64,000 nucleotides of DNA, from assembly GCF_900108305.1 (NCBI RefSeq), contig NZ_FNUX01000001.1, positions 1-64,000 of the forward strand, in the 5' to 3' direction. The notes under the pieces are model-generated. The model saw nothing but the letters and a program-made list of their open reading frames with translations, searched no databases and was not told the DNA's origin. This document shows, one piece after another, positions 1 through 64,000 of the stretch (its first letter is position 1; each line of letters begins with the position of its first letter). Origin of the DNA: Nitrosomonas ureae. GTDB taxonomy: Bacteria > Pseudomonadota > Gammaproteobacteria > Burkholderiales > Nitrosomonadaceae. The position numbers and the translations under genes are program-made.

Positions 1-61
1 ATTTTTTAAATTCACACTTTGAGTGTGTCTTGATTATGTATAGGCCCTATCAAACTTATAT

Positions 62-98
62 TGACATCCATCAAATAAAAACCATTTGATGGATGTCA
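62..98. promoter_or_regulatory. Perfect 15-bp inverted repeat (terminator stem or operator)
   Basis: The arms TGACATCCATCAAAT (62-76) and ATTTGATGGATGTCA (84-98) are exact reverse complements around a 7-nt AT-rich loop. Only three T residues follow on the plus strand, and the stem is only moderately GC-rich, so it is not a classic Rho-independent terminator. An operator, or a terminator for a gene left of the window, are both possible. Confidence 0.4.
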
Positions 99-311
99 TT
101 TCCTTCCCTGATGCTTACAACACCCACATATGTCATTTTTGTAAAATGATCATGCGTACATAACAAAGATTAAGGATTTGTTTGATGAATAAATAGCTAC
201 AAGATGTTAATTCGCGCTGTTAACAATTGTTAACATGACCGATTACAATAGGCACAACTTGGAATATTCTCCAACTCCCTGTTGGAAAAAAACAATATGC
301 AGGATTTACTT

Positions 312-392
312 ATGCCAGAAACGTTTGTTCAGAATGACAACCGTCATTTGCTAAATTTTCGATATATCAGCGCGCCTTCTCAAGTCGCTTGA
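312..392 (+). CDS. Possible 26-aa small peptide
   Basis: An ATG at 312 opens 26 codons ending in TGA at 390-392. An AGGA lies 7 nt upstream, which is good ribosome-binding spacing. The product is hydrophilic, with no membrane segment and no motif I recognise. It is short enough to occur by chance, and only the ribosome-binding sequence argues for it. It could be a leader peptide or nothing. Confidence 0.15.
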   Translation: MPETFVQNDNRHLLNFRYISAPSQVA

Positions 393-664
393 ATATCGTT
401 TACTTGGGCGCTAAACGTAATAATTGAAGCTATGTCCCTGTGCTTCAACTTTATATTCGCTGGCAAAACCTCTGAAATCAGATCAGAAAAACCAACTTTG
501 CCCGAGTAACTGATCTTATGTATTGCGTTGATCGCTGGGAGCCAGTTCTTGCAAATCATTCAACTGATAAATAAGAAGATCCCATTATTTCCAGCTGAAA
601 TGGTTATTGAGAATTCAGGAGACGCTTTACAATTAATTGCAAAACGCATGATACGGGTGGGCAA

Positions 665-1342
665 CTAATCCAATCCTTTTTCCTTGAATAGAAGTGCCAA
701 CTGCAAACGACTGGAAATATGTAACTTGGAATAAATACGATTGAGATAAACCCGCACCGAACCTTCGGTAATCTGTAATTCCCGCGCAGCCAATTTACTG
801 CTATAACCTTTTGCAATTAAAGCAGCCAAAGACATTTCACGGCTGGATAAATGTGCAGAAACCTTCTGATGCGCCGATTCGCGTTGTAAGATTTGTTCAA
901 ACGCCATTCTCACGGAACGGCGATCCAGCCATTCGCCGCCTGCATGCACTTTTTTTAAACATTGCGGAATCAGTGAAACAGACATTTCTTTGAGTAAAAT
1001 ACCTTTGACTCCCATTCTGATCAGATCACAGGTTTCAGACTGATCGACCGCGGTAGTATAAACCACTATTTTGGTCTCGCTTCCAAGCGCTGCCTGGACT
1101 TGCTTGACTTGATTAAGTCCATCAACGCTAGGACTATGGGGGTCAATCAGCACGATGTCGGGGTTGTTCAGCTTCGATACATCCTGAATACAAGCTACTG
1201 AATGCAGCATATCCACAATTTCCAAGGTATCCTCCTCTTCGAGGATAACACTTAATCCAAACAGAACAATCGGATGTGGATCAATCAGAAGTACTTTAAT
1301 ACGATTGTTAGGCAATAAATTTTGTATCGCTTCAGTAAACAT
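665..1342 (-). CDS. Orphan NarL/FixJ-family response regulator
   Basis: A 225-aa two-domain transcription regulator. The N-terminal receiver domain (about residues 15-130) starts with KVLLIDPHPIVLFGL. The likely phospho-acceptor Asp is in VLIDPHSP, followed by the switch Thr in VYTTA and a conserved Lys in GILLKEMS. A LuxR-type helix-turn-helix at about 165-220 contains LSSREMSLAALIAKGYSSK and EGSVRVYLNRIYSKL. By family it should bind DNA as a dimer after phosphorylation. No histidine kinase is adjacent. In the acidic pocket, where the family normally has two acidic residues (DDHP), this protein reads D-P-H-P, so phosphorylation may be altered. The target genes cannot be told from the sequence. 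Confidence 0.85.
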   Translation of the reverse strand: MFTEAIQNLLPNNRIKVLLIDPHPIVLFGLSVILEEEDTLEIVDMLHSVACIQDVSKLNNPDIVLIDPHSPSVDGLNQVKQVQAALGSETKIVVYTTAVDQSETCDLIRMGVKGILLKEMSVSLIPQCLKKVHAGGEWLDRRSVRMAFEQILQRESAHQKVSAHLSSREMSLAALIAKGYSSKLAARELQITEGSVRVYLNRIYSKLHISSRLQLALLFKEKGLD

Positions 1343-1733
1343 TTATGCCTACAAATTAAGAGAAAAATCAGATAGCCTATTCTTACTGATTTATTGTGAA
1401 AATTTCATAAATTCGTAGCCGAAATTCTGTTAATTTCTTGTGAAGCTTCCGTGAGCATTACAAAAAGCTAGAAAGCACCTTATTTATCAGTTAATATCAC
1501 ATACGCTGGAAATGCTGACAATTTAGGTTTTATCGCAACAAAACGCTGTGATAAATCACATATCTTGGTGCTCCTCATAAAGCAATGCATCAGAAATACA
1601 AAACCAAGCATACTCTAAAAATAAGCCCATCATCCCGGTCACATAAAATAACAAAACCAGAAACTGAATTGAGCAAACAACGCTATCAAGCAGTAACCCG
1701 TCTTAAAGTACATTTCCTATACAACACCTTAAT
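1343..1733. other. Divergent intergenic region, regulator/lysS
   Basis: This 391-bp AT-rich stretch lies between the reverse-strand response regulator and forward lysS. It should hold both promoters. I see no convincing sigma-70 box pair, dyad, repeat or RNA gene. Confidence 0.4.
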
Positions 1734-3239
1734 ATGATCCAAGAAAATACACCGGTCATCCCCGATGAAAATCAAATTATCGCTGAACGCCGCGCCAAAC
1801 TAACTGAAATACGTCAGATCAACAATGCTTTTCCCAATACATTCAGACGCGATCATTTAGCTTCAGAGTTATATAAACAGTTTAGTGAATTTTCCAAAGA
1901 AAGACTGGAAGAACAATCAACTGTGGTAAAAATAGCAGGACGCATGGTGCTAAAGCGCATAATGGGTAAAGCCAGCTTTGCAACCATACAGGATATGAGT
2001 GGGCGCATTCAGTTGTATATCTCGAATGATCATACCGGAGAAACTGCGCATGCAGCATTCAAGCATTACGACTTGGGTGATATTCTGGGCGCACAAGGTA
2101 CTTTATTCAAAACCAAAACAGGCGAACTCTCAATTCGCGTCACTGATTTACAATTGCTAACAAAATCCTTACGCCCCTTGCCGGAGAAATTTCATGGCTT
2201 GGCCGACCAGGAACAAAAATATCGTCAACGTTACCTTGATTTGATTACTAACGAAGAAACGCGCAGGGTATTCACTATCCGCTCCGGAGTCATCCAGGCA
2301 ATTCGTGAGTTCTTTGTCGAACGCAATTATCTGGAAGTTGAAACGCCAATGATGCACCCGATTCCCGGGGGCGCATCGGCCAAGCCCTTTTCCACGCATC
2401 ATAATGCACTGGACATGGCGTTATTCTTGCGCATCGCTCCCGAACTGTACCTGAAACGACTGGTTGTCGGCGGCATGGAAAAAGTTTTTGAAATCAATCG
2501 CAATTTTCGCAATGAAGGGATCTCCACGCGACATAATCCCGAGTTTACCATGCTGGAATTCTATGAAGCTTATCAGGATCATACCTACCTGATGGACTTT
2601 ACCGAGCAAATGCTCGCGCATACGGCGCAAAAAGTACTGGGCACCACGCACATTACCTATCAAGGCAGGGCAATCGATTTATCCAGACCATTCATGCGCT
2701 TAACCATTACTCAGGCGATCCAGAAATTCCATTCGCACTATACTGCCGCGCAATTGAATGATCGTAATTATCTGATCGAAACATTGCAAGCGTTGAAAAT
2801 TCACTACAATCCCAGCGATGGTCTTGGTGGCCTGCAACTATCGCTGTTCGATGAAACCACCGAGCACCTGTTGTTTGAACCAACGTTCATCGTTGATTAT
2901 CCGGCGGAAGTATCTCCTTTAGCGCGGCGTAACGACAGCAACTCCAATATCACTGACCGTTTTGAGCTGTATATTGCCGGACGTGAAATCGCCAATGGGT
3001 TTTCTGAATTGAACGATCCGGAAGATCAAGCGGCACGTTTCCTGGAGCAGGCCAAAGCCAAGGATGCTGGCGATAGTGAGGCCATGCATTATGACGCAGA
3101 CTACATCCGTGCACTGGAATATGGCTTACCACCTACAGCCGGCGAAGGTATCGGCATCGATCGCCTGGTCATGCTGTTGACTGACAGTCCGAGTATCCGC
3201 GATGTCATTTTGTTTCCGCAGTTAAGACGGGAAGATTAG
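1734..3239 (+). CDS. lysS: Lysine--tRNA ligase, class II
   Basis: This 501-aa cytoplasmic enzyme charges tRNA-Lys with lysine using ATP, and the length is normal for bacterial LysS. An N-terminal OB-fold anticodon-binding domain (about 60-170, with [19 protein letters not shown]) is followed by the class II catalytic core. Motif 2 is at about 255 ([14 protein letters not shown]) and motif 3 at about 470 ([20 protein letters not shown]). The ATG start has no strong ribosome-binding sequence. The gene stands alone and its stop overlaps the stop of the convergent HAD phosphatase gene by 4 bp. The prfB gene that often precedes lysS is not here. Confidence 0.97.
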
Positions 3240-3898
3240 CGCAAACTGATTATCGGCCAGCCATTGCTTTCTGCGTGGCTCTTCAGTGTAGGGTCCGGAT
3301 CGACGGCAACCGGGTGCGTTACTTTACAGAGCAAGGGCAAATCATTGAGTGAATCGCTATAAAACCAGCTACGGAGAAACGATAACCAGGTCAGATTGTG
3401 CGCATCCAGCCATTTCTCCAATCGCTCAACTTTTCCTTCCCTGAATGAAGGTGTTCCAGACACCCGGCCTGTAAATTCTCCATCTTTCTCTTCCGGTTCA
3501 GTCGCGATCAAATGACTGATACCAAGCGCTTGGGCAATCGGGGTCGTGACAAAACTATTAGTGGCGGTAATAATGATACACAAATCATTGTCCAGCATAT
3601 GCCGTTCGATTAGTTGCCGCGTCCCCGGCGCAATCAGCGGTATAATTTTCTTACACATGAATTCACTGCGCCAAACTTCCAATTGGGCACGTGAATGGCG
3701 TGCCAGAGGTTTTAACTGAAAATCCAGAAATTCGTGTATATCCAGCGTTCCCGCTTTATATTGCTCATAAAACTCAATGTTCTTGGCCTCGTGCAACTCA
3801 CGATCCAACGCTTTTTTTTCTATCAAAAATTGTGCCCACTGAAAATCACTATCGCCTGCGATTAATGTGTTATCCAGATCAAATAATGCTAAATTCAT
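3236..3898 (-). CDS. HAD-IB family phosphatase (SerB-like)
   Basis: A 220-aa haloacid-dehalogenase hydrolase. Motif I is [16 protein letters not shown] at residues 3-18, with the nucleophile Asp and the acid/base Asp two residues later. Motif II is in IIITATNSF, and motif III/IV residues are in REGKVERL and [11 protein letters not shown]. By family it is a phosphomonoesterase, perhaps of phosphoserine-like or histidinol-phosphate-like substrates; the substrate cannot be read from sequence. The start at 3898 overlaps the hda stop (ATGA), implying translational coupling. An hda-HAD pair is a common betaproteobacterial arrangement. Confidence 0.88.
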
Positions 3899-4572
3899 GA
3901 ATCCACCTGTAATAATTCTCGTAACAAAGGTATGGTTATGGGACGCTGATGAACCAGAGAATAACGATTCAGCGCATCCAGTGTCATCATCAACGACGGT
4001 AAATCGCGCCGGCCATGGTGTAATAAATACACGCAAATCTCCTGCGACAAAGTAAAACCGCAATCAGCAGCATGTGTCTGCATCGCCTGTATTCTTTCTT
4101 CTTCCGTTAACTCGTGCACCTGATACACTAACCCCCAGCCCAAGCGGGTGACCAGATCCTGCCGCATGTCCAGATACACCGGCGCAGTGGATCCGCTTAC
4201 CAGCAATAATGCATGACCATCTTCGCGCAACCGATTATACAGACTAAATAGTTCCGCTTGCCCTGAAGCATCCAGACGATCAATGTCGTCGATTGCGAAA
4301 CAATCTGCCGCACTGTCGCCACGAAAGGGGTAATGATTCTCGGCGCAGCTATACACCGCATTTGCGTTTCTTCGTGCATAGGCTGCGGCAATCGCTCGCA
4401 ACAAATGACTCTTACCGCAGCCAGGATTACCCCATAAATAAACAAAACATTCTTTTTCTTTCCCAGACAAAATACTTCTCAACATGTGCATCAGTTCCGT
4501 ATTGCGTCCTGGCAGAAAATTCTCCAGCGTGGATAACGGCAGGGGATTGATGTCTAGCAGCATCTGTTGCAT
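3895..4572 (-). CDS. hda: DnaA-homologue regulator Hda
   Basis: A 225-aa single AAA+ module. By family it acts with the DNA sliding clamp to stimulate ATP hydrolysis by DnaA after replication initiation. The N-terminus carries a clamp-binding-like motif (QQMLLDI, then PLPL). Walker A is GNPGCGKS at about 48-55, and a Walker B-like segment (FAIDDID) lies at about 93-98. The domain I and IV DNA-binding parts of DnaA are absent, as expected for Hda. I chose the ATG at 4572 because AGG lies 8 nt upstream; an ATG two codons earlier (4578) is the alternative. That AGG sits at the edge of a dispersed repeat, so the repeat appears to contribute the ribosome-binding site. Confidence 0.92.
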   Translation of the reverse strand: MQQMLLDINPLPLSTLENFLPGRNTELMHMLRSILSGKEKECFVYLWGNPGCGKSHLLRAIAAAYARRNANAVYSCAENHYPFRGDSAADCFAIDDIDRLDASGQAELFSLYNRLREDGHALLLVSGSTAPVYLDMRQDLVTRLGWGLVYQVHELTEEERIQAMQTHAADCGFTLSQEICVYLLHHGRRDLPSLMMTLDALNRYSLVHQRPITIPLLRELLQVDS

Positions 4573-4582
4573 GGTCATTACC

Positions 4583-4733
4583 TAAGGAAGCACTGATTAA
4601 TTGGCTGCACGAGCGAATCACTTCGTTGCACGGCACTCTCGCCTTCGCCTATCTCGTTGATATGTCTCAGTTGCTGCGTTCCGGGCGCCTCGTGCTTCAT
4701 CTCGTTCGCCGAATTAATCAGCGCTTCCCTAAT
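4583..4733. repeat. MITE-like dispersed repeat with inverted ends
   Basis: This is a stretch of about 150 bp bounded by near-perfect inverted ends. The left end is TAAGGAAGCACTGATTAATT and the right end, reverse-complemented, is TAGGGAAGCGCTGATTAATT. It has no coding capacity and lies between the perM-like gene and hda, so it would be transcribed with them. From memory, similar sequences recur in Nitrosomonas genomes, which fits a non-autonomous element. Its outer edge supplies the AGG in front of hda. The transposase that might move it is not identified. Confidence 0.7.
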
Positions 4734-4758
4734 CGTCATAATCCAGTCTGGAAAATTG

Positions 4759-5820
4759 CTACGAATTATAGAGATCACTTCCCAAATAACGCTGCAAATG
4801 CCGCAGCCAAACCAGCATTACCGCGCTAGCCGGTAACGCCAGCAGGATTCCAAAAAAACCAAACAATTGACCGAATGCCATTAAAGCAAAAATAACGACA
4901 ACCGGATGCAGTCCAATCCGGTCACCCACCAACCAAGGCGTGATCAGCATGCCTTCAAGCATTTGGCCGACACCAAAAACAACCCACACCGTAATCACGC
5001 CATTCCAATCCTGGAATTGCATCATAGCGGCAAAAGTCGCCAGCATTAAACCAACAATCATCCCCAGATAAGGCACAAACACGAGAATACCCGCCACCAA
5101 GCCAATGGGTAACGCAAATTCCAACCCTGCCAGCCAAAGTCCGGTGATATAACAAATACTCATTAATAAGATCACCGCTAATTGACCGCGCAAAAATTCC
5201 GCCAAAACCCGGTCAGTCTCTCGCGCTAACTGAGAAATCTGATCATGCCAATAACGCGGGATCATTTGATCGATAAGTTTGATCAGCGTATCCCAATCAC
5301 GTAACAGATAAAACAACACGACCGGCACCAATAGCAGATTGACCAGAAACTCAACAACCGCCATTCCTCCGCTGGTTAAGGAAGGCAGCATCTTTGCGGC
5401 CACGCCTCCAGCACTTTTCCAGTGCTCGGAAAGCGCTTCCCTTAACAGGTTCATATCCGGTTGCAGATTGATATCCAGTCTTGATTCCAGCCAGGGAATC
5501 ACATGATTCTTCAGCATATCCCAATATGCCGGCATTTTATCCATAAACCGGTTTGCTTCTTTCTCAAATAAAGGCACCATAATCAAAATCAGAGCGGCAA
5601 ACACTCCGAGCAACAACAGCATAACCAATACCGCGCCCACCGTCCGCGGTATTTTCCTATCAGCCATGTAGCTCACCATCGGATTACAGATATACGCAAT
5701 CACTGCGGCTAATAAAAAAGGAGTCAGGATCGGACTGAGCAGATAAATCAGCCCACCTGCTACGCAAGCTAATAACAACCACCAGAGATAATGTAAGTTT
5801 CCGGAATATTCAGGGTTCAT
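4759..5820 (-). CDS. AI-2E family transporter (PerM-like)
   Basis: A 353-aa inner-membrane protein of the AI-2E/PerM family. Two hydrophobic hairpins at the N-terminus (about 10-45 and 55-90) lead into a soluble segment at about 95-150, then a further set of membrane helices to about residue 340 (for example VEFLVNLLLVPVVLFYLL). Members move small molecules or ions, but the substrate is unknown here. It lies upstream of hda, a conserved betaproteobacterial neighbour order that normally also includes purM. Here purM is about 3.6 kb away on the other strand. Confidence 0.87.
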   Translation of the reverse strand: MNPEYSGNLHYLWWLLLACVAGGLIYLLSPILTPFLLAAVIAYICNPMVSYMADRKIPRTVGAVLVMLLLLGVFAALILIMVPLFEKEANRFMDKMPAYWDMLKNHVIPWLESRLDINLQPDMNLLREALSEHWKSAGGVAAKMLPSLTSGGMAVVEFLVNLLLVPVVLFYLLRDWDTLIKLIDQMIPRYWHDQISQLARETDRVLAEFLRGQLAVILLMSICYITGLWLAGLEFALPIGLVAGILVFVPYLGMIVGLMLATFAAMMQFQDWNGVITVWVVFGVGQMLEGMLITPWLVGDRIGLHPVVVIFALMAFGQLFGFFGILLALPASAVMLVWLRHLQRYLGSDLYNS

Positions 5821-5830
5821 ACGAAATGAA

Positions 5831-7219
5831 TCAGCCAGCTTTCGCTTTTAGCGCATGGCTGGCCAGATTTTTGCCAAGTTCCCAAATAGAACCCGGCACT
5901 TGATGCGTATCCGCGATGGTCTTGGTCAATGCATGCATGATGTGGTCGCAATCTTTCTGGGCCAAAGTAAGGGGAGGCAAAAGTTTGATCACATTCATGC
6001 CGTGCCCCGCCACTTGTGTCAGAATTCTGTGCTCCTTAAACAAGGGAATCGTGATCATCTGGCAAAACAATCCTTTATTAGCAGCCTCCAGCATCATCCA
6101 CGCAGCTTTCAACGAAAAACTATTGGGTGACTTGAATTCAACTGCAATCATCGAACCTTTGCCGCGGGCTCCTTTCAAAAATTCATACTGACTTGTCAAG
6201 GCATTGAGCCTGCCGATCAGATCATCACCAATTTTCGCGCTGTTTTCCACCAGCCTCTCCGTTCTGATTACTTCCAGACTCGCCAAACCAGCCGCCATCG
6301 CCATGTTATTCTTGGAAAAAGTAGAACCATGCACGACTGCCCGATCCATGCGATTAAACACGCTATCCATAACCTGCTGCGTCATGGCCACCGCACCGAC
6401 CGGCACGAAACCACCGGATAACGCCTTGGCCATGCATATCATATCGGGCTTCACGCCCCAATGTTCAATGGCCCAGAATTTGCCGGTACGCCCAAGCCCG
6501 GTCTGAATTTCGTCTGCGACAAACAATGTACCGTATTTCTTACATAAGCGCTCAACCTCGGGCAGATAGTCATCATCCGGGATGTTTACTCCCTTGCCCT
6601 GAATCGGCTCGACAATAAAAGCGGCCACTTCACGATTGCTTAAGGCCTTCTCCAACGCCGCGAGATCATTAAATGGAACCGAGCCGCAATCCTGCAACAA
6701 TGGGCCGAAACCATCCTTGAAAATCTGCTCGCCGTTCAACGACAAGGCCCCCATCGTCAACCCATGATAGGCATGATCACAACAAATAATCCGATTGCGC
6801 TTGGTGACGTAACGCGCAAACTTTATCGCCCCTTCAACCGCTTCCGTACCCGAATTACAGAAAAACACCCGTTCCAGATTATCCGGTGTTGTGGCCAAAA
6901 TCTCCTTGGCCAATAAACCACTCAAAATCGACACATCCATTTGCACCAAATCAGGCATATTCAGTGACAATACCTCTCTTAACGCATTGACGATGGTTGG
7001 ATGATTGCGCCCAAACGCATATACGCCAAACCCGCTCAACAAATCAAGATATTCATTACCTTTTTCGTCATACAGATACTGTCCCACCGCACGCTCATAA
7101 TTCCGGTCATAACCGATCGTTTTCAAGACCTTGACCAACTGAGCATTCAAATACCGATCGTGCAAATCGAATTTATCGGTACGATGTTGTGATAACAGAT
7201 TGGCGATACTGAAAGACAT
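5831..7219 (-). CDS. hpnO: Class III PLP aminotransferase, HpnO-like
   Basis: A 462-aa fold-type I aminotransferase. The cofactor phosphate site includes NSGTEAVEGA (about 122-131). The Asp that contacts the PLP ring nitrogen is in FVADEIQTGLGRTG (about 233-246). The Schiff-base lysine is K265 in CMAKALSGGF. The long N-terminal segment before the core and the overall similarity resemble HpnO, which forms the amino group of aminobacteriohopanetriol. A hopanoid operon begins about 6 kb away, supporting this. Acetylornithine or diaminobutyrate aminotransferase are alternatives. The start at 7219 is chosen because AGAGGT lies 7 nt upstream; an upstream ATG at 7234 would place that sequence inside the gene. 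It ends 10 bp before the perM-like gene. Confidence 0.75.
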   Translation of the reverse strand: MSFSIANLLSQHRTDKFDLHDRYLNAQLVKVLKTIGYDRNYERAVGQYLYDEKGNEYLDLLSGFGVYAFGRNHPTIVNALREVLSLNMPDLVQMDVSILSGLLAKEILATTPDNLERVFFCNSGTEAVEGAIKFARYVTKRNRIICCDHAYHGLTMGALSLNGEQIFKDGFGPLLQDCGSVPFNDLAALEKALSNREVAAFIVEPIQGKGVNIPDDDYLPEVERLCKKYGTLFVADEIQTGLGRTGKFWAIEHWGVKPDMICMAKALSGGFVPVGAVAMTQQVMDSVFNRMDRAVVHGSTFSKNNMAMAAGLASLEVIRTERLVENSAKIGDDLIGRLNALTSQYEFLKGARGKGSMIAVEFKSPNSFSLKAAWMMLEAANKGLFCQMITIPLFKEHRILTQVAGHGMNVIKLLPPLTLAQKDCDHIMHALTKTIADTHQVPGSIWELGKNLASHALKAKAG

Positions 7220-7625
7220 GAATGACCTCTGCATTAAAAAGCTGCCAAAAAACTGGAAGCTAGCGTCTACGGGTTCCCGGAAAGAAAAAAACGAATACCG
7301 CTCAAGGCGGTATCACTGCAACAAGTTCAACGTTGATCATACCATTTCCCACTCTTTGCTGCTAAAAACACACAAACGACTTATTAACTTCTACGTTTAC
7401 GTCGATGTAGTTAATCAACATGCAATTATAAGCGCTTCTAACAGCAATGCATGAAATTTATAGTCCATGCAAATTTGCGAGATTTTAAAGAATCTTGATT
7501 TACATTTGATATCGTTGCGCACAGCCATGGAACAATCGCAAAAACTTTGCTTAATTGTTCTACCGGTGTAGCTGGAAAAGCCGCATGATCATAATTAAAG
7601 AAAAAGAATCAACTGCGATCCCGAA
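7220..7625. other. Intergenic region between deacylase and hpnO
   Basis: About 400 bp that must carry the promoter of the hpnO-like gene. The one clear element is a reverse-strand terminator hairpin at 7281-7313. No gene or RNA is recognised in the remaining AT-rich sequence. Confidence 0.45.
7281..7313 (-). terminator. Rho-independent terminator
   Basis: Read on the minus strand, ATACCGC and GCGGTAT pair around a 5-nt loop (plus-strand arms 7295-7301 and 7307-7313), followed by a T-rich run. It lies downstream of the deacylase gene and just upstream of the hpnO-like gene, so it separates the two transcription units. Confidence 0.65.
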
Positions 7626-8840
7626 TCATTCAGATTCCGGCGCTACCGATATATGCTGAACAATGACTTTCCGATCCTTATTATGATTGAGCCTGGCGGA
7701 TCTTTCTTCGGATTCCTGAATACCGATATGAAAACCTGCAAAACCTGGCATAACCACTTGATCAATCGCCATACCAATAATCCGGCCGTTATGTGGTGAA
7801 ATTATTTCGCTGCGTATATTGGTAATGGGATCGGTGACAATACCAAGGATATCGTTTTTGCTAATTTTATCTCCCAATCTGACATTGCCCAGAAGAATAC
7901 CGCCATGATTTACGCGCACCCACGCTGAATGATAGTAAATTGAATCCGGAGCTTCTAATGGTTGAACTGCTTCCAGCATATTCATCCTACCCAACAGAGT
8001 TTGAATGCTTTTAACGCCATATTGAACAGCTGGTTCTTGCAGTGTCATGGATTTTCCCGCTTCTAAAGTTACCGCGGGAATTCCGATTTCAACGGCAGCA
8101 TGACGCAACATCCCCGCAGAACCTTCGCTATGAAGAATCACGGATATTCCAAAAGCCTGAGCAAATTCAGCTACGCCCGGTTGCAGAAGATTAGCCCTGA
8201 TCTGCGGCAGATTGGCACGATGCGCTGAACCTGTATGCAAATCAACAAGAAAGTTGCAATGACTGATGATCTCTTTAAAAAATGAATAAGCAATCCGTGA
8301 TGCGGAACTGCCTTGAGGATTTCCCGGAAAAAAACGATTAAGGTCACGCCGATCCGTCAGATAGCGGGAAGAGCGCTGAAAACCTTGCAGATTTACAATA
8401 GGTACGCCAATAATAGTTCCGGATAATTTCTCAGGATCAGTGCCATGAAGCACACGTCTTACAATCTCGATACCATTTAATTCGTCGCCATGAATTGCAG
8501 CTGTCAGACAGAGCACAGGCCCTGGTTGAGCACCATTAACGACCAAAATGGGAGTTGGCATGGAAAGGCCATCCGAAGATTGATTGGGCTGCCAGGATAA
8601 TCGCATCGCGGTTGCGGGTGGTACCACAGCACCCAATACCGCAAATGATGGCTTTGGCTGCTCGAGAGGCCCGGATTCGGGAGCGCTGGATAATTCTCTC
8701 GTTTTTAGCGCAGAAGAGTATATCATCGAGTCAGAGTGTACAATTAACTCATCATTGACACTATCAAACTTCAGTATTTGCTGCGAATACCCATTGATTG
8801 CAATCAATAGAAGAGTTAGGCCGACAATACTTTTTAACAT
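7626..8840 (-). CDS. Secreted succinylglutamate desuccinylase/aspartoacylase-family deacylase
   Basis: A 404-aa predicted zinc deacylase of the M14-like aspartoacylase superfamily (COG3608 type). Residues 1-20 form a signal peptide ending near NGYSQQ. Zinc ligands are likely the His and Glu of AAIHGDELNG and the His of FLVDLHTGSAHRA, with a catalytic Glu candidate in AVTLEAGKS. A beta-barrel C-terminal part (about 300-375) contains the VNHGGILLG segment usual for the family. The real substrate is unknown, perhaps N-acyl amino acids or peptides in the periplasm. A perfect 13-bp dyad lies 72-103 bp upstream of the start. The gene is monocistronic. Confidence 0.8.
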   Translation of the reverse strand: MLKSIVGLTLLLIAINGYSQQILKFDSVNDELIVHSDSMIYSSALKTRELSSAPESGPLEQPKPSFAVLGAVVPPATAMRLSWQPNQSSDGLSMPTPILVVNGAQPGPVLCLTAAIHGDELNGIEIVRRVLHGTDPEKLSGTIIGVPIVNLQGFQRSSRYLTDRRDLNRFFPGNPQGSSASRIAYSFFKEIISHCNFLVDLHTGSAHRANLPQIRANLLQPGVAEFAQAFGISVILHSEGSAGMLRHAAVEIGIPAVTLEAGKSMTLQEPAVQYGVKSIQTLLGRMNMLEAVQPLEAPDSIYYHSAWVRVNHGGILLGNVRLGDKISKNDILGIVTDPITNIRSEIISPHNGRIIGMAIDQVVMPGFAGFHIGIQESEERSARLNHNKDRKVIVQHISVAPESE

Positions 8841-8911
8841 TGCGCGATCACCTTATTAAACAAATTACTCGTTCCAGGTATTAAGGCCTATTTTTATAGC
8901 AATCAAATATT

Positions 8912-8943
8912 CAATTTAATTACAATATACTGTAATTAAATTG
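8912..8943. promoter_or_regulatory. AT-rich perfect 13-bp dyad (operator candidate)
   Basis: CAATTTAATTACA (8912-8924) and TGTAATTAAATTG (8931-8943) are exact reverse complements separated by ATATAC. No T-run follows on either strand, so a regulator-binding site is more likely than a terminator. It sits in the upstream region of the deacylase gene. Confidence 0.45.
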
Positions 8944-9181
8944 TATTGAAAAATTAAAATAGCGGTTAATTTACATCACAATTCGTTGTGTAATATATAT
9001 ACAACATGACTATCGAATTGGAGCAGTCAATATTCGCCGATTCAAATAAATAAGCACTCAAAAAATCAAAAACGCAATGTTCGAGGCCCGCTCCCAATGC
9101 TCTTCTTAATCAGTTCGTGGCATATCCGTAAGAAACTTCTGAACAACCCCGCTTGTCATTCACAAACAGGGCAGGAAATCT

Positions 9182-9245
9182 TTTGAGGCTAAAAATATAG
9201 ATTCCTCACTACGCTCGAAATAACAATTATTCGGAAGCCTCAGAA
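9182..9245. repeat. Degenerate short dispersed repeat with inverted ends
   Basis: GAGGCT (9185-9190) and AGCCTC (9236-9241), each flanked by T- or A-rich bases, bracket a core containing ATTCCTCACTACGCTCGAAA. From memory this core resembles a repeat scattered through many bacterial genomes. It has no coding capacity. Confidence 0.35.
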
Positions 9246-9413
9246 AAAATAAACAATAATCAACCCATCACCCCGGTTTGATTTTCTTTTTAACAAGTGA
9301 TATCAAAATGAACCGCCGGATGAACTTTTGCATCCATCTCATGCACATGTTTCATTTGCGTTAAAATTACAACTTTAAGCAACCTTTATTCAGCAACTAC
9401 GCGAGAACTTAAT

Positions 9414-10472
9414 TTGATTCCTTCTAACTCTGATCATTCTGATGCAAAACAACTATCTTATCGTGACGCCGGCGTAGATATCGAGGCAGGCGATCGCCTG
9501 GTTGAAAATATCAAACCGCTTGCCAAGCGTACATTGCGCCCTGAGGTAATCACCGGAATCGGTGGCTTTGGGGCTTTGTTTGAAATTTCCAAGAAATATC
9601 GGAACCCTGTTTTGGTATCCGGTACGGACGGAGTAGGCACAAAACTTAAACTGGCTTTTGAGCTGGAGCGGCATGATACGATAGGTATCGATCTGGTCGC
9701 AATGAGCGTGAATGATATTCTGGTGCAAGGTGCCGAACCGTTATTTTTCCTCGATTATTTTGCTTGCGGGAAATTGAACGTAGAAACGGCTACAGCAGTC
9801 GTCAGCGGCATTGCCAAAGGCTGTGAATTGGCAAGCTGTTCACTGATCGGCGGTGAAACGGCAGAAATGCCCGGGATGTACCCTCGTGACGAGTACGATC
9901 TGGCTGGATTTTCCGTTGGAATTGTCGAAAAAGATCAGGTAATTAACGGCAGCACAATCCAGGACGGCGATATTGTACTGGGCTTGGCTTCCAGTGGCGC
10001 GCATTCCAATGGATATTCACTAATTCGCAAGATTATTGAACAGAATTGCATTGATCTATCAAGTAATCTTGCTGGAAAAACCATCGCCGATATTATCATG
10101 GCGCCAACGCATATTTATGTAAAACCAATATTGAAGCTGATCCAACAATTACCTGTCAAAGGACTAGCGCACATTACCGGTGGGGGATTGATTGAAAACA
10201 TACCACGTATTCTGCCACGCGGAGTTATCGCCGTATTGCACAAAAATTCATGGGAAATGCCGCCGCTATTTCACTGGCTGCAACAGCAAGGTAATATTGC
10301 AGAATACGAAATGGCGCGGGTGTTTAATTGCGGAATCGGCATGGTGATCGTGATCGCGCCGGAAAATGCTGACAGCGCAATCCAAAGTCTCAGTGCCGAA
10401 GGTGAAACAGTGTGGCGAATCGGTGAAATCAAGCCACGCGCATCTAATCAAGCATCCACTGTTATAGTTTAA
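9414..10472 (+). CDS. purM: Phosphoribosylformylglycinamidine cyclo-ligase (AIR synthetase)
   Basis: A 352-aa enzyme that closes the imidazole ring in purine synthesis, converting FGAM to AIR with ATP. The N-terminus [20 protein letters not shown] is the family hallmark. The ATP-binding segment is in [15 protein letters not shown], and conserved stretches [16 protein letters not shown] and [14 protein letters not shown] follow. The start appears to be a TTG at 9414 with a weak upstream GAGAA; no ATG precedes the conserved N-terminus in frame. purN follows after about 20 bp, so the two steps are probably co-transcribed. Confidence 0.95.
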
Positions 10473-10491
10473 AGTATTGTCATTACAAGAC

Positions 10492-11130
10492 ATGGAATCA
10501 CTGGTTATTCTGATCTCCGGACGTGGCAGTAATATGCAGTCGCTACTGGAAGCCAGAGCGCAAATCGATCGCGTTACTGTTATCAGTAGCAATCCCAATG
10601 CAATGGGTTTAGAGACCGCCAGAAATTATGGTGTTGAAACGATCGTTATTGATCACCGCTCTTATTCCGACCGGCAAGCTTTTGATGCCGCATTGGCAGA
10701 GTGCATCGATGCGCATCAACCGAAGCTGGTTGCACTGGCCGGCTTCATGCGCATACTGAGCGATCGCTTTGTGCAACGTTATCAAGGCCGGTTAATGAAC
10801 ATCCATCCTTCATTGTTACCCGCCTTACCGGGTTTGGGAACACACGCACGCGCACTGCAAGAAGGTATTAAAATTCATGGTTGCACGGTACATTTTGTCA
10901 CCCCGCGGCTGGATCATGGTCCCATTGTGATTCAAGCGGCCATTCCTGTATTACCCGGGGATACCGAAAAAACATTGGCCACCCGGGTTCTGCAGCAGGA
11001 ACACCTTATCTACCCTCAGGCCGTACGCTGGTTTATGGAAGATCGGATCACAATGAATGAAAATCACGTTGAAGTGCTGGATTCCAGCATTTGTGAAATT
11101 ACACTTTATTCGCCGGGGTTACCCAAATGA
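10492..11130 (+). CDS. purN: Phosphoribosylglycinamide formyltransferase
   Basis: A 212-aa enzyme that transfers formyl from 10-formyl-THF to GAR. The nucleotide-binding start LVILISGRGSNMQSLL is followed by the catalytic region NIHPSLLPALPGLGTHARAL and the HGCTVHFVTPRLDHGPIVIQ segment with the conserved Asp. I chose the ATG at 10492, which places the motif at the usual distance; a TTG at 10477 would add five residues. The stop overlaps the next ATG by 4 bp (ATGA), so the DUF3108 gene is translationally coupled. Confidence 0.95.
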   Translation: MESLVILISGRGSNMQSLLEARAQIDRVTVISSNPNAMGLETARNYGVETIVIDHRSYSDRQAFDAALAECIDAHQPKLVALAGFMRILSDRFVQRYQGRLMNIHPSLLPALPGLGTHARALQEGIKIHGCTVHFVTPRLDHGPIVIQAAIPVLPGDTEKTLATRVLQQEHLIYPQAVRWFMEDRITMNENHVEVLDSSICEITLYSPGLPK

Positions 11131-11852
11131 AACTTTCATCCGCGGCACTTCTAGTATGGATGTTAAGCCTCTCGGTCCCGGTTTATGCAACGGATATACC
11201 TTCCCGCATTGAAATTAACTATGCCGTGACAACAGATATCGGCGAAGGAGAAATCAATGAGGTGATGGAAATCAAGCACATGGATGACGGCCGCCATAGT
11301 TATAGCATTAATAGCGAAGCGCAAGCCACTGGAATTTTCAAGCTTTTAGAGCCCAACAGTATCACGCGGCATAGCGAAGGAATGATTACTGAAAATGGAT
11401 TGCGGCCTTCTCGCGCTTATGAAAAACGTGGAAAAAAAGAACCCAGTGTGGCCCTATTTGATTGGGCAAATCACACCGTCACTGTAAATCATCAGAAACA
11501 CAAAGCGCAAGAAAAATTACCCGAGGGCACTCTGGATCGCTTAAGCTTATCTTATAATTTTATGTTTACCCCCTTACCTGAGCACCATGTAGAACGTCAC
11601 GTTACCAATGGGCATGGTTTGATGTTATCACGTTATACCATCACCAAAGAAACGCTCAATACTCCGCTCGGGAAGATGAAAACTATTGTATTGACCCGGC
11701 AAGAGAATAAAAACTCAAAACTTAAAAGAATTGTCTGGCTTGCGCAAAACAATCATATGTTACCCGTTCGCATTGTTTCGATAGAAGACAATGGCCGTGA
11801 AATCGAAAAAATAGTAACCGGAATTAATATCAGTTACAAAGCTGATTACTAA
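11127..11852 (+). CDS. DUF3108 periplasmic protein
   Basis: A 241-aa exported protein with a signal peptide of about 21 residues (hydrophobic LLVWMLSLSVPVYA). The rest is beta-rich, with lone motifs such as SITRHSEGMI and LDRLSLSYNFMF that match the DUF3108 pattern. The function is unknown for the family. Genes of this family commonly follow purN in betaproteobacteria, which is what is seen. It overlaps purN by 4 bp and is followed 37 bp later by the rsmB-like gene, so all four genes may form one operon. Confidence 0.75.
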   Translation: MKLSSAALLVWMLSLSVPVYATDIPSRIEINYAVTTDIGEGEINEVMEIKHMDDGRHSYSINSEAQATGIFKLLEPNSITRHSEGMITENGLRPSRAYEKRGKKEPSVALFDWANHTVTVNHQKHKAQEKLPEGTLDRLSLSYNFMFTPLPEHHVERHVTNGHGLMLSRYTITKETLNTPLGKMKTIVLTRQENKNSKLKRIVWLAQNNHMLPVRIVSIEDNGREIEKIVTGINISYKADY

Positions 11853-11889
11853 TCCGATCTTTCAGCTACAACTACATATCAGGAAATCA

Positions 11890-13161
11890 ATGCATTTTAC
11901 TTCTTCTCAACTGGACGCGGCGATTGTTGCCATGCGTACCCTACTTCCTCTGGAATATCCAGCCGATGCAATCATGCGGCGTTTCTTCCAGGATAATCCA
12001 ATATTAGGAGTCCAGGATCGCGCATTCATCGCAGAAACGGTTTTTGGTATTTTACGGCACCGCTTTTTTCTTGAAAGTTTAGTAAAAATTGTGACGCCAC
12101 GCGCATTAATATTAGCGTATCTGGTTAAGCTTCAAGGAATGAATTTACGCGAACTGGAATCGATGATCAGTGAAACGGAGACTAAATGGCTGTCAGAAAT
12201 TAAAGCTATCAAACCGGATATATTTCCACTGGCGACTCAGGCCGAATTCCCCGCATGGTTGGTAGAGAAACTACAACTTTTCATGCCCGATACAGATATT
12301 CTTGATTTGGGGCTCTCGCTACAAAAATCCGCGCCACTTGATCTCCGGGTCAATACCATCCTAGCCAAGCGCGGTGAGATTCTGGAAATCCTCAAGCAGG
12401 AAGGCATTGATGCCGAGGCGACACCTTATTCCCCTTGTGGCATCAGACTTGCCGGAAAACCTGCGATTAATCGCCATGCCCTTTTTTTATCGGGAAAAAT
12501 AGAAGTACAAGACGAAGGAAGCCAATTACTTGGCTATTTGCTGGCACCCAAACGCGGTGAAATGGTTGTCGATTTTTGCGCCGGCGCGGGCGGCAAATCA
12601 CTGCTACTGGGTGCTTTAATGAACTCAAAAGGGCGCATTTATGCTTTCGATGTTTCCGAAAAAAGATTGAACAACCTGAAACCGCGCTTCAAACGCTCGG
12701 GCTTATCCAATCTACATATACAGCGAATCACAAATGAAAATGATATCAAGGTCAAACGATTGACTGGAAAAATCGATCGTGTATTGGTAGACGCTCCTTG
12801 CAGCGGACTCGGAACACTGCGCCGCAACCCTGATTTAAAATGGCGCCAATCGCCACACAGTATTGATGAACTCAAAACCAAGCAGGCCGCTATTCTTGCT
12901 GCAGCCGCCAGTTTGCTGAAACCGGGCGGGCGATTGGTGTATGCAACATGCAGCTTCTTACCGGAAGAAAACCAAACTGTCATTAACGAATTTCTGCTCG
13001 CGCATCCCCAGTTTAGTTTGTTGAATTGCGCTGAATTACTATCTCAACAAAAAATACCGTTGGATACCGGTAAATTTTTGCAATTATTTCCTAAGCTACA
13101 TCAAACGGATGGTTTCTTCGCCGCAGCTTTAACAAGAAATGATTCCGCGCAATCAGAATAA
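11890..13161 (+). CDS. RsmB/NOP-family rRNA cytosine-C5 methyltransferase
   Basis: A 423-aa SAM-dependent RNA m5C methyltransferase. The N-terminal helical region (about 1-140) resembles the NusB-like domain of the family. SAM motif I is DFCAGAGGKS at 228-237. The catalytic cysteines are expected at C304 (DAPCSGLGTLRRNPDLKW) and C354 (YATCSFLPEEN). It most likely modifies 16S or 23S rRNA; whether it is RsmB itself or a paralogue cannot be settled here. Its stop lies 7 bp from the stop of convergent hpnN. Confidence 0.88.
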   Translation: MHFTSSQLDAAIVAMRTLLPLEYPADAIMRRFFQDNPILGVQDRAFIAETVFGILRHRFFLESLVKIVTPRALILAYLVKLQGMNLRELESMISETETKWLSEIKAIKPDIFPLATQAEFPAWLVEKLQLFMPDTDILDLGLSLQKSAPLDLRVNTILAKRGEILEILKQEGIDAEATPYSPCGIRLAGKPAINRHALFLSGKIEVQDEGSQLLGYLLAPKRGEMVVDFCAGAGGKSLLLGALMNSKGRIYAFDVSEKRLNNLKPRFKRSGLSNLHIQRITNENDIKVKRLTGKIDRVLVDAPCSGLGTLRRNPDLKWRQSPHSIDELKTKQAAILAAAASLLKPGGRLVYATCSFLPEENQTVINEFLLAHPQFSLLNCAELLSQQKIPLDTGKFLQLFPKLHQTDGFFAAALTRNDSAQSE

Positions 13162-13168
13162 AGAATAT

Positions 13169-15835
13169 TTAAGCATTGATCTCTTTTTTGCCGCTTGCTG
13201 ATTGCAGCAATACCGGCAAAATAATCAGAACACAAACCAAAGTCAACAGCAATCCTATTGTTAGCAGTTGCCCCATGCTGGATGTGCCCTGGTGAATGGA
13301 GAATGCAAGACTGCCAAATCCTACCAGCGTTGTCAGCGCGCTGTAGAAAACGGCGCGCGCCGTGCTGGTATGTAGTAGATTTTCATAGTCCGCACCAGCA
13401 CTCCGACTTCTGTATACCATGTGCAAGCTACTGTCGATACCAATTCCCAACAATAACGGCAACGCGATAATATTGGCAAAATTAAACGATAGATCCATCC
13501 ATACAGTACTGGCTCCAGTTAACAATATTGCGATTAATAGCGGAATTAGCACCATCAAAGTCGCAGTAGCGCTTCGAAGCATAATCCAGATCGTCAATAT
13601 GACACCAATTAGGGCGAGCGAGAACGCATGGAAAAATGCATCGACTACAGCCTCTCCTGCTTCCAAGCTAATAACAGGAACACCCGTCGCATTGGGGGTA
13701 ATTTTTTGTACAGCGCGAACAAATCTGCGCAGAGCATCATTGTCATTAATATTTTCTGATGGATAAACTGCAATACGATACATATTATCCTTACCATACC
13801 AAAGTTCAGTCACCGATATTGGCAATGCCTCTCGCGAAAATGGTTGCGCCTCCAGCGCCAACTGCAGGCGCTTGATAGCGCCCGGCAATAAACTAAGCAA
13901 ATCATTATTAACTGCAAGTAATAATTGTTGTTTCTCCTCTCCATCTTCCAATGCAAGTCTATCCAACTGCACAAGCAGATTAGTAAGGGATCCCTGTAAT
14001 GCGCGAGCAGAAACTACAGCCGCATGTTCCGGTTGCTCAACAACGAGCTGACTTAGTGCGATTCTTAGCTGATCCAGTGCCATTCTCTGCTCCGCAACAG
14101 TATGCGGACTCGGAATCAGAAATGCCGTGGAAGAATAGGAAATGGGCCCGAGGATCATTGCCATCTCTTCAATCAAAAGACTCTTCTCTTCCTGTTCCTC
14201 AGGTACCAGATCCAATATACTGATAACTCTTTTAACTTCAGGCAAGGTACTCAACTGCTGTGCTATTTGCCCTATTTCCTGAGAATCATCGACCAATATA
14301 TTGATATGCCAAGGTGAATCTTCCGTGCTTTTCAACAACTCCTGAAAAGTTTTCACTGATTCTGCACTTGGATTATTCAAATTCAATAAATTGTAATCGA
14401 ACTTGATATGCGGCAATGCAAAAACAGACACCAGTATAGCGATGATGGTCACGCTGTACACGAGCTTGCGCGAACGCCCAGGCAAGTCCAGCATTTTATT
14501 AACTAATCGAATCGGAGAAGATGATTTCCTGATTTGGATCGGAAAAAATTTTTGCAAGGCAGGGATCATCGTGATCGTAATCAGAAAACTTATGAGCATC
14601 CCCGTCCCCGAGATTAAGCCCAGCTCCGCAACGCCCCGATAAGTCGTTGGCATAAAGGCATAGAAGCCGATCGCAGTAGTCAACGCACAGATGAGCAGCG
14701 ATTGTCCCATATTACCACCTGTGTTATATACCGCTTCTGGAACAGCGGCTTGATCAATCCTTCTAATTTCTTCAAGCCGAAGCAGAAAATGAACCGCAAA
14801 ATCAACACCCAATCCTATATATAATACCGCGAATGCGATAGAGATCAGGTTTAAATAGCCGACGGCAACGGTTGCAAAAGCGGCTGTCATCAACAAACCA
14901 AGCAATAAGCTCACTATGATTGTAAAGATTGCGCCTACAGAACGAAATGCAATCAGTAGTACCGCAGCAACCATGATGAGCGCCAATAACCCGGTGTCTT
15001 GAGTTCCGTGCATTGCGCTATTAAGTTCATCATGAGCCAGTGCCACCTCTCCTGTAATACGCAATTTCTCAGTCGCATCTGGAGCAAACCCCATCTTCTG
15101 CGCTGTAGTACGAATTGCGTCAATCGGCCCTTCAGCAGCAAATATTTGGGAATAATCAAGCTTAGGCTTTACGATAATCAATTCCTGATAGGTATCTTTT
15201 TGTACTTCGCCACCTAATAACGCCTGCCATGATAGTGCGCGGGATTTCTCAGCTAGTCGCGCGTCCAGCGTTGCGCTGATGCCACTGAACACTGACTCCA
15301 GTTCCAATTCTCGCCCCTTGCGCAATTCCTCAACTGCATCCGTCAAAACCGAAGAAAATGTGGATAAGGTGGGGCTATCAGCCAGACGTGCAATCAGTGG
15401 CTGCGCCGCGGCCAAATAATCAGTAATTCGGCTTAACTCGGGCAAGTCCTTGTAGAACAAGCCGTTCTGCTCAAAAAAAGGCTCTCCGGTTAAATAGTAA
15501 GTAGCAGGAAATTGTGTAACATCATCCTGTAAATAACGAGTAAAACGTTTTGCTGCTATATGTGCCTGTTCGGGTGTAGGGGCATCCAATACCAGCAATA
15601 ACGTATCCTCATATTGAGGAAACGATTGTCGATAACGGATATCATTTGCGCGAAAGGGAACATCTTCGGATAGCATGTCGGTCGTATCCGTATGAACACC
15701 AAGATTATTGACTACATAAAATGCACTCAGCGTAACCGCTGCTAGAATAAGCAGAATAATCCAGATAGCGTAGCGATAGGATATATCTGCCCAACGCGCA
15801 AAAAAACGATACCCAAAATCCAGAGAATTACTCAT
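13169..15835 (-). CDS. hpnN: Hopanoid transporter HpnN (MMPL/RND family)
   Basis: An 888-aa inner-membrane RND-superfamily protein. A helix at about 23-45 is followed by a large periplasmic loop (50-270), five clustered helices (270-430), a second loop (450-710) and five more helices (720-880), the MMPL two-repeat plan. The segment LYIGLGVDFAVHFLLRLEEI and its second-half counterpart LGIGIDSSLHMVYRSRS carry the Asp residues expected in proton-coupled RND proteins. By family HpnN moves hopanoids to the outer membrane. It is the last gene of the hpnH-hpnB-hpnM-hpnN run, 36 bp after hpnM. Confidence 0.9.
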   Translation of the reverse strand: MSNSLDFGYRFFARWADISYRYAIWIILLILAAVTLSAFYVVNNLGVHTDTTDMLSEDVPFRANDIRYRQSFPQYEDTLLLVLDAPTPEQAHIAAKRFTRYLQDDVTQFPATYYLTGEPFFEQNGLFYKDLPELSRITDYLAAAQPLIARLADSPTLSTFSSVLTDAVEELRKGRELELESVFSGISATLDARLAEKSRALSWQALLGGEVQKDTYQELIIVKPKLDYSQIFAAEGPIDAIRTTAQKMGFAPDATEKLRITGEVALAHDELNSAMHGTQDTGLLALIMVAAVLLIAFRSVGAIFTIIVSLLLGLLMTAAFATVAVGYLNLISIAFAVLYIGLGVDFAVHFLLRLEEIRRIDQAAVPEAVYNTGGNMGQSLLICALTTAIGFYAFMPTTYRGVAELGLISGTGMLISFLITITMIPALQKFFPIQIRKSSSPIRLVNKMLDLPGRSRKLVYSVTIIAILVSVFALPHIKFDYNLLNLNNPSAESVKTFQELLKSTEDSPWHINILVDDSQEIGQIAQQLSTLPEVKRVISILDLVPEEQEEKSLLIEEMAMILGPISYSSTAFLIPSPHTVAEQRMALDQLRIALSQLVVEQPEHAAVVSARALQGSLTNLLVQLDRLALEDGEEKQQLLLAVNNDLLSLLPGAIKRLQLALEAQPFSREALPISVTELWYGKDNMYRIAVYPSENINDNDALRRFVRAVQKITPNATGVPVISLEAGEAVVDAFFHAFSLALIGVILTIWIMLRSATATLMVLIPLLIAILLTGASTVWMDLSFNFANIIALPLLLGIGIDSSLHMVYRSRSAGADYENLLHTSTARAVFYSALTTLVGFGSLAFSIHQGTSSMGQLLTIGLLLTLVCVLIILPVLLQSASGKKEINA

Positions 15836-15871
15836 ACTTTATCAATCTGTTGAAAAAATAGATAAAAATCA

Positions 15872-16501
15872 TTACGGATTCTGCCGCGTCAGCACAATTT
15901 TTTCTTTGAGCATTTCAATCAGCGCTTGGAAACCATCCCGCTGCAGAATGGCACGATATTCGCCCCGCTTTATTGCCAGATCACTCACACCGTCAAACAG
16001 GATGTTAACGATACGCCAATCCCCTGCAGCTTGATGTAACACATAATCAAAATTTACCGTACCGCCATCCGACTTGGTCAATTGGCTGCGTACCAGCACT
16101 TGATCTCGCGGCAGGACACGTTGCTCAATGATCTGAAACTGCTCACCCTCATACTGAACAAAACGACCCGCATACGTTGCTATACTCAACTGACGGAAGG
16201 TTTCAACTATTAAATCTTGCTGAGCATTATCCAGCTGCGACCAATACGATGTACCCAATATTGTTTTTATAATTAGGTCGATATCATGAGTTTGATCAAT
16301 TACGGGTTGTAAATACTTGAAGCGCCCATTGTAATCCAACTTCTCGCCTTCACGCATAACCTCGAGTAAAGACGATTGTAGATACGCTACAGTCTGTTCC
16401 GGACTGCTTGTCTCTGAATCGGATGACATTGCAGGAATTGGTAACAGCATTACTAAAATCAGACACCATCCTATCAATTTAAGCGTTTGTTTTACTTTCA
16501 T
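15872..16501 (-). CDS. hpnM: HpnM, MlaC/Ttg2D-like periplasmic lipid carrier
   Basis: A 209-aa exported protein of the MlaC/Ttg2D fold. A signal peptide (about 1-26) ends in PAMSSDS. The mature part shows the family pattern: LIIKTILGTSYWSQL, FRQLSIATYAGRFVQYEGE, VDYVL-type strands and WRIVNILFDGVSDLAIKRGEY. By analogy it would ferry hopanoid or phospholipid across the periplasm for HpnN. The start at 16501 has AAAGG 8 nt upstream. It overlaps the end of hpnB by 23 bp, so translation is probably coupled. Confidence 0.87.
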   Translation of the reverse strand: MKVKQTLKLIGWCLILVMLLPIPAMSSDSETSSPEQTVAYLQSSLLEVMREGEKLDYNGRFKYLQPVIDQTHDIDLIIKTILGTSYWSQLDNAQQDLIVETFRQLSIATYAGRFVQYEGEQFQIIEQRVLPRDQVLVRSQLTKSDGGTVNFDYVLHQAAGDWRIVNILFDGVSDLAIKRGEYRAILQRDGFQALIEMLKEKIVLTRQNP

Positions 16502-17618
16502 AGCGACGACCTTTCCACAAAGCACGCTCCCCCTGCCAATACCGCAATGCGGAAGTCCAAGTCATGGCAAGATACAAAATACCGATGATCGGCAAGGCAC
16601 CCGCCCAAAGCGGAGAACGCTGATAATAAATTAAAGTTGGTAAATAAGTAAAAAACATGACAATCCATGCCAGAATACTTGCTAGATGTACTTCCAAAAC
16701 GGATGAGAACATAAAAGCAAACGGCGCCATCCAAAACATGGAAATCATGATCAAGGTACAGATCACAAGTAAAATTAGTGAATATCTTAACTGCGTAAAT
16801 GCAGTACGCGCGACCATTTCCCAGATTGACTTTAACTCATGATAGCCGCGTTGACTACTGGCTGCATGACTAAGTCCAATAAACGTTCGTGCCCCGGTAC
16901 ATTTAATATGTGCAGCCAAAGTACAATCATCGATCAATGCATCATGTAAATTGGCAAAAGCGCCTGTGGAACGCAATACTTGCGTTTTTACCAAAATACA
17001 TCCACCAGCGGCGGCGGCAACGCCAGACCCCGGTTTATTTGCCAGCCCAAATGGATATAACAATTTGAAGAAAAAAATAAATGCTGGCATCAGCAAGCGC
17101 TCTATAAAATTGTTCATAGGCGGCTTAGCCATAAGTGATACCAGAGCCAAGTTATCATTACTCGCTTTTTGCCGCAACTCGGAAACAATTCCAGGAGCCA
17201 GTTCAATATCAGCATCCAGCAGTAATGTATAGTGCGTTTTAATCTCCCGTAACCCTTGTTCTAGCGCCCATAGTTTACCGCTCCAGCCTGCTGGCGGCGT
17301 AGTACCCGATAACACCTGCGCTCCACACTGCCTGGCCTGTTCCGCCGTGTCATCCACGGATTGATCATCGATCACGATGATACGTACATTCTCACCTTGC
17401 GCTCTGACTCCACACAGTGTACGCTGGATGTAAGGGTCTTCATTACGCGCTGGAATTAAGACGGTGATATTACTCAGGTCCTCATTGAAAATAGCTTTGT
17501 CATGCGCTGGAATTTCAATCTTCTCGCGCGTACTCCAAGGACGCCATGGAAATAATACCAGCAGCCACCAACATAGGGTGCCGAAGATCGACAGATACAG
17601 TACTAACTCCATCAACAT
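16479..17618 (-). CDS. hpnB: Hopene-associated glycosyltransferase HpnB (GT2)
   Basis: A 379-aa membrane glycosyltransferase. An N-terminal helix leads to FPWRPWSTRE. The GT2 catalytic domain (about 50-270) has VLIPARNEDPYIQRTL, VIDDQSVDDT, the metal-binding LLDADIELAPG and the acceptor-site DDCTLAAHIK. Three or four C-terminal helices (about 275-360) anchor it. This architecture fits the hopene-associated HpnB family. It sits 47 bp after hpnH and overlaps hpnM. The sugar donor and exact hopanoid acceptor cannot be read from sequence. Confidence 0.85.
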   Translation of the reverse strand: MLMELVLYLSIFGTLCWWLLVLFPWRPWSTREKIEIPAHDKAIFNEDLSNITVLIPARNEDPYIQRTLCGVRAQGENVRIIVIDDQSVDDTAEQARQCGAQVLSGTTPPAGWSGKLWALEQGLREIKTHYTLLLDADIELAPGIVSELRQKASNDNLALVSLMAKPPMNNFIERLLMPAFIFFFKLLYPFGLANKPGSGVAAAAGGCILVKTQVLRSTGAFANLHDALIDDCTLAAHIKCTGARTFIGLSHAASSQRGYHELKSIWEMVARTAFTQLRYSLILLVICTLIMISMFWMAPFAFMFSSVLEVHLASILAWIVMFFTYLPTLIYYQRSPLWAGALPIIGILYLAMTWTSALRYWQGERALWKGRRYESKTNA

Positions 17619-17665
17619 TCTTACTCACACTGAATTTTAAAATACAGAATTAGTACAATCTCTGT

Positions 17666-18784
17666 CTATTTATTAACCAGTGTTACTGATATATCGGAAA
17701 GCTTTTTAGGTGTTTTGTTTTCTCCTGCCGCCCATTTGGGTACTGGTTCGGCAACCATAGGTCCCGTTGTTCTAGGTCCTTTTAGTGATGCAGCCAGCGC
17801 CTTCCAGGGATGGCGCAAAGTATCTTCTACAGCTGTCGCTTCATACCCACAGTGTGCCATGCATTGAGCACACTTCGGATTATTAGCCGTGCCATATTTC
17901 TCCCAAGGCGTATCATCAAGAAGCTCCTTAAAGGATTTTGCATAACCTTCATCTGACAACAGGTAGCAAGGCTTCTGCCATCCAAATACATTACGTGTCG
18001 GATTACCCCAAGGGGTGCATTCATAGTCCTGATTCCCGGCAAGGTAATCCAAATACAATGCCGAGTGATTTAAACGCCATTTACGTTTTAGTTTCTTACC
18101 TAACTCAAAAATACCGCGAAATAATATCTTGGTATCCTGACTTTTAATAAAAACATCCTGTTGTGGTGCCTTTTCGTAACTAAATCCGGGAGCAATCGTT
18201 GCAGCCTCGACGCCCAACTCCATGGCATAATCCAAAAATTCCGCCACATCTTCCGGTGTTTCGCCTTGAAACAACGTACAGTTTACCGTGACTCTGAAAC
18301 CCTTACTTAATGCCAACTTAATCGCCTCAACCGCACGATCAAAAACTCCTTCCTGACAAACAGAGGCATCATGTCGTTCTTGCATACCATCCAGATGAAT
18401 TGAAAAAGTCAAATAAGGTGATGGCGTATAATCGTCGATACGTTTCTTTAACAACAACGCATTAGTGCACAAATAAACATATTTCTTACGCCGAATAATA
18501 CCTGCCACAATCTGCGGCATCTCTTTATGAAGCAATGGTTCACCGCCTGGGATCGATACCATTGGAGCGCCACATTCATCTACAGCTTGCATGCATTCTT
18601 CATAGGAAAGACGTTGATCAAGCACATCTTCGGGATGTGCAATTTTTCCACAGCCAGCGCAAGCCAGATTACATCGAAATAAAGGTTCCAGCATCAATAC
18701 CAAAGGGTATTTTTTCACTCCTTTTAATTTCTGCTTGATCAAATACGTACCTACTGCAATCTGTTGACGTAAGGGAACACCCAT
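17666..18784 (-). CDS. hpnH: Adenosyl-hopene transferase HpnH (radical SAM)
   Basis: A 372-aa radical SAM enzyme. The 4Fe-4S motif CNLACAGC (C38, C42, C45) is set in the family-typical YPLVLMLEPLFRCNLACAGC, and a C-terminal Cys cluster is in KCAQCMAHCGYEA. HpnH joins the 5'-deoxyadenosyl group to diploptene, the first step of C35 hopanoid side-chain building. The start at 18784 has a near-ideal GGAGGT 5 nt upstream. It is the promoter-proximal gene of the hopanoid run. Squalene-hopene cyclase and hpnCDE are not in the window. Confidence 0.95.
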   Translation of the reverse strand: MGVPLRQQIAVGTYLIKQKLKGVKKYPLVLMLEPLFRCNLACAGCGKIAHPEDVLDQRLSYEECMQAVDECGAPMVSIPGGEPLLHKEMPQIVAGIIRRKKYVYLCTNALLLKKRIDDYTPSPYLTFSIHLDGMQERHDASVCQEGVFDRAVEAIKLALSKGFRVTVNCTLFQGETPEDVAEFLDYAMELGVEAATIAPGFSYEKAPQQDVFIKSQDTKILFRGIFELGKKLKRKWRLNHSALYLDYLAGNQDYECTPWGNPTRNVFGWQKPCYLLSDEGYAKSFKELLDDTPWEKYGTANNPKCAQCMAHCGYEATAVEDTLRHPWKALAASLKGPRTTGPMVAEPVPKWAAGENKTPKKLSDISVTLVNK

Positions 18785-19381
18785 GAATAACCTCCAAAAG
18801 TACTTCAAAAACAAATTATTAATAATCTGACTTACAATTAAATATGGAACAAGACTGACAATCAGTATGCTTCCCGTACTCATACGCAAACCATTGAGAA
18901 CTATCTGTATTGCATTATGGTTTAAGACAAGCGCATGGCGCTAAAACTGACATAAACTGTGCTTTTCGCTCCTTCTTCCATGCATCAGTTACCTAAAAAC
19001 ATTTTTCAGCGATTCATTAAACGCACTAATACATGTTGAAAAAAACTTGAAATATATCTAATAAAAATCCTCAAACATAAATTTTCTCAACTTTAATCAC
19101 TATACATTTATATTTTAATCTTAAAGCACCCTGAGAATTAGTTCCCTACGGAGTATTTCAATAACTCTCATTTTGAACACGGTGAGAAACCTACATTGCT
19201 GACTCAAAAATATTCTTAACTACACCTACAATGACGAACAAAGCTGTTCAGAAACTCCTTAACTATAGACCATGATCGCTTACTATAGCAAATATTTTTC
19301 AACTCATTGATTAATTATCAATATACATCAATAAAAAATACCAGAAACTTATAGTTCCTGGTACTTATAAGATGCCATCTT
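18785..19381. other. Intergenic region upstream of hpnH
   Basis: About 600 bp of AT-rich non-coding DNA. It must carry the hpnH promoter and ends with the terminator of the lipoprotein gene. No convincing gene, RNA or repeat is seen in the remainder. Confidence 0.45.
19332..19363 (-). terminator. Rho-independent terminator
   Basis: On the minus strand TACCAGGAAC pairs with GTTTCTGGTA (one mismatch) around a short loop and is followed by TTTTTTATT. It lies 19 bp after the stop of the peptidoglycan-binding lipoprotein gene and terminates it. Confidence 0.75.
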
Positions 19382-19912
19382 TTAAAACTCGACACCTAAT
19401 GCACGTAATGTCCGTTTGTCAATCTTTCCAGATGCAATACCATTTTCTTTTTGAAATGCTTCAATCGCTGCTGTAGTTTTACCACCACTCTTTCCATCAA
19501 CCGGACCAGGATTAAATCCAGCATTCACGAGCGCTTGCTGAATATCGCGTATCATTGCCGTATCAGGCTTCACAAGATCATCGCCATCATCAACCACAGG
19601 TTCTGGCGCTTCACTCGCCTCAGTGTCAGCACTTATAACATCAATATCACTTATAACATCAATATCACTTTCTGTTGAGTCCAAGCTTTGCAGGCTTTGC
19701 AGGCTTTGTATATCTTCAATTTCGACTGGCTCAGTAGTCGCGGGCGCTGCAGGTTCGGATTCCGGTGCTGATGCAGGCGCTGTCGCAGCTGCCTGCTCAT
19801 CTTTGGATGGTATCGGCTTTTTTTCGAATATTGGTTTGCAACCAATCAACAGCGCTACGGATAAAAAAAGAACAAGACATAATGTTAATGTACTCGTTTT
19901 AATAAAATTCAT
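19382..19912 (-). CDS. Peptidoglycan-binding lipoprotein with repeat linker
   Basis: A 176-aa predicted lipoprotein. The lipobox is LIGC (residues 22-25). A long Ala/Pro/Glu/Ser-rich linker (about 28-115) contains repeats SLQSLQSL and DIDVIS twice. A C-terminal PG_binding_1 domain (about 118-174) contains IRDIQQALVNAGFNPGPVDG and TTAAIEAFQKENGI. It probably tethers the outer membrane or inner leaflet to the cell wall. The linker DNA holds two perfect 18-bp and about 2.5 copies of a 9-bp tandem repeat, all in multiples of three, so length variation would stay in frame. Confidence 0.82.
   Translation of the reverse strand: MNFIKTSTLTLCLVLFLSVALLIGCKPIFEKKPIPSKDEQAAATAPASAPESEPAAPATTEPVEIEDIQSLQSLQSLDSTESDIDVISDIDVISADTEASEAPEPVVDDGDDLVKPDTAMIRDIQQALVNAGFNPGPVDGKSGGKTTAAIEAFQKENGIASGKIDKRTLRALGVEF
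19631..19702. repeat. In-frame tandem repeats in lipoprotein linker
   Basis: Two exact copies of an 18-bp unit (ACTTATAACATCAATATC at 19631-19648 and 19649-19666) are followed by GCTTTGCAG twice (19685-19702), with a third partial copy after. All units are multiples of three, so copy-number changes keep the reading frame. Confidence 0.85.
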
Positions 19913-20126
19913 AACTAATCTCCCAAAATATTAAATAAATTATCCAGCCGCTTCCAGGCATTGAAGCAGAATCAAATACTGTTTCAATTTCAATGCAATA
20001 CCATATTCACCTTTGAAGCCAAGCAACATATTCGTAATTTCCTTGCCGTATTTTTTATTAACTTATAATGTTGCGGTGAGAACTATCACATTTTTCTAAT
20101 AAGAACGCAACATAAAAAAGTTAATA

Positions 20127-21266
20127 ATGATAGGCTTAACACAGAAAAATAAAGATTTACTCCTGATCGGCGGTGGCCACAGCCATCTCGTTGCAATCAA
20201 ACAGCTGACTATGAAACTACCTGCCGATGTTCGCATAACGCTTATCAGTAGCGATACGATGACACCCTACTCTGGCATGTTACCCGGACTCATTGCCGGG
20301 CATTACACATATGAGGATTGTCATGTCGATTTGCGAATACTCTGCCAACGGGCTGGTATAAAATTTATCCATTGCAAAGTTACGCAGATGGATCCGTCAA
20401 GAAAACAAATCGATTGCCAAAACAATCTCTTGTTACGTTATGATGTTTTGTCAATCAATGCGGGGTCACAACCTGCGCTGCGTAGTGTCCCGGGGGCAAC
20501 CATTTACGGTTATCCGTTAAAACCCATCAAGCAATTTCTGCGACAATGGCAACATTGGCTCACAACGCAACAAAGATCGAATCGACTGCAGCGCATTGTC
20601 ATTGTTGGTGGAGGTGCTGCTGGAATAGAAATATTACTCGCTTTGCGCTATAGAATAATAAATACAACTTCTATTCGTGCAGAATTCACCTTGATTTGCG
20701 CTGATTCACATATCCTTAAATCATATAACAAGAAAGTACAGGATTTTTTCTATCGGCATTTACAAACGCTCGGAATCCGACTCATCTTGGGGAAATATGT
20801 GATTTCTGCACTCGAACATCAACTAATACTCAATGATCACACGCGTTATGATTATGATTTTCTCGCTTGGGCCATTCATGCAGGTGCGCAATCTTGGTTG
20901 GAAAAAAGCGGGCTGGCATGCGATAACAATGGCTTTATTCAAGTTGATGAATACCTTCGCAGCATTTCACATCCAGATGTTTTTGCAGCGGGCGATTGTG
21001 CAGCATTTACACCAATGCCCTTACCTAAAACTGGCGTCTACGCAGTTCGTCAGGGACCACTTCTGGCCAAAAATATTTCGGCGCAATTAGTAGGACATGG
21101 TCCTCTTCAGTCTTATAAACCGCAACGACACTTCTTAAGCTTACTAACTACAGGAGGATGTCATGCGGTTGCTTCCCGCGGCGCTTTTTTTGCCCATGGG
21201 AGGTGGGTTTGGCTTTGGAAAAACTATATCGATCGCAGCTTCATGACAAGCTTCAATCTAAAATAA
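20127..21266 (+). CDS. FAD-dependent oxidoreductase, SelD-associated type
   Basis: A 379-aa pyridine-nucleotide disulfide oxidoreductase-like protein. The FAD dinucleotide fold is LLLIGGGHSHLVAIKQL (11-27), the family-specific TPYSGMLPGLIAGHYTYEDCHVD follows in two parts, and a second nucleotide-binding loop is IVIVGGGAAGIEILLALRY. A late FAD site is DVFAAGDCAAF. The sequence matches the family found fused to or next to SelD (selenide water dikinase), but no selD or selU is nearby. An NDH-2-like dehydrogenase role is the alternative. The ATG at 20127 has no strong ribosome-binding sequence. Confidence 0.78.
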   Translation: MIGLTQKNKDLLLIGGGHSHLVAIKQLTMKLPADVRITLISSDTMTPYSGMLPGLIAGHYTYEDCHVDLRILCQRAGIKFIHCKVTQMDPSRKQIDCQNNLLLRYDVLSINAGSQPALRSVPGATIYGYPLKPIKQFLRQWQHWLTTQQRSNRLQRIVIVGGGAAGIEILLALRYRIINTTSIRAEFTLICADSHILKSYNKKVQDFFYRHLQTLGIRLILGKYVISALEHQLILNDHTRYDYDFLAWAIHAGAQSWLEKSGLACDNNGFIQVDEYLRSISHPDVFAAGDCAAFTPMPLPKTGVYAVRQGPLLAKNISAQLVGHGPLQSYKPQRHFLSLLTTGGCHAVASRGAFFAHGRWVWLWKNYIDRSFMTSFNLK

Positions 21267-21441
21267 TGACATCCTGGGACAGTCTCGATACGAATTCATA
21301 TCAATTGGCGTTTCATATTTATGGACATAAAAGAATCATAACTCTAGGCTAAAGTTTATTTTTTTTAAGTCGTTGAAGCAGCATCATTGCTGTTAATTCA
21401 CATACTAACTCATTAATAAATAAAACTTACCTGGAAAAACC

Positions 21442-21648
21442 ATGAAAATTCTTGTTCATTTTGAATCTGGATTTAAGCAGACATTTATTGTTCCAAAATA
21501 TATGTTAGCACTGGAATTTAGAAATATGGCTAGGGAGATTGGCGGTAATATTGCAAGTATCGAGTTCTCATTGCCTTCTCGTCGTCATGCCAGCATGGCT
21601 CCCGTCGAACTTCGGAATGAAGTATTCCGTTTACCTGATGAACGTTAA
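21442..21648 (+). CDS. Small conserved-looking protein, unknown
   Basis: A 68-aa basic soluble protein that I do not recognise. It starts MKILVHFESGFKQTF and includes REIGGNIASIEFSLPSRRH, which suggests a small alpha/beta fold. A GGA lies about 9 nt before the ATG. Codon use looks ordinary for the window. It stands alone between the oxidoreductase and ssb and is convergent with ssb. Confidence 0.5.
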   Translation: MKILVHFESGFKQTFIVPKYMLALEFRNMAREIGGNIASIEFSLPSRRHASMAPVELRNEVFRLPDER

Positions 21649-21783
21649 TATGCTCAAACAAAGCATCTCGTCGCAAACAACAAGGTATTAAATATACGTA
21701 TTAAATTACCAACTTTTAATCGATTCATTTCCTTTGAGGTGAAGAATAAAACTTGAAATAACCAAGCATATTCAACCATATGA

Positions 21784-22236
21784 TTAGAATGGAATATCGT
21801 CATCCATATCATCAAAACCACTTGCATTTTTAGCTGAAGAAGGTCTGGCAGGAACCGAATGATCTTCTTCTTGATCAGGAGTTGATTCAAAACTACCGCT
21901 TCCCGATCGATTACCTAACATCTTCATATCGCTGGCGATAATATCAGTCGTATAACGTTCCACACCACTTTTATCAGTCCATTTTCTGGTTTCCAACCTG
22001 CCTTCAATATAAACAGAGCGACCTTTTTTTAAATATTCTCCAGCAATTTCGGCAAGCTTCCGATAAAAAGTTACACGATGCCACTCAGTTCTCTCTTGTT
22101 TCTCGCCATTCTTGTCTTTCCAAGTGTCTGTAGTCGCCAAAGTAATATTGGTCACCGCATCTCCACTTGACATATAACGAGTTTCCGGGTCTTTTCCCAA
22201 ATTACCAATAAGTATAACTTTATTGACTGAAGCCAT
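21784..22236 (-). CDS. ssb: Single-stranded DNA-binding protein
   Basis: A 150-aa SSB. The OB fold (about 1-108) starts [20 protein letters not shown] and includes the conserved [21 protein letters not shown] short flexible linker follows, and the protein ends in the acidic tip DDMDDDIPF that recruits repair and replication partners. Its ATG directly follows the stop of the MFS gene (TAAATG), and its ribosome-binding GGAGA lies within that gene's last codons, so it is translationally coupled. Confidence 0.97.
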
Positions 22237-23619
22237 TTATGTTTTCTCCCCAAGCAATTGAATCACTTTCTTTTCATCGAAGCCTTTCATATCTACTTTC
22301 AAGTAGGCCACTCTTTCATTAACCAATACTAACGCTTCATTGACACCCGATATTGCTGCGAGTTGACGCGATAGTTCTCGAGATTGATCGATGTCCATTT
22401 CACCCACAGGATACATTCTGGAGCGCACAGCAGCAGGCGATTTCATCGTTGCAGCCAATACCAGCCACACCATCAGCAACGATCCGCAGAACAAATATAA
22501 TGCGTAGCTTCCATGCGTACCGAATAAATAACCCCCTGCCGCAGCACCGACAAAAGCACCCAGAAATTGGGTGCTACTATATACCCCGATCGCCGTCCCC
22601 TTTGCACCCACGGGTGCAATCTTAGAGATTAAGGAAGGCAGACTGGCCTCCAACAAGTTAAATGCCGTAAAAAAAACCAATAATGCAATGGCCGTACCCC
22701 ATATCGAATCAAACATCATGGCCAGCAATATCTGCCCTATCAGTAAAATAGCGATTGCTGCAACAAACACATGCTTTAACTTGGCTTTCTTCTCAGAATA
22801 AATAATTGCTGGGATAATAAAGACAATCGACAGCAATAACACAGGCAAATAAATTTGCCAATGATCACTCGCCGCCATTCCTGCTTGCCGTAAAGTCAGA
22901 GGCACAACAAGCCAAAGCGCCATCAATGTGGCATGTAAAGCAAAAATACCGTAATTTAAGCGCAACAACTGCCTGTTCTGCAATACGCTTACAAAGCTTG
23001 CAGACGACACTTCGGTATCGGAATGAAAACGACTGATATGCGGATCAGGAATGATCTTCTTTACCACAAGCATTGCAAGTAGCGCCAGCACGCCGGTCAT
23101 AGCAAAAATCCCCGGCACGCCTATCCATTGATTTAAAACCGGAGCAGCAATCAGGGAAATGGCAAAAACTGTACCAATAGTCATACCGATCGTCGCCATC
23201 GCTTTAGTACGATGCTCTTCTCGCGTAAGATCTGCTGCAAGAGCCATTACAGCAGCCGATATCGCCCCAGCGCCCTGGATGACGCGCCCCACTATTACCC
23301 AATATATATCAACCGCCATGGCTGCGATCAAGCTACCAATAGCAAATAAAATTAACCCCAGATATATGACAGGCTTACGCCCAATACGATCGGATAACCA
23401 GCCAAAAGGAATTTGCAATATAGCTTGTGTTAAACCGTATGCCCCTAATGCAATACCAACTAACGTATAATTGTCCCCGCCAGGCAGGTCCTCAGCATAA
23501 AAAGCAAACACCGGTAAAATAATAAATAATCCAAACATACGCAAGCCATACACACCGGCCAAACCAATGGTTGCTCGCAATTCCGCCGGAGACATTTTTT
23601 CAGATGATAAAGCGGACAT
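22237..23619 (-). CDS. YajR-like MFS transporter with C-terminal YAM-type domain
   Basis: A 460-aa major facilitator protein with about 12 membrane helices over residues 15-395. The motif A region is GWLSDRIGRKPVIYLGL. A C-terminal soluble tail (about 400-460) reads RELSRQLAAISGVNEALVLV then AYLKVDMKGFD, which fits the ferredoxin-like YAM domain of YajR-type exporters. The substrate is unknown. The order uvrA divergent from MFS-ssb is typical of betaproteobacteria. Confidence 0.87.
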   Translation of the reverse strand: MSALSSEKMSPAELRATIGLAGVYGLRMFGLFIILPVFAFYAEDLPGGDNYTLVGIALGAYGLTQAILQIPFGWLSDRIGRKPVIYLGLILFAIGSLIAAMAVDIYWVIVGRVIQGAGAISAAVMALAADLTREEHRTKAMATIGMTIGTVFAISLIAAPVLNQWIGVPGIFAMTGVLALLAMLVVKKIIPDPHISRFHSDTEVSSASFVSVLQNRQLLRLNYGIFALHATLMALWLVVPLTLRQAGMAASDHWQIYLPVLLLSIVFIIPAIIYSEKKAKLKHVFVAAIAILLIGQILLAMMFDSIWGTAIALLVFFTAFNLLEASLPSLISKIAPVGAKGTAIGVYSSTQFLGAFVGAAAGGYLFGTHGSYALYLFCGSLLMVWLVLAATMKSPAAVRSRMYPVGEMDIDQSRELSRQLAAISGVNEALVLVNERVAYLKVDMKGFDEKKVIQLLGEKT

Positions 23620-23685
23620 GAATCAAGTTGTTATATTTCTAAAAAGTTGGGTATATTAGCAGGTTGACTCATACATAGATAGTTC

Positions 23686-26505
23686 ATGGAATCCATAAAA
23701 ATACGCGGCGCACGCACGCATAATCTGAAAAACATCCATCTTGATCTACCCCGTAACAAGCTTGTTGTCATTACCGGACTCTCAGGATCAGGAAAATCAT
23801 CGCTTGCATTTGATACGCTTTATGCGGAAGGTCAGCGCCGATATGTGGAATCCCTTTCGGCCTATGCAAGACAATTCCTTCAATTGATGGAGAAACCGGA
23901 TGTTGATTTGATCGAAGGGCTTTCTCCCGCTATCGCCATCGAACAAAAAGCAACTTCGCACAACCCGCGTTCGACGGTAGGAACAGTGACAGAAATTCAT
24001 GACTATTTGCGTTTGCTATTCGCTCGCGTGGGCGATCCTTTTTGCCCTGAACACAATATTGTTCTGGCCGCGCAAAGCGTATCGCAAATGGTAGATCATG
24101 TATTACAACTACCACCTGACACACGTTTGATGATTCTTTCTCCGTTAATCGTTGAACGTAAAGGTGAACAAGCAGAATTATTTGACGAACTGCGCGCACA
24201 AGGCTTCGTTCGCTTACGGATTGACGGCGAAGTTTATGAAATCGATGCATTACCAAAGTTGCAGAAAACCAGAAAACATACCATTGAAGTGGTAGTTGAC
24301 CGCTTGAAGGTTTCCCCGGATGCCAAACAGCGGCTTGCCGAATCATTCGAAGTTGCGTTACGCCATTCGGATGGGCGTGCTTTGGCAGTTGAGATAGACA
24401 GCTGTCACGAGCATCTGTTTTCAGCCAAATTCAGTTGTCCGGTGTGCAGTTATTCGCTGTCCGAACTGGAACCGAGATTATTCTCTTTCAACAATCCATT
24501 AGGAGCCTGCAACAAATGCGATGGCCTGGGGCAGATCACTTTCTTTGATCCAGTACGTGTCGTAGCTTTCCCGCACTTATCACTAGCCGCCGGTGCGGTA
24601 AAAAATTGGGATCGGCGCAATCAATTTTATTTTCAGTTATTAACAAACCTCGCAACACATTATCGTTTTGATCTGGAAACACCCTTTGAGAAACTGGATG
24701 AAGCTATTCGCGACATTATTCTGTATGGTTCCGGTAAAGAGAAAATACATTTCTCTTATTTGACAGAAAACGGCCGCAAGCAACGGGAAACCCATTCTTT
24801 TGAAGGAATCATTCCCAATCTGACACGGCGCTACAAAGAAACCGAATCCCAAACCGTGCGGGAAGAACTGGCTAAATATCTCAATGCACAAACCTGCCCG
24901 GATTGCCAGGGTACGCGCTTATGTCAGGCTGCACGTCATGTGCATGTTGCTGGACAAGCAATTTACCAGATTAGCGCTTTTCCACTCAAGAAAGCCAAGC
25001 AATTTTTTGATCATCTTGAGTTATCGGGTCACAAGCAATCGATTGCTGAACGCATCATCAAGGAAATCTCCAACCGTTTACAATTTCTCAATAATGTCGG
25101 TCTGGATTACTTATCTTTGGACCGTTCCGCGGATACATTGTCCGGCGGTGAATCTCAACGCATCCGTTTAGCCAGTCAAATCGGCTCCGGTTTAACGGGC
25201 GTCATGTACGTTTTAGATGAGCCCTCCATCGGTTTGCATCAACGCGATAATGACCGCCTGCTCAATACACTCAAGAAACTGCGTGATCTGGGCAATAGTG
25301 TCATTGTGGTTGAGCATGATCAGGACGCCATACAGATTGCAGATTATGTTGTAGATATGGGACCGGGTGCCGGTGAGCACGGGGGATTCGTTGTTGCTCA
25401 AGGCACACCGCAATCAATCCGGGAAGATAATGATTCTCTGACGGGAAAATTTTTATCCGGAAAATTATCAATCAAGATCCCGGAAAATCGTCATTCACCC
25501 AACGATGATCGGATACTTCGAATCAAAGGCGCCACTGGAAATAATCTCAAGAACGTTACGCTGACTCTACCGATAGGTCTCTTTATTTGCGTAACCGGTG
25601 TTTCAGGATCCGGCAAATCCACTCTCATTAATGAAACGCTACATCGCACAGTCGCTCGCCATCTTTACGGCAGCAATACTGAACCCGCACCCTATCAGCA
25701 CATCGAGGGATTGGCTTTTCTCGATAAGGTTATCAATATGGATCAAAGCCCGATTGGACGTACACCGCGTTCCAATCCTGCAACTTATACCGGATTATTC
25801 ACTCCGATCCGGGAATTATTTGCCGGGGTACCTCAAGCACGCGAGCGTGGCTATGCACCCGGTCGGTTCTCGTTCAATGTCAAAGGTGGCCGGTGCGAAG
25901 CCTGTCAAGGTGACGGGATGATAAAAGTGGAAATGCATTTCCTTCCAGATATCTATGTTACTTGCGATGTATGCCACGGTCATCGGTATAACCGGGAAAC
26001 TCTGGAAATTCAGTATAAAGGCAAAAACATCAACGAAATCCTGCAAATGACAGTGGAAAATGCATTTGAATTTTTCAGCGCAGTGCCGGTAGTTGCCCGC
26101 AAACTAAATACATTACTGGATGTTGGTCTGGGCTATATCACCTTAGGGCAATCCGCTACAACACTCTCCGGCGGTGAAGCGCAGCGGGTAAAATTATCTT
26201 TGGAGCTTTCCAAACGCGACACCGGCCGGACTCTGTATATCCTGGATGAACCCACAACCGGCCTACATTTCCAGGATATCGACCTGTTGTTGAAAGTATT
26301 ACACAGACTACGTGATCATGGTAATACTGTGGTGGTCATAGAACATAACCTGGATGTCATCAAAACGGCCGACTGGATTATTGATTTAGGTCCGGAAGGT
26401 GGCGATGGTGGCGGATGTATCATTGCAGAAGGCGCACCGGAAGCAATTGCGACCAATAAAAACAGTTTTACTGGTCATTATCTGCAATCCATGCTGGCAA
26501 AATGA
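23686..26505 (+). CDS. uvrA: Excinuclease ABC subunit A
   Basis: A 939-aa DNA-damage sensor of nucleotide excision repair, of normal length. It has two ABC ATPase modules: Walker A GLSGSGKS at 31-38 and GVSGSGKS at 638-645. The signatures are [16 protein letters not shown] and [15 protein letters not shown]. Zinc-finger cysteines are in CPVCSYSL and CNKCDGLG, and in CEACQGDG and CDVCHGH. I saw no SOS box (CTGT-N8-ACAG) upstream. Its TGA overlaps the next ATG. Confidence 0.98.
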
Positions 26506-27773
26506 ATCCATGCAGTCATTTGCTGGAAAGCTTTGCAGTAGCTGTTAAAGCTGCCGACCCTGCTCATATCATTCCGTTACATCTCCCTCACCCCCCTCCA
26601 GGCCGCACACTCGTTGTTGGTGCCGGCAAAGCATCTGCCGCGATGGCGATGGCGGTCGAAAACGCATGGCCCGCTAACGCTAGAATCGATGGATTGGTCG
26701 TCACTCGCTATGGACACACATTACCTACGCATAAAATTAAAGTAGTTGAAGCTGGTCACCCAATACCGGATGAAAATGGTGAGCGCGCGGCACAAGAAAT
26801 TCTTGCAGCAGCTCAAGCATTAGAAGCTGATGATCTATTACTTTGTTTGTTCAGTGGTGGCGGATCCAGTTTGTTATCTTTGCCAGCTGAAGGTATTCTG
26901 CTGCAAGATCTTCAAGCAGTCACCCATCAGCTATTACGATGCGGAGCAACCATTCAGGAAATTAACATTGTTCGCAAACACTTATCAGCAGTTCAGGGAG
27001 GCAAGCTTGCTGCCGCGTGTAGGGCTCCCATACTCGCTTTAATTATTTCCGATGTTACCGGAGATGAAGCAACCCATATCGCCTCCGGACCTTGTTCCCC
27101 TGATCCATCCACATTTTCTGATGCACTGGCTGTACTTGATCGCTATCATTTGAATGCACCAAAATCGGTACAACAATTACTATTGACAGGCGAAGAGCGT
27201 GCTATCGCTGAAACACCCAAGCCCGGCTCTCCCATTTTCAATCGGGTTGAAAACCGAATTATTGCAAACGCTCATCAATCCCTGGCCGCAGCTGCGGATT
27301 ATTTCCAAAAACATGGCATAAGTACTTTAATACTTGGTGATACAGTAACTGGAGAATCTCGCGAGATTGCCAAATGCTATGCCGCACTGACGAAAGAAAT
27401 AAGGTTGCATCCGCAAACGCTGAAACCGCCCTTGGCTCTGTTATCGGGCGGCGAGACTACCGTCACATTGAAAGGTAACGGTCGAGGGGGCCGTAATTCC
27501 GAGTTCTTATTGTCATTATTAATCGAACTCTCTACTGTTGATAACGTTTATGCACTGGCATGCGATACGGATGGGTTGGATGGCAGCGAAAATAATGCTG
27601 GAGCACTCATCACTCCAGATTCTCTGATTCGTGCAAATAAACTTCGCTTGGATCCTGTATCGTTTCTATCTAATAATGATGCTTATACATTTTTTCAGCG
27701 ATTAAATGATTTAGTCATTACCGGCCCCACGCATACCAATGTCAATGATTATCGCGCTATCCTGGTGCCCTAA
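26502..27773 (+). CDS. Glycerate 2-kinase / MOFRL family (TtuD-like)
   Basis: A 423-aa type-2 glycerate kinase, a family also annotated as hydroxypyruvate reductase TtuD. It phosphorylates glycerate to 2-phosphoglycerate. The N-terminal Rossmann-like domain has [17 protein letters not shown] and [16 protein letters not shown], then [16 protein letters not shown] and [19 protein letters not shown]. The C-terminal MOFRL domain has [20 protein letters not shown]. It overlaps uvrA by 4 bp, so the two are co-translated although functionally unrelated. Its end overlaps the convergent gene by 17 bp. Confidence 0.88.
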
Positions 27774-28338
27774 TTGCACACGCGCGGCCAGCGATATTGG
27801 GTCTCCGGTCGCGGTCAATCTGTATAGAGGACAAAACCAATCCTTGCTCAAACCATCTGCGAATAACATATTCATAAAACTGCTGATTCCTGATCACCGG
27901 AATAGTTAAAGCTAATTCTTTACCGCGCGCTGTCAATAGCACATGCCCCAGATCCAAGGAATTATTCTCATTATCCTGAAAACCCATTTTCGTCGGCCTA
28001 TCGCAATAAAAAAGTCGCGTATGTTTTCCAAACCCTTTTTTTACGAAACCTTTATTCTCAAATGCAATTAAACCGGCATCCTCTAGATGCTTTAATACTG
28101 ATAAAGTGATTCCTTGCTTTGAATAAACCTCATTCTCCACATCAAAAATAAGCAACAACGGCTCACCTTGCACCCACAAAAATTGACATAGCGTCGCAAA
28201 AATGTATTTATCTTTCTGAGTTAAATCAGATAGCACATTTAAATCATCCATCGGCAATGCTCTTTTGTTCGCATGATCTATTCCATAAATAATGAATCGA
28301 CTCGAGTTCATCAATGGCTGAATCATTCTCATACACAA
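27757..28338 (-). CDS. DUF2806-like protein, possibly N-terminally shortened
   Basis: A 193-aa soluble protein. The segment FATLCQFLWVQGEPLLLIFD, the central LKHLEDAGLIAFENKGFVKK and the end VLLTARGKELALTIP resemble the C-terminal part of the DUF2806/TIGR03899 family, whose members are usually longer. The function is unknown. The start is uncertain: the first possible codon is a TTG at 28338, with several ATGs within 10 codons and no clear ribosome-binding sequence. It begins 1 bp after the upstream gene's stop, suggesting translational coupling. Confidence 0.5.
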   Translation of the reverse strand: MCMRMIQPLMNSSRFIIYGIDHANKRALPMDDLNVLSDLTQKDKYIFATLCQFLWVQGEPLLLIFDVENEVYSKQGITLSVLKHLEDAGLIAFENKGFVKKGFGKHTRLFYCDRPTKMGFQDNENNSLDLGHVLLTARGKELALTIPVIRNQQFYEYVIRRWFEQGLVLSSIQIDRDRRPNIAGRACAIRAPG

Positions 28339-28339
28339 G

Positions 28340-28786
28340 CTATTTTTCTGATTTTTCTTCTGTTTTCTCTAGATGCTTTGTTCCAGCTACTGTCTCTGTA
28401 CCATCTACATTTGTTGATTCTGCAAGCTCAACTTCATTTACCTGCACATTTGATTTATTTTTGGATATTGGCGCCTCTTTTATCTTGCGAGCTTTAATTT
28501 CTCTATTAATCTCATCCAGGAATGCAGCATTATCTTTACGTTGCTTTTCACTTTTATACCATGATGCGCACGTAATAGTACCCATAATTATTAATAAAAT
28601 GCTCAATACGTCGATGCCATCAAAAAAGATAAATACAATACCTGTTGAAACTGCAAATGCACCTAATATAGCTGTAAACAACCACATTTTTGAACCAGAA
28701 CCTGCGCCATTGCTTCGTTTACTCCATGATTCAAGATTATCACGTGTTGAAATAAGCTCTTCATCAGTCCATTTTTTCATACTCAT
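28340..28786 (-). CDS. Small two-helix membrane protein, unknown
   Basis: A 148-aa protein. The N-terminal soluble part (1-30) is followed by two membrane helices (about 33-52 and 56-76: MWLFTAILGAFAVSTGIVFI and VLSILLIIMGTITCA) and a long charged cytoplasmic tail rich in Lys and Glu. I recognise no family. The start at 28786 is chosen because GAGAGG lies 8 nt upstream. The next gene begins almost at its stop, and the two probably act together. Confidence 0.6.
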   Translation of the reverse strand: MSMKKWTDEELISTRDNLESWSKRSNGAGSGSKMWLFTAILGAFAVSTGIVFIFFDGIDVLSILLIIMGTITCASWYKSEKQRKDNAAFLDEINREIKARKIKEAPISKNKSNVQVNEVELAESTNVDGTETVAGTKHLEKTEEKSEK

Positions 28787-28864
28787 ATTTGAAGCCTCTC
28801 TATAAACATCAATCAATAGTATAGTAGTAATAATTAGAGATTCATTATATTTCTTTCTGGCAAT

Positions 28865-28892
28865 AAAAAAGGCACCAAATGGTGCCTTTTTT
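28865..28892. terminator. Bidirectional Rho-independent terminator
   Basis: GGCACC (28871-28876) and GGTGCC (28881-28886) pair around AAAT, with a run of A on the left and T on the right. On the minus strand it follows the porin stop by about 17 bp, so it ends porin transcription. Confidence 0.88.
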
Positions 28893-28908
28893 ACGAGATT
28901 AACTTGAT

Positions 28909-30114
28909 TTAGAAGTTGTGTCGCATACCTACAGAATAAGTATTATGATCTCTGAGTGGATTAGCCGCTTTATCATCCACCATACCCCGTTGATAACCAC
29001 CAAAGAGACTTGAGCGTTTGCTGAGGTTATGTATCAGACCAACGGTAAATGTACTGACTTCATGCTTAAGCGCAGTTGCAGTTGCGTTAGCATCTGACAT
29101 ACCACCTTGAGCAATGATGCTGGTATTACCCCAATCATATTGACCACTGGCGAACCAGAGATGACCATCACCACCTAGATTCATCGCCGAATTACAGTGT
29201 GAACGTGAATCGCCAAGACCAGTACCTGGGTTACCTAACGCAGCAGCATTGGAACAGGTTGCTGCTCCTATTGCGTTGCTGATTCTTTCATATTGACCAC
29301 TAAGTTTAAAGTTTTGAAAACCCCACATTAAACCACCGCGCCATATATGCTCATTATTATGCAACACAGCAGGGTTTAGTGTTTTTTGTCGAGTGCTTAA
29401 GTTATCACGGGAATATCCACCGAATGCGCCTAGATTATGACCTGCAACTTGCGCCTCATATTTACCCGCAACTTGGAAGTCCCATTCACCATCTTCACCG
29501 CCTGAATTGGATTGGCTTCCTTGGAAAGTATCGGTCGGAGAGATGAAATTTGCCGCATCCAATCGATTAGAATCGCCAGGCATTAATATACCTGCAAAAC
29601 TGAACCCTTCGACCCGTGGCGAATCGTAACGCACAGCACTGTTCACAAAACTTTGAGCACCAGAACCTAAGCCATTAGCAGAAGCAGTCATGGTACCGCC
29701 ACTGCCTGCAGCTTGCAGGGTGGTATATGCAAACGGATCAATCGTCATACCACCCGCAAAATCTTTAAATGGAGATTGAACACGGCCAAATTTTACTTCA
29801 CCCCAGCTATCGTTTGCCAGCGCTACCCAACGTTCCCGTGCGACACCTGTTGCGCCACTGCCGGTATTAAAACCATACTCAACATGCGCCTTTGCTTTCA
29901 AACCGCCGCCTAAATTCTCAGTTACATGCATTCCCATTCTTGAACGACCTGCATCATCACCGATAAGAGCCTGACTACTTTGACCGTCTTTATTAACTGT
30001 AGCATACTCGGCCTGCACGCTACCGAAAAGTGTTACATTCGTTCCTTGTGCTGACACAACCATCGGGGCTGCAAGTACGCCAGCTACCGCCAGCGATATA
30101 AGTTTCTTCTTCAT
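28909..30114 (-). CDS. Outer-membrane porin (Gram-negative porin family)
   Basis: A 401-aa general porin. The signal peptide (1-22) ends in VVSAQG. The mature protein starts VTLFGSVQAEYATV and shows alternating beta-strand patterns such as LKAKAHVEYGFNTGSG and RERWVALANDSWGEVKFGRVQSP in two pieces. It ends in aromatic phenylalanine (GMRHNF), the signal for outer-membrane assembly. It probably forms a trimeric 16-strand channel for small solutes. The start at 30114 has AAGGAGAA with good spacing; the longer upstream reading frame has no porin features. It has its own terminator. Confidence 0.92.
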   Translation of the reverse strand: MKKKLISLAVAGVLAAPMVVSAQGTNVTLFGSVQAEYATVNKDGQSSQALIGDDAGRSRMGMHVTENLGGGLKAKAHVEYGFNTGSGATGVARERWVALANDSWGEVKFGRVQSPFKDFAGGMTIDPFAYTTLQAAGSGGTMTASANGLGSGAQSFVNSAVRYDSPRVEGFSFAGILMPGDSNRLDAANFISPTDTFQGSQSNSGGEDGEWDFQVAGKYEAQVAGHNLGAFGGYSRDNLSTRQKTLNPAVLHNNEHIWRGGLMWGFQNFKLSGQYERISNAIGAATCSNAAALGNPGTGLGDSRSHCNSAMNLGGDGHLWFASGQYDWGNTSIIAQGGMSDANATATALKHEVSTFTVGLIHNLSKRSSLFGGYQRGMVDDKAANPLRDHNTYSVGMRHNF

Positions 30115-30782
30115 ACGGAAGTTCTCCTTTAATGTTAAAACGATTGGGGCCGTCCTTTTTGCCCTACTACACTCCAGTGGAATGCACCCCGCTTGTCCGG
30201 ACCCCCCGACTCGGAGGGTTTGATTTGATTGTGCCGAACACATAAGCATTCTGCAAGAAAAACGAGCATATTTTATAAATTTAACCCCGTGATGTTGCAT
30301 TCAAACAACACTCCTGTTGTTTTTCTGACTATAATTCTATTTTTTATATCTTCCACGCTAGCTTACTTCAGGATTAGCTATGCCGTATATGCTTAAAATA
30401 ATCACTATTCTAAGCATATGCCTGAAAAATACATACTTGATCATTCATTTCCCAAGCCTAAAACGCAACTCGGATTACAAAAACATTTTAAATCAATGCT
30501 AACTGCAAAGCTCGGAACTTGTGGATTAGGCCTAAAACTCTATACGTTTATGCGAAATTCCGAGATTGCTTACATGACAAACATTATCAAGTCGAGAAAA
30601 TCTTATTCTATTATCTATAGAGTCATATAGATAATACATAAAACACTTTGAACGCTTCCATTGTCTGTCAAATTTTGTAAATGCCTTATAGTTACGCTCG
30701 TTTTTTTACATTACTGATAAGAAAGTTTCAGTTATCATTTCACTTCTCCCACTAACTTCAATGATGCTGTTATGACACGATC
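30115..30782. other. Divergent intergenic region, porin/L,D-transpeptidase
   Basis: About 670 bp without a recognised gene. It holds a perfect 8-bp hairpin (AAACAACA / TGTTGTTT at 30303-30322) and must carry both promoters. A 70-codon ORF at 30418-30630 has no ribosome-binding sequence and no recognisable protein features, and I do not count it. Confidence 0.45.
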
Positions 30783-31772
30783 ATGAACAAAATTCATCTA
30801 TTCTTTTTCCCTGCTATAGCCTTTCTTTTTACGATTACGATTGTTCGAGCTGAAACATGGACTCTTCCTCCGCCCGGCATTGATATTTTCGGCCAAATAA
30901 AAACTATGCGCGCCAGCAGCTCAGAGACATTACTCGATATCGCCAGACAATACGATATTGGCCAAATAGAAATCTTATTGGCCAATCCCAACGTTGACCG
31001 CTGGCTACCTGAAGATGGCGCCGCAGTTATCCTGCCAAGCCGCTATATTATTCCCCAAGCCGAGCGAAAAGGCTTAGTATTAAATTTACCCGAAATGAGA
31101 ATTTACTATTTCCCTGAGCCTAAAAAAGGGGAAAAACCTACTGTCATTACCCACCCGGTTGGAATCGGCAGGATGGATTGGGTAACACCTTTGGGTATCT
31201 CTAGAATAATTGAAAAAAAGAAAGATCCAACTTGGATACCCCCAAAATCGCTTCAAATGGATAGAATTGCAAATGGTGAACCACCCTATCCCAGCATAGT
31301 GCCGCCAGGTCCGACTAATCCACTGGGGCGTCATGCAATGAGATTAAGCATTGGTAGCGGTAGTTACCTAATACATGGCACTATCAAACCATTTGGTGTC
31401 GGAATGCGTGTTTCGGCTGGGTGTGTTCGCATGTATCCAGAAGATATTGAAGCGCTGTTTGATAAAGTTCCAGTCGGCACGCAAGTGCAAGTGGTCAATC
31501 AACCCATTAAACTCGGCTGGTTATTAGATTCACTTTTCATTGAACTTCACCCCCCACTGGAAGAAGACGAATCAAAATATACCAACTACCAGCAAATAGC
31601 AATCAATGCAATTAATGATTTTCTCTTGTTAAAGAATAACAAAAGAAATATTCCAGTAGATTTTGAAATCGATCAGGAAACCCTAAAACAAGCCATACTT
31701 GAAAAAAGCGGAATTCCTATTTTAATCTCACGCACTCAAGTTCAAATGCATTCACAAAACTTCAACAATTGA
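30783..31772 (+). CDS. L,D-transpeptidase, ErfK/YbiS type
   Basis: A 329-aa exported enzyme. The signal peptide is at 1-23. A LysM-like segment (about 38-85: SSETLLDIARQYDIGQIEIL) probably binds peptidoglycan. The YkuD catalytic domain (about 95-240) has His198 in LIHGTIKPFG and Cys214 in SAGCVRMYP. A C-terminal extension (about 250-329) is present. The family forms 3-3 cross-links or attaches Braun lipoprotein to the wall. It is convergent with a Lpp/OprI-like lipoprotein gene about 100 bp away, which would be a plausible substrate. Confidence 0.92.
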   Translation: MNKIHLFFFPAIAFLFTITIVRAETWTLPPPGIDIFGQIKTMRASSSETLLDIARQYDIGQIEILLANPNVDRWLPEDGAAVILPSRYIIPQAERKGLVLNLPEMRIYYFPEPKKGEKPTVITHPVGIGRMDWVTPLGISRIIEKKKDPTWIPPKSLQMDRIANGEPPYPSIVPPGPTNPLGRHAMRLSIGSGSYLIHGTIKPFGVGMRVSAGCVRMYPEDIEALFDKVPVGTQVQVVNQPIKLGWLLDSLFIELHPPLEEDESKYTNYQQIAINAINDFLLLKNNKRNIPVDFEIDQETLKQAILEKSGIPILISRTQVQMHSQNFNN

Positions 31773-31820
31773 TTTTACGCCAGCCTAACTAAACACGATT
31801 CAACAATTACAAATATACAC

Positions 31821-31848
31821 ATAAAAAAACCCCTCTTGAGAGGGGTTT
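31821..31848 (-). terminator. Rho-independent terminator
   Basis: AAACCCCTC (31827-31835) pairs with GAGGGGTTT (31840-31848) around TTGA. Read on the minus strand, a run of seven T follows, so it mainly ends the Lpp-like lipoprotein gene. Read on the plus strand the T-run is short, giving weaker termination for the L,D-transpeptidase. Confidence 0.85.
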
Positions 31849-31872
31849 CTGAACACAGGAGCTATTAATCGC

Positions 31873-32163
31873 TTATTTATGCATCGCTTTCTTAAACATA
31901 CGATCTATTTTCGATTCCGTATCCATTGAACGTCTGTTTGCTTCGTCTGCAACGCGTAATGCATCATTTGCTTTTGCATTGGCAGCATCCGCAGCCTGCT
32001 TGGCTGCAGCTGCGTCAGCTTTTGCTGAAGCAACATCAGCATTATGTTTATTTTGCAACTCTTCTAATTGACCAGTCGTTGCACAACCCGTCAATCCAAT
32101 AAAAGCACCTACCACCACTGCCAGCGTTAACATACGTACTGGATGCTGAATTTTTTCTTTCAT
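31873..32163 (-). CDS. Braun/OprI-type alanine-zipper lipoprotein
   Basis: A 96-aa lipoprotein precursor. The lipobox is LTGC (24-27), giving a mature form of about 70 residues. The rest is a heptad-like Ala-rich coiled coil (for example AKADAAAAKQAADAANAKAN) ending in KKAMHK. The C-terminal Lys is the residue that L,D-transpeptidases join to peptidoglycan in E. coli Lpp and P. aeruginosa OprI. The ATG has GAGGAG 6 nt upstream, a strong site fitting an abundant protein. It has its own terminator. L,D-transpeptidase genes lie on both sides. Confidence 0.85.
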   Translation of the reverse strand: MKEKIQHPVRMLTLAVVVGAFIGLTGCATTGQLEELQNKHNADVASAKADAAAAKQAADAANAKANDALRVADEANRRSMDTESKIDRMFKKAMHK

Positions 32164-32434
32164 TCCGATCTCCTCAGTTGTTTATTCTATTCAATACGCA
32201 CAAACATTCACAACTTTACTAGCCGCTGATACCACATAACCAGCAACGCATTGGAATCTTATCCGATTTCTTTCGCAAAATAAATGGATTTTTATGACAA
32301 ATTTACCAACAGCTTAGCTATAAGCACAACAAGCAACACACTAAGCACATAATATAATTATATATTCCGCACAGACACAAGCTTAAGAAATTAACAACAA
32401 AGTCATACAAATCATATGGATGATGGAATTACTG

Positions 32435-33010
32435 CTAGCGAATGTTCACCCATATACCCGGTTTAATCCACTTACCCAGCTGATCTATTTGCTCATTTGT
32501 CAGCGCAACACAACCATTCGTCCAGTTGTATTTATGATGAATTTCTTGATCGCCTCTTCCAATACCATGTATTCCGATATGTCCCCCAAGTAACGTATCC
32601 TGCGGAGGTGTTCGTCCTCCATTTTTTGCTTGCTTGATTGACAACCAGGTTTCTTCATCAATCCTGTTTTCTTCCAATGCACGTTTCGCCGTGTCAAGAT
32701 TGGGATAATCAAGACCAAAGAAACGATAATAACGGCTTTTTTCATTAACCCAGCCAACTTTAAATCTACCCAGAGGCGTCTTGTCATCTTTTGTCACTTT
32801 AGACCAAGTCGTGCCATAACGGCCAATGGCGACATTCTCAAAAACCGCTTGAACGGTATCACCCTGCATCACTGACAATGTCTGCTCAACCGTATCTACA
32901 TCTATCCATATTCCATTATCAGCTCGAGCAACATTTTGCATAATTGAAAAGCCAAACAATCCAATTAGCAAAATTTTCAAATAATCTTTAAAAAAAATTA
33001 ACCAAATCAC
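32435..33010 (-). CDS. Small L,D-transpeptidase (YkuD domain)
   Basis: A 191-aa exported protein. The N-terminal hydrophobic segment (about 5-30, ending NVARADNG) is a signal peptide or anchor. The YkuD domain follows directly: GRYGTTWSKVTKDDKTPLGR, then HIGIHGIGRGD with His148 and the active-site Cys167 in NWTNGCVALT. There is no LysM domain. The start is a GTG at 33010 with GAAAAG upstream. It and the larger L,D-transpeptidase flank the Lpp-like lipoprotein. Confidence 0.87.
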   Translation of the reverse strand: MIWLIFFKDYLKILLIGLFGFSIMQNVARADNGIWIDVDTVEQTLSVMQGDTVQAVFENVAIGRYGTTWSKVTKDDKTPLGRFKVGWVNEKSRYYRFFGLDYPNLDTAKRALEENRIDEETWLSIKQAKNGGRTPPQDTLLGGHIGIHGIGRGDQEIHHKYNWTNGCVALTNEQIDQLGKWIKPGIWVNIR

Positions 33011-33386
33011 TTTTCAAGCCCATTAGTCAGTTGAAATGATTAATTATGTCATAATTCCATTTTCTGGAAACTCACATTATAAGTGCGTATGTGTTCGCTA
33101 TTCTTGCTCACGCTGAATAATTGATACTGACCAATCATGCATTCGTAAATAATGAATTCTGCGGCGCCCCATATGCGCACACCATTCCGCGTTTCGATCC
33201 GCTTGGCTTAGTAGGAAACACATCACTAGCAATGATCGACAGCTCACACTGGAACACTGCAAGGCAATGCTTATCACCACAGCATAAGGATTGATAATTC
33301 CTCACTTTAAATCTAAAAAATTCCAGAAAAAACTGATAAATATTGCGAAAATACTTGAACTGGCCCGGACTTTATCTAAGGCTCTA
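33011..33386. other. Non-coding stretch left of the IS element
   Basis: About 375 bp between the L,D-transpeptidase start and the left IS end. It would contain the transpeptidase promoter. A 60-codon reverse ORF (33098-33280) has no recognisable features. I see no gene or repeat. Confidence 0.4.
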
Positions 33387-33396
33387 AGGCGTGTGG

Positions 33397-33837
33397 TCAA
33401 TTAAGCCAAATGATAGCTACAGCGAGATGGATGCCGCCGAGGAAAGTTGAAGCACGTTTATCGTACCGAGTTGCAATGGCACGGTATTGCTTGAGTTTTG
33501 CAAAGAAATTTTCGATCAAATGCCGTGCTTTATACATTTCCTCATCGTATTCGCGTGGTTCCTTACGGTTTGACTTTGGTGGTATGACGGCCCGAACCCC
33601 GGCGTTCTTTAACAGATCAAGAACCCGTTCCGCCGCATCATACGCTTTATCGGCCAGAAAAGATTCTATACACGTCAGAATGTCCGGCAATAAAACATCC
33701 GTACCTTGAAGATCATGGGCTTGCCCCGGTGTAAGATGAAAACCGGTCGGGTTGCCAAGAGCATCACAGGTTACGTGTATTTTTGTGCTCAGTCCGCCTT
33801 TGCTGCGCCCAATGCACTCCGTTTCCCTGTTCCCCCT
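33397..33837 (-). CDS. IS5-family transposase, C-terminal frame (OrfB)
   Basis: Read in the -1 frame from the A/G run at 33832-33840, the sequence continues without a stop to 33397: GRSKGGLSTKIHVTCDALGN, the second catalytic Asp in FLADKAYDAAERVL and the catalytic Glu in ARHLIENFFAKLKQYR. No good independent start with a ribosome-binding site is seen, so it is probably expressed as the OrfAB fusion. A simple inactivating indel in the G-run is the alternative. Confidence 0.82.
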   Translation of the reverse strand, partial: RGNRETECIGRSKGGLSTKIHVTCDALGNPTGFHLTPGQAHDLQGTDVLLPDILTCIESFLADKAYDAAERVLDLLKNAGVRAVIPPKSNRKEPREYDEEMYKARHLIENFFAKLKQYRAIATRYDKRASTFLGGIHLAVAIIWLN

Positions 33838-34163
33838 TTTGCCCCGGCAGCATGCTGATGTGCGCGGATGATTGTACTATCGATCATCGCATACTCATTA
33901 TCAGCATCTTTGGCCAAATACGTGAAAACCCTTTCCCATACGCCGCTTTCCGACCAGCGGCGATGACGGCGGGCTATGTTGTTCCAATCTCCAAAACGCT
34001 CCGGCAGATCACGCCATGGTATCCCAGCACGGTAGCGGTACAAAACAGCTTCAACAAATAGCCTGTTATCCTTGGCTGTTACACCAACTGTTTGCTTGCG
34101 GCCCGGTAACAAGTGCTCGATCCGTTGCCATTGATCGTCCCGTAATCCATAGCGCTTCACCAT
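33789..34163 (-). CDS. IS5-family transposase, N-terminal frame (OrfA)
   Basis: A 124-aa product with the IS5-type N-terminal helical domain (RYGLRDDQWQRIEHLLPGR, then VEAVLYRYRAGIPWRDLPER). It ends shortly after the first catalytic Asp in MIDSTIIRAHQH. Near the end the message reads GCA AAA GGG GGA, a slippery run where a -1 shift joins it to OrfB. The last residues after AGAKGG are therefore probably only made when ribosomes do not shift. Confidence 0.87.
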   Translation of the reverse strand: MVKRYGLRDDQWQRIEHLLPGRKQTVGVTAKDNRLFVEAVLYRYRAGIPWRDLPERFGDWNNIARRHRRWSESGVWERVFTYLAKDADNEYAMIDSTIIRAHQHAAGAKGGTGKRSALGAAKAD

Positions 34164-34281
34164 TTATAGCCTCCTCTTACTGTTTATAAACAGTAAATCA
34201 CAATCTGATTCTCAGGGAAACTATATACAATTTAATTGTCCACACGCCCTAGCTCCTGCAAAAAATACATCGATGTCAATC

Positions 34282-34764
34282 TCAAGCTATTATTTTATAT
34301 ACAAACTCTTCACTTTCTGATGCCGCGTTGACAGCAACCGGATTGGATATAAATGTTTCTACCAGATCTGGATCAAACTCTGGAGGTTTCTCAGCAGGAG
34401 GGATTACACCCGAACACTGCTTGATAACCGCCCATTGTTGTATTGCATCATACTCACTTTTAAGTTGCGCATATTCAGCTTCTTGCTCTTTGGTTTCCGC
34501 TAGCGCAAATAACGCTGTCCATGAAAGCGATAAATCCGCATCCAGGGCCAACTTATCATCGGTCGGCGCATTGCCACTTGACTTATCTGTTAAATGACTG
34601 ACTCTAGATTGAATTCGCTCAATCTCAGCCAACAGCTCAGCACAGCTATAAGTTTGAAATTGTGCGGGCGATATATAAGGCGCATTATATTTTTCTGATG
34701 AAGATGCACAACCAGACAACATAATAGCTACGGCAAAAAGAACAGCAGCAATAAGTTTCTTCAT
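34282..34764 (-). CDS. Predicted lipoprotein, unknown
   Basis: A 160-aa protein. The lipobox LSGC is at residues 16-19 after a Lys-Lys signal peptide. The mature part has a helical region (about 38-115; CAELLAEIERIQSRVSHL, then QEAEYAQLKSEYDAIQQW) likely to be a coiled coil, with two further cysteines (C41 and C117 approximately). I recognise no family beyond general outer-membrane lipoproteins. The IS5 element ends 32 bp after its stop and could have displaced its terminator. Confidence 0.75.
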   Translation of the reverse strand: MKKLIAAVLFAVAIMLSGCASSSEKYNAPYISPAQFQTYSCAELLAEIERIQSRVSHLTDKSSGNAPTDDKLALDADLSLSWTALFALAETKEQEAEYAQLKSEYDAIQQWAVIKQCSGVIPPAEKPPEFDPDLVETFISNPVAVNAASESEEFVYKIIA

Positions 34765-35003
34765 GATAATTACTTTTCCCTCGAATATATTTATGCTTGC
34801 AAATAACTATCACGCAACCATCTATTTTTATGAATTGTACACCGATACTATAACTCTTTACATCTGCCAGTGTGCTTATGCTCAATCGTTCATTCTTACC
34901 TCAATGTTAATTCATTCTAGCTATCATCGCGATAACTACTGTACCGTTATGCAATACTGGTATCATCCGCCATTCCTTTATGATTTATTTTACCCAATAA
35001 CCC

Positions 35004-36245
35004 ATGATCAATATCGAAGAACAAACCGCTGAAACATCCGGCATATCCAGCACTCACGCCGAGCCGATCAGAACTGTTAAAGTAAATAACTGCTGCATCA
35101 CATTATTGGGAACTGCGCATGTCTCAAAAGCGAGCGCAGACAAAGTACAAGAGTTAATAGCCACGGGAAATTATGATGCAGTAGCGGTTGAATTGTGTCC
35201 GAGTCGACACAAAGTTATCGTCAATCCTGACGCTATGGCTAAAATGGATCTTTTCCAAGTAATCAAAAAAGGTCAAGCCAGCATGGTTGCTGCAAGTCTA
35301 GCATTAGGTGCCTTCCAGCAACGCATGGCAGAGCAGTTCGGTATTGAACCGGGAGCCGAAATGCGTGTGGCCATCAGAGATGCGCAAGCTGTTAAGTTAC
35401 CGGTTTTGCTGATAGATCGAGAGATTGGCACAACGATGAAACGGATTTATCATAGTGTTCCTTGGTGGAAACGCATGAATCTGTTCGCCGGTTTAATTGC
35501 AAGTGTAATCAGCAAAGAAAAATTCAGCGCCGAGGAAATTGAGAAGCTTAAGGAAGGGGATGTTCTGGAAAGCTCTTTCTCGCAGTTTGCCGAAAATGAA
35601 AAAGATTTATTCCACCCCCTCATCAGTGAACGGGATGAATACATGTCCGCCCGTCTTCTCAGAGAAAGCAAAGAAAACAACTATCAGCATATCCTGGCGG
35701 TGATTGGCGCCGGTCATTTGAATGGCATGGCGCAACAACTTGAGGCACAAAGCATCACAAATCCGAATGAACGAATTGTGCAATTGGATACTATTCCTCC
35801 TACCTCTCAATGGCTCAAATTTATTCCATGGCTGGTTGTTGCACTTATTCTCACAGGGTTTGTTATTGGCTTTATGCGCAGTCCAGAACTGGGAACAGCC
35901 ATGGTCATTGATTGGATACTGATCAATGGCGGGCTTTCGGCATTGGGTGCAGCGATAGCTTTCGCGCATCCACTCTCAATTCTGGCCGCTTTTCTGGCGG
36001 CCCCGTTAACATCACTCAATCCAACCATTGGTGCGGGCATGGTAGTAGCCGCCGTAGAAACTTATTTGCGCAAGCCGGAAGTAGGCGATTTTAACCGGCT
36101 CAGAACTGACACAACCACTCTAAAAGGATGGTGGAACAATCAGGTTACACGCATCTTATTGATTTTTATTTTTTCTACACTTGGTTCCGCGATTGGCACG
36201 TATGTCGCTGGATTCAGAATTTTCGAGCAACTTAGCTCAAGTTAG
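35004..36245 (+). CDS. TraB-family membrane protein
   Basis: A 413-aa protein of the TraB/PrgY-like family. The N-terminal soluble domain (about 25-260) has the family motifs LLGTAHVSKAS, AVAVELCPSR, LLIDREIGTTMKR and VIGAGHLNGM. Four or five C-terminal membrane helices follow (about 272-400). Relatives block sex-pheromone signalling in enterococci and are widely spread without known role; a metalloprotease-like function has been proposed from conserved His/Glu motifs. It is followed 6 bp later by an ABC exporter. Confidence 0.85.
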   Translation: MINIEEQTAETSGISSTHAEPIRTVKVNNCCITLLGTAHVSKASADKVQELIATGNYDAVAVELCPSRHKVIVNPDAMAKMDLFQVIKKGQASMVAASLALGAFQQRMAEQFGIEPGAEMRVAIRDAQAVKLPVLLIDREIGTTMKRIYHSVPWWKRMNLFAGLIASVISKEKFSAEEIEKLKEGDVLESSFSQFAENEKDLFHPLISERDEYMSARLLRESKENNYQHILAVIGAGHLNGMAQQLEAQSITNPNERIVQLDTIPPTSQWLKFIPWLVVALILTGFVIGFMRSPELGTAMVIDWILINGGLSALGAAIAFAHPLSILAAFLAAPLTSLNPTIGAGMVVAAVETYLRKPEVGDFNRLRTDTTTLKGWWNNQVTRILLIFIFSTLGSAIGTYVAGFRIFEQLSSS

Positions 36246-36251
36246 ACAGTT

Positions 36252-38108
36252 ATGTTCGGCTTCTTCGAGCGCCTGATCAATCCTTACCCTCCGGAACACC
36301 CTATTGAACCACCGCAGGGGTTGTACCAGTTTTGCCGCCATTACACTCAGGGTATCGAGCCTTATCTTATATTGCTAGCAATTCTGACTACCTGCCTTGC
36401 GATCAGCGAAGCCATGCTCTACAGCGTTCTAGGGCAAATGGTCGATTGGCTGGCGGAAAAGAGAACGGGAAGCTTTCTGGAAGAAGAATGGCCAACCTTG
36501 CTCGGCATGTCGGTTTTCATACTGATAGTAATACCGTTATTGGTATTGTTACATTCATTGGTCATCCACCAAACATTGATGGGCAATTTTCCCATGCGTG
36601 TGCGCTGGATGTCGCACCGTTATCTGCTGAATCAAAGCTATGCATTTTTTCAGCACGAATTCAGCGGCCGCATCGCTACCAAAGTCATGCAAACCGCATT
36701 ATCCGTCCGTGAAACAGTACTCAAGCTGATTGATGTCATGCTGTTTGTCTCGGTTTACTTGACCACCACCTTATTCCTGGTTATCAATGCAGATCCGGTT
36801 TTATGTTTACCATTGCTGGTGTGGCTTGTTTTATATATTGTTATTCTGTCCTATTTTGTTCCTCGATTGAAACGTATATCCACCTTGCAAGCCGACGCGC
36901 GCGCGCTCATGACCGGACGTATTGTTGACAGCTACACCAACATACTGACATTGAAGCTGTTTTCACGGAGCCAACGGGAATCGGCATACGCTCAGGCAGG
37001 CATGGAAGAATTCATGGCAACCGTACACCCCCAAATGCGCTTATCGACAGGTCTAAATTTCTGTGTTTGGGTTATCAATATGATGATGGTATTCACAACC
37101 GGTGCATTAGGTTTAACAATCTGGTTACAGGGTGATATCGGGCCAGGCGCCATAGCCATCGTCATGAGTCTCGCTATTCGACTAACCGGCATGTCACATT
37201 GGATTATGTGGGAAGTCAACACGCTATTCGAGAACATGGGTGCCGTCCAAGATGGTATCAACACGATTTCCAGACCACAACTTGTCACTGATATACCCAA
37301 TGCCATGGAATTACAGGTGCATCAAGGCACCATTCATTTCAGTCATGTTTCCTTTTCCTATCACTCTGAACATCAAGAATCCATGAACATTTTCGATGAT
37401 CTCAGCTTGCACATTGCAGCCGGTGAGAAAGTAGGCATTGTGGGTCGATCAGGTTCTGGTAAATCGACCTTCGTTAATTTGCTATTGCGATTCTACGATG
37501 TTCAACGTGGCAACGTCACCATCGACAAACAGGATATCCGCACAGTAACACAGGATAGCCTGCGAGCTAATATTGCCATGGTGACTCAGGATACTTCCCT
37601 ACTGCATCGATCGGTACGTGACAATATTTTGTTTGGCAGGCCGGATGCTACCGAAGAACAAATGATTACAGCCGCTAAACAAGCTCAGGCGCACGAATTT
37701 ATTCAATCACTGAGAGATATCAGAAACCGGACGGGTTATGACGCCCATGTCGGTGAACGTGGCATCACGCTATCTGGCGGTCAGCGACAACGCATCGCCA
37801 TCGCTCGCGTACTGTTAAAAAATGCACCTATTTTGGTACTCGACGAAGCTACTTCCGCACTGGATTCCGAAGTCGAGGCCAGCATTCAGCAAAGCCTCTA
37901 TCAACTGATGGAAGGAAAAACGGTGATCGCGATCGCGCACCGGCTCTCAACGATTGCTGCAATGGATCGACTCATTGTCTTTGATAAAGGCCGCATCGTT
38001 GAACAAGGCAGTCACGCCAGACTCATTGCCAACAATCAACTTTATGCGCAATTATGGAATCATCAGTCAGGTGGATTCCTCGGATTACTGGAAGATGATC
38101 TACCTTAG
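36252..38108 (+). CDS. ABC exporter, fused membrane and ATPase domains
   Basis: A 618-aa half-transporter of the MsbA/ATM type. Six membrane helices span about 40-330. The nucleotide-binding domain (about 350-600) has Walker A GRSGSGKS, the signature LSGGQRQRIAIARVLL, Walker B ILVLDEATSALDSE and the switch His in AIAHRLSTI. It works as a dimer and should export a lipid, peptide or drug; the substrate is not evident. It is tightly linked to the TraB-family gene, so they probably share one mRNA. Confidence 0.92.
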   Translation: MFGFFERLINPYPPEHPIEPPQGLYQFCRHYTQGIEPYLILLAILTTCLAISEAMLYSVLGQMVDWLAEKRTGSFLEEEWPTLLGMSVFILIVIPLLVLLHSLVIHQTLMGNFPMRVRWMSHRYLLNQSYAFFQHEFSGRIATKVMQTALSVRETVLKLIDVMLFVSVYLTTTLFLVINADPVLCLPLLVWLVLYIVILSYFVPRLKRISTLQADARALMTGRIVDSYTNILTLKLFSRSQRESAYAQAGMEEFMATVHPQMRLSTGLNFCVWVINMMMVFTTGALGLTIWLQGDIGPGAIAIVMSLAIRLTGMSHWIMWEVNTLFENMGAVQDGINTISRPQLVTDIPNAMELQVHQGTIHFSHVSFSYHSEHQESMNIFDDLSLHIAAGEKVGIVGRSGSGKSTFVNLLLRFYDVQRGNVTIDKQDIRTVTQDSLRANIAMVTQDTSLLHRSVRDNILFGRPDATEEQMITAAKQAQAHEFIQSLRDIRNRTGYDAHVGERGITLSGGQRQRIAIARVLLKNAPILVLDEATSALDSEVEASIQQSLYQLMEGKTVIAIAHRLSTIAAMDRLIVFDKGRIVEQGSHARLIANNQLYAQLWNHQSGGFLGLLEDDLP

Positions 38109-38223
38109 CTCAATCGATATCAAATACAATCCGCATAACTGTATTAAATTGTACTCTTGATGCTACGATTTGCTTATGTATATGCCTGCAAACGTCGAGT
38201 GTAGAATAATTCGCTTGAGTGTA

Positions 38224-38997
38224 TCAGGAACCTAGAATCACCTGACGCTTCCGTAGATCATCCAACACTTCCATTCCGCCGCGGATAACGATATCGGGTT
38301 GCACATGATTCAGCTCAATGGCTATTTGTTGCAGCAATATCCGTACAGATTTATGCTCATTGCTGCTGATCAACTGCAACAAACGTGCTGTCACTAAGTT
38401 AATTTCCATGAAATGTACCTCAAAACCGGCATCTCGATAAACAATCAAATGTGTTTGCATTGCTCCGGGTACATGGGGTTGAAAATCCGGATTGATTTTG
38501 TGCACCGGAAAGTGATAATTCAATGGCCAGGCTAACGGAGAAATCGCCGGAATGGCATCAAGAAATTCGCTTTCTGGAATTGTTTTTTCTTCTCCTGCCT
38601 GTTCATCCAATATTGAAAGCGCTAATTCAACCCACTCATAATGAGCCAATTCCAGAATGAAGGGTGGGTCGTCTGGCTGCGCCATGCGTTCCTGTTCCAG
38701 GTATTTAAGAAATTCTCGCGGCATCTCCGGAAACAATGGCGTATGCGACAAGTGATTGGCGAAATAATCCCGGATCATTGCATGCCATTGTTTATCCGGA
38801 ATGATTTGACGTAATACCGGGAAGCTGTTGGCGATAAAACTCTCTACGTTGTTATAGAACAGTTCACAGTATATTTTCATGCGCCGTTCTTCGACTGCTT
38901 CAGGGCACGGATTGCTTTCCGGATTGCGGATATGCGCCGCAAAAACGTATTGCTGCCGCATAAACTCAGGATAATCAACCGTGTTGTAGATAGTCAC
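38224..38997 (-). CDS. bufC: BufC/HvfC-type DUF2063 partner protein
   Basis: A protein of about 257 aa. The N-terminal DUF2063 domain (about 15-105) has the family pattern [29 protein letters not shown] and [20 protein letters not shown] in parts, followed by a C-terminal domain to the end. In bufferin/Hvf systems this protein partners the MNIO enzyme and helps present the precursor peptide. The start is uncertain: a GTG at 38997 overlaps bufB by 23 bp, and an ATG at 38961 lies 13 bp after the bufB stop. It is the last gene of the bufA-bufB-bufC run. Confidence 0.85.
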
Positions 38998-39832
38998 TGG
39001 ATCGCGCCGACCATTTTGACTGTAATGAGTGGATAATATCCACTTCTTGCAACAATTCTGCCAGCGGTGGCAGATTAAAATCCCGCTCCAGCAAAGTAGG
39101 AATGACGCCAAAATGCTGATAGGCTTTCTCGAGTAACCGCCAGACCGGATCGATCACATCCGCGCCATGCGTATCGACAATCAGGTCTTCCGCCTCCTGA
39201 TAATGCCCGGCAACATGAATATAACGGATGCGCTCAGTTGGTAATGCCCGCAAAAACGCTTCGGCATCGTAACGATGATTGATGCTATTGACATAAATAT
39301 TATTCACATCAAGCAATAGATCGCAATCGGCCTCCTGCAGCACGGCATTCAAGAAATCAATCTCTTCCATCCGTTTACCGGGCGCCGCGTAGTAGGAAAC
39401 ATTTTCCACTGCAATGCGCTGCTCAAGAATGTTTTGTACATAACGGATACGGCCCGCTACATAATGCACCGCTTCCTCGGTAAAAGGTATCGGCATCAAA
39501 TCATACAGATGCCCGTCGTCACTACAATAACTAAGATGTTCGCTGTAATAACGGATACGGTGCTCTTTAAAGAATCTTTTCAAACGCTGCAGAAAAGCTT
39601 CATCCAATGGTAACGGCCCACCGATTGAAAGTGATAATCCATGGCAGATAAAAGGAAATTTCTCAGTCAGTTCGTGCAGCTTCTTCCCGTAGCGTCCGCC
39701 GACACTTATCCAATTTTCTGGCGCAACCTCCCAGAAATCCACCTGATGTGGAGTTTGATCTGCCAGCGAATCTGTCATCGATCGCCGCAGACCAAGACCT
39801 ACGCCATGAACAGGATAAAGATTTCCGCTCAT
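38975..39832 (-). CDS. bufB: MNIO (DUF692) peptide-modifying iron oxygenase
   Basis: A 285-aa TIM-barrel multinuclear non-heme iron oxygenase. The candidate metal ligands lie in [60 protein letters not shown] and [11 protein letters not shown], in the usual family order. Members modify cysteines in small precursor peptides; HvfB/BufB convert Cys in EGKCG motifs to a heterocycle-thioamide that binds copper. It starts 10 bp after the stop of bufA, which has two such motifs, and the partner bufC follows. Function as BufB is inferred from this context. Confidence 0.92.
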
Positions 39833-39842
39833 GGATTCAACT

Positions 39843-40157
39843 TCACTTACCTTCTTGCTCAGCTTTCTTATCGCCGTCTTTACCTTCCGTATCTTGCTTC
39901 ATTTCTTTCTTGCTGCCACATTTACCTTCGCCACACTTTCCCTCCATATCCTTTTTCATTTCACCCTTGCTGTCAGCCTTTCCTTCTTGCCCAGCTTTCT
40001 TTGCACTGTCTCCATATGCCAGCATATAACCACTGGAAAGCTCACTTATTGCGAACGGATTAGCATGCGTCTCAGCAGTCAGGTTGGTTGTTGCCAAACT
40101 GGTGACTAATGCTGCACCTAAAGCAATTGAAACAGGTTTAATGATTTTTTTAGACAT
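39843..40157 (-). CDS. bufA: Bufferin/HvfA-type RiPP precursor with two EGKCG motifs
   Basis: A 104-aa small exported protein. A signal peptide (about 1-29; [19 protein letters not shown]) is followed by a low-complexity Lys/Glu/Gly-rich mature part. Two adjacent motifs [10 protein letters not shown] (residues 72-81) hold C75 and C80, the only cysteines. Such motifs are the sites changed by MNIO enzymes in HvfA/bufferins. The start at 40157 has GAGGAG 7 nt upstream. Known relatives often carry more EGKCG copies, so this is a minimal version with a long charged tail. Copper binding in the periplasm is the expected role. Confidence 0.85.
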
Positions 40158-40209
40158 TGTTTTCTCCTCATAAAAAGACAAATAAGATTGGATCATAATA
40201 ATAACCGCA

Positions 40210-40224
40210 AATTGTTAAACAATT
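40210..40224. promoter_or_regulatory. 15-bp perfect dyad between divergent genes
   Basis: AATTGTT-A-AACAATT is a perfect dyad in the 166-bp gap between bufA (minus) and the membrane-anchored unknown (plus). It lies about 53 bp before the bufA start, near where a -35 region could fall. No T-run follows on either side that would make it a terminator. It is a candidate operator for one or both genes. Confidence 0.4.
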
Positions 40225-40323
40225 GCTGATTTCTTTGTTGCTTTTTTTGCTTGCGGCTCTCTGTTAAACTCAGCGCTTCAATAAATACTATAAGAATATG
40301 CTTGACAATCTAAGGAGATTTGA

Positions 40324-41049
40324 ATGTTTAACAAACCCAACCAGATGATTTTTTACATCAATGTATTGATCATTGTTTTTGGTGCGTTGGTTGCACTGTT
40401 TACCCCATTTTTCGTTGTTGGATTAATTTTTGCGCTTTGTGCAGCGCTGCTAATTTTTGATCAATTCAGACAAAACAAATCTGCTTTTACCATTTCAGAT
40501 TTAAAAAAAATATTAACTGTTCATGATGATGGCGGCAATAAAGCAACATTGACACAAACCCAAAAGACAACCGCATGTCATGTCGACAATTCAGAATACT
40601 GGTTTAAAAATATCCGCGCCATTGGGAGTATCAGTCATTTCAGAATCAACGATGAACAACCGGATAACCAACAAAAAGAAAACGGGAACTATCATGTATG
40701 CATGAGAATTCCACCCGAATTGAAATTAATCAATGGCTCCGATCTGACACTAATCTGCGAATATCAAGATGCTTTTACACAAAGCGAGGGTACGCTTTCG
40801 CATGTGATTGATGATGACACACAACATCTGCACATGACAGTACAACTGCCTGAAGGTCGCGCAGTTTCTACTGCCCGTTTTTTCTGTAAGCATGATGGCA
40901 AAGAGGAAGCTTTATTGCCTCCGGTTATAACGGGGCAAACAAAAATTGCAGCTGACGTTAAGAACCCTAAATTGGGCACGGAATACTGCTTACAATGGAA
41001 TTGGGCCGAACCCGGTTTGTTAAAGAAATTAGGCGGTTTTTTTAAATAG
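40324..41049 (+). CDS. Membrane-anchored protein, unknown
   Basis: A 241-aa protein with two N-terminal membrane helices (about 8-26 and 28-46) and a soluble beta-rich domain (about 60-241). It has several cysteines (for example in TTACHVDNSEYWF, ICEYQDAF, FFCKHDGKEE, EYCLQWNWAEPG). I recognise no family. The start has AAGGAGAT 5 nt upstream, a strong site. It is divergent from the bufABC run across a dyad, which may mean shared regulation but does not prove shared function. Confidence 0.65.
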   Translation: MFNKPNQMIFYINVLIIVFGALVALFTPFFVVGLIFALCAALLIFDQFRQNKSAFTISDLKKILTVHDDGGNKATLTQTQKTTACHVDNSEYWFKNIRAIGSISHFRINDEQPDNQQKENGNYHVCMRIPPELKLINGSDLTLICEYQDAFTQSEGTLSHVIDDDTQHLHMTVQLPEGRAVSTARFFCKHDGKEEALLPPVITGQTKIAADVKNPKLGTEYCLQWNWAEPGLLKKLGGFFK

Positions 41050-41154
41050 TTGCTCTCGTTAATAAACTTAACAATTAATAGAATTTAGATAATACAAATT
41101 TAATGATACTGTGCGCCTTCTTTCCCGCTGTCGAAACAAGAACCAAATACCCCA

Positions 41155-42693
41155 TTGAATTTACTTAAAGCTCTCGCTGCGGTCAGTAGCATGACCTTCG
41201 TATCGCGCATTCTCGGTTTTGTGCGCGACATCATGATTGCTCGGATTTTTGGAGCTGGAATGGCAACAGATGCTTTCTTTGTCGCCTTCCGGATTCCTAA
41301 CCTGTTAAGGCGATTATTTGCCGAAGGCGCATTTTCCCAAGCGTTCGTTCCAATCCTTGCGGAATACAAGAACACCCGAACACCCGAAGAAACTCGCGAG
41401 TTGATTGATCATATCACCATGCTTTTGGGCATCACGCTGTTTGTTGTCACGCTGATAGGGATCGCGGCAGCGCCATTCATCATCTATGTCAGCGCACCAG
41501 GGTTTTCTACTGACCCGGAGAAATTCAATCTAACCGTTGAATTACTGCAAATCACATTTCCTTACATTTTATTTATTTCCCTGGTCGCGTTAGCAGGTGG
41601 CATACTCAATACTTATGGCAGGTTTAATGTACCTGCGATCACACCCGCATTATTAAATTTGTCATTTATCGGATGCGCATTGTGGCTCGCGCCGCTTATC
41701 GATCCACCGGTTCTTGCACTAGCCTGGGCGGTTTTTATTGGTGGCGCCCTACAACTCATATTCCAGATACCATTCCTGTTGCGCCTCAAATTACTACCAC
41801 GCATCCGTTTCCAGAGCCGGGATACGGGTGCCTGGCGTGTAATAAAGCTCATGGGGCCCGCAGTTTTCGGTGTATCGGTCAGCCAAATCAGTCTTCTGAT
41901 CAATACTATATTTGCTTCTTTACTGATTACAGGCAGCGTATCCTGGCTTTATTATGCCGATCGCTTAATGGAATTCCCCGCTGGCCTGTTAGGCGTCGCT
42001 TTAGGTACCATTCTGCTGCCATCCTTGGCGCGGCATTACAATAACAATAGCACAGAAGAATATTCCCGTTTGCTTGATTGGGGCTTAAGGATGACGATGC
42101 TCCTGACCTTGCCTGCGGCACTGGCACTGGCATTACTGGCAACACCTTTAATTACAACACTTTTTTATCATGGCGCCTTTACTGAACACGATGTATGGAT
42201 GACACGTGAAGCATTAATTGCCTACAGCATTGGATTACTCGGATTAATTCTGGTCAAGGTCCTCGCACCAGGATTTTATGCGCGCCAGAACATCAAAACA
42301 CCTGTAAAAATCGCCGTTATCACGCTGATTGCCACACAACTGATGAATCTTGCCTTTATCATCCCATTCAAACATGCCGGGCTTGCATTAGCCATTGGGC
42401 TGGGCGCTTGCATTAATGCGGGCCTTCTGTACTATAAATTATGCAGCCACAAAATCTATCAGCCGCAACCCGGATGGCGTAATTTCTTTCTAAAAATATT
42501 GATTGCCCTGGCAAGTATGGGAGTTATTTTATGGTTTATGGCGGGCACCGACGCTTCCTGGTTTACAGATTCTACAACGGTCCGCATCGCCCGGTTAAGC
42601 GGGGTAATAATTATGGGTGCTTCAAGCTACTTTGCCGTTTTGTGGTTGTTGGGGTTCCGCATAAAAGATTTTACAAAACAACAAGCTATATAA
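41155..42693 (+). CDS. murJ: Lipid II flippase MurJ
   Basis: A 512-aa MOP-family inner-membrane protein that flips lipid II for peptidoglycan synthesis. About 14 membrane helices are seen. The N-terminus has the family signature [19 protein letters not shown], then [20 protein letters not shown] with conserved Arg residues and [20 protein letters not shown]. The start is a TTG at 41155; no ATG lies before the conserved N-terminus. The rpsT gene, a frequent divergent neighbour in betaproteobacteria, is not here. Confidence 0.95.
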
Positions 42694-42868
42694 TACTCCA
42701 CATCCTTGCTCATATAAACATCACATCACTGACGCGAAAACAAATTTCTTGTTATTTTTCGCCATATTGATATAACTCTTGAAATTAAAACCTTATTCGT
42801 TTAACGTCTAAGCTAATCATGATCAATGGCATGATTGGATGTTTATTAGCCAACAAGGACCCAGCGAT

Positions 42869-43372
42869 ATGTTTAATTTAGGTTCCATGCTCAATTTGGG
42901 CTCCACCGACCCCGTCGTGGGCAGAGCCCATATCATAGTAGAGTATCCAGCCATCGCACTTTTCCAGTATGTCGCGGATGGTCTGTTTGAGAATTATCCG
43001 CTATGGTCTCCCGAAGTTAAAGAGCTTGAAAAAATTACCCCTGGTCCGGTACAACTGGGAACTGAGGGACGACAAGTGCGTGTTGATCAGGGACGTCGCT
43101 CAGAATCCAGATTCAAGGTTTCCACTTATGAGCCAGGTACACGTCTAACACTTCTCGGGATATCCGATCCATTCCGCTGCACGTATGAATTACAAGCCAT
43201 CCATCCTGAGCGCTCTACTAAACTGACATTTTCTTTTGAACTGCTTGAAATTTTACCGATTATGCGCCCCGTTGAAGGACTCGTCCGTGCTGCCATCAGG
43301 GATGGCGCCGAACGTACGGTACGAAACATCAAGCGTTTGACCGAGACGGAGAAATCCAAGCACACTTCTTGA
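42869..43372 (+). CDS. SRPBCC-family (Bet v 1-like) protein
   Basis: A 167-aa START/polyketide-cyclase-like fold protein: ligand-pocket strands VGRAHIIVEYPAIALFQYV, WSPEVKELEKITPG, SESRFKVSTYEPG and a long C-terminal helix. Such proteins bind or cyclise hydrophobic molecules. I chose the ATG at 42869 because AAGGA lies 9 nt upstream; an in-frame ATG at 42839 would add 10 residues. An O-methyltransferase gene follows 67 bp later, so the two may tailor one aromatic or lipid compound. Confidence 0.72.
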   Translation: MFNLGSMLNLGSTDPVVGRAHIIVEYPAIALFQYVADGLFENYPLWSPEVKELEKITPGPVQLGTEGRQVRVDQGRRSESRFKVSTYEPGTRLTLLGISDPFRCTYELQAIHPERSTKLTFSFELLEILPIMRPVEGLVRAAIRDGAERTVRNIKRLTETEKSKHTS

Positions 43373-43439
43373 CTTGAATCGCCTCAAATCATGCGGCATG
43401 ACAGCCGGAGCATCTAATAAACAAAAAAGGAGGATTTTG

Positions 43440-44474
43440 ATGGTACAAGACGCTTTTTCCAACAACCCGATACCGCGAGTTGATGATCGTCCGTTATGGG
43501 ACGTGGTCTTTGCAATTTATGGTTATCCTGCATTATTACTGGCACATCGGCTAAAAATATTTCCTCTGCTGGCGGATGGTCCGCTCGCATTAGCAGATAT
43601 TTGCAATGCACTAGACATCAAGCAACGGCCAGCAGAAGCAATTCTGACTGTAGCCACCTCATTGGGTTTCTTGTCGTTACAGGAAGGGCGTTATTCTCTG
43701 ACTGCGGTAACCGAAGAATATTTGCTGGAAACAAGCCCGAATTACTTCGGCTTTTTTTGGGATATGATGATCGATAACTATCAAGTATCTTCTTTTCCTA
43801 CACTGGAAAAAGCAATTCTTACGGATTCCCCTCAGGTATATGGCGGCGGTGATATTTTTAAATCTCATGAAGAACAGATCGAATTACTACACCGCTTCAC
43901 ACGTGGGATGCACAGCATCAGCATAACGTCAGCATTCGTTTGGCCTGAGGTCATGGATTTTTCCCAGCATCGTGTGATGCTCGATGTGGCAGGAGGCTCA
44001 GCCGCTCACTCGATTGGCGCGGCATCAAAGTTGCCGAATCTGAAAGTTATATTTCTGGATTTTCCTCAGGTATGCGAGATAGCTCAGGAATATATTAATC
44101 AGTATGGCCTGCAGGAGCGAATTAAAACACAAGCAATCAATATTTGGAGTGACCATTGGCCGACGGCTGATCTGCATTTCTTCTCAGATGTCTATCACCA
44201 CTGGATGCCGGAAAAGTCTCATTTTCTAACAGCAAAAAGCTTCAACAGCCTTGAATCCGGAGGACACATCGTGATCCATGAAATGCTCTATAACGATCAG
44301 AAAACTGGTCCTTTTGCATCCGCGGCTTTCAGTATGATAATGATGGGCTGGACTGAAGGCAAGCAGTACTCCGGCCTGGAGTTATCAACGATGCTGAAGG
44401 AGATTGGTTTCGAGGACATTCAAATCCACAAAGCCTTTGGTTACTATAGTATCGTAGTCGGCCGCAAGCCTTAA
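43440..44474 (+). CDS. SAM-dependent O-methyltransferase, hydroxyindole-OMT-like
   Basis: A 344-aa class I methyltransferase of the acetylserotonin/hydroxyneurosporene type. The N-terminal winged-helix dimerisation domain (about 15-85) is followed by the catalytic Rossmann domain. SAM motif I is MLDVAGGSAAHS (family consensus D-x-G-G-G; here A-G-G). VIFLDFPQVCEIA follows, and a catalytic His region is DVYHHWMPEKS. The start has AAAGGAGG 8 nt upstream, the strongest ribosome-binding site in this area. The acceptor is unknown; the upstream SRPBCC gene suggests an aromatic polyketide-like or quinone-like substrate. Confidence 0.82.
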   Translation: MVQDAFSNNPIPRVDDRPLWDVVFAIYGYPALLLAHRLKIFPLLADGPLALADICNALDIKQRPAEAILTVATSLGFLSLQEGRYSLTAVTEEYLLETSPNYFGFFWDMMIDNYQVSSFPTLEKAILTDSPQVYGGGDIFKSHEEQIELLHRFTRGMHSISITSAFVWPEVMDFSQHRVMLDVAGGSAAHSIGAASKLPNLKVIFLDFPQVCEIAQEYINQYGLQERIKTQAINIWSDHWPTADLHFFSDVYHHWMPEKSHFLTAKSFNSLESGGHIVIHEMLYNDQKTGPFASAAFSMIMMGWTEGKQYSGLELSTMLKEIGFEDIQIHKAFGYYSIVVGRKP

Positions 44475-44606
44475 ACTTAAATTGCGCCTATTTCACGCTT
44501 GATCTCTAATGCCATTAGGTAGCTTATTGAGATTTCCGGTCGAAAAGAAGATTATAAAGTGAGCTATTAGCATACATTACAGTCTCTTGCGTGTATTCAA
44601 GACTCA

Positions 44607-47189
44607 CTAATTAATTCCTTTAAACCCTTGGGAGATGCGGTAATATACCCGACGCACAGGAACGCCATGGCGTTCGATTACGCGATACTCAATCGCACCG
44701 GGTTGATCAAGCATTTCTTTGACATCATTGTCCGTCCATATTCTTTCTAAATGACGGCGTTTCATACCCACTTGGATGATCGGTCTATCGGTAGGATCCT
44801 GAGAAGGAAACCAGAACTCATACATGGCGCCGCTACCGCCAAACATATTACGCGAACGAATATCCAGTTTTGTATCGCCATGCGTATAAAAATATAGCGC
44901 ACTGGCGACAGACCATTTGCTCATACCCACAATGATCGGCTCTTTGTCTGTTTGCTTTCTGACTGCGGCTGCAATTTGTTCTATCTCGGCAGCAGTTTCA
45001 CGCCAGAAATAATGTTCCGTAAATAAATGATAGGGTACGCCCGGTATTCCGAGAACCACATAATGCAGCACAAAAGCATAGCCAAAGATACAGGCAATAA
45101 TGGTTAAGCGCCAGGCTGCCTGAATTCGTTTGAACAGAGGGCCCAAATAATTCGTATGAACGATCATCCAGGCGATGGTTGGCAATAGTGCAAGCCAGAT
45201 TGGCGCGGTCCAGTGAAATCGGGGCGCATCAAAAGTACTGAGTATGAAACAAACGAATGCCGGAGCACCCGTAAAAACTTGTACAAATAAATGGCGTCTG
45301 CGCTCGGAGTACTGGGACTCAGGTGGTTTAATGAAAAACAAGGCGCCTATTGCCGCAAGAAAACCAACGGGGGTTAGTAAAATGATAATGTGGGCAATGA
45401 ATAAATGAACTGCAAATTTATAGTCATCTGCTAATACCCTGCCCGATTGGAATGCAAAAGATACCCAGTCATTCTGATAGTTCCAGATAATCGTTGGAGA
45501 GAAGAGAAGCAATGCCAGTAGTGCCGCCAGATAAGGGTGAGGACGTTTCATCCAGCGGCGTGCTGCCGGATCTACGATAACAAATACCAAGGCCGCGACA
45601 CCCAACAATCCCAATGAATATTTCGACAAAAGTCCGAGACCGAACGCAACTCCCATGCCCAGCCAAGCCGTATTCTGGTGCGCAACGAGTGCACGTTCCA
45701 TGTAATACAGCGTGGCTGCCCAAGCTGCGAAGAGCGGCGCATCGGGAGTCATCAGCAGGCCGGTAGCAAATCCGACCGGCAGGATAACCAATAACAACAG
45801 CGTGCGCATTGCAGTGGATTTATCGTATAAGTTCTGGGCCAATGCGTACAAATAACCCATGGTTATCAATCCACAAAGAAGAGCGCCAATGCGAACACCG
45901 AATTCATTGTGTCCTAGAACTGATGTCCCGAGCCAGATTAACCAGGCCACTGCGGGTGGATGATCATAAAAACTAAGATCCATGTGCTGCGCATATTGCC
46001 AATAATAAGCCTCATCTGGAATGAGTTGCGCCAAGCCGAAATAAACCAGCCGCAACAATATGGCGAACAACACAATACCAATTGCCGCTGTGCGCCAACG
46101 TATTTCCAGCGATGGAGGAGCTTTCTTATTGGGAAACACATAAAAAGCCGAGCCCAAGTAATTTACGGCTGCCGTGGTAACAATAGCGGGAAAAATGGCC
46201 AACAGAGGCGGTACATGCCAAACATAAACCAGAAAAGCCAGCACCCCTCCGCGCAGTAATAACGCAAGTGCACCAACAGTTAAGAACCGGCCAAATTGAT
46301 GCCAACGTAAATAGCCTTCATGATGTTCGCGAAATGACCATTTCGAGTTAAAGGTATAATTGACAGTTGCTGCGATAAAAAAACTGACGAAGTGAGATAA
46401 AGCAAGCCCAGCCTCACGACTGATCATCCAGTGAAAAACAAAAGCATCTATTAAGACGCCTAACAATCCAACAACTGCAAAACGGCCTGCCGTATTGAGC
46501 GTGGCCGTTCCTCCGGCTAACGTGATCAAACGCTGTATATAAGCTTGCTGGTGAAATAATGATAATTTCGAAGTACCGTGTGCGCGATCGCGGAAGCAAA
46601 TCGGTATCTCTGTTACACGAATTTTTCCCTGATTAGCCATCAGCAGTTCAAGCAAAATCTTGTAACCATGAGCATGACTTGAAATATTTTTGGCTAGATT
46701 CCGGCGGAATGCAAAAAACCCGGATGTAGCATCATTCACATCACAAATAGGACGCGCTATCCAGCCACCTACACGGGATAAGAGCTGTCGATACAATGGC
46801 CAATTTTCGGTGCTACCCCCCGCAATGTAACGACTACCGACAACTACATCATGGGAATTTTCTAATATTGGCGCAACCATAGCCGGCAATTGTTCAGGCG
46901 GGTGACTAAGATCAGCATCCATAACGACAATAACGTCATTCTTGGCCGCAGCAACACCAGTGAGTATCGATACGGTCAGATCCGGTGCCTCTCGGCGTTC
47001 GATCAAACGAACACTTGATCGATTTGCCCAGTTACGTACTTTATCCGGGGTACCATCCGTCGAACCATCGTCAACAACAATTACTTCAAAAGAATCCGGA
47101 GCAAGATCCAATGCAAAGATTCGGGTTAGAAGTAAATCAATATTCTCGGATTCGTTTAGTGTAGGCACTACGATGGAAAATTGTGTCAT
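44607..47189 (-). CDS. Three-domain glycosyltransferase fusion (GT2-GtrA-GT39/ArnT-like)
   Basis: An 860-aa membrane protein with three modules. Residues 1-225 are a dolichol-phosphate-mannose-synthase-like GT2: VVPTLNESENIDLLL, VVDDGSTDGTPDKV, VMDADLSHPPEQL. Residues about 235-360 are a GtrA-like four-helix lipid-carrier flippase unit (GRFAVVGLLGVLIDAFVFHW). Residues about 375-730 are a PMT/ArnT-like GT-C transferase with DEAYYWQYA and DHPPAVAWL. The plan suggests one protein that charges a polyprenyl phosphate with sugar, flips it and transfers it outside. The acceptor is unknown, perhaps LPS or a surface glycan. It lies 46 bp after mltG. Confidence 0.88.
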   Translation of the reverse strand: MTQFSIVVPTLNESENIDLLLTRIFALDLAPDSFEVIVVDDGSTDGTPDKVRNWANRSSVRLIERREAPDLTVSILTGVAAAKNDVIVVMDADLSHPPEQLPAMVAPILENSHDVVVGSRYIAGGSTENWPLYRQLLSRVGGWIARPICDVNDATSGFFAFRRNLAKNISSHAHGYKILLELLMANQGKIRVTEIPICFRDRAHGTSKLSLFHQQAYIQRLITLAGGTATLNTAGRFAVVGLLGVLIDAFVFHWMISREAGLALSHFVSFFIAATVNYTFNSKWSFREHHEGYLRWHQFGRFLTVGALALLLRGGVLAFLVYVWHVPPLLAIFPAIVTTAAVNYLGSAFYVFPNKKAPPSLEIRWRTAAIGIVLFAILLRLVYFGLAQLIPDEAYYWQYAQHMDLSFYDHPPAVAWLIWLGTSVLGHNEFGVRIGALLCGLITMGYLYALAQNLYDKSTAMRTLLLLVILPVGFATGLLMTPDAPLFAAWAATLYYMERALVAHQNTAWLGMGVAFGLGLLSKYSLGLLGVAALVFVIVDPAARRWMKRPHPYLAALLALLLFSPTIIWNYQNDWVSFAFQSGRVLADDYKFAVHLFIAHIIILLTPVGFLAAIGALFFIKPPESQYSERRRHLFVQVFTGAPAFVCFILSTFDAPRFHWTAPIWLALLPTIAWMIVHTNYLGPLFKRIQAAWRLTIIACIFGYAFVLHYVVLGIPGVPYHLFTEHYFWRETAAEIEQIAAAVRKQTDKEPIIVGMSKWSVASALYFYTHGDTKLDIRSRNMFGGSGAMYEFWFPSQDPTDRPIIQVGMKRRHLERIWTDNDVKEMLDQPGAIEYRVIERHGVPVRRVYYRISQGFKGIN

Positions 47190-47234
47190 GTAGCTTACGG
47201 GCAAGAGTGATACTGGATTGATGGCGGCATGCTG

Positions 47235-48236
47235 TTATTTTTGTTGTTTCTGGTATTGAGTTACCGCTTTATTATGATCTGTCAAATTGGTTGAGAACTG
47301 AGATTCTCCATTACCTTTTGCAACAAAATAAAGCGCATCCGTTTCACTTGGATTAAGAGCGGCGCGGATCGAAGCAAGGCCTGGCATAGCGATGGGAGTG
47401 GGCGGCAAACCGGGGCGCGTATAAGTATTATATGCTTGATCGGTTATCAAGTCTTTCTTGCGCAAATTACCATCAAATTGTTCACCCAAACCATAAATGA
47501 TGGTTGGATCAGTTTGTAAACGCATACCTTTGCGTAACCGGTTAATAAATACACCTGCTATTTCAGCACGATCACTTTCCAGGCCGGTTTCTTTCTCTAT
47601 AATGGAAGCAAGTATAAGCGCCTCATAAGGCGTGGTTAGCGGCAATGATTCCGTACGATCCGACCAACTGTTTTGCAAGTGATTTTTCATGTTTTGATAG
47701 GCACGCTGCAAAATTTCCATATCACTACTATTTCTAACAAAATAATAGGTATCCGGAAAAAACAATCCTTCTGCAGCGGTCTCAGATGCACCGATTAAAC
47801 GTAGAATCTCTTGTTCACTTAGTCCAGCCGTAAGATTCTTAATTGCTGGATGCTCACTCAATACCTGTCTGATTTGAGCGAATGTCCACCCTTCAATGAA
47901 TCTTATTTCATTCTGTATGACATCGCCTTTGGTTAGAGTTCTTAATAATGCAGTCTGAGTAATATCTTCCGTGAATCGATAATCGCCTGCTTTGATTGCA
48001 GATTCCTGATTGTGATAGCGCGCTAATAGTATAAATGTCCATTTGTTAAGAATAACGCCGGCATCTTCCAGTTGCTGAGAGACTTGCTTCAGATTGGCGC
48101 CAGACGGAATGGCTATTTCATAAGGAATTGCAGGAAACCTGACACTTGAATGAACGTGAAGATAGAACCATGAAACAAGCAAAATGGCTATCAATGTACT
48201 AAAAAAAAGTAGGCGCTTCAGCTTTTGCATCGCCAA
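47235..48236 (-). CDS. mltG: Endolytic murein transglycosylase MltG
   Basis: A 333-aa inner-membrane enzyme that cleaves nascent glycan strands. One N-terminal helix (about 8-28) is followed by a LysM-like region (about 45-90: PSGANLKQVSQQLEDAGVIL) and the YceG catalytic domain with SIIEKETGLESDRAEIAGVF, where the Glu of EKET is catalytic by family, and DPTIIYGLGEQFDG. The start is a TTG at 48236 with AGGT 7-8 nt upstream, or an ATG at 48230. It starts 9 bp after fabF, the usual place, but pabC, tmk and holB do not follow. Confidence 0.94.
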   Translation of the reverse strand: MAMQKLKRLLFFSTLIAILLVSWFYLHVHSSVRFPAIPYEIAIPSGANLKQVSQQLEDAGVILNKWTFILLARYHNQESAIKAGDYRFTEDITQTALLRTLTKGDVIQNEIRFIEGWTFAQIRQVLSEHPAIKNLTAGLSEQEILRLIGASETAAEGLFFPDTYYFVRNSSDMEILQRAYQNMKNHLQNSWSDRTESLPLTTPYEALILASIIEKETGLESDRAEIAGVFINRLRKGMRLQTDPTIIYGLGEQFDGNLRKKDLITDQAYNTYTRPGLPPTPIAMPGLASIRAALNPSETDALYFVAKGNGESQFSTNLTDHNKAVTQYQKQQK

Positions 48237-48245
48237 TGGATAAAC

Positions 48246-49487
48246 CTATATACGGCGGAAGACGAGCGTTCCGTTGGTTCCTCCAAATCCAAAGGAATTT
48301 GACAATGCAACTTTAATATTCATATTTCTAGCTGTGTTGGGAATATAGTCAAGATCACATTGCGGATCTTGATTGACAAGATTAATCGTCGGCGGCGCAA
48401 TTTGATGATACGTCGCCAGTACCGAAAAAATAGCCTCCACGCCACCGGCGGCCCCCAGCAAATGTCCTGTCATTGATTTTGTTGAATTAACGGCAAGCTT
48501 GCTGGCATGACTCCCAAAACAACGCTTAACCGCAATGGTCTCAGCAATATCCCCTAATGGCGTAGATGTGCCATGTGCGTTAACATAATCCACTTCCGCA
48601 ATATCGATTCCGGCATTTTTAAGTGCATTGGACATGCAGCGCGCTGCGCCTTCGCCATCGTCGCAAGGTGCTGTCATATGGAATGCATCCGCGCTCATGC
48701 CAAAACCGGCTAATTCAGCATAAATTCTGGCACCACGGCGTTTAGCGTGCTCCATTTCTTCCAATACCAGAACTCCGGCACCTTCACCCAGGACAAAACC
48801 ATCCCGATCGATATCCCAAGGACGGCTTGCAATTTCCGGTTCATCATTGTGAACTGACAAAGCTTTTGCGGCGGCAAATCCACCGATGGCAAGCGGTGTT
48901 ACACAGGATTCAGCTCCACCGCACACCATGACATCGGCATCACCATACTCAATCATGCGCGCCGAGTGGCCAATACTATGTGTAGCTGTAGTACATGCGG
49001 TTACGATAGCTAGATTGGGCCCCTTATAGCCATACATGATGGATAAATTACCCGCAATCATATTGATGATAGTGCTCGGTATGAAAAAAGGAGATATTTT
49101 ACGTGGCCCACCCGCATGATATGCTATATCGGTGCTCTCAATCATCGACAATCCGCCAATGCCCGAACCGATATTTACACCGATTCTCTCTGCCTCTAAC
49201 TGAGAAATTTCATCGATGCCCGCATCTCTAACCGCTTGTATAGCTGCGGCCATGCCGTAGTGAATAAAAATATCCATACGACGCGCATCTTTTGCTGAAA
49301 GATATTGATGGATATCAAAATCTTTTACTTCACCAGCAATCTGCGAACCAAAATTAGATGCATCAAAACGGGAAATTCTTGTAATGCCAGATTTTCCTGC
49401 AATAATGTTCTCCCATGCGCTTGAAATTGTGTTTCCAACAGGCGACACAATACCCAACCCCGTCACTACTACCTTACGCTTAGACAA
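48246..49487 (-). CDS. fabF: 3-oxoacyl-ACP synthase II
   Basis: A 413-aa condensing enzyme that elongates acyl-ACP with malonyl-ACP. The thiolase-fold active-site residues are Cys in [12 protein letters not shown], His in [11 protein letters not shown] and His in [11 protein letters not shown], all intact. The N-terminus [17 protein letters not shown] is typical. A TTG at 49487 fits best, with GGAG 5 nt upstream; a GTG at 49493 is the alternative. It lies 35 bp after acpP. Confidence 0.97.
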
Positions 49488-49522
49488 AATCACTCCACTT
49501 GCATTTACATAAAAAACCAGAA

Positions 49523-49765
49523 CTAGCCAGCACTCGTGTTAGCGGTGACGTAATCAATCGCTTCTTGGACAGTATTTATTTTTTCAGCTTGCTCGTCCGG
49601 GATCTCGCATTCGAATTCTTCCTCCAACGCCATGACCAACTCCACCGTGTCGAGCGAATCTGCACCTAGATCATTAACAAAAGATGATTCGTTCTTGACT
49701 TCTGCCTCATTAACACCAAGTTGTTCAGCTACAATCTTTTTAATACGCTGCTCAATATTTTCCAT
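49523..49765 (-). CDS. acpP: Acyl carrier protein
   Basis: An 80-aa acidic four-helix protein that carries acyl chains on a phosphopantetheine arm. The arm attaches to Ser37 in [19 protein letters not shown]. The C-terminal [12 protein letters not shown] is typical. The upstream AGGAAA is a fair ribosome-binding sequence. It sits between fabG and fabF in the classic order, with a 153-bp gap from fabG that might hold its own promoter. Confidence 0.98.
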
Positions 49766-49918
49766 CTAGATATTTCCTTTTCAAGTAAGAAACATGTTTA
49801 TTCTAACAAATTTTACATGCCGGCAGAACCGAAACATGGTTACAGATATACAACACGGCTTAGTTTCTATTCAGTGATGTATTATAAAAATGTTGCATGA
49901 TTGTTACTCAACTATAAA

Positions 49919-50656
49919 CTAGTCCATATACATCCCGCCGTTAACGTGGAGTATTGTACCCGTGACATAGCCGGCTGCAGACGAAGCAAGAAACGCAACC
50001 GCTGAAGCGACTTCTTCGGGACGACCCAACCGCCCTAAGGGAACATGCTGAATCAAATTTTGTTGAAACTCATCCGCCAGGGAGCGAGTCATGTCAGTGT
50101 CAATGAAACCGGGAGCAACGCAATTTACAGTAATATTGCGACTGCCAACTTCTCGTGCCAATGATTTACTAAAACCAAAGATACCTGCTTTAGCTGCAGC
50201 ATAGTTTGCTTGCCCTGTATTCCCCATTGCACCGACAACAGAAGAAATGTTAATGATGCGGCCATATCGTGCTTTCATCATTGCTCGGAGAACCGCACGG
50301 CTTAACCGGAATACTGATTTTAAGTCGGTTTCTATGATTTCATCCCATTCTTCATCTTTCATGCGAACCAAAAGATTATCACGCGTAATACCGGCGTTAT
50401 TTACCAATATTTCCACTTCACCAAATTTTTCACGAATGATCTGAATAGTATGGTTGATTTGCTCAGCATCATTTACGTTTAAAATAACACCGATACCTTG
50501 AATACCAGCCTTCTCCAAATATTGATTAATCACAGCGACACCACTTCCGGTGGTTGCCGTACCGACGACTCGCGCACCAAGCTGCCCTAGTTTTAATGCA
50601 ATAGCCTGTCCGATTCCCCGGCTAGCGCCAGTTACTAGAGCAATTTTATTTTCCAA
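49919..50656 (-). CDS. fabG: 3-oxoacyl-ACP reductase
   Basis: A 245-aa short-chain dehydrogenase that reduces beta-ketoacyl-ACP with NADPH. The cofactor loop is VTGASRGIGQAIA. The catalytic Ser-Tyr-Lys set is in ISSVVGAMGNTGQANYAAAK, with Asn in LVNNAGITRDNL. It ends GTILHVNGGMYMD, the classic FabG tail. The start is a TTG at 50656 with AAGGAGA 7 nt upstream. Confidence 0.97.
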   Translation of the reverse strand: MENKIALVTGASRGIGQAIALKLGQLGARVVGTATTGSGVAVINQYLEKAGIQGIGVILNVNDAEQINHTIQIIREKFGEVEILVNNAGITRDNLLVRMKDEEWDEIIETDLKSVFRLSRAVLRAMMKARYGRIINISSVVGAMGNTGQANYAAAKAGIFGFSKSLAREVGSRNITVNCVAPGFIDTDMTRSLADEFQQNLIQHVPLGRLGRPEEVASAVAFLASSAAGYVTGTILHVNGGMYMD

Positions 50657-50708
50657 GATCAGATCTCCTTGTATAGAGTCATGACAATTGACTGCAAATA
50701 AACATTAT

Positions 50709-51653
50709 TCATATAGCCCTGACATCGTTGATAGCTCGCTTGATTGCTTCGCTATCAGTCAATGATAACTGTTGCAAATGTTGATCAATGCGTTTATTTA
50801 ATCCGGTCAATACCTTGCCTGGTCCACACTCAATGACATGCGTAATTTCAACAGCTACAAAAGCCCGGATAGTGTCCACCCAATGTATCGGATTTATGAG
50901 CTGCTGAATCAGAATTTCTTTAATTACCGATGGATCTGAATGCGGTTTTACATCAGTATTATGCAAAATTGGGATTTCAGGCGATTGCAATGTGACATGT
51001 TGCAATTGCAATCGCATACTTTCAGCTGCCGGTTTCATTAGAGAACAGTGTGAAGGGATGCTCATAGGCAGCATGATCGCGCGCTTTGCTCCCTTCGATT
51101 TCGCCAATTCAATTCCTTGCAGAATTGCATTTCTGTGTCCCGCGATAACGATCTGACCCGGTGAATTAAAATTGGCAGGTTCGAGAGATTCCCCATTACC
51201 CTGATTTGTAATATCGCGACAAATTGTTTTGATGGTTTCATCATCCAATCCGAGAATCGCGGCCATTCCACCAACACCTTCCGGCACGGCTTTCTGCATA
51301 ACTCGTGCGCGGAAGCGCACCAATGACAGCGCATCGGAAAAACTCAGCGCTTCCGATGCGACCAGCGCAGTGTATTCCCCCAGACTATGTCCAGCCAGCA
51401 GCGCTGGTTTATTTCCACCCAGGCTAATCCAGGCACGATACACAGCCACTCCTGCAATCAGCATGAGTGGCTGTGTATTCAATGTAAGATTAAGTTCTTC
51501 TTCAGACCCGGAATTTGCCATCGCCCAGAAATCCTGTTTAAGGATATCGGAAGCCTCTTGAAAGGTTTCTTGAATAATGGGTAAATCCGCATACCCATTC
51601 ATCATTCCTACCGATTGCGATCCCTGACCTGGAAATACAAATGCAAATTTCAT
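50709..51653 (-). CDS. fabD: Malonyl-CoA:ACP transacylase
   Basis: A 314-aa acyltransferase that loads malonyl onto ACP. The start FAFVFPGQGSQSVGMM is typical, the nucleophile Ser is in LLAGHSLGEYTALV, the catalytic His is in IPSHCSLMKPA, and the end is VIECGPGKVLTGLNKRI. The start at 51653 lies 2 bp after the fabH stop, indicating coupled translation. Confidence 0.97.
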   Translation of the reverse strand: MKFAFVFPGQGSQSVGMMNGYADLPIIQETFQEASDILKQDFWAMANSGSEEELNLTLNTQPLMLIAGVAVYRAWISLGGNKPALLAGHSLGEYTALVASEALSFSDALSLVRFRARVMQKAVPEGVGGMAAILGLDDETIKTICRDITNQGNGESLEPANFNSPGQIVIAGHRNAILQGIELAKSKGAKRAIMLPMSIPSHCSLMKPAAESMRLQLQHVTLQSPEIPILHNTDVKPHSDPSVIKEILIQQLINPIHWVDTIRAFVAVEITHVIECGPGKVLTGLNKRIDQHLQQLSLTDSEAIKRAINDVRAI

Positions 51654-51655
51654 GA

Positions 51656-52612
51656 TTACCACCGCAGCAAAACTGCCCCCCATGTAAAACCACCACCAAC
51701 ACCTTCCATCAATATCAATTGATCAGGCTGAATGCGTCCGTCTCTTACCGCGATATCAAGTGCAAGTGGAATGGAAGCTGCTGAGGTATTGCCATGCTTA
51801 TCCACTGCCACTACCACTTTTTCCATGGGCAATCCCAATTTCTTTGCAGTCGATTGAATAATCCGGATATTGGCCTGATGAGGAATTAACCAGTCAATAT
51901 CGGTGGATTGCAAATTATTTTCTGCAACTGCCTCATGCACGACTTCTTCCAGGACTTTAACTGCGAATTTAAAAACGGCATTGCCTTCCATGTTGATGTA
52001 GGGCGTGCCATGCACTTTACCGCCACTGATGCATCCCGGCGCGGACAGAATATTACTATGGCTGCCACTGGCATGCAGATGTGTTGACAAAATCCCGGGT
52101 TGATCACTGCGTGACAGTACGACGGCTCCCGCGCCGTCACCAAATAAAACGCAGGTGTTACGATCGTTCCAGTCGATTATTTTTGAGTAGATTTCACTCC
52201 CAACTACTAAGGCATTGCGGCATTTTCCTGTGCTGACAAACATGTCGGCTGTCGCCAATGCATAAACAAAACCGCTGCAAACAGCTTGCACATCAAATGC
52301 CGGACAGTTTTCGATACCCAATTTATTTTGCAGAATACAAGCCGTACTTGGAAAAATCATGTCAGGCGTGGTAGTGGCAACGATGATAAGATCAATGTCT
52401 TCTCCGGTTACGCCCGCAGCCTGCATGGCATTCTGGCATGCATACAATGCGAGATCGCTGGCAACCTGATCTTCTGCGGCAATATGCCGTTGTGTAATGC
52501 CCGTCCGTGTTCGTATCCATTCATCACTGGTATCAACCATACGTTCCAGATCGAGATTGGTAAGTACTTTTTCCGGTAAATAACTACCTGTTCCAGTGAT
52601 TCTTGAATACAT
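51656..52612 (-). CDS. fabH: 3-oxoacyl-ACP synthase III
   Basis: A 318-aa enzyme that starts fatty-acid synthesis by joining acetyl-CoA and malonyl-ACP. Catalytic Cys is in [13 protein letters not shown], His in [10 protein letters not shown] and Asn in [14 protein letters not shown]. Its ATG overlaps the plsX stop by one base (TAATG), so the two are coupled. Confidence 0.97.
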
Positions 52613-53652
52613 TATCTTGTAACTTCTTTAGAAGGAATCTGTGGGTGTCGAGAGAATTCAGCGACCCGTTCACTAATCCGTCGCAACATTCCACCACGAA
52701 CTTCATCCGCAGCCCGTTTTATGGCAAAACCAAAAGCATACTTATCCGCGGAACCATGACTCTTAATGACTATACCGCGCAAACCCAGAAAACTTGCGCC
52801 ATTATAGCGTCGGTGATCAACACGGCGCTTGAACGAATTAATGACAGGCATTGCAATTACACCTGCTATTTTTGTCAGCAAATTACGCTTGAATTCTTCG
52901 CGTAAATAAGTTGCCAGCATTTGTGCCAAGCCCTCCGATGTTTTTAAGGTAATATTACCAACGAATCCATCACAAACCACAACATCAGTTGTCCCTTTAT
53001 AGATATCGGTACCTTCGACATTACCATAAAAATTAAGCCCGCTATCCCGCAATAATTCAGCTGCCTGCTTGACTATCTCGTTTCCTTTGATTTCTTCTTC
53101 ACCAATATTGAGTAACCCAACGCTTGGATACGCCTTGCTTTCTATTGAAGATACCAGGGATGCGCCCATGATCCCAAATTGAAACAAGTGTTCCGCTGTA
53201 CAGTCGACATTTGCGCCCAGATCCAAAACGTAAGTATGACCAGTACTGGTGGGCAAGATTACAGCAAGTGCCGGACGATCAACGCCGGGAATCGTTTTCA
53301 ATACAAACCGGGAAGTTGCCAATAACGCACCTGTGTTTCCGGCACTGATACAGGCCTGCGCTTCGCCTGTTTTAACCAGATTGATAGAAACACGCATGGA
53401 GGAATCTTTTTTACCACGCAAAGCTACTGCCGGCGATTCATCCATACCAACCACTTCGCTTGCTGGATGCAGGCGTATTCTCGGCCCAAGCTCCGAATGT
53501 GCGGCACGAAGCTCAGCTTCGATAGCATCAGGAATGCCGACAAGAATAATATTAGCTTCAGGATCGCTGTGTAGATAATCAAGCGCTGATGGAACTGTGA
53601 CATGCGGACCATGATCGCCGCCCATACAATCTATTGCTACAGTAATATCCAA
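52612..53652 (-). CDS. plsX: Phosphate acyltransferase PlsX
   Basis: A 346-aa enzyme that makes acyl-phosphate from acyl-ACP for phospholipid synthesis. The N-terminus [18 protein letters not shown] is the family mark; [18 protein letters not shown] and [17 protein letters not shown] follow. The start is a TTG at 53652. It links the fatty-acid genes to rpmF, which lies 60 bp upstream, as in many proteobacteria. Confidence 0.96.
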
Positions 53653-53712
53653 TTTTAGTGTTCTTTGACTTAGAGAAGCTTATACCCAGGATGCTGTAGC
53701 AATAGGAAATCT

Positions 53713-53892
53713 TCAATCGTTTTTGGTTTTAACAACTTTCTTACCGCGATAATATCCATTTGGACTGATATGGTGACGCAAGTGAATTTCTCCAGTACTG
53801 GGTTCCACGGCTAAAGGCGGATTAGTCAGAAAATCATGCGAGCGATGCATACCGCGTTTTGAGGGTGATTTTTTATTTTGTTGAACTGCCAT
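53713..53892 (-). CDS. rpmF: 50S ribosomal protein L32
   Basis: A 59-aa ribosomal protein. The reading starts [20 protein letters not shown], the L32 signature, and ends [10 protein letters not shown]. The central cysteine pairs of zinc-type L32 are absent, giving a zinc-free form. The ATG has GGAG about 8 nt upstream. It lies 18 bp after yceD and 60 bp before plsX, the standard yceD-rpmF-plsX order. Confidence 0.97.
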
Positions 53893-53910
53893 TGCGATAA
53901 CTCCTTAAGC

Positions 53911-54426
53911 TTAATGTGTCTTTTTTAATGTTGCCAATACTGCAAAGGGATTTGCTGATTGATTTTTGCTAGCCAGATTATCTGTAGCTGATTTTAGCTT
54001 TAGCGGGTTACACTCACCATCTGCATGATGTGATGAAATCGACAAACCGAGAATTACCTCATCTTCAATTAAATTGATCACATCTAAATCAGGTGTTGCT
54101 AAAATGGCATCAATAGTATCGTCTTCATCAACCTGTTGCAGCTCTATCTCATTTTTTGCCAGCAACAAAAATGTCTTCAGGTCAATCTTGTAAGCCAGTT
54201 TTTCAAGACAACGCTGACAACTAAGATGAATCTCGCCTTTCACTTCCAACTGCAAGCCAGGTTTTGTATTCTTGTCGAATCGGCCACTAATTTGGTAGAT
54301 TAGCTCCCCTTCTTTGTCAAACAATAAGTCATGCAAACGTACAAGATCAATTACCGGGATTTTACCATGACGTATACCCGCATTTTGAACAAAATCTATA
54401 GGATCTATTATTAACCTAACAGACAT
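53911..54426 (-). CDS. yceD: YceD family protein (DUF177)
   Basis: A 171-aa protein of the DUF177 family, linked by family to 23S rRNA maturation or large-subunit assembly. The Cys pair is in HLSCQRCLEKLAYKID and another Cys is in DGECNPLKL. The acidic middle is LQQVDEDDTIDAILAT. It is the first gene before rpmF, and is divergent from maf. Confidence 0.92.
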   Translation of the reverse strand: MSVRLIIDPIDFVQNAGIRHGKIPVIDLVRLHDLLFDKEGELIYQISGRFDKNTKPGLQLEVKGEIHLSCQRCLEKLAYKIDLKTFLLLAKNEIELQQVDEDDTIDAILATPDLDVINLIEDEVILGLSISSHHADGECNPLKLKSATDNLASKNQSANPFAVLATLKKTH

Positions 54427-54482
54427 AAGGCGCGCATGTTATATTTTTTACTCGTAAGTGTCAAAAAATACAGAAGAAAACT

Positions 54483-55082
54483 TTGAAAACAAAAAACGAC
54501 TCTACACCGCGGATTATACTGGGATCCGGCTCTATTTATCGCAAAGAATTACTTCAACGATTACAAATTTGCTTTGAAACCAGCAATCCACAAATTGACG
54601 AAACACCGCTAATCAATGAATCTCCTGACCAAACAGCCGCACGTTTAGCTGAGGCAAAAGCCCGCGCGGTAGCCAGAATTTATCCACAAGCACTTATTAT
54701 CGGCTCAGATCAAGTGGCAGCATTAGGAGACATTCGCCTTGGCAAACCATTGAATCACGCTAATGCCGTGGAGCAATTGCGACAAACCCAAGGAAAGGAA
54801 GTTGTTTTTTATACCGCTGTATGTGTTCTGAATAGTTTTACAAATAAGCTGCAAATACGTGTTATTCCCTACCATGTGAAATTCCGGCGATTGAGTGATC
54901 AGCAAATCGAGAATTACTTGCTAAAAGAACAACCTTATCAATGTGCCGGTAGCGCAAAATCTGAAGGACTCGGTATTGCACTTATCGAACGAATGACAGG
55001 GGATGATCCCAGCGGATTGATCGGATTACCTCTCATCACTTTAATCGATATGCTAACTCTTGAAGGGGTCAAGATAATTTAA
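54483..55082 (+). CDS. yceF: Maf/YceF-type nucleotide pyrophosphatase
   Basis: A 199-aa house-cleaning enzyme that hydrolyses modified nucleoside triphosphates. [17 protein letters not shown] carries the substrate loop, [12 protein letters not shown] the catalytic Asp region, and [17 protein letters not shown] and [11 protein letters not shown] the later motifs. Of the two proteobacterial types, YceF (m7GTP-preferring) fits, because YceF genes sit divergent from yceD. The start is a TTG at 54483. Confidence 0.9.
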
Positions 55083-55186
55083 AAAACTCAAAATCTGAAT
55101 TTTTTAATAAAATTTCCTAATTGCAAATGGCATGATAATGTGAAATGATTGCGGCTATTCAAAATTTACATTATTTGTAGATTGGC

Positions 55187-55567
55187 ATGCCCATGCGGAA
55201 ATATCCTGTTTATCCACTCATTCTTATGCTGATTATCAGTATATTGACGAATGGATTAAGCTTATCTTTTAGAGGGGAAGTTTTCACCCACGAACTGGAT
55301 CATATCCGTCAGTCATTATCCGCGGATCCTGCGACACATCTGGAGTTGCATCAGAGCAATGTAGCTTGGGATGGCGTTGATCTTGATGCAGCCACTCATC
55401 TATGCCTGCACTCTGGAGGGCAATACCAGCCGTTTTTCTTTAATTCTTTTCCGCATATTCCCGGTCTGATCGTTACGGAAGCCGTAACCGTATTCATTTC
55501 TTCATTTATTCCGGAAACAATTCCGGATTTGCCCCTGCGTCCTCCTCGAAGCATTTCTCTCTGTTAA
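55187..55567 (+). CDS. CzcI-like periplasmic protein of the czc locus
   Basis: A 126-aa protein with an N-terminal hydrophobic segment (about 8-28) as signal or anchor. The mature part is His-rich: THELDHIRQSL, THLELHQSN and DAATHLCLHSGGQ, with two Cys residues. Small His-rich proteins of this sort often precede czcCBA and may bind or sense metal. Family assignment is by position and composition only. The start may be 55187 or 55193; neither has a strong ribosome-binding site. czcC follows after 127 bp. Confidence 0.6.
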   Translation: MPMRKYPVYPLILMLIISILTNGLSLSFRGEVFTHELDHIRQSLSADPATHLELHQSNVAWDGVDLDAATHLCLHSGGQYQPFFFNSFPHIPGLIVTEAVTVFISSFIPETIPDLPLRPPRSISLC

Positions 55568-55694
55568 ATTAAAAGAACTTTGATCGTTGTGGATTAAATT
55601 TATTGATTCACAACCGTGTAGGTACAGATCAATTTAAATTTGATGATCTGCTCTACAGATCTGCAGATGCATAAACAGACGACGGAGGAATTCC
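55568..55694. other. Spacer before czcC with small dyads
   Basis: CAGATC (55625-55630) and GATCTG (55645-55650) flank an AT-rich core, and AGATCTGCAGATG follows. This could be an operator or mRNA structure. No complete promoter is obvious. Confidence 0.25.
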
Positions 55695-57122
55695 ATGAAA
55701 CCAATCAGTCTGTCCAGGATGTCATACAGTTGTGCGGCAACAGAATTACGGATCATGATATTGAGTTGTATTCTATTGCTGGGTTTTTCATCTCAAATAG
55801 AAGCCGGCGCTGATACCTTCAGTAACGCATCAAATCGGATGAATGATCATTCCGCCACGCCATCGATCAATGAGATGAGTGATCTTACGTTGCATGATGC
55901 GGTCAATCTTGCATTGCTCCGTAATCCGGAGCTGGCAGCTTTCTCCAAAGAAATACGTGCGTTGGAAGGAGTAACTCTACAAGCCGGGTTACTGAGAAAT
56001 CCGGAACTGTCGGTGAATGTTGAAAATGCTGGAAATATCCAGAAGATACGTGGTGACCTTAATGCACCCGATTCGATAGTGCAAGAAGTTGTACAGCAGG
56101 TTACGACAATACGCATTGGTCAATTAATCGAGTTAGGTGGCAAGCGTGCCGCCAGAGTGAATGCCGCCATGCTTGGAGAAGAGCTGGCAACCAGGGATTA
56201 TGAGGCCAAGCGCATCGAAATTATCGCCCGGGTCGCCAGCGTGTTCACAGAAGTACTGGCTGCACAGGAGCGGCTTAAGCTTGCCACAGAAACCAATCAA
56301 GTGGCGCAAAACGTGGTCAGTACCGTCACTGGGCGGGTGCAAGCGGGAAAAGTGCCGCCTATAGAAGAAACCCGGGTGAAAATAGGTCTGTCGACAACGC
56401 GCATTGAGCAGGAGCAGGCACAACGAGATCTGATATCCGCACGCAGGCGATTAGCGCTGTTATGGAACAGTTCCTCGCCACAATTCAATATCGCCATTGG
56501 AGATCTGAAAATGACAATTGCGCCGCCGGACCTTCACGTACTTGAAAAAAAGGTACTAGATAATCCACTGGCGCTTCGCGCCATAAAAAATATTGAGCAT
56601 CGTAAAGCCTTACTGGAAGTTGAACAAACCCGCCGCATTCCCAACTTGACTCTAACGGCGGGAATTGTGAACTATGCTGTCGTGGGAGGTAACACAGCCA
56701 TAGCGAGCGTAATGATGCCATTACCGCTATTCGATCGCAATCAAGGTAACCTCAAAGAAGCTTATCAACGTGTGGACAAAGCCGAAGATGAACAGACGAT
56801 GACGGAACTCAGGTTGAAAACTGAACTGGCACAGACTTATGAAGCCATGCTAGCAGCCTGGAATGAGATTAACCTATTACGCGACGAAATTTTGCCTGGC
56901 GCCAAGAATGCTTTTCATGTGATGCGCAGAGGTTATGAATTGGGCAAATTTGGCTTGCTGGAGTTGCTGGATGCGCAACGTGTGTTATTTCAGAATCAAT
57001 TGCTCTACGTCCGCGCACTGGCAAACTATCAACGCTTGATGAATGACATTGAACGCCTGATTGCAGCGCCTATCGACAGCATTCTAAATCATCGTGGTGT
57101 AGAGAAAAAGGCTAAGGAATAA
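55695..57122 (+). CDS. czcC: Outer-membrane efflux protein CzcC (TolC family)
   Basis: A 475-aa outer-membrane channel of a metal efflux pump. A signal peptide (about 15-37) is followed by two OEP repeats with long helices: LHDAVNLALLRNPELAAFSK and the second half with ALRAIKNIEHRKALLEVEQT. The end EKKAKE is soluble. GGAGG lies 6 nt before the ATG. czcB starts 3 bp after its stop, so translation is linked. Confidence 0.92.
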   Translation: MKPISLSRMSYSCAATELRIMILSCILLLGFSSQIEAGADTFSNASNRMNDHSATPSINEMSDLTLHDAVNLALLRNPELAAFSKEIRALEGVTLQAGLLRNPELSVNVENAGNIQKIRGDLNAPDSIVQEVVQQVTTIRIGQLIELGGKRAARVNAAMLGEELATRDYEAKRIEIIARVASVFTEVLAAQERLKLATETNQVAQNVVSTVTGRVQAGKVPPIEETRVKIGLSTTRIEQEQAQRDLISARRRLALLWNSSSPQFNIAIGDLKMTIAPPDLHVLEKKVLDNPLALRAIKNIEHRKALLEVEQTRRIPNLTLTAGIVNYAVVGGNTAIASVMMPLPLFDRNQGNLKEAYQRVDKAEDEQTMTELRLKTELAQTYEAMLAAWNEINLLRDEILPGAKNAFHVMRRGYELGKFGLLELLDAQRVLFQNQLLYVRALANYQRLMNDIERLIAAPIDSILNHRGVEKKAKE

Positions 57123-57125
57123 ATT

Positions 57126-58625
57126 ATGGATAAAACGCGATTGATAGCAATTTTGAGTGTGATCACCGTTGGAATTGTATTGGGTGGGCTGATTTTAACC
57201 GTGGATAAGCCATCCGGGGTTTCAGTGAAGATGGGAGACACTCATGCCAGTGAAGAATCAACCGAAGATCAGATTGTTACTGGACCAAGAGGAGGAAAAC
57301 TGTTTACCGATCATGATTTCAGCGTGGAACTGACGATTTTTGAGAAAGGCGTGCCGCCCCAATTCCGGGTTTACTTGTATGAAAAGGATAAATTGTTACC
57401 GCCCACCTCCGCTGTCGTCGCCATCACATTAACCCGTTTGGGCGCACCGGCGCAATTGTTCCGATTTACTCCGGAAGCGGATTATTTGCTAGGGGATCAA
57501 ATCGTCGAGGAACCACATTCTTTTGATCTCGCCATTGCCGCGGAACATGGCGGTAAGTTGATGCGTTGGAGCCATAGCCAAACTGAAGGACGAGTAGAAA
57601 TACCGGATGAAATGCTAAAAAGCATGGGTATCGAGCTGCTCACTGCAGGACCGGCGATTATCAAACCCAAACTCAGACTTCCGGGAGAGGTAATCTTCAA
57701 TGAACACAACATCGTGCGCGTAGTGCCACGGGTCCCCGGCATGGTGAGTACGGTGCATGGTCATCATGGTCAGCATGTAAAAAAAAATGATGTGCTGGCT
57801 GTTATCGAAAGCCCGATGCTGGCAGACTTGCGCAGTCAATATTCTGTAGCCATAAAACGGCTGGCATTGGCAAAAGCGACTTACGAGCGAGAAAAACAAT
57901 TGTGGGAAGAAAAAATCAGCGCCAAGCAGGAATTTCTTTTGGCGGAAGAGTTATGGAATGAAGCCCAAATTGCCTTGGAATTGGCCGCAACCAAATTACG
58001 TGCTTTAGGCGTGCAACCCGAGTCTGGATTCTTGAGAACAGATATTACTCAGTATGAAATACGTGCACCAATTTCCGGAATCATCATTGCCAAGGCTGTT
58101 GCTCTTGGTGAAGTGCTCAAGGAAGACAGGGAAATTTATACTGTCGCAGATGTATCGACAGTATGGACGGCTGTTACGGTTTATCCTAAAGATCTTAACG
58201 TAATTCGGGTGGATCAGAAAGTTTCCATAAAAGCAACGGCTTATGATGTAGAAAGCGAAGGAACCGTAACTTATATCTCCACTCTGATCGGCGGGCAAAC
58301 ACGCACGGCAACAGCCCGGGTTGAGTTGGACAACAGTGACGGCAAGTGGCGTCCCGGCATGTTTGTAAACGCTGAGCTGGTGGCGGAAGAAATTGCAGTG
58401 CCTGTCGCCGTTTCTGCCGATGCCATCCAAACATTCCACGACTGGTCGGTAGTATTCGGCCGCTATGATCCTTATTTCGAGATTCGTCCTTTGAAGCTGG
58501 GACGCAGTGATGGTGAAATGGTTGAAGTCCTCGAAGGACTTGTTCACGGTGAGCAATACGCCGGGGGAAACAGCTTTGCCCTTAAAGCAGAATTGGGTAA
58601 AGCAGGCGCCACTCACGACCATTAA
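57126..58625 (+). CDS. czcB: RND periplasmic adaptor CzcB
   Basis: A 499-aa membrane-fusion protein. One N-terminal helix (about 7-25) is followed by an extra beta domain (about 55-150, with HGGKLMRWSH) typical of heavy-metal adaptors. Then come the barrel-sandwich hybrid (PRVPGMVSTVHGHHGQHVKKN), a helical hairpin (about 235-290) and the beta-barrel and membrane-proximal domains. His residues near 150-160, 210-220 and the C-terminal HDH may bind zinc or cobalt. It links CzcA to CzcC. Confidence 0.93.
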   Translation: MDKTRLIAILSVITVGIVLGGLILTVDKPSGVSVKMGDTHASEESTEDQIVTGPRGGKLFTDHDFSVELTIFEKGVPPQFRVYLYEKDKLLPPTSAVVAITLTRLGAPAQLFRFTPEADYLLGDQIVEEPHSFDLAIAAEHGGKLMRWSHSQTEGRVEIPDEMLKSMGIELLTAGPAIIKPKLRLPGEVIFNEHNIVRVVPRVPGMVSTVHGHHGQHVKKNDVLAVIESPMLADLRSQYSVAIKRLALAKATYEREKQLWEEKISAKQEFLLAEELWNEAQIALELAATKLRALGVQPESGFLRTDITQYEIRAPISGIIIAKAVALGEVLKEDREIYTVADVSTVWTAVTVYPKDLNVIRVDQKVSIKATAYDVESEGTVTYISTLIGGQTRTATARVELDNSDGKWRPGMFVNAELVAEEIAVPVAVSADAIQTFHDWSVVFGRYDPYFEIRPLKLGRSDGEMVEVLEGLVHGEQYAGGNSFALKAELGKAGATHDH

Positions 58626-58657
58626 AGCATAATCTGATCAAAGCGGGAACCACCATC

Positions 58658-61600
58658 ATGTTTGAACGCATTTTACATATATCCATCTATCAACGCGGTA
58701 TCGTGCTGATGGCGGTGCTGGCAATGGCTGCATTTGGCATCTACAACTACCTGAAACTACCCATTGACGCTGTGCCGGATATCACCAATGTGCAGGTACA
58801 AATCAATACTACAGCACCCGGTTATTCACCTCTGGAAGCTGAGCAACGTATCACTTTTCCGATTGAGATGGCGATGGCCGGTTTGCCCAATCTTGAATAC
58901 ACACGATCTCTCTCGCGTTACGGGTTATCGCAAGTTACGGTAATTTTTAAGGACGGCACTGACATTTATCTGGTACGGCAATTGGTCAGTCAACGGATTC
59001 AGGAAACCAGAAGCCGGTTACCGACCGGAATCGTACCTACGATGGGACCTATTTCCACAGGTCTGGGTGAAATCTTCATGTGGACTGTCGATGCGGAAAA
59101 AAATGCGCGCAAGCCGGATGGCACTCCGTATACAGCGACTGATTTGCGCGAGATTGAAGACTGGATTATCAAGCCGCGAATGCGTATGGTGGAAGGAATC
59201 ACTGAAGTCAACTCCGTCGGTGGTTATGTCAAGCAATTTCATGTGACACCTTATCCTGAGAAATTGATTTCATTCGGGCTCACATTGCAAGACTTGGTAC
59301 TTGCGCTGGAACGTAATAATCTCAATGTAGGTGCCGGCTATATCGAGAAAAGCGGCGAACAGTATCTGGTCAGAGTGCCCGGGCAGGTGGTGAATCTGGC
59401 CGAAATCGGCGAGATCATTCTGAGCAGTAATCAAGGCGTGCCGATACGAATCAAAAACGTAGCTGATGTACTGATCGGCAAGGAGTTACGCACTGGCGCC
59501 GCAACCCAGAACGGCACGGAAGTAGTGCTGGGCACGGCACATATGCTGATCGGGGAAAATAGCCGCATCGTTTCACAGGCAGCAGCGGAAAAACTGGCCG
59601 AAATCAACCGTAGCCTGCCTGCCGGTGTGGTTGCGACACCTGTTTATAACCGCACCACATTGGTCGACAAAACCATCAGCACAGTTTCAAATAATCTGCT
59701 GGAAGGTGCCGCATTGGTCATTGTCGTATTGTTCATAGCACTTGGTAACTTGCGTGCCGCCCTGATTACCGCCCTGATTATTCCTCTGTCAATGCTGTTC
59801 ACTATCAGCGGCATGGTGGCCAACAATGTCAGCGCCAATCTGCTGAGCTTAGGCGCGCTTGATTTTGGCATTATCGTCGATGGTGCTGTCATTATTGTCG
59901 AGAACTGTATTCGCCGCCTTTCCCTTGAACAAGGGCGGCTGGGGCGAGAATTGACACCTGCTGAGCGCTTCGAAATTGTTTTTGATGCTTCCAAGGAAGT
60001 AAGGCGGGCGCTGCTGTTCGGACAAATTATTATCATGGTGGTTTATTTACCGGTATTCGCACTGTCCGGAGTGGAAGGAAAAATGTTCCATCCCATGGCC
60101 TTCACGGTTCTACTGGCATTGTTAGGAGCGGTATTTCTATCGGTGACATTTGTACCGGCGGCAGTGGCTATGTTCCTCTCTGGAAAAATGATGGAAAAAG
60201 AAGGATCCGCCGTGCTATGGGCTAAGAAAATCTATGCCCCTACACTGGATGCCGCCATGGATAACAAGGGATTGACGGTTACCATCGCCGCCGTCATTGT
60301 GGTGTTGTCGCTGTTGCTGACTACACGCATGGGCAGCGAATTCATTCCCAGTCTCGATGAAGAGGATATCGCACTGCATGCAATCCGGATACCCGGCACA
60401 AGTCTGAGTACAGCCATTGAAATGCAGAATGAGTTGGAAGAAACGATCAAAAAATTCTCCGAAGTCAGTCGGGTATTTTCTAAAATCGGTACTGCAGAGA
60501 TTGCCACCGACCCGATGCCACCCAGCGTCGCGGATATTTTTATCATTCTAAAACCGCAATCCGAATGGTCCGGGAAGTATCGCAACAAAGAAGAATTAAT
60601 CACTGCGATGGAACAAGCGGTACTGAAAGTGCCAGGCAATAACTATGAATTCACGCAACCGATACAGATGCGATTTAACGAACTATTATCCGGGGTGCGT
60701 GCGGATGTCGCGGTAAAAGTATTTGGCGATGATCTCGACGTCATGCTCAATGTCGCCGAACAGATTGAGAAAATCGTCAAAGCCGTTCCCGGCGCGGCAG
60801 ATGTACGGATCGAACAAATCACGGGGCTGCCGGTATTGTCAATTCAGATGGACCGGACAAAAATGGCGCGTTATGGTCTCAATGGCAGCGATGTACAGGA
60901 TGCCATCAATATTGCGATTGGTGGCAGAACTACCGGTTTGATTTTCGAGGGCGATCGCCGTTTCGAGCTGCAGGTGCGTTTACCGGAACAGATTCGCGGT
61001 GATATCGAAACACTTAAGCGCTTGCCAATCAAACTTCCGGTACTGAATATGTCCGGAGGCCAGAATGCGCCAGCTGCCGCTTTGCCCATCTACGTCGCGT
61101 TAGGCGAAGTAGCCGATCTGCAAATTGTCACAGGCCCCAATCAAATCAGCCGCGAGAACGGCAAGCGCCGGGTGGTAATCACTACGAATGTACGTGGACG
61201 CGACATCGGTTCTTTCGTCAATGAAGCAGAAAAACTCATCGAGAAGCAAATCAAAATTCCATCGGGCTACTGGCTTGCCTGGGGCGGGCAATTCGAGCAG
61301 CTGATCCAGGCGGCGGAACGCTTGCAGATTGTCATTCCATTGGCGCTTTGCCTAGTATTTTTTCTGCTTTACACCATGCTTGGCAGCTTTCGCGATAGCT
61401 TACTGGTCTTTAGTGCAGTTCCGCTGGCAATCACCGGTGGAATCGCGGCTTTATGGCTACGCGATATTCCCTTGTCGATTTCCGCCGGTGTAGGGTTCAT
61501 CGCCATGTCCGGCGTAGCGGTATTGGATGGCTTGGTGTTGTTGTCGTTTATCCGCGATCTGCGACAGCAGGGGCTCACACTCGACGACGCCATTCGAACG

Positions 61601-61816
61601 GGTTCTCTCATGCGATTACGTCCGGTTCTGATCACGACTTGGGTGGAATCATTGGGGTTTCTGCCCATGGCGCTCAGCACCAGTACCGGCGCCGAAGTAC
61701 AACGTACACTCGCAACGGTGATGATTGGCAGTACATTATCTCAATCCCTGTTATCTTTGCTGGTATTGCCGGTGTTGTATCGAATCGTGCATGGGAGGAA
61801 TATAAGTAAGGAATAA
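58658..61816 (+). CDS. czcA: Heavy-metal RND pump CzcA
   Basis: A 1052-aa inner-membrane HME-RND transporter that expels divalent metal with proton energy. Twelve helices and two large periplasmic loops are seen. TM4 reads DFGIIVDGAVIIVEN at 402-416, placing D402, D408 and E415 at the same positions as in the well-studied Cupriavidus CzcA, which supports the Zn/Co/Cd (HME1) class. It ends in a short charged tail. No regulator gene for the operon is in the window. Confidence 0.95.
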   Translation: MFERILHISIYQRGIVLMAVLAMAAFGIYNYLKLPIDAVPDITNVQVQINTTAPGYSPLEAEQRITFPIEMAMAGLPNLEYTRSLSRYGLSQVTVIFKDGTDIYLVRQLVSQRIQETRSRLPTGIVPTMGPISTGLGEIFMWTVDAEKNARKPDGTPYTATDLREIEDWIIKPRMRMVEGITEVNSVGGYVKQFHVTPYPEKLISFGLTLQDLVLALERNNLNVGAGYIEKSGEQYLVRVPGQVVNLAEIGEIILSSNQGVPIRIKNVADVLIGKELRTGAATQNGTEVVLGTAHMLIGENSRIVSQAAAEKLAEINRSLPAGVVATPVYNRTTLVDKTISTVSNNLLEGAALVIVVLFIALGNLRAALITALIIPLSMLFTISGMVANNVSANLLSLGALDFGIIVDGAVIIVENCIRRLSLEQGRLGRELTPAERFEIVFDASKEVRRALLFGQIIIMVVYLPVFALSGVEGKMFHPMAFTVLLALLGAVFLSVTFVPAAVAMFLSGKMMEKEGSAVLWAKKIYAPTLDAAMDNKGLTVTIAAVIVVLSLLLTTRMGSEFIPSLDEEDIALHAIRIPGTSLSTAIEMQNELEETIKKFSEVSRVFSKIGTAEIATDPMPPSVADIFIILKPQSEWSGKYRNKEELITAMEQAVLKVPGNNYEFTQPIQMRFNELLSGVRADVAVKVFGDDLDVMLNVAEQIEKIVKAVPGAADVRIEQITGLPVLSIQMDRTKMARYGLNGSDVQDAINIAIGGRTTGLIFEGDRRFELQVRLPEQIRGDIETLKRLPIKLPVLNMSGGQNAPAAALPIYVALGEVADLQIVTGPNQISRENGKRRVVITTNVRGRDIGSFVNEAEKLIEKQIKIPSGYWLAWGGQFEQLIQAAERLQIVIPLALCLVFFLLYTMLGSFRDSLLVFSAVPLAITGGIAALWLRDIPLSISAGVGFIAMSGVAVLDGLVLLSFIRDLRQQGLTLDDAIRTGSLMRLRPVLITTWVESLGFLPMALSTSTGAEVQRTLATVMIGSTLSQSLLSLLVLPVLYRIVHGRNISKE

Positions 61817-62105
61817 TCCAGACAAGCCTTGGACAAATCGCTTGATATGTGTTCCAAGGAAAACAATGAGCTTAAAAAGAGCAGGCTTTTCCGCAGAAGA
61901 TCACTCTAAAAGATTATTGAACCGCATCACCATTCCAGCAAAGTATCCTGCACAGATTAAGTATGTTTGTAATTCTGATCAAACTTGCTAAAACAGCTTC
62001 TGTGCAATCAAGGAAGAAATTTTTAAAACTCGGCTTAATGTTCCATCGTTCTCAAGAAAATATACTTAAAATATTTTTTGCGTGAAATCGAATTCAGTCT
62101 ATCGA
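61817..62105. other. Convergent intergenic region, czcA/clpA
   Basis: A 289-bp spacer between convergent genes. An AT-only stem with a T-run (about 62055-62080) may act as a weak terminator for czcA. No gene is recognised. Confidence 0.3.
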
Positions 62106-64000
62106 TCAAATAACTACAGTTTCTTCTTCAAATAGCAGTATTGCTTTGCCATCACTATCCATATCAATCGTCACTTTACCACCATTGACCAAGCGCCCGA
62201 ACAATAATTCATCGGCAAGCACACTACGAATTGTATCTTGGATTAAGCGTTCCATAGGTCGCGCACCCATTAACGGATCAAACCCATGTTTCGCAAGATA
62301 TTTACGCAAATTCTCCGTGAACGTTGCCTCGACCTTCTTCTCTTGCAACTGACTTTCAAGCTGAATCAGAAATTTATCAGAGACTCGCAAAATAATTTCT
62401 TGATCTAAGGGAGCAAAAGAAACAATCGCATCAAGCCTATTACGAAATTCGGGAGTAAATAATTTTTTAATATCAATTAATTCATCGCCAGCAGAATTTG
62501 ATTTTGTGAATCCCATTGAAGATTTTGTAAGCGCTTCAGCCCCTGCATTTGTAGTCATGATAATGATGACATTACGCAAATCCGCTTTACGTCCATTATT
62601 ATCAGTCAATGTTCCATAATCCATAACTTGCAGAAGGATATTAAAAATATCTGTATGCGCTTTCTCGATCTCATCCAATAATAAAACCGAATAGGGATGT
62701 TTAATCACCGCCTCAGTTAACAATCCACCCTGGTCATACCCTACATAACCAGGTGGCGCACCTATCAATCTTGATACTGCGTGACGTTCCATGTACTCGG
62801 ACATATCGAAACGATGCAAATGAATACCCAAAGCATAAGCTAACTGCCTCGCCACTTCAGTTTTCCCAACACCTGTTGGACCTGTAAAAAGAAAAGAGCC
62901 AACTGGCTTTCTTGAATTACCCAGTCCGCTTCTTGCCATCTTAATAGCCGCTGTCAATGTATTAATTGCATTATCTTGACCAAAAACAACCGCTTTCATA
63001 TCGCGCCCCAACGTTTTCAACTTACTACGATCATTTGTAGAGATATTCTGCGACGGGATTCTTGCGATCTTAGCGACCACACTTTCAATTTCTTCTTTAC
63101 CAATAACCTTGCGTTTCTTCGATTTCGGCAATAGTCGCTGCGCAGCACCAGCTTCATCAAGCACATCTATGGCTTTGTCTGGCAAATGTCTATCATTAAT
63201 GTATCGTTCTGATAATTCTGCAGCAGAAACCAATGCACTGCTGGTATATTTAACCTTATGGTGCTGCTCATAGCGTGACTTCAGACCTCGCAAAATGGCA
63301 ACTGTCTCATCCACGCTCGGCTCGTTGACTTCTATCTGCTGAAAACGCCTTGATAGTGCGTGGTCTTTCTCAAAAATTCCACGATACTCACTAAAAGTTG
63401 TCGCACCGATACAACGCAATTGCCCAGTATTTAGAATCGGTTTCAATAAATTTGAAGCATCCATAACTCCACCAGAGGCAGCACCAGCACCAATAAGCGT
63501 ATGAATTTCATCAATAAATAGAATGGCAGCGGGATTATCAGTTAATTGCTTCAGTAAAGTTTTTAAACGTTGCTCAAAATCTCCCCGGTATTTCGTACCC
63601 GCTAATAAAGCCCCCATATCGAGCGAGTAAATTTGATGCTTTAAAAGTAATTCAGGTACATTTTCCTCGACAATTCGTTTTGCCAAGCCTTCCGCAATAG
63701 CGGTTTTCCCAACACCAGCCTCTCCAACCAGCAATGGGTTATTTTTACGGCGCCTACATAGGATTTGTATCACGCGTTCGATTTCTCTTTCACGTCCCAC
63801 CAAAGGATCAATTTTATTTATTAACGCCAAGTGATTTAGATTTACCGTATAATTCTCAAGCAGTCCGGCAGAATTTGACTCATGTTCGGTATCGCTCTCA
63901 TTCGCAGTTTTAGTATCATTTTCATGCGATATTTTCTTAATACTGTGTGAAATGTAATTCACCACGTCCAAACGTGTCACGCCTCTTTGATGCAAGAAAT
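62106..64000 (-). CDS. clpA: ATP-dependent Clp protease ATPase subunit ClpA (5' end outside window)
   Basis: About 630 residues of a Clp unfoldase; the start lies beyond the right edge of the window. It opens inside the N-terminal domain at [22 protein letters not shown] module 1 has [12 protein letters not shown], Walker A GEAGVGKT and [19 protein letters not shown]. Module 2 has Walker A GPTGVGKT and [10 protein letters not shown]. The absence of a long middle domain between modules indicates ClpA rather than ClpB. It feeds unfolded substrates to ClpP; the usual partner clpS, if present, would be just outside the window. Confidence 0.95.

Follow-up and report, generated by a model that had tools for sequence, protein, structure and literature searches.

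The closest described systems to the locus analyzed here are the hvfABC cluster of Haemophilus, which yields oxazolin, and the fonABC cluster of Fontimonas, which yields fontiphorin, one of the captophorins of the Lys-Cys group. In the sections of Gadgil et al. (PMC12668002) used here, a 5-thiooxazole is assigned to fontiphorin, oxazolin, and gonophorin, and fontiphorin loses 4 Da per Cys; the corresponding sections of Manley et al. (PMC13419390) agree on the 5-thiooxazole for oxazolin. The heterocycle-thioamide product expected in the preliminary description of this DNA is thereby superseded for the EGKCG/oxazolin branch, for which these two papers now give one 5-thiooxazole per Cys and not an oxazolone-thioamide. 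Gadgil et al. also report that, in vitro, a shortened FonA was a substrate for FonBC when it had two EGKCG repeats but remained unmodified when it had a single one.

The DNA considered here, hereafter the window, is a stretch of 64,000 nucleotides from Nitrosomonas ureae (contig NZ_FNUX01000001.1, positions 1 to 64,000). Its locus shares with hvfABC the A-B-C gene order, the EGKCG motifs, and an MNIO with a DUF2063 partner, and it exceeds the family cut-offs for HvfB and HvfC. However, the Haemophilus precursor has six sites against two in the window, whose precursor lies below the HvfA cut-off and whose locus has no adjacent gene for a DoxX-like protein (HvfX). With fonABC, the window shares the minimal three-gene cluster, the EGKCG repeats, and residues of BufB that are characteristic of FonB; FonA itself has seven sites, whereas the shortened two-repeat FonA used in vitro resembles the natural precursor of the window. 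The Buf_EGKCG/oxazolin family, as outlined in the part of Antoine et al. (2025, PMC12452194) used here, has the same signal-peptide-like N-terminus, EGKCG pairs, and MNIO and DUF2063 genes; unlike that family, the window has one pair only, followed by a Cys-free tail. The Buf1 and Buf2 bufferins share the gene order, the DUF2063 partner, and the proposed role in copper handling, but their precursors belong to another family.

Layout and family of the locus

The three genes occupy positions 38224–40157 of the window, arranged head to tail on its minus strand, and the coordinates confirm that they adjoin and run in one direction. The precursor gene bufA (40157–39843) starts with ATG and encodes 104 amino acids. 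It is followed after 10 bases by bufB (39832–38975), which also starts with ATG and encodes an MNIO maturase of the HvfB family with 285 amino acids. The third gene, bufC (38997–38224), starts with GTG, overlaps bufB by 23 nt, and encodes a DUF2063/NGO1945_C partner protein (HvfC family, PME1) of 257 amino acids. A TTG start of the bufC reading frame at 39111 is improbable; the alignments to many relatives begin at residue 1 of the protein read from GTG.

The N-terminus of BufA, read directly by eye, consists of MSKK followed by a hydrophobic stretch and is signal-peptide-like. As described previously, C75 and C80 are the only Cys of the precursor. They lie in the tandem EGKCG pair of residues 72–81 (39944–39915, minus strand) and are the predicted modification sites. 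The pair is followed by a C-terminal tail of 23 residues rich in Lys, Glu, and Gly. Rfam gave no match within 37900–40500. Elsewhere in the window, a 124-residue reading frame at 33789–34163 (minus strand) looks like a fragment of an insertion sequence, presumably of its transposase.

In a search of the genome (3,186,494 bases, 74 contigs), a single MNIO, a single DUF2063 protein, and a single precursor of this type were found; a second copy of any of the three was sought genome-wide and not found. Across the 3.19 Mb of the genome, the DNA pattern of the tandem motif matches exactly once. The profile matches of BufB and BufC, together with this single match, indicate that the locus is more than a chance arrangement. 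A DoxX gene, common in clusters of this kind, does not adjoin it, which counts against an HvfABC-type locus; two DoxX genes are on other contigs.

The assignment of the enzymes as an MNIO (DUF692) with a DUF2063 partner was upheld by the profile scores. BufB matches PF05114 with 361.7 bits and exceeds the cut-off of the HvfB equivalog NF003818 (455.4 bits, cut-off 360), whereas it remains below that of the NCBIfam bufferin maturase (276.3 bits, cut-off 310). BufC matches PF09836 and PF22106 with 85.3 and 102.2 bits, respectively, and exceeds the cut-off of the HvfC equivalog NF050145 (307.6 bits, cut-off 142). The solved structures that match best by sequence are PDB 3bww, a DUF692 protein, for BufB (271.7 bits) and PDB 3dee for BufC (43.8 bits); the former is named as the MNIO of Histophilus somni in PMC13419390 and the latter as the gonococcal partner protein in PMC12668002, in the sections used.

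When BufB was aligned through 3bww, with the correspondence of numbering established by hand, N177, D220, and H222 aligned with N175, D242, and H244 of HvfB, the mutation of which abolishes activity (PMC13419390). Among the ungapped rows of the 47-row alignment, these residues are conserved in 47/47, 45/45, and 45/45 rows, respectively. R16/R17 and D251/F252 of BufB correspond to the Arg pair and to the catalytic Asp and Phe described for the Lys-Cys MNIOs (PMC12668002). R16 is present in all 47 rows and R17 in 44, with Lys in the other three, and D251 and F252 are found in 44/44 and 43/44 ungapped rows.

The placement of the precursor is less direct. BufA reaches 30.1 bits against the HvfA equivalog NF050188 (cut-off 95) and 16 bits against NF050137, KCGExKCG_twice (cut-off 19.5). 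Since BufA lies below both cut-offs, a family search on this 104-residue protein alone formally places it outside HvfA, the outcome that had been named in advance as a refutation. The cut-off of 95 was reached by none of the ten precursors tested, that of the window included, and NF050137 was passed by all nine same-genus precursors tested, four of which are two-site. Thus, four of the five two-site precursors tested pass the curated NCBI model KCGExKCG_twice, which misses at least the most eroded member, that of the window. Directly upstream of bufB stands a precursor gene with repeated EGKCG motifs, as EGKCG/oxazolin loci require, and gene order, partner proteins, and relatives assign BufA to the EGKCG/oxazolin (Lys-Cys "captophorin") group. 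Of the earlier label of a bufferin/Hvf-type locus, the part that stands is therefore an HvfABC-like, bufferin-like MNIO system with a DUF2063 partner, on account of BufB, BufC, and the relatives of BufA. The part that does not is a DUF2282 (Buf1) bufferin, as BufA has no Pfam match at E values up to 1, and hence no DUF2282.

That the locus encodes a strictly defined bufferin, Buf1 or Buf2, is extremely improbable, and this membership was rejected. The gene order and the type of partner protein are shared, but DUF2282 is not matched, the bufferin-maturase score of BufB falls short while its HvfB score does not, and the two Cys in EGKCG motifs differ from the four of Buf1 and the six or twelve of Buf2 reported in the part of PMC12452194 used here. 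By inspection, the six-Cys pattern of Buf2 is absent from BufA.

The region upstream of bufA (40158–40226, minus strand) was compared by eye among 38 upstream sequences. It contains a ribosome-binding site, a TATTAT box resembling a −10 element (40203–40198), and, just upstream of this box, the near-palindrome AATTGTTTAACAATT (40224–40210). A TTATNAT box recurs at a similar distance in many of the 38 rows. In the relative L034, changes in both halves preserve the half-site symmetry at one position, but at another the symmetry is lost; the near-palindrome could be an operator. A scan for consensus promoters and terminators gave 6 against a shuffled mean of 5.4 and 1 against 2.0, respectively, and did not pick up these elements. 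Further upstream, a 241-residue reading frame with no Pfam match lies on the plus strand (40324–41049). Its relatives occur in 26 of the 38 clade stretches, close to bufA and also to murJ in stretches long enough to include it, and none is present in the fetched stretch of the other 12, including the two-site clade of six rows.

Number of sites across the Nitrosomonas clade

The number of sites per precursor was counted in 38 hand-picked rows of the Nitrosomonas clade, with one row for each duplicated locus. The set includes L039, L040, and L060, which are titled Proteobacteria bacterium, L060 being the same contig as L022, from a same-genus genome, by length and sequence. The truncated rows L027, L028, L047, and L060 were retained though under half filled, and the long rows L020 and L078 have an uncertain placement in the tree. 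A fragment without the locus (G014), L026, the second MNIO of G015, and L029–L031 were left out. Nine gammaproteobacterial loci, all with five or more sites, served as the outgroup that roots the tree, and other gammaproteobacterial loci were kept out of it.

Two same-genus genomes carry an MNIO that shares about 61% identity with BufB (L026 and G015:C5:37530-38330). In G015, it is additional to the main MNIO. In L026, a reading frame at 3247–3639 (plus strand) contains, by eye, EGKCG-like motifs and EF-hand-like repeats and resembles the published EGKC/EF-hand type.

The count of EGKCG copies that had been proposed as a check was carried out, and it gave 2 to 11 sites: 13 rows have two, 14 have five, seven have six, two have seven, and one each has 10 and 11. 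No row among the 38 has one, three, or four. The two-site rows comprise four in the window's clade, six in a second clade, and three that stand singly (L037, L017, and L023). On the tree of BufB and BufC, six changes between two and more sites are counted, at least five of which are forced by the starred branches; the count is a parsimony count on the tree of one gene pair, in which some rows are weakly placed. Monophyly of the 13 two-site rows is rejected (p-AU 2.6e-5). As read from this tree, the two-site form is derived and has arisen via repeated contraction. The precursor of the window had been regarded as a minimal form; with two sites in 13 of the 38 clade loci, reached by repeated contraction, it is neither primitive nor unique. 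The suggestion that it could help to establish the required number of sites is reasonable and gains strength from this analysis.

Loss of the downstream cysteine codons

The tail of bufA, residues 82–104 and the stop codon (39843–39914, minus strand), is an eroded stretch in which relatives still have Cys, as seen in a codon comparison with L003, L034, L032, L033, L035, and L036. Where the five-site relatives have their third Cys codon, the window has GAC (D94), and where they have the fourth, it has the stop codon TGA. The fourth Cys codon is TAA in L034. In L032 and L033, it is TCC (Ser) and the fifth is TGA, behind which the former C-terminus persists in frame as a remnant (DSKK or DSKN, then a stop). 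The difference among TGA, TAA, and Ser with TGA indicates that the mutations that removed the downstream pair differed from lineage to lineage. The third site, by contrast, reads GAC in all four rows of the window's clade and may represent a single loss. L037 looks like a clean block contraction.

A five-site row, L003, nests inside the window's clade, and its placement outside is rejected (p 3.0e-7). Compared with L032, its flanks are 95–99% identical, whereas the tail and the 60 bases that follow are 85.7% identical; the tail of the window is 90.8% identical to that of L003. Over the 24 tail codons, L003 agrees with its own clade at 59–63 of 72 positions and with distant five- or six-site rows at 56–64 of 72. 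Because its tail is no closer to its own clade than to distant rows, regain and retention are both possible. If the tail was regained by recombination, the history would comprise about five contractions and one regain; if it was retained while the neighbors lost their Cys codons in parallel, the contractions would be more numerous.

Conservation of the pair and the proposed role of the product

The tandem pair has the same ten residues in all 13 two-site rows, which comprise 11 DNA haplotypes with synonymous differences only. The dN/dS values of bufB and bufC (NG86) are 0.040–0.218 in seven two-site pairs and 0.068–0.216 in eight many-site pairs, one of them without bufC; in the more distant pairs, dS is above 1 and near saturation. 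These low values in the two-site lineages indicate that the enzymes do not look as if they are decaying. A decay of the pathway in this lineage, with the short precursor as a step to its loss, is accordingly very unlikely. It would fit the scores of BufA under the family cut-offs and the lack of an MNIO match in 9 of 36 other same-genus genomes, some of which are incomplete. However, bufB and bufC are intact and evolve with dN/dS as low as in the many-site lineages, the catalytic residues are kept, and the two-site clade of six persists over several genomes.

The repeated loss of sites can also be explained by neutral drift in repeat number, in which 3' sites are easily lost through stops or slippage and the first pair survives because it is 5'. 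Because a stop codon readily removes the sites 3' of it, it is in part to be expected that the 5' pair persists. The stops at the fourth or fifth Cys codon in the window, L034, L032, and L033, the block contraction in L037, and the range of 2 to 11 repeats in the clade all fit this explanation, as does the fact that some relatives elsewhere manage without a tandem pair. However, stops alone leave unexplained both the change of the third Cys to Asp in the window's clade and the Cys-free tails that are still translated in the clade of six, L017, and L023. The complete lack of one-, three-, or four-site rows and the purely synonymous changes within the pair also speak against drift, which we regard as possible and entertain tentatively.

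The relatives without a tandem pair were found in two wider sets. In a nearer set, xxKCGxxKC is missing in 4 of 92 candidate rows (L079, a spurious reading frame, and L087, L092, and L103). The class-wide sample comprised 369 genomes, 119 of which had a match at 1e-70. Of 122 places, 12 were left out, namely the 11 weakest (E 4.1e-99 and weaker) and a match at a contig edge (G148). Among the 108 loci examined, 83 had a reading frame with two or more motifs, and the 25 without one were not counted. The site counts in this sample are rough because the search was loose, some reading frames lying at least 500 bases from bufB or lacking an N-terminus. Seven of the 83 candidate precursors are without a CGxxxC pair; two of these seven, L212 and L217, contain no more than two EGKCG motifs, which stand apart from each other. 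A tandem pair as a universal floor is thus unsupported by the class-wide sample. In the same sample, L162 and L196 have, upstream of bufB and beside an HvfB-like MNIO, candidate precursors with KCGTFC or KCGNIC in place of EGKCG, and the candidates upstream of bufB in L219, L221, and L222 combine multiple EGxCAGM-like motifs with one EGRCGEGKCG pair close to the C-terminus.

It is probable that the window carries an HvfABC-type (EGKCG/oxazolin, Lys-Cys captophorin) RiPP locus whose two-site product binds copper, has been contracted from an ancestor with five or more sites, and keeps its pair by selection. The chemistry, the order of the steps, export, and copper buffering are modeled on the studied relatives. 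BufC would assist BufB in acting on the BufA precursor, and BufB, as a multinuclear non-haem iron oxidase, would convert C75 and C80 into 5-thiooxazoles with an expected mass loss of 4 Da per Cys, or 8 Da in total. The product would be exported by Sec and bind periplasmic copper, so that copper stress is damped; most likely, it is a small copper-buffering peptide. The precursor would have reached its present form by losing the downstream Cys codons of the longer ancestor, while selection would retain the intact tandem EGKCG pair. A product that binds another metal, or that serves redox or oxidative-stress defense, is unlikely. None of the seven neighboring proteins scanned matches a copper family, and some MNIO clusters are linked to other metals and redox functions in the part of PMC12452194 used here, but the EGKCG products studied so far bind copper according to PMC12668002 and PMC13419390.

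In view of what FonBC modified in vitro, the two-site Nitrosomonas precursors may be natural minimal substrates. The FonBC result agrees with one pair being the smallest useful unit and is no proof of this for the BufB of the window. A wider reading for Nitrosomonas is about five independent reductions of a many-site thiooxazole metallophore precursor to one pair, with the maturation enzymes under selection and the pair as the irreducible unit, at the level of the genus, for processing and copper binding. This reading is quite possible, if short of probable.

The observation of the locus is sound and the locus is of a known kind; its point of interest is the repeated contraction in Nitrosomonas. 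In a limited collection of literature, no paper was found that treats Nitrosomonas together with DUF692, MNIO, bufferins, captophorins, oxazolin, or copper and DUF2063, and none on this contraction. If the wider reading is true, the two-site species would amount to an experiment by nature on the number of sites. A set of related species with 2, 5, 6, 7, 10, and 11 sites and closely related enzymes would offer natural substrates for testing how many EGKCG sites an MNIO needs, and the same set bears on copper binding by a single peptide as against a network of sites.
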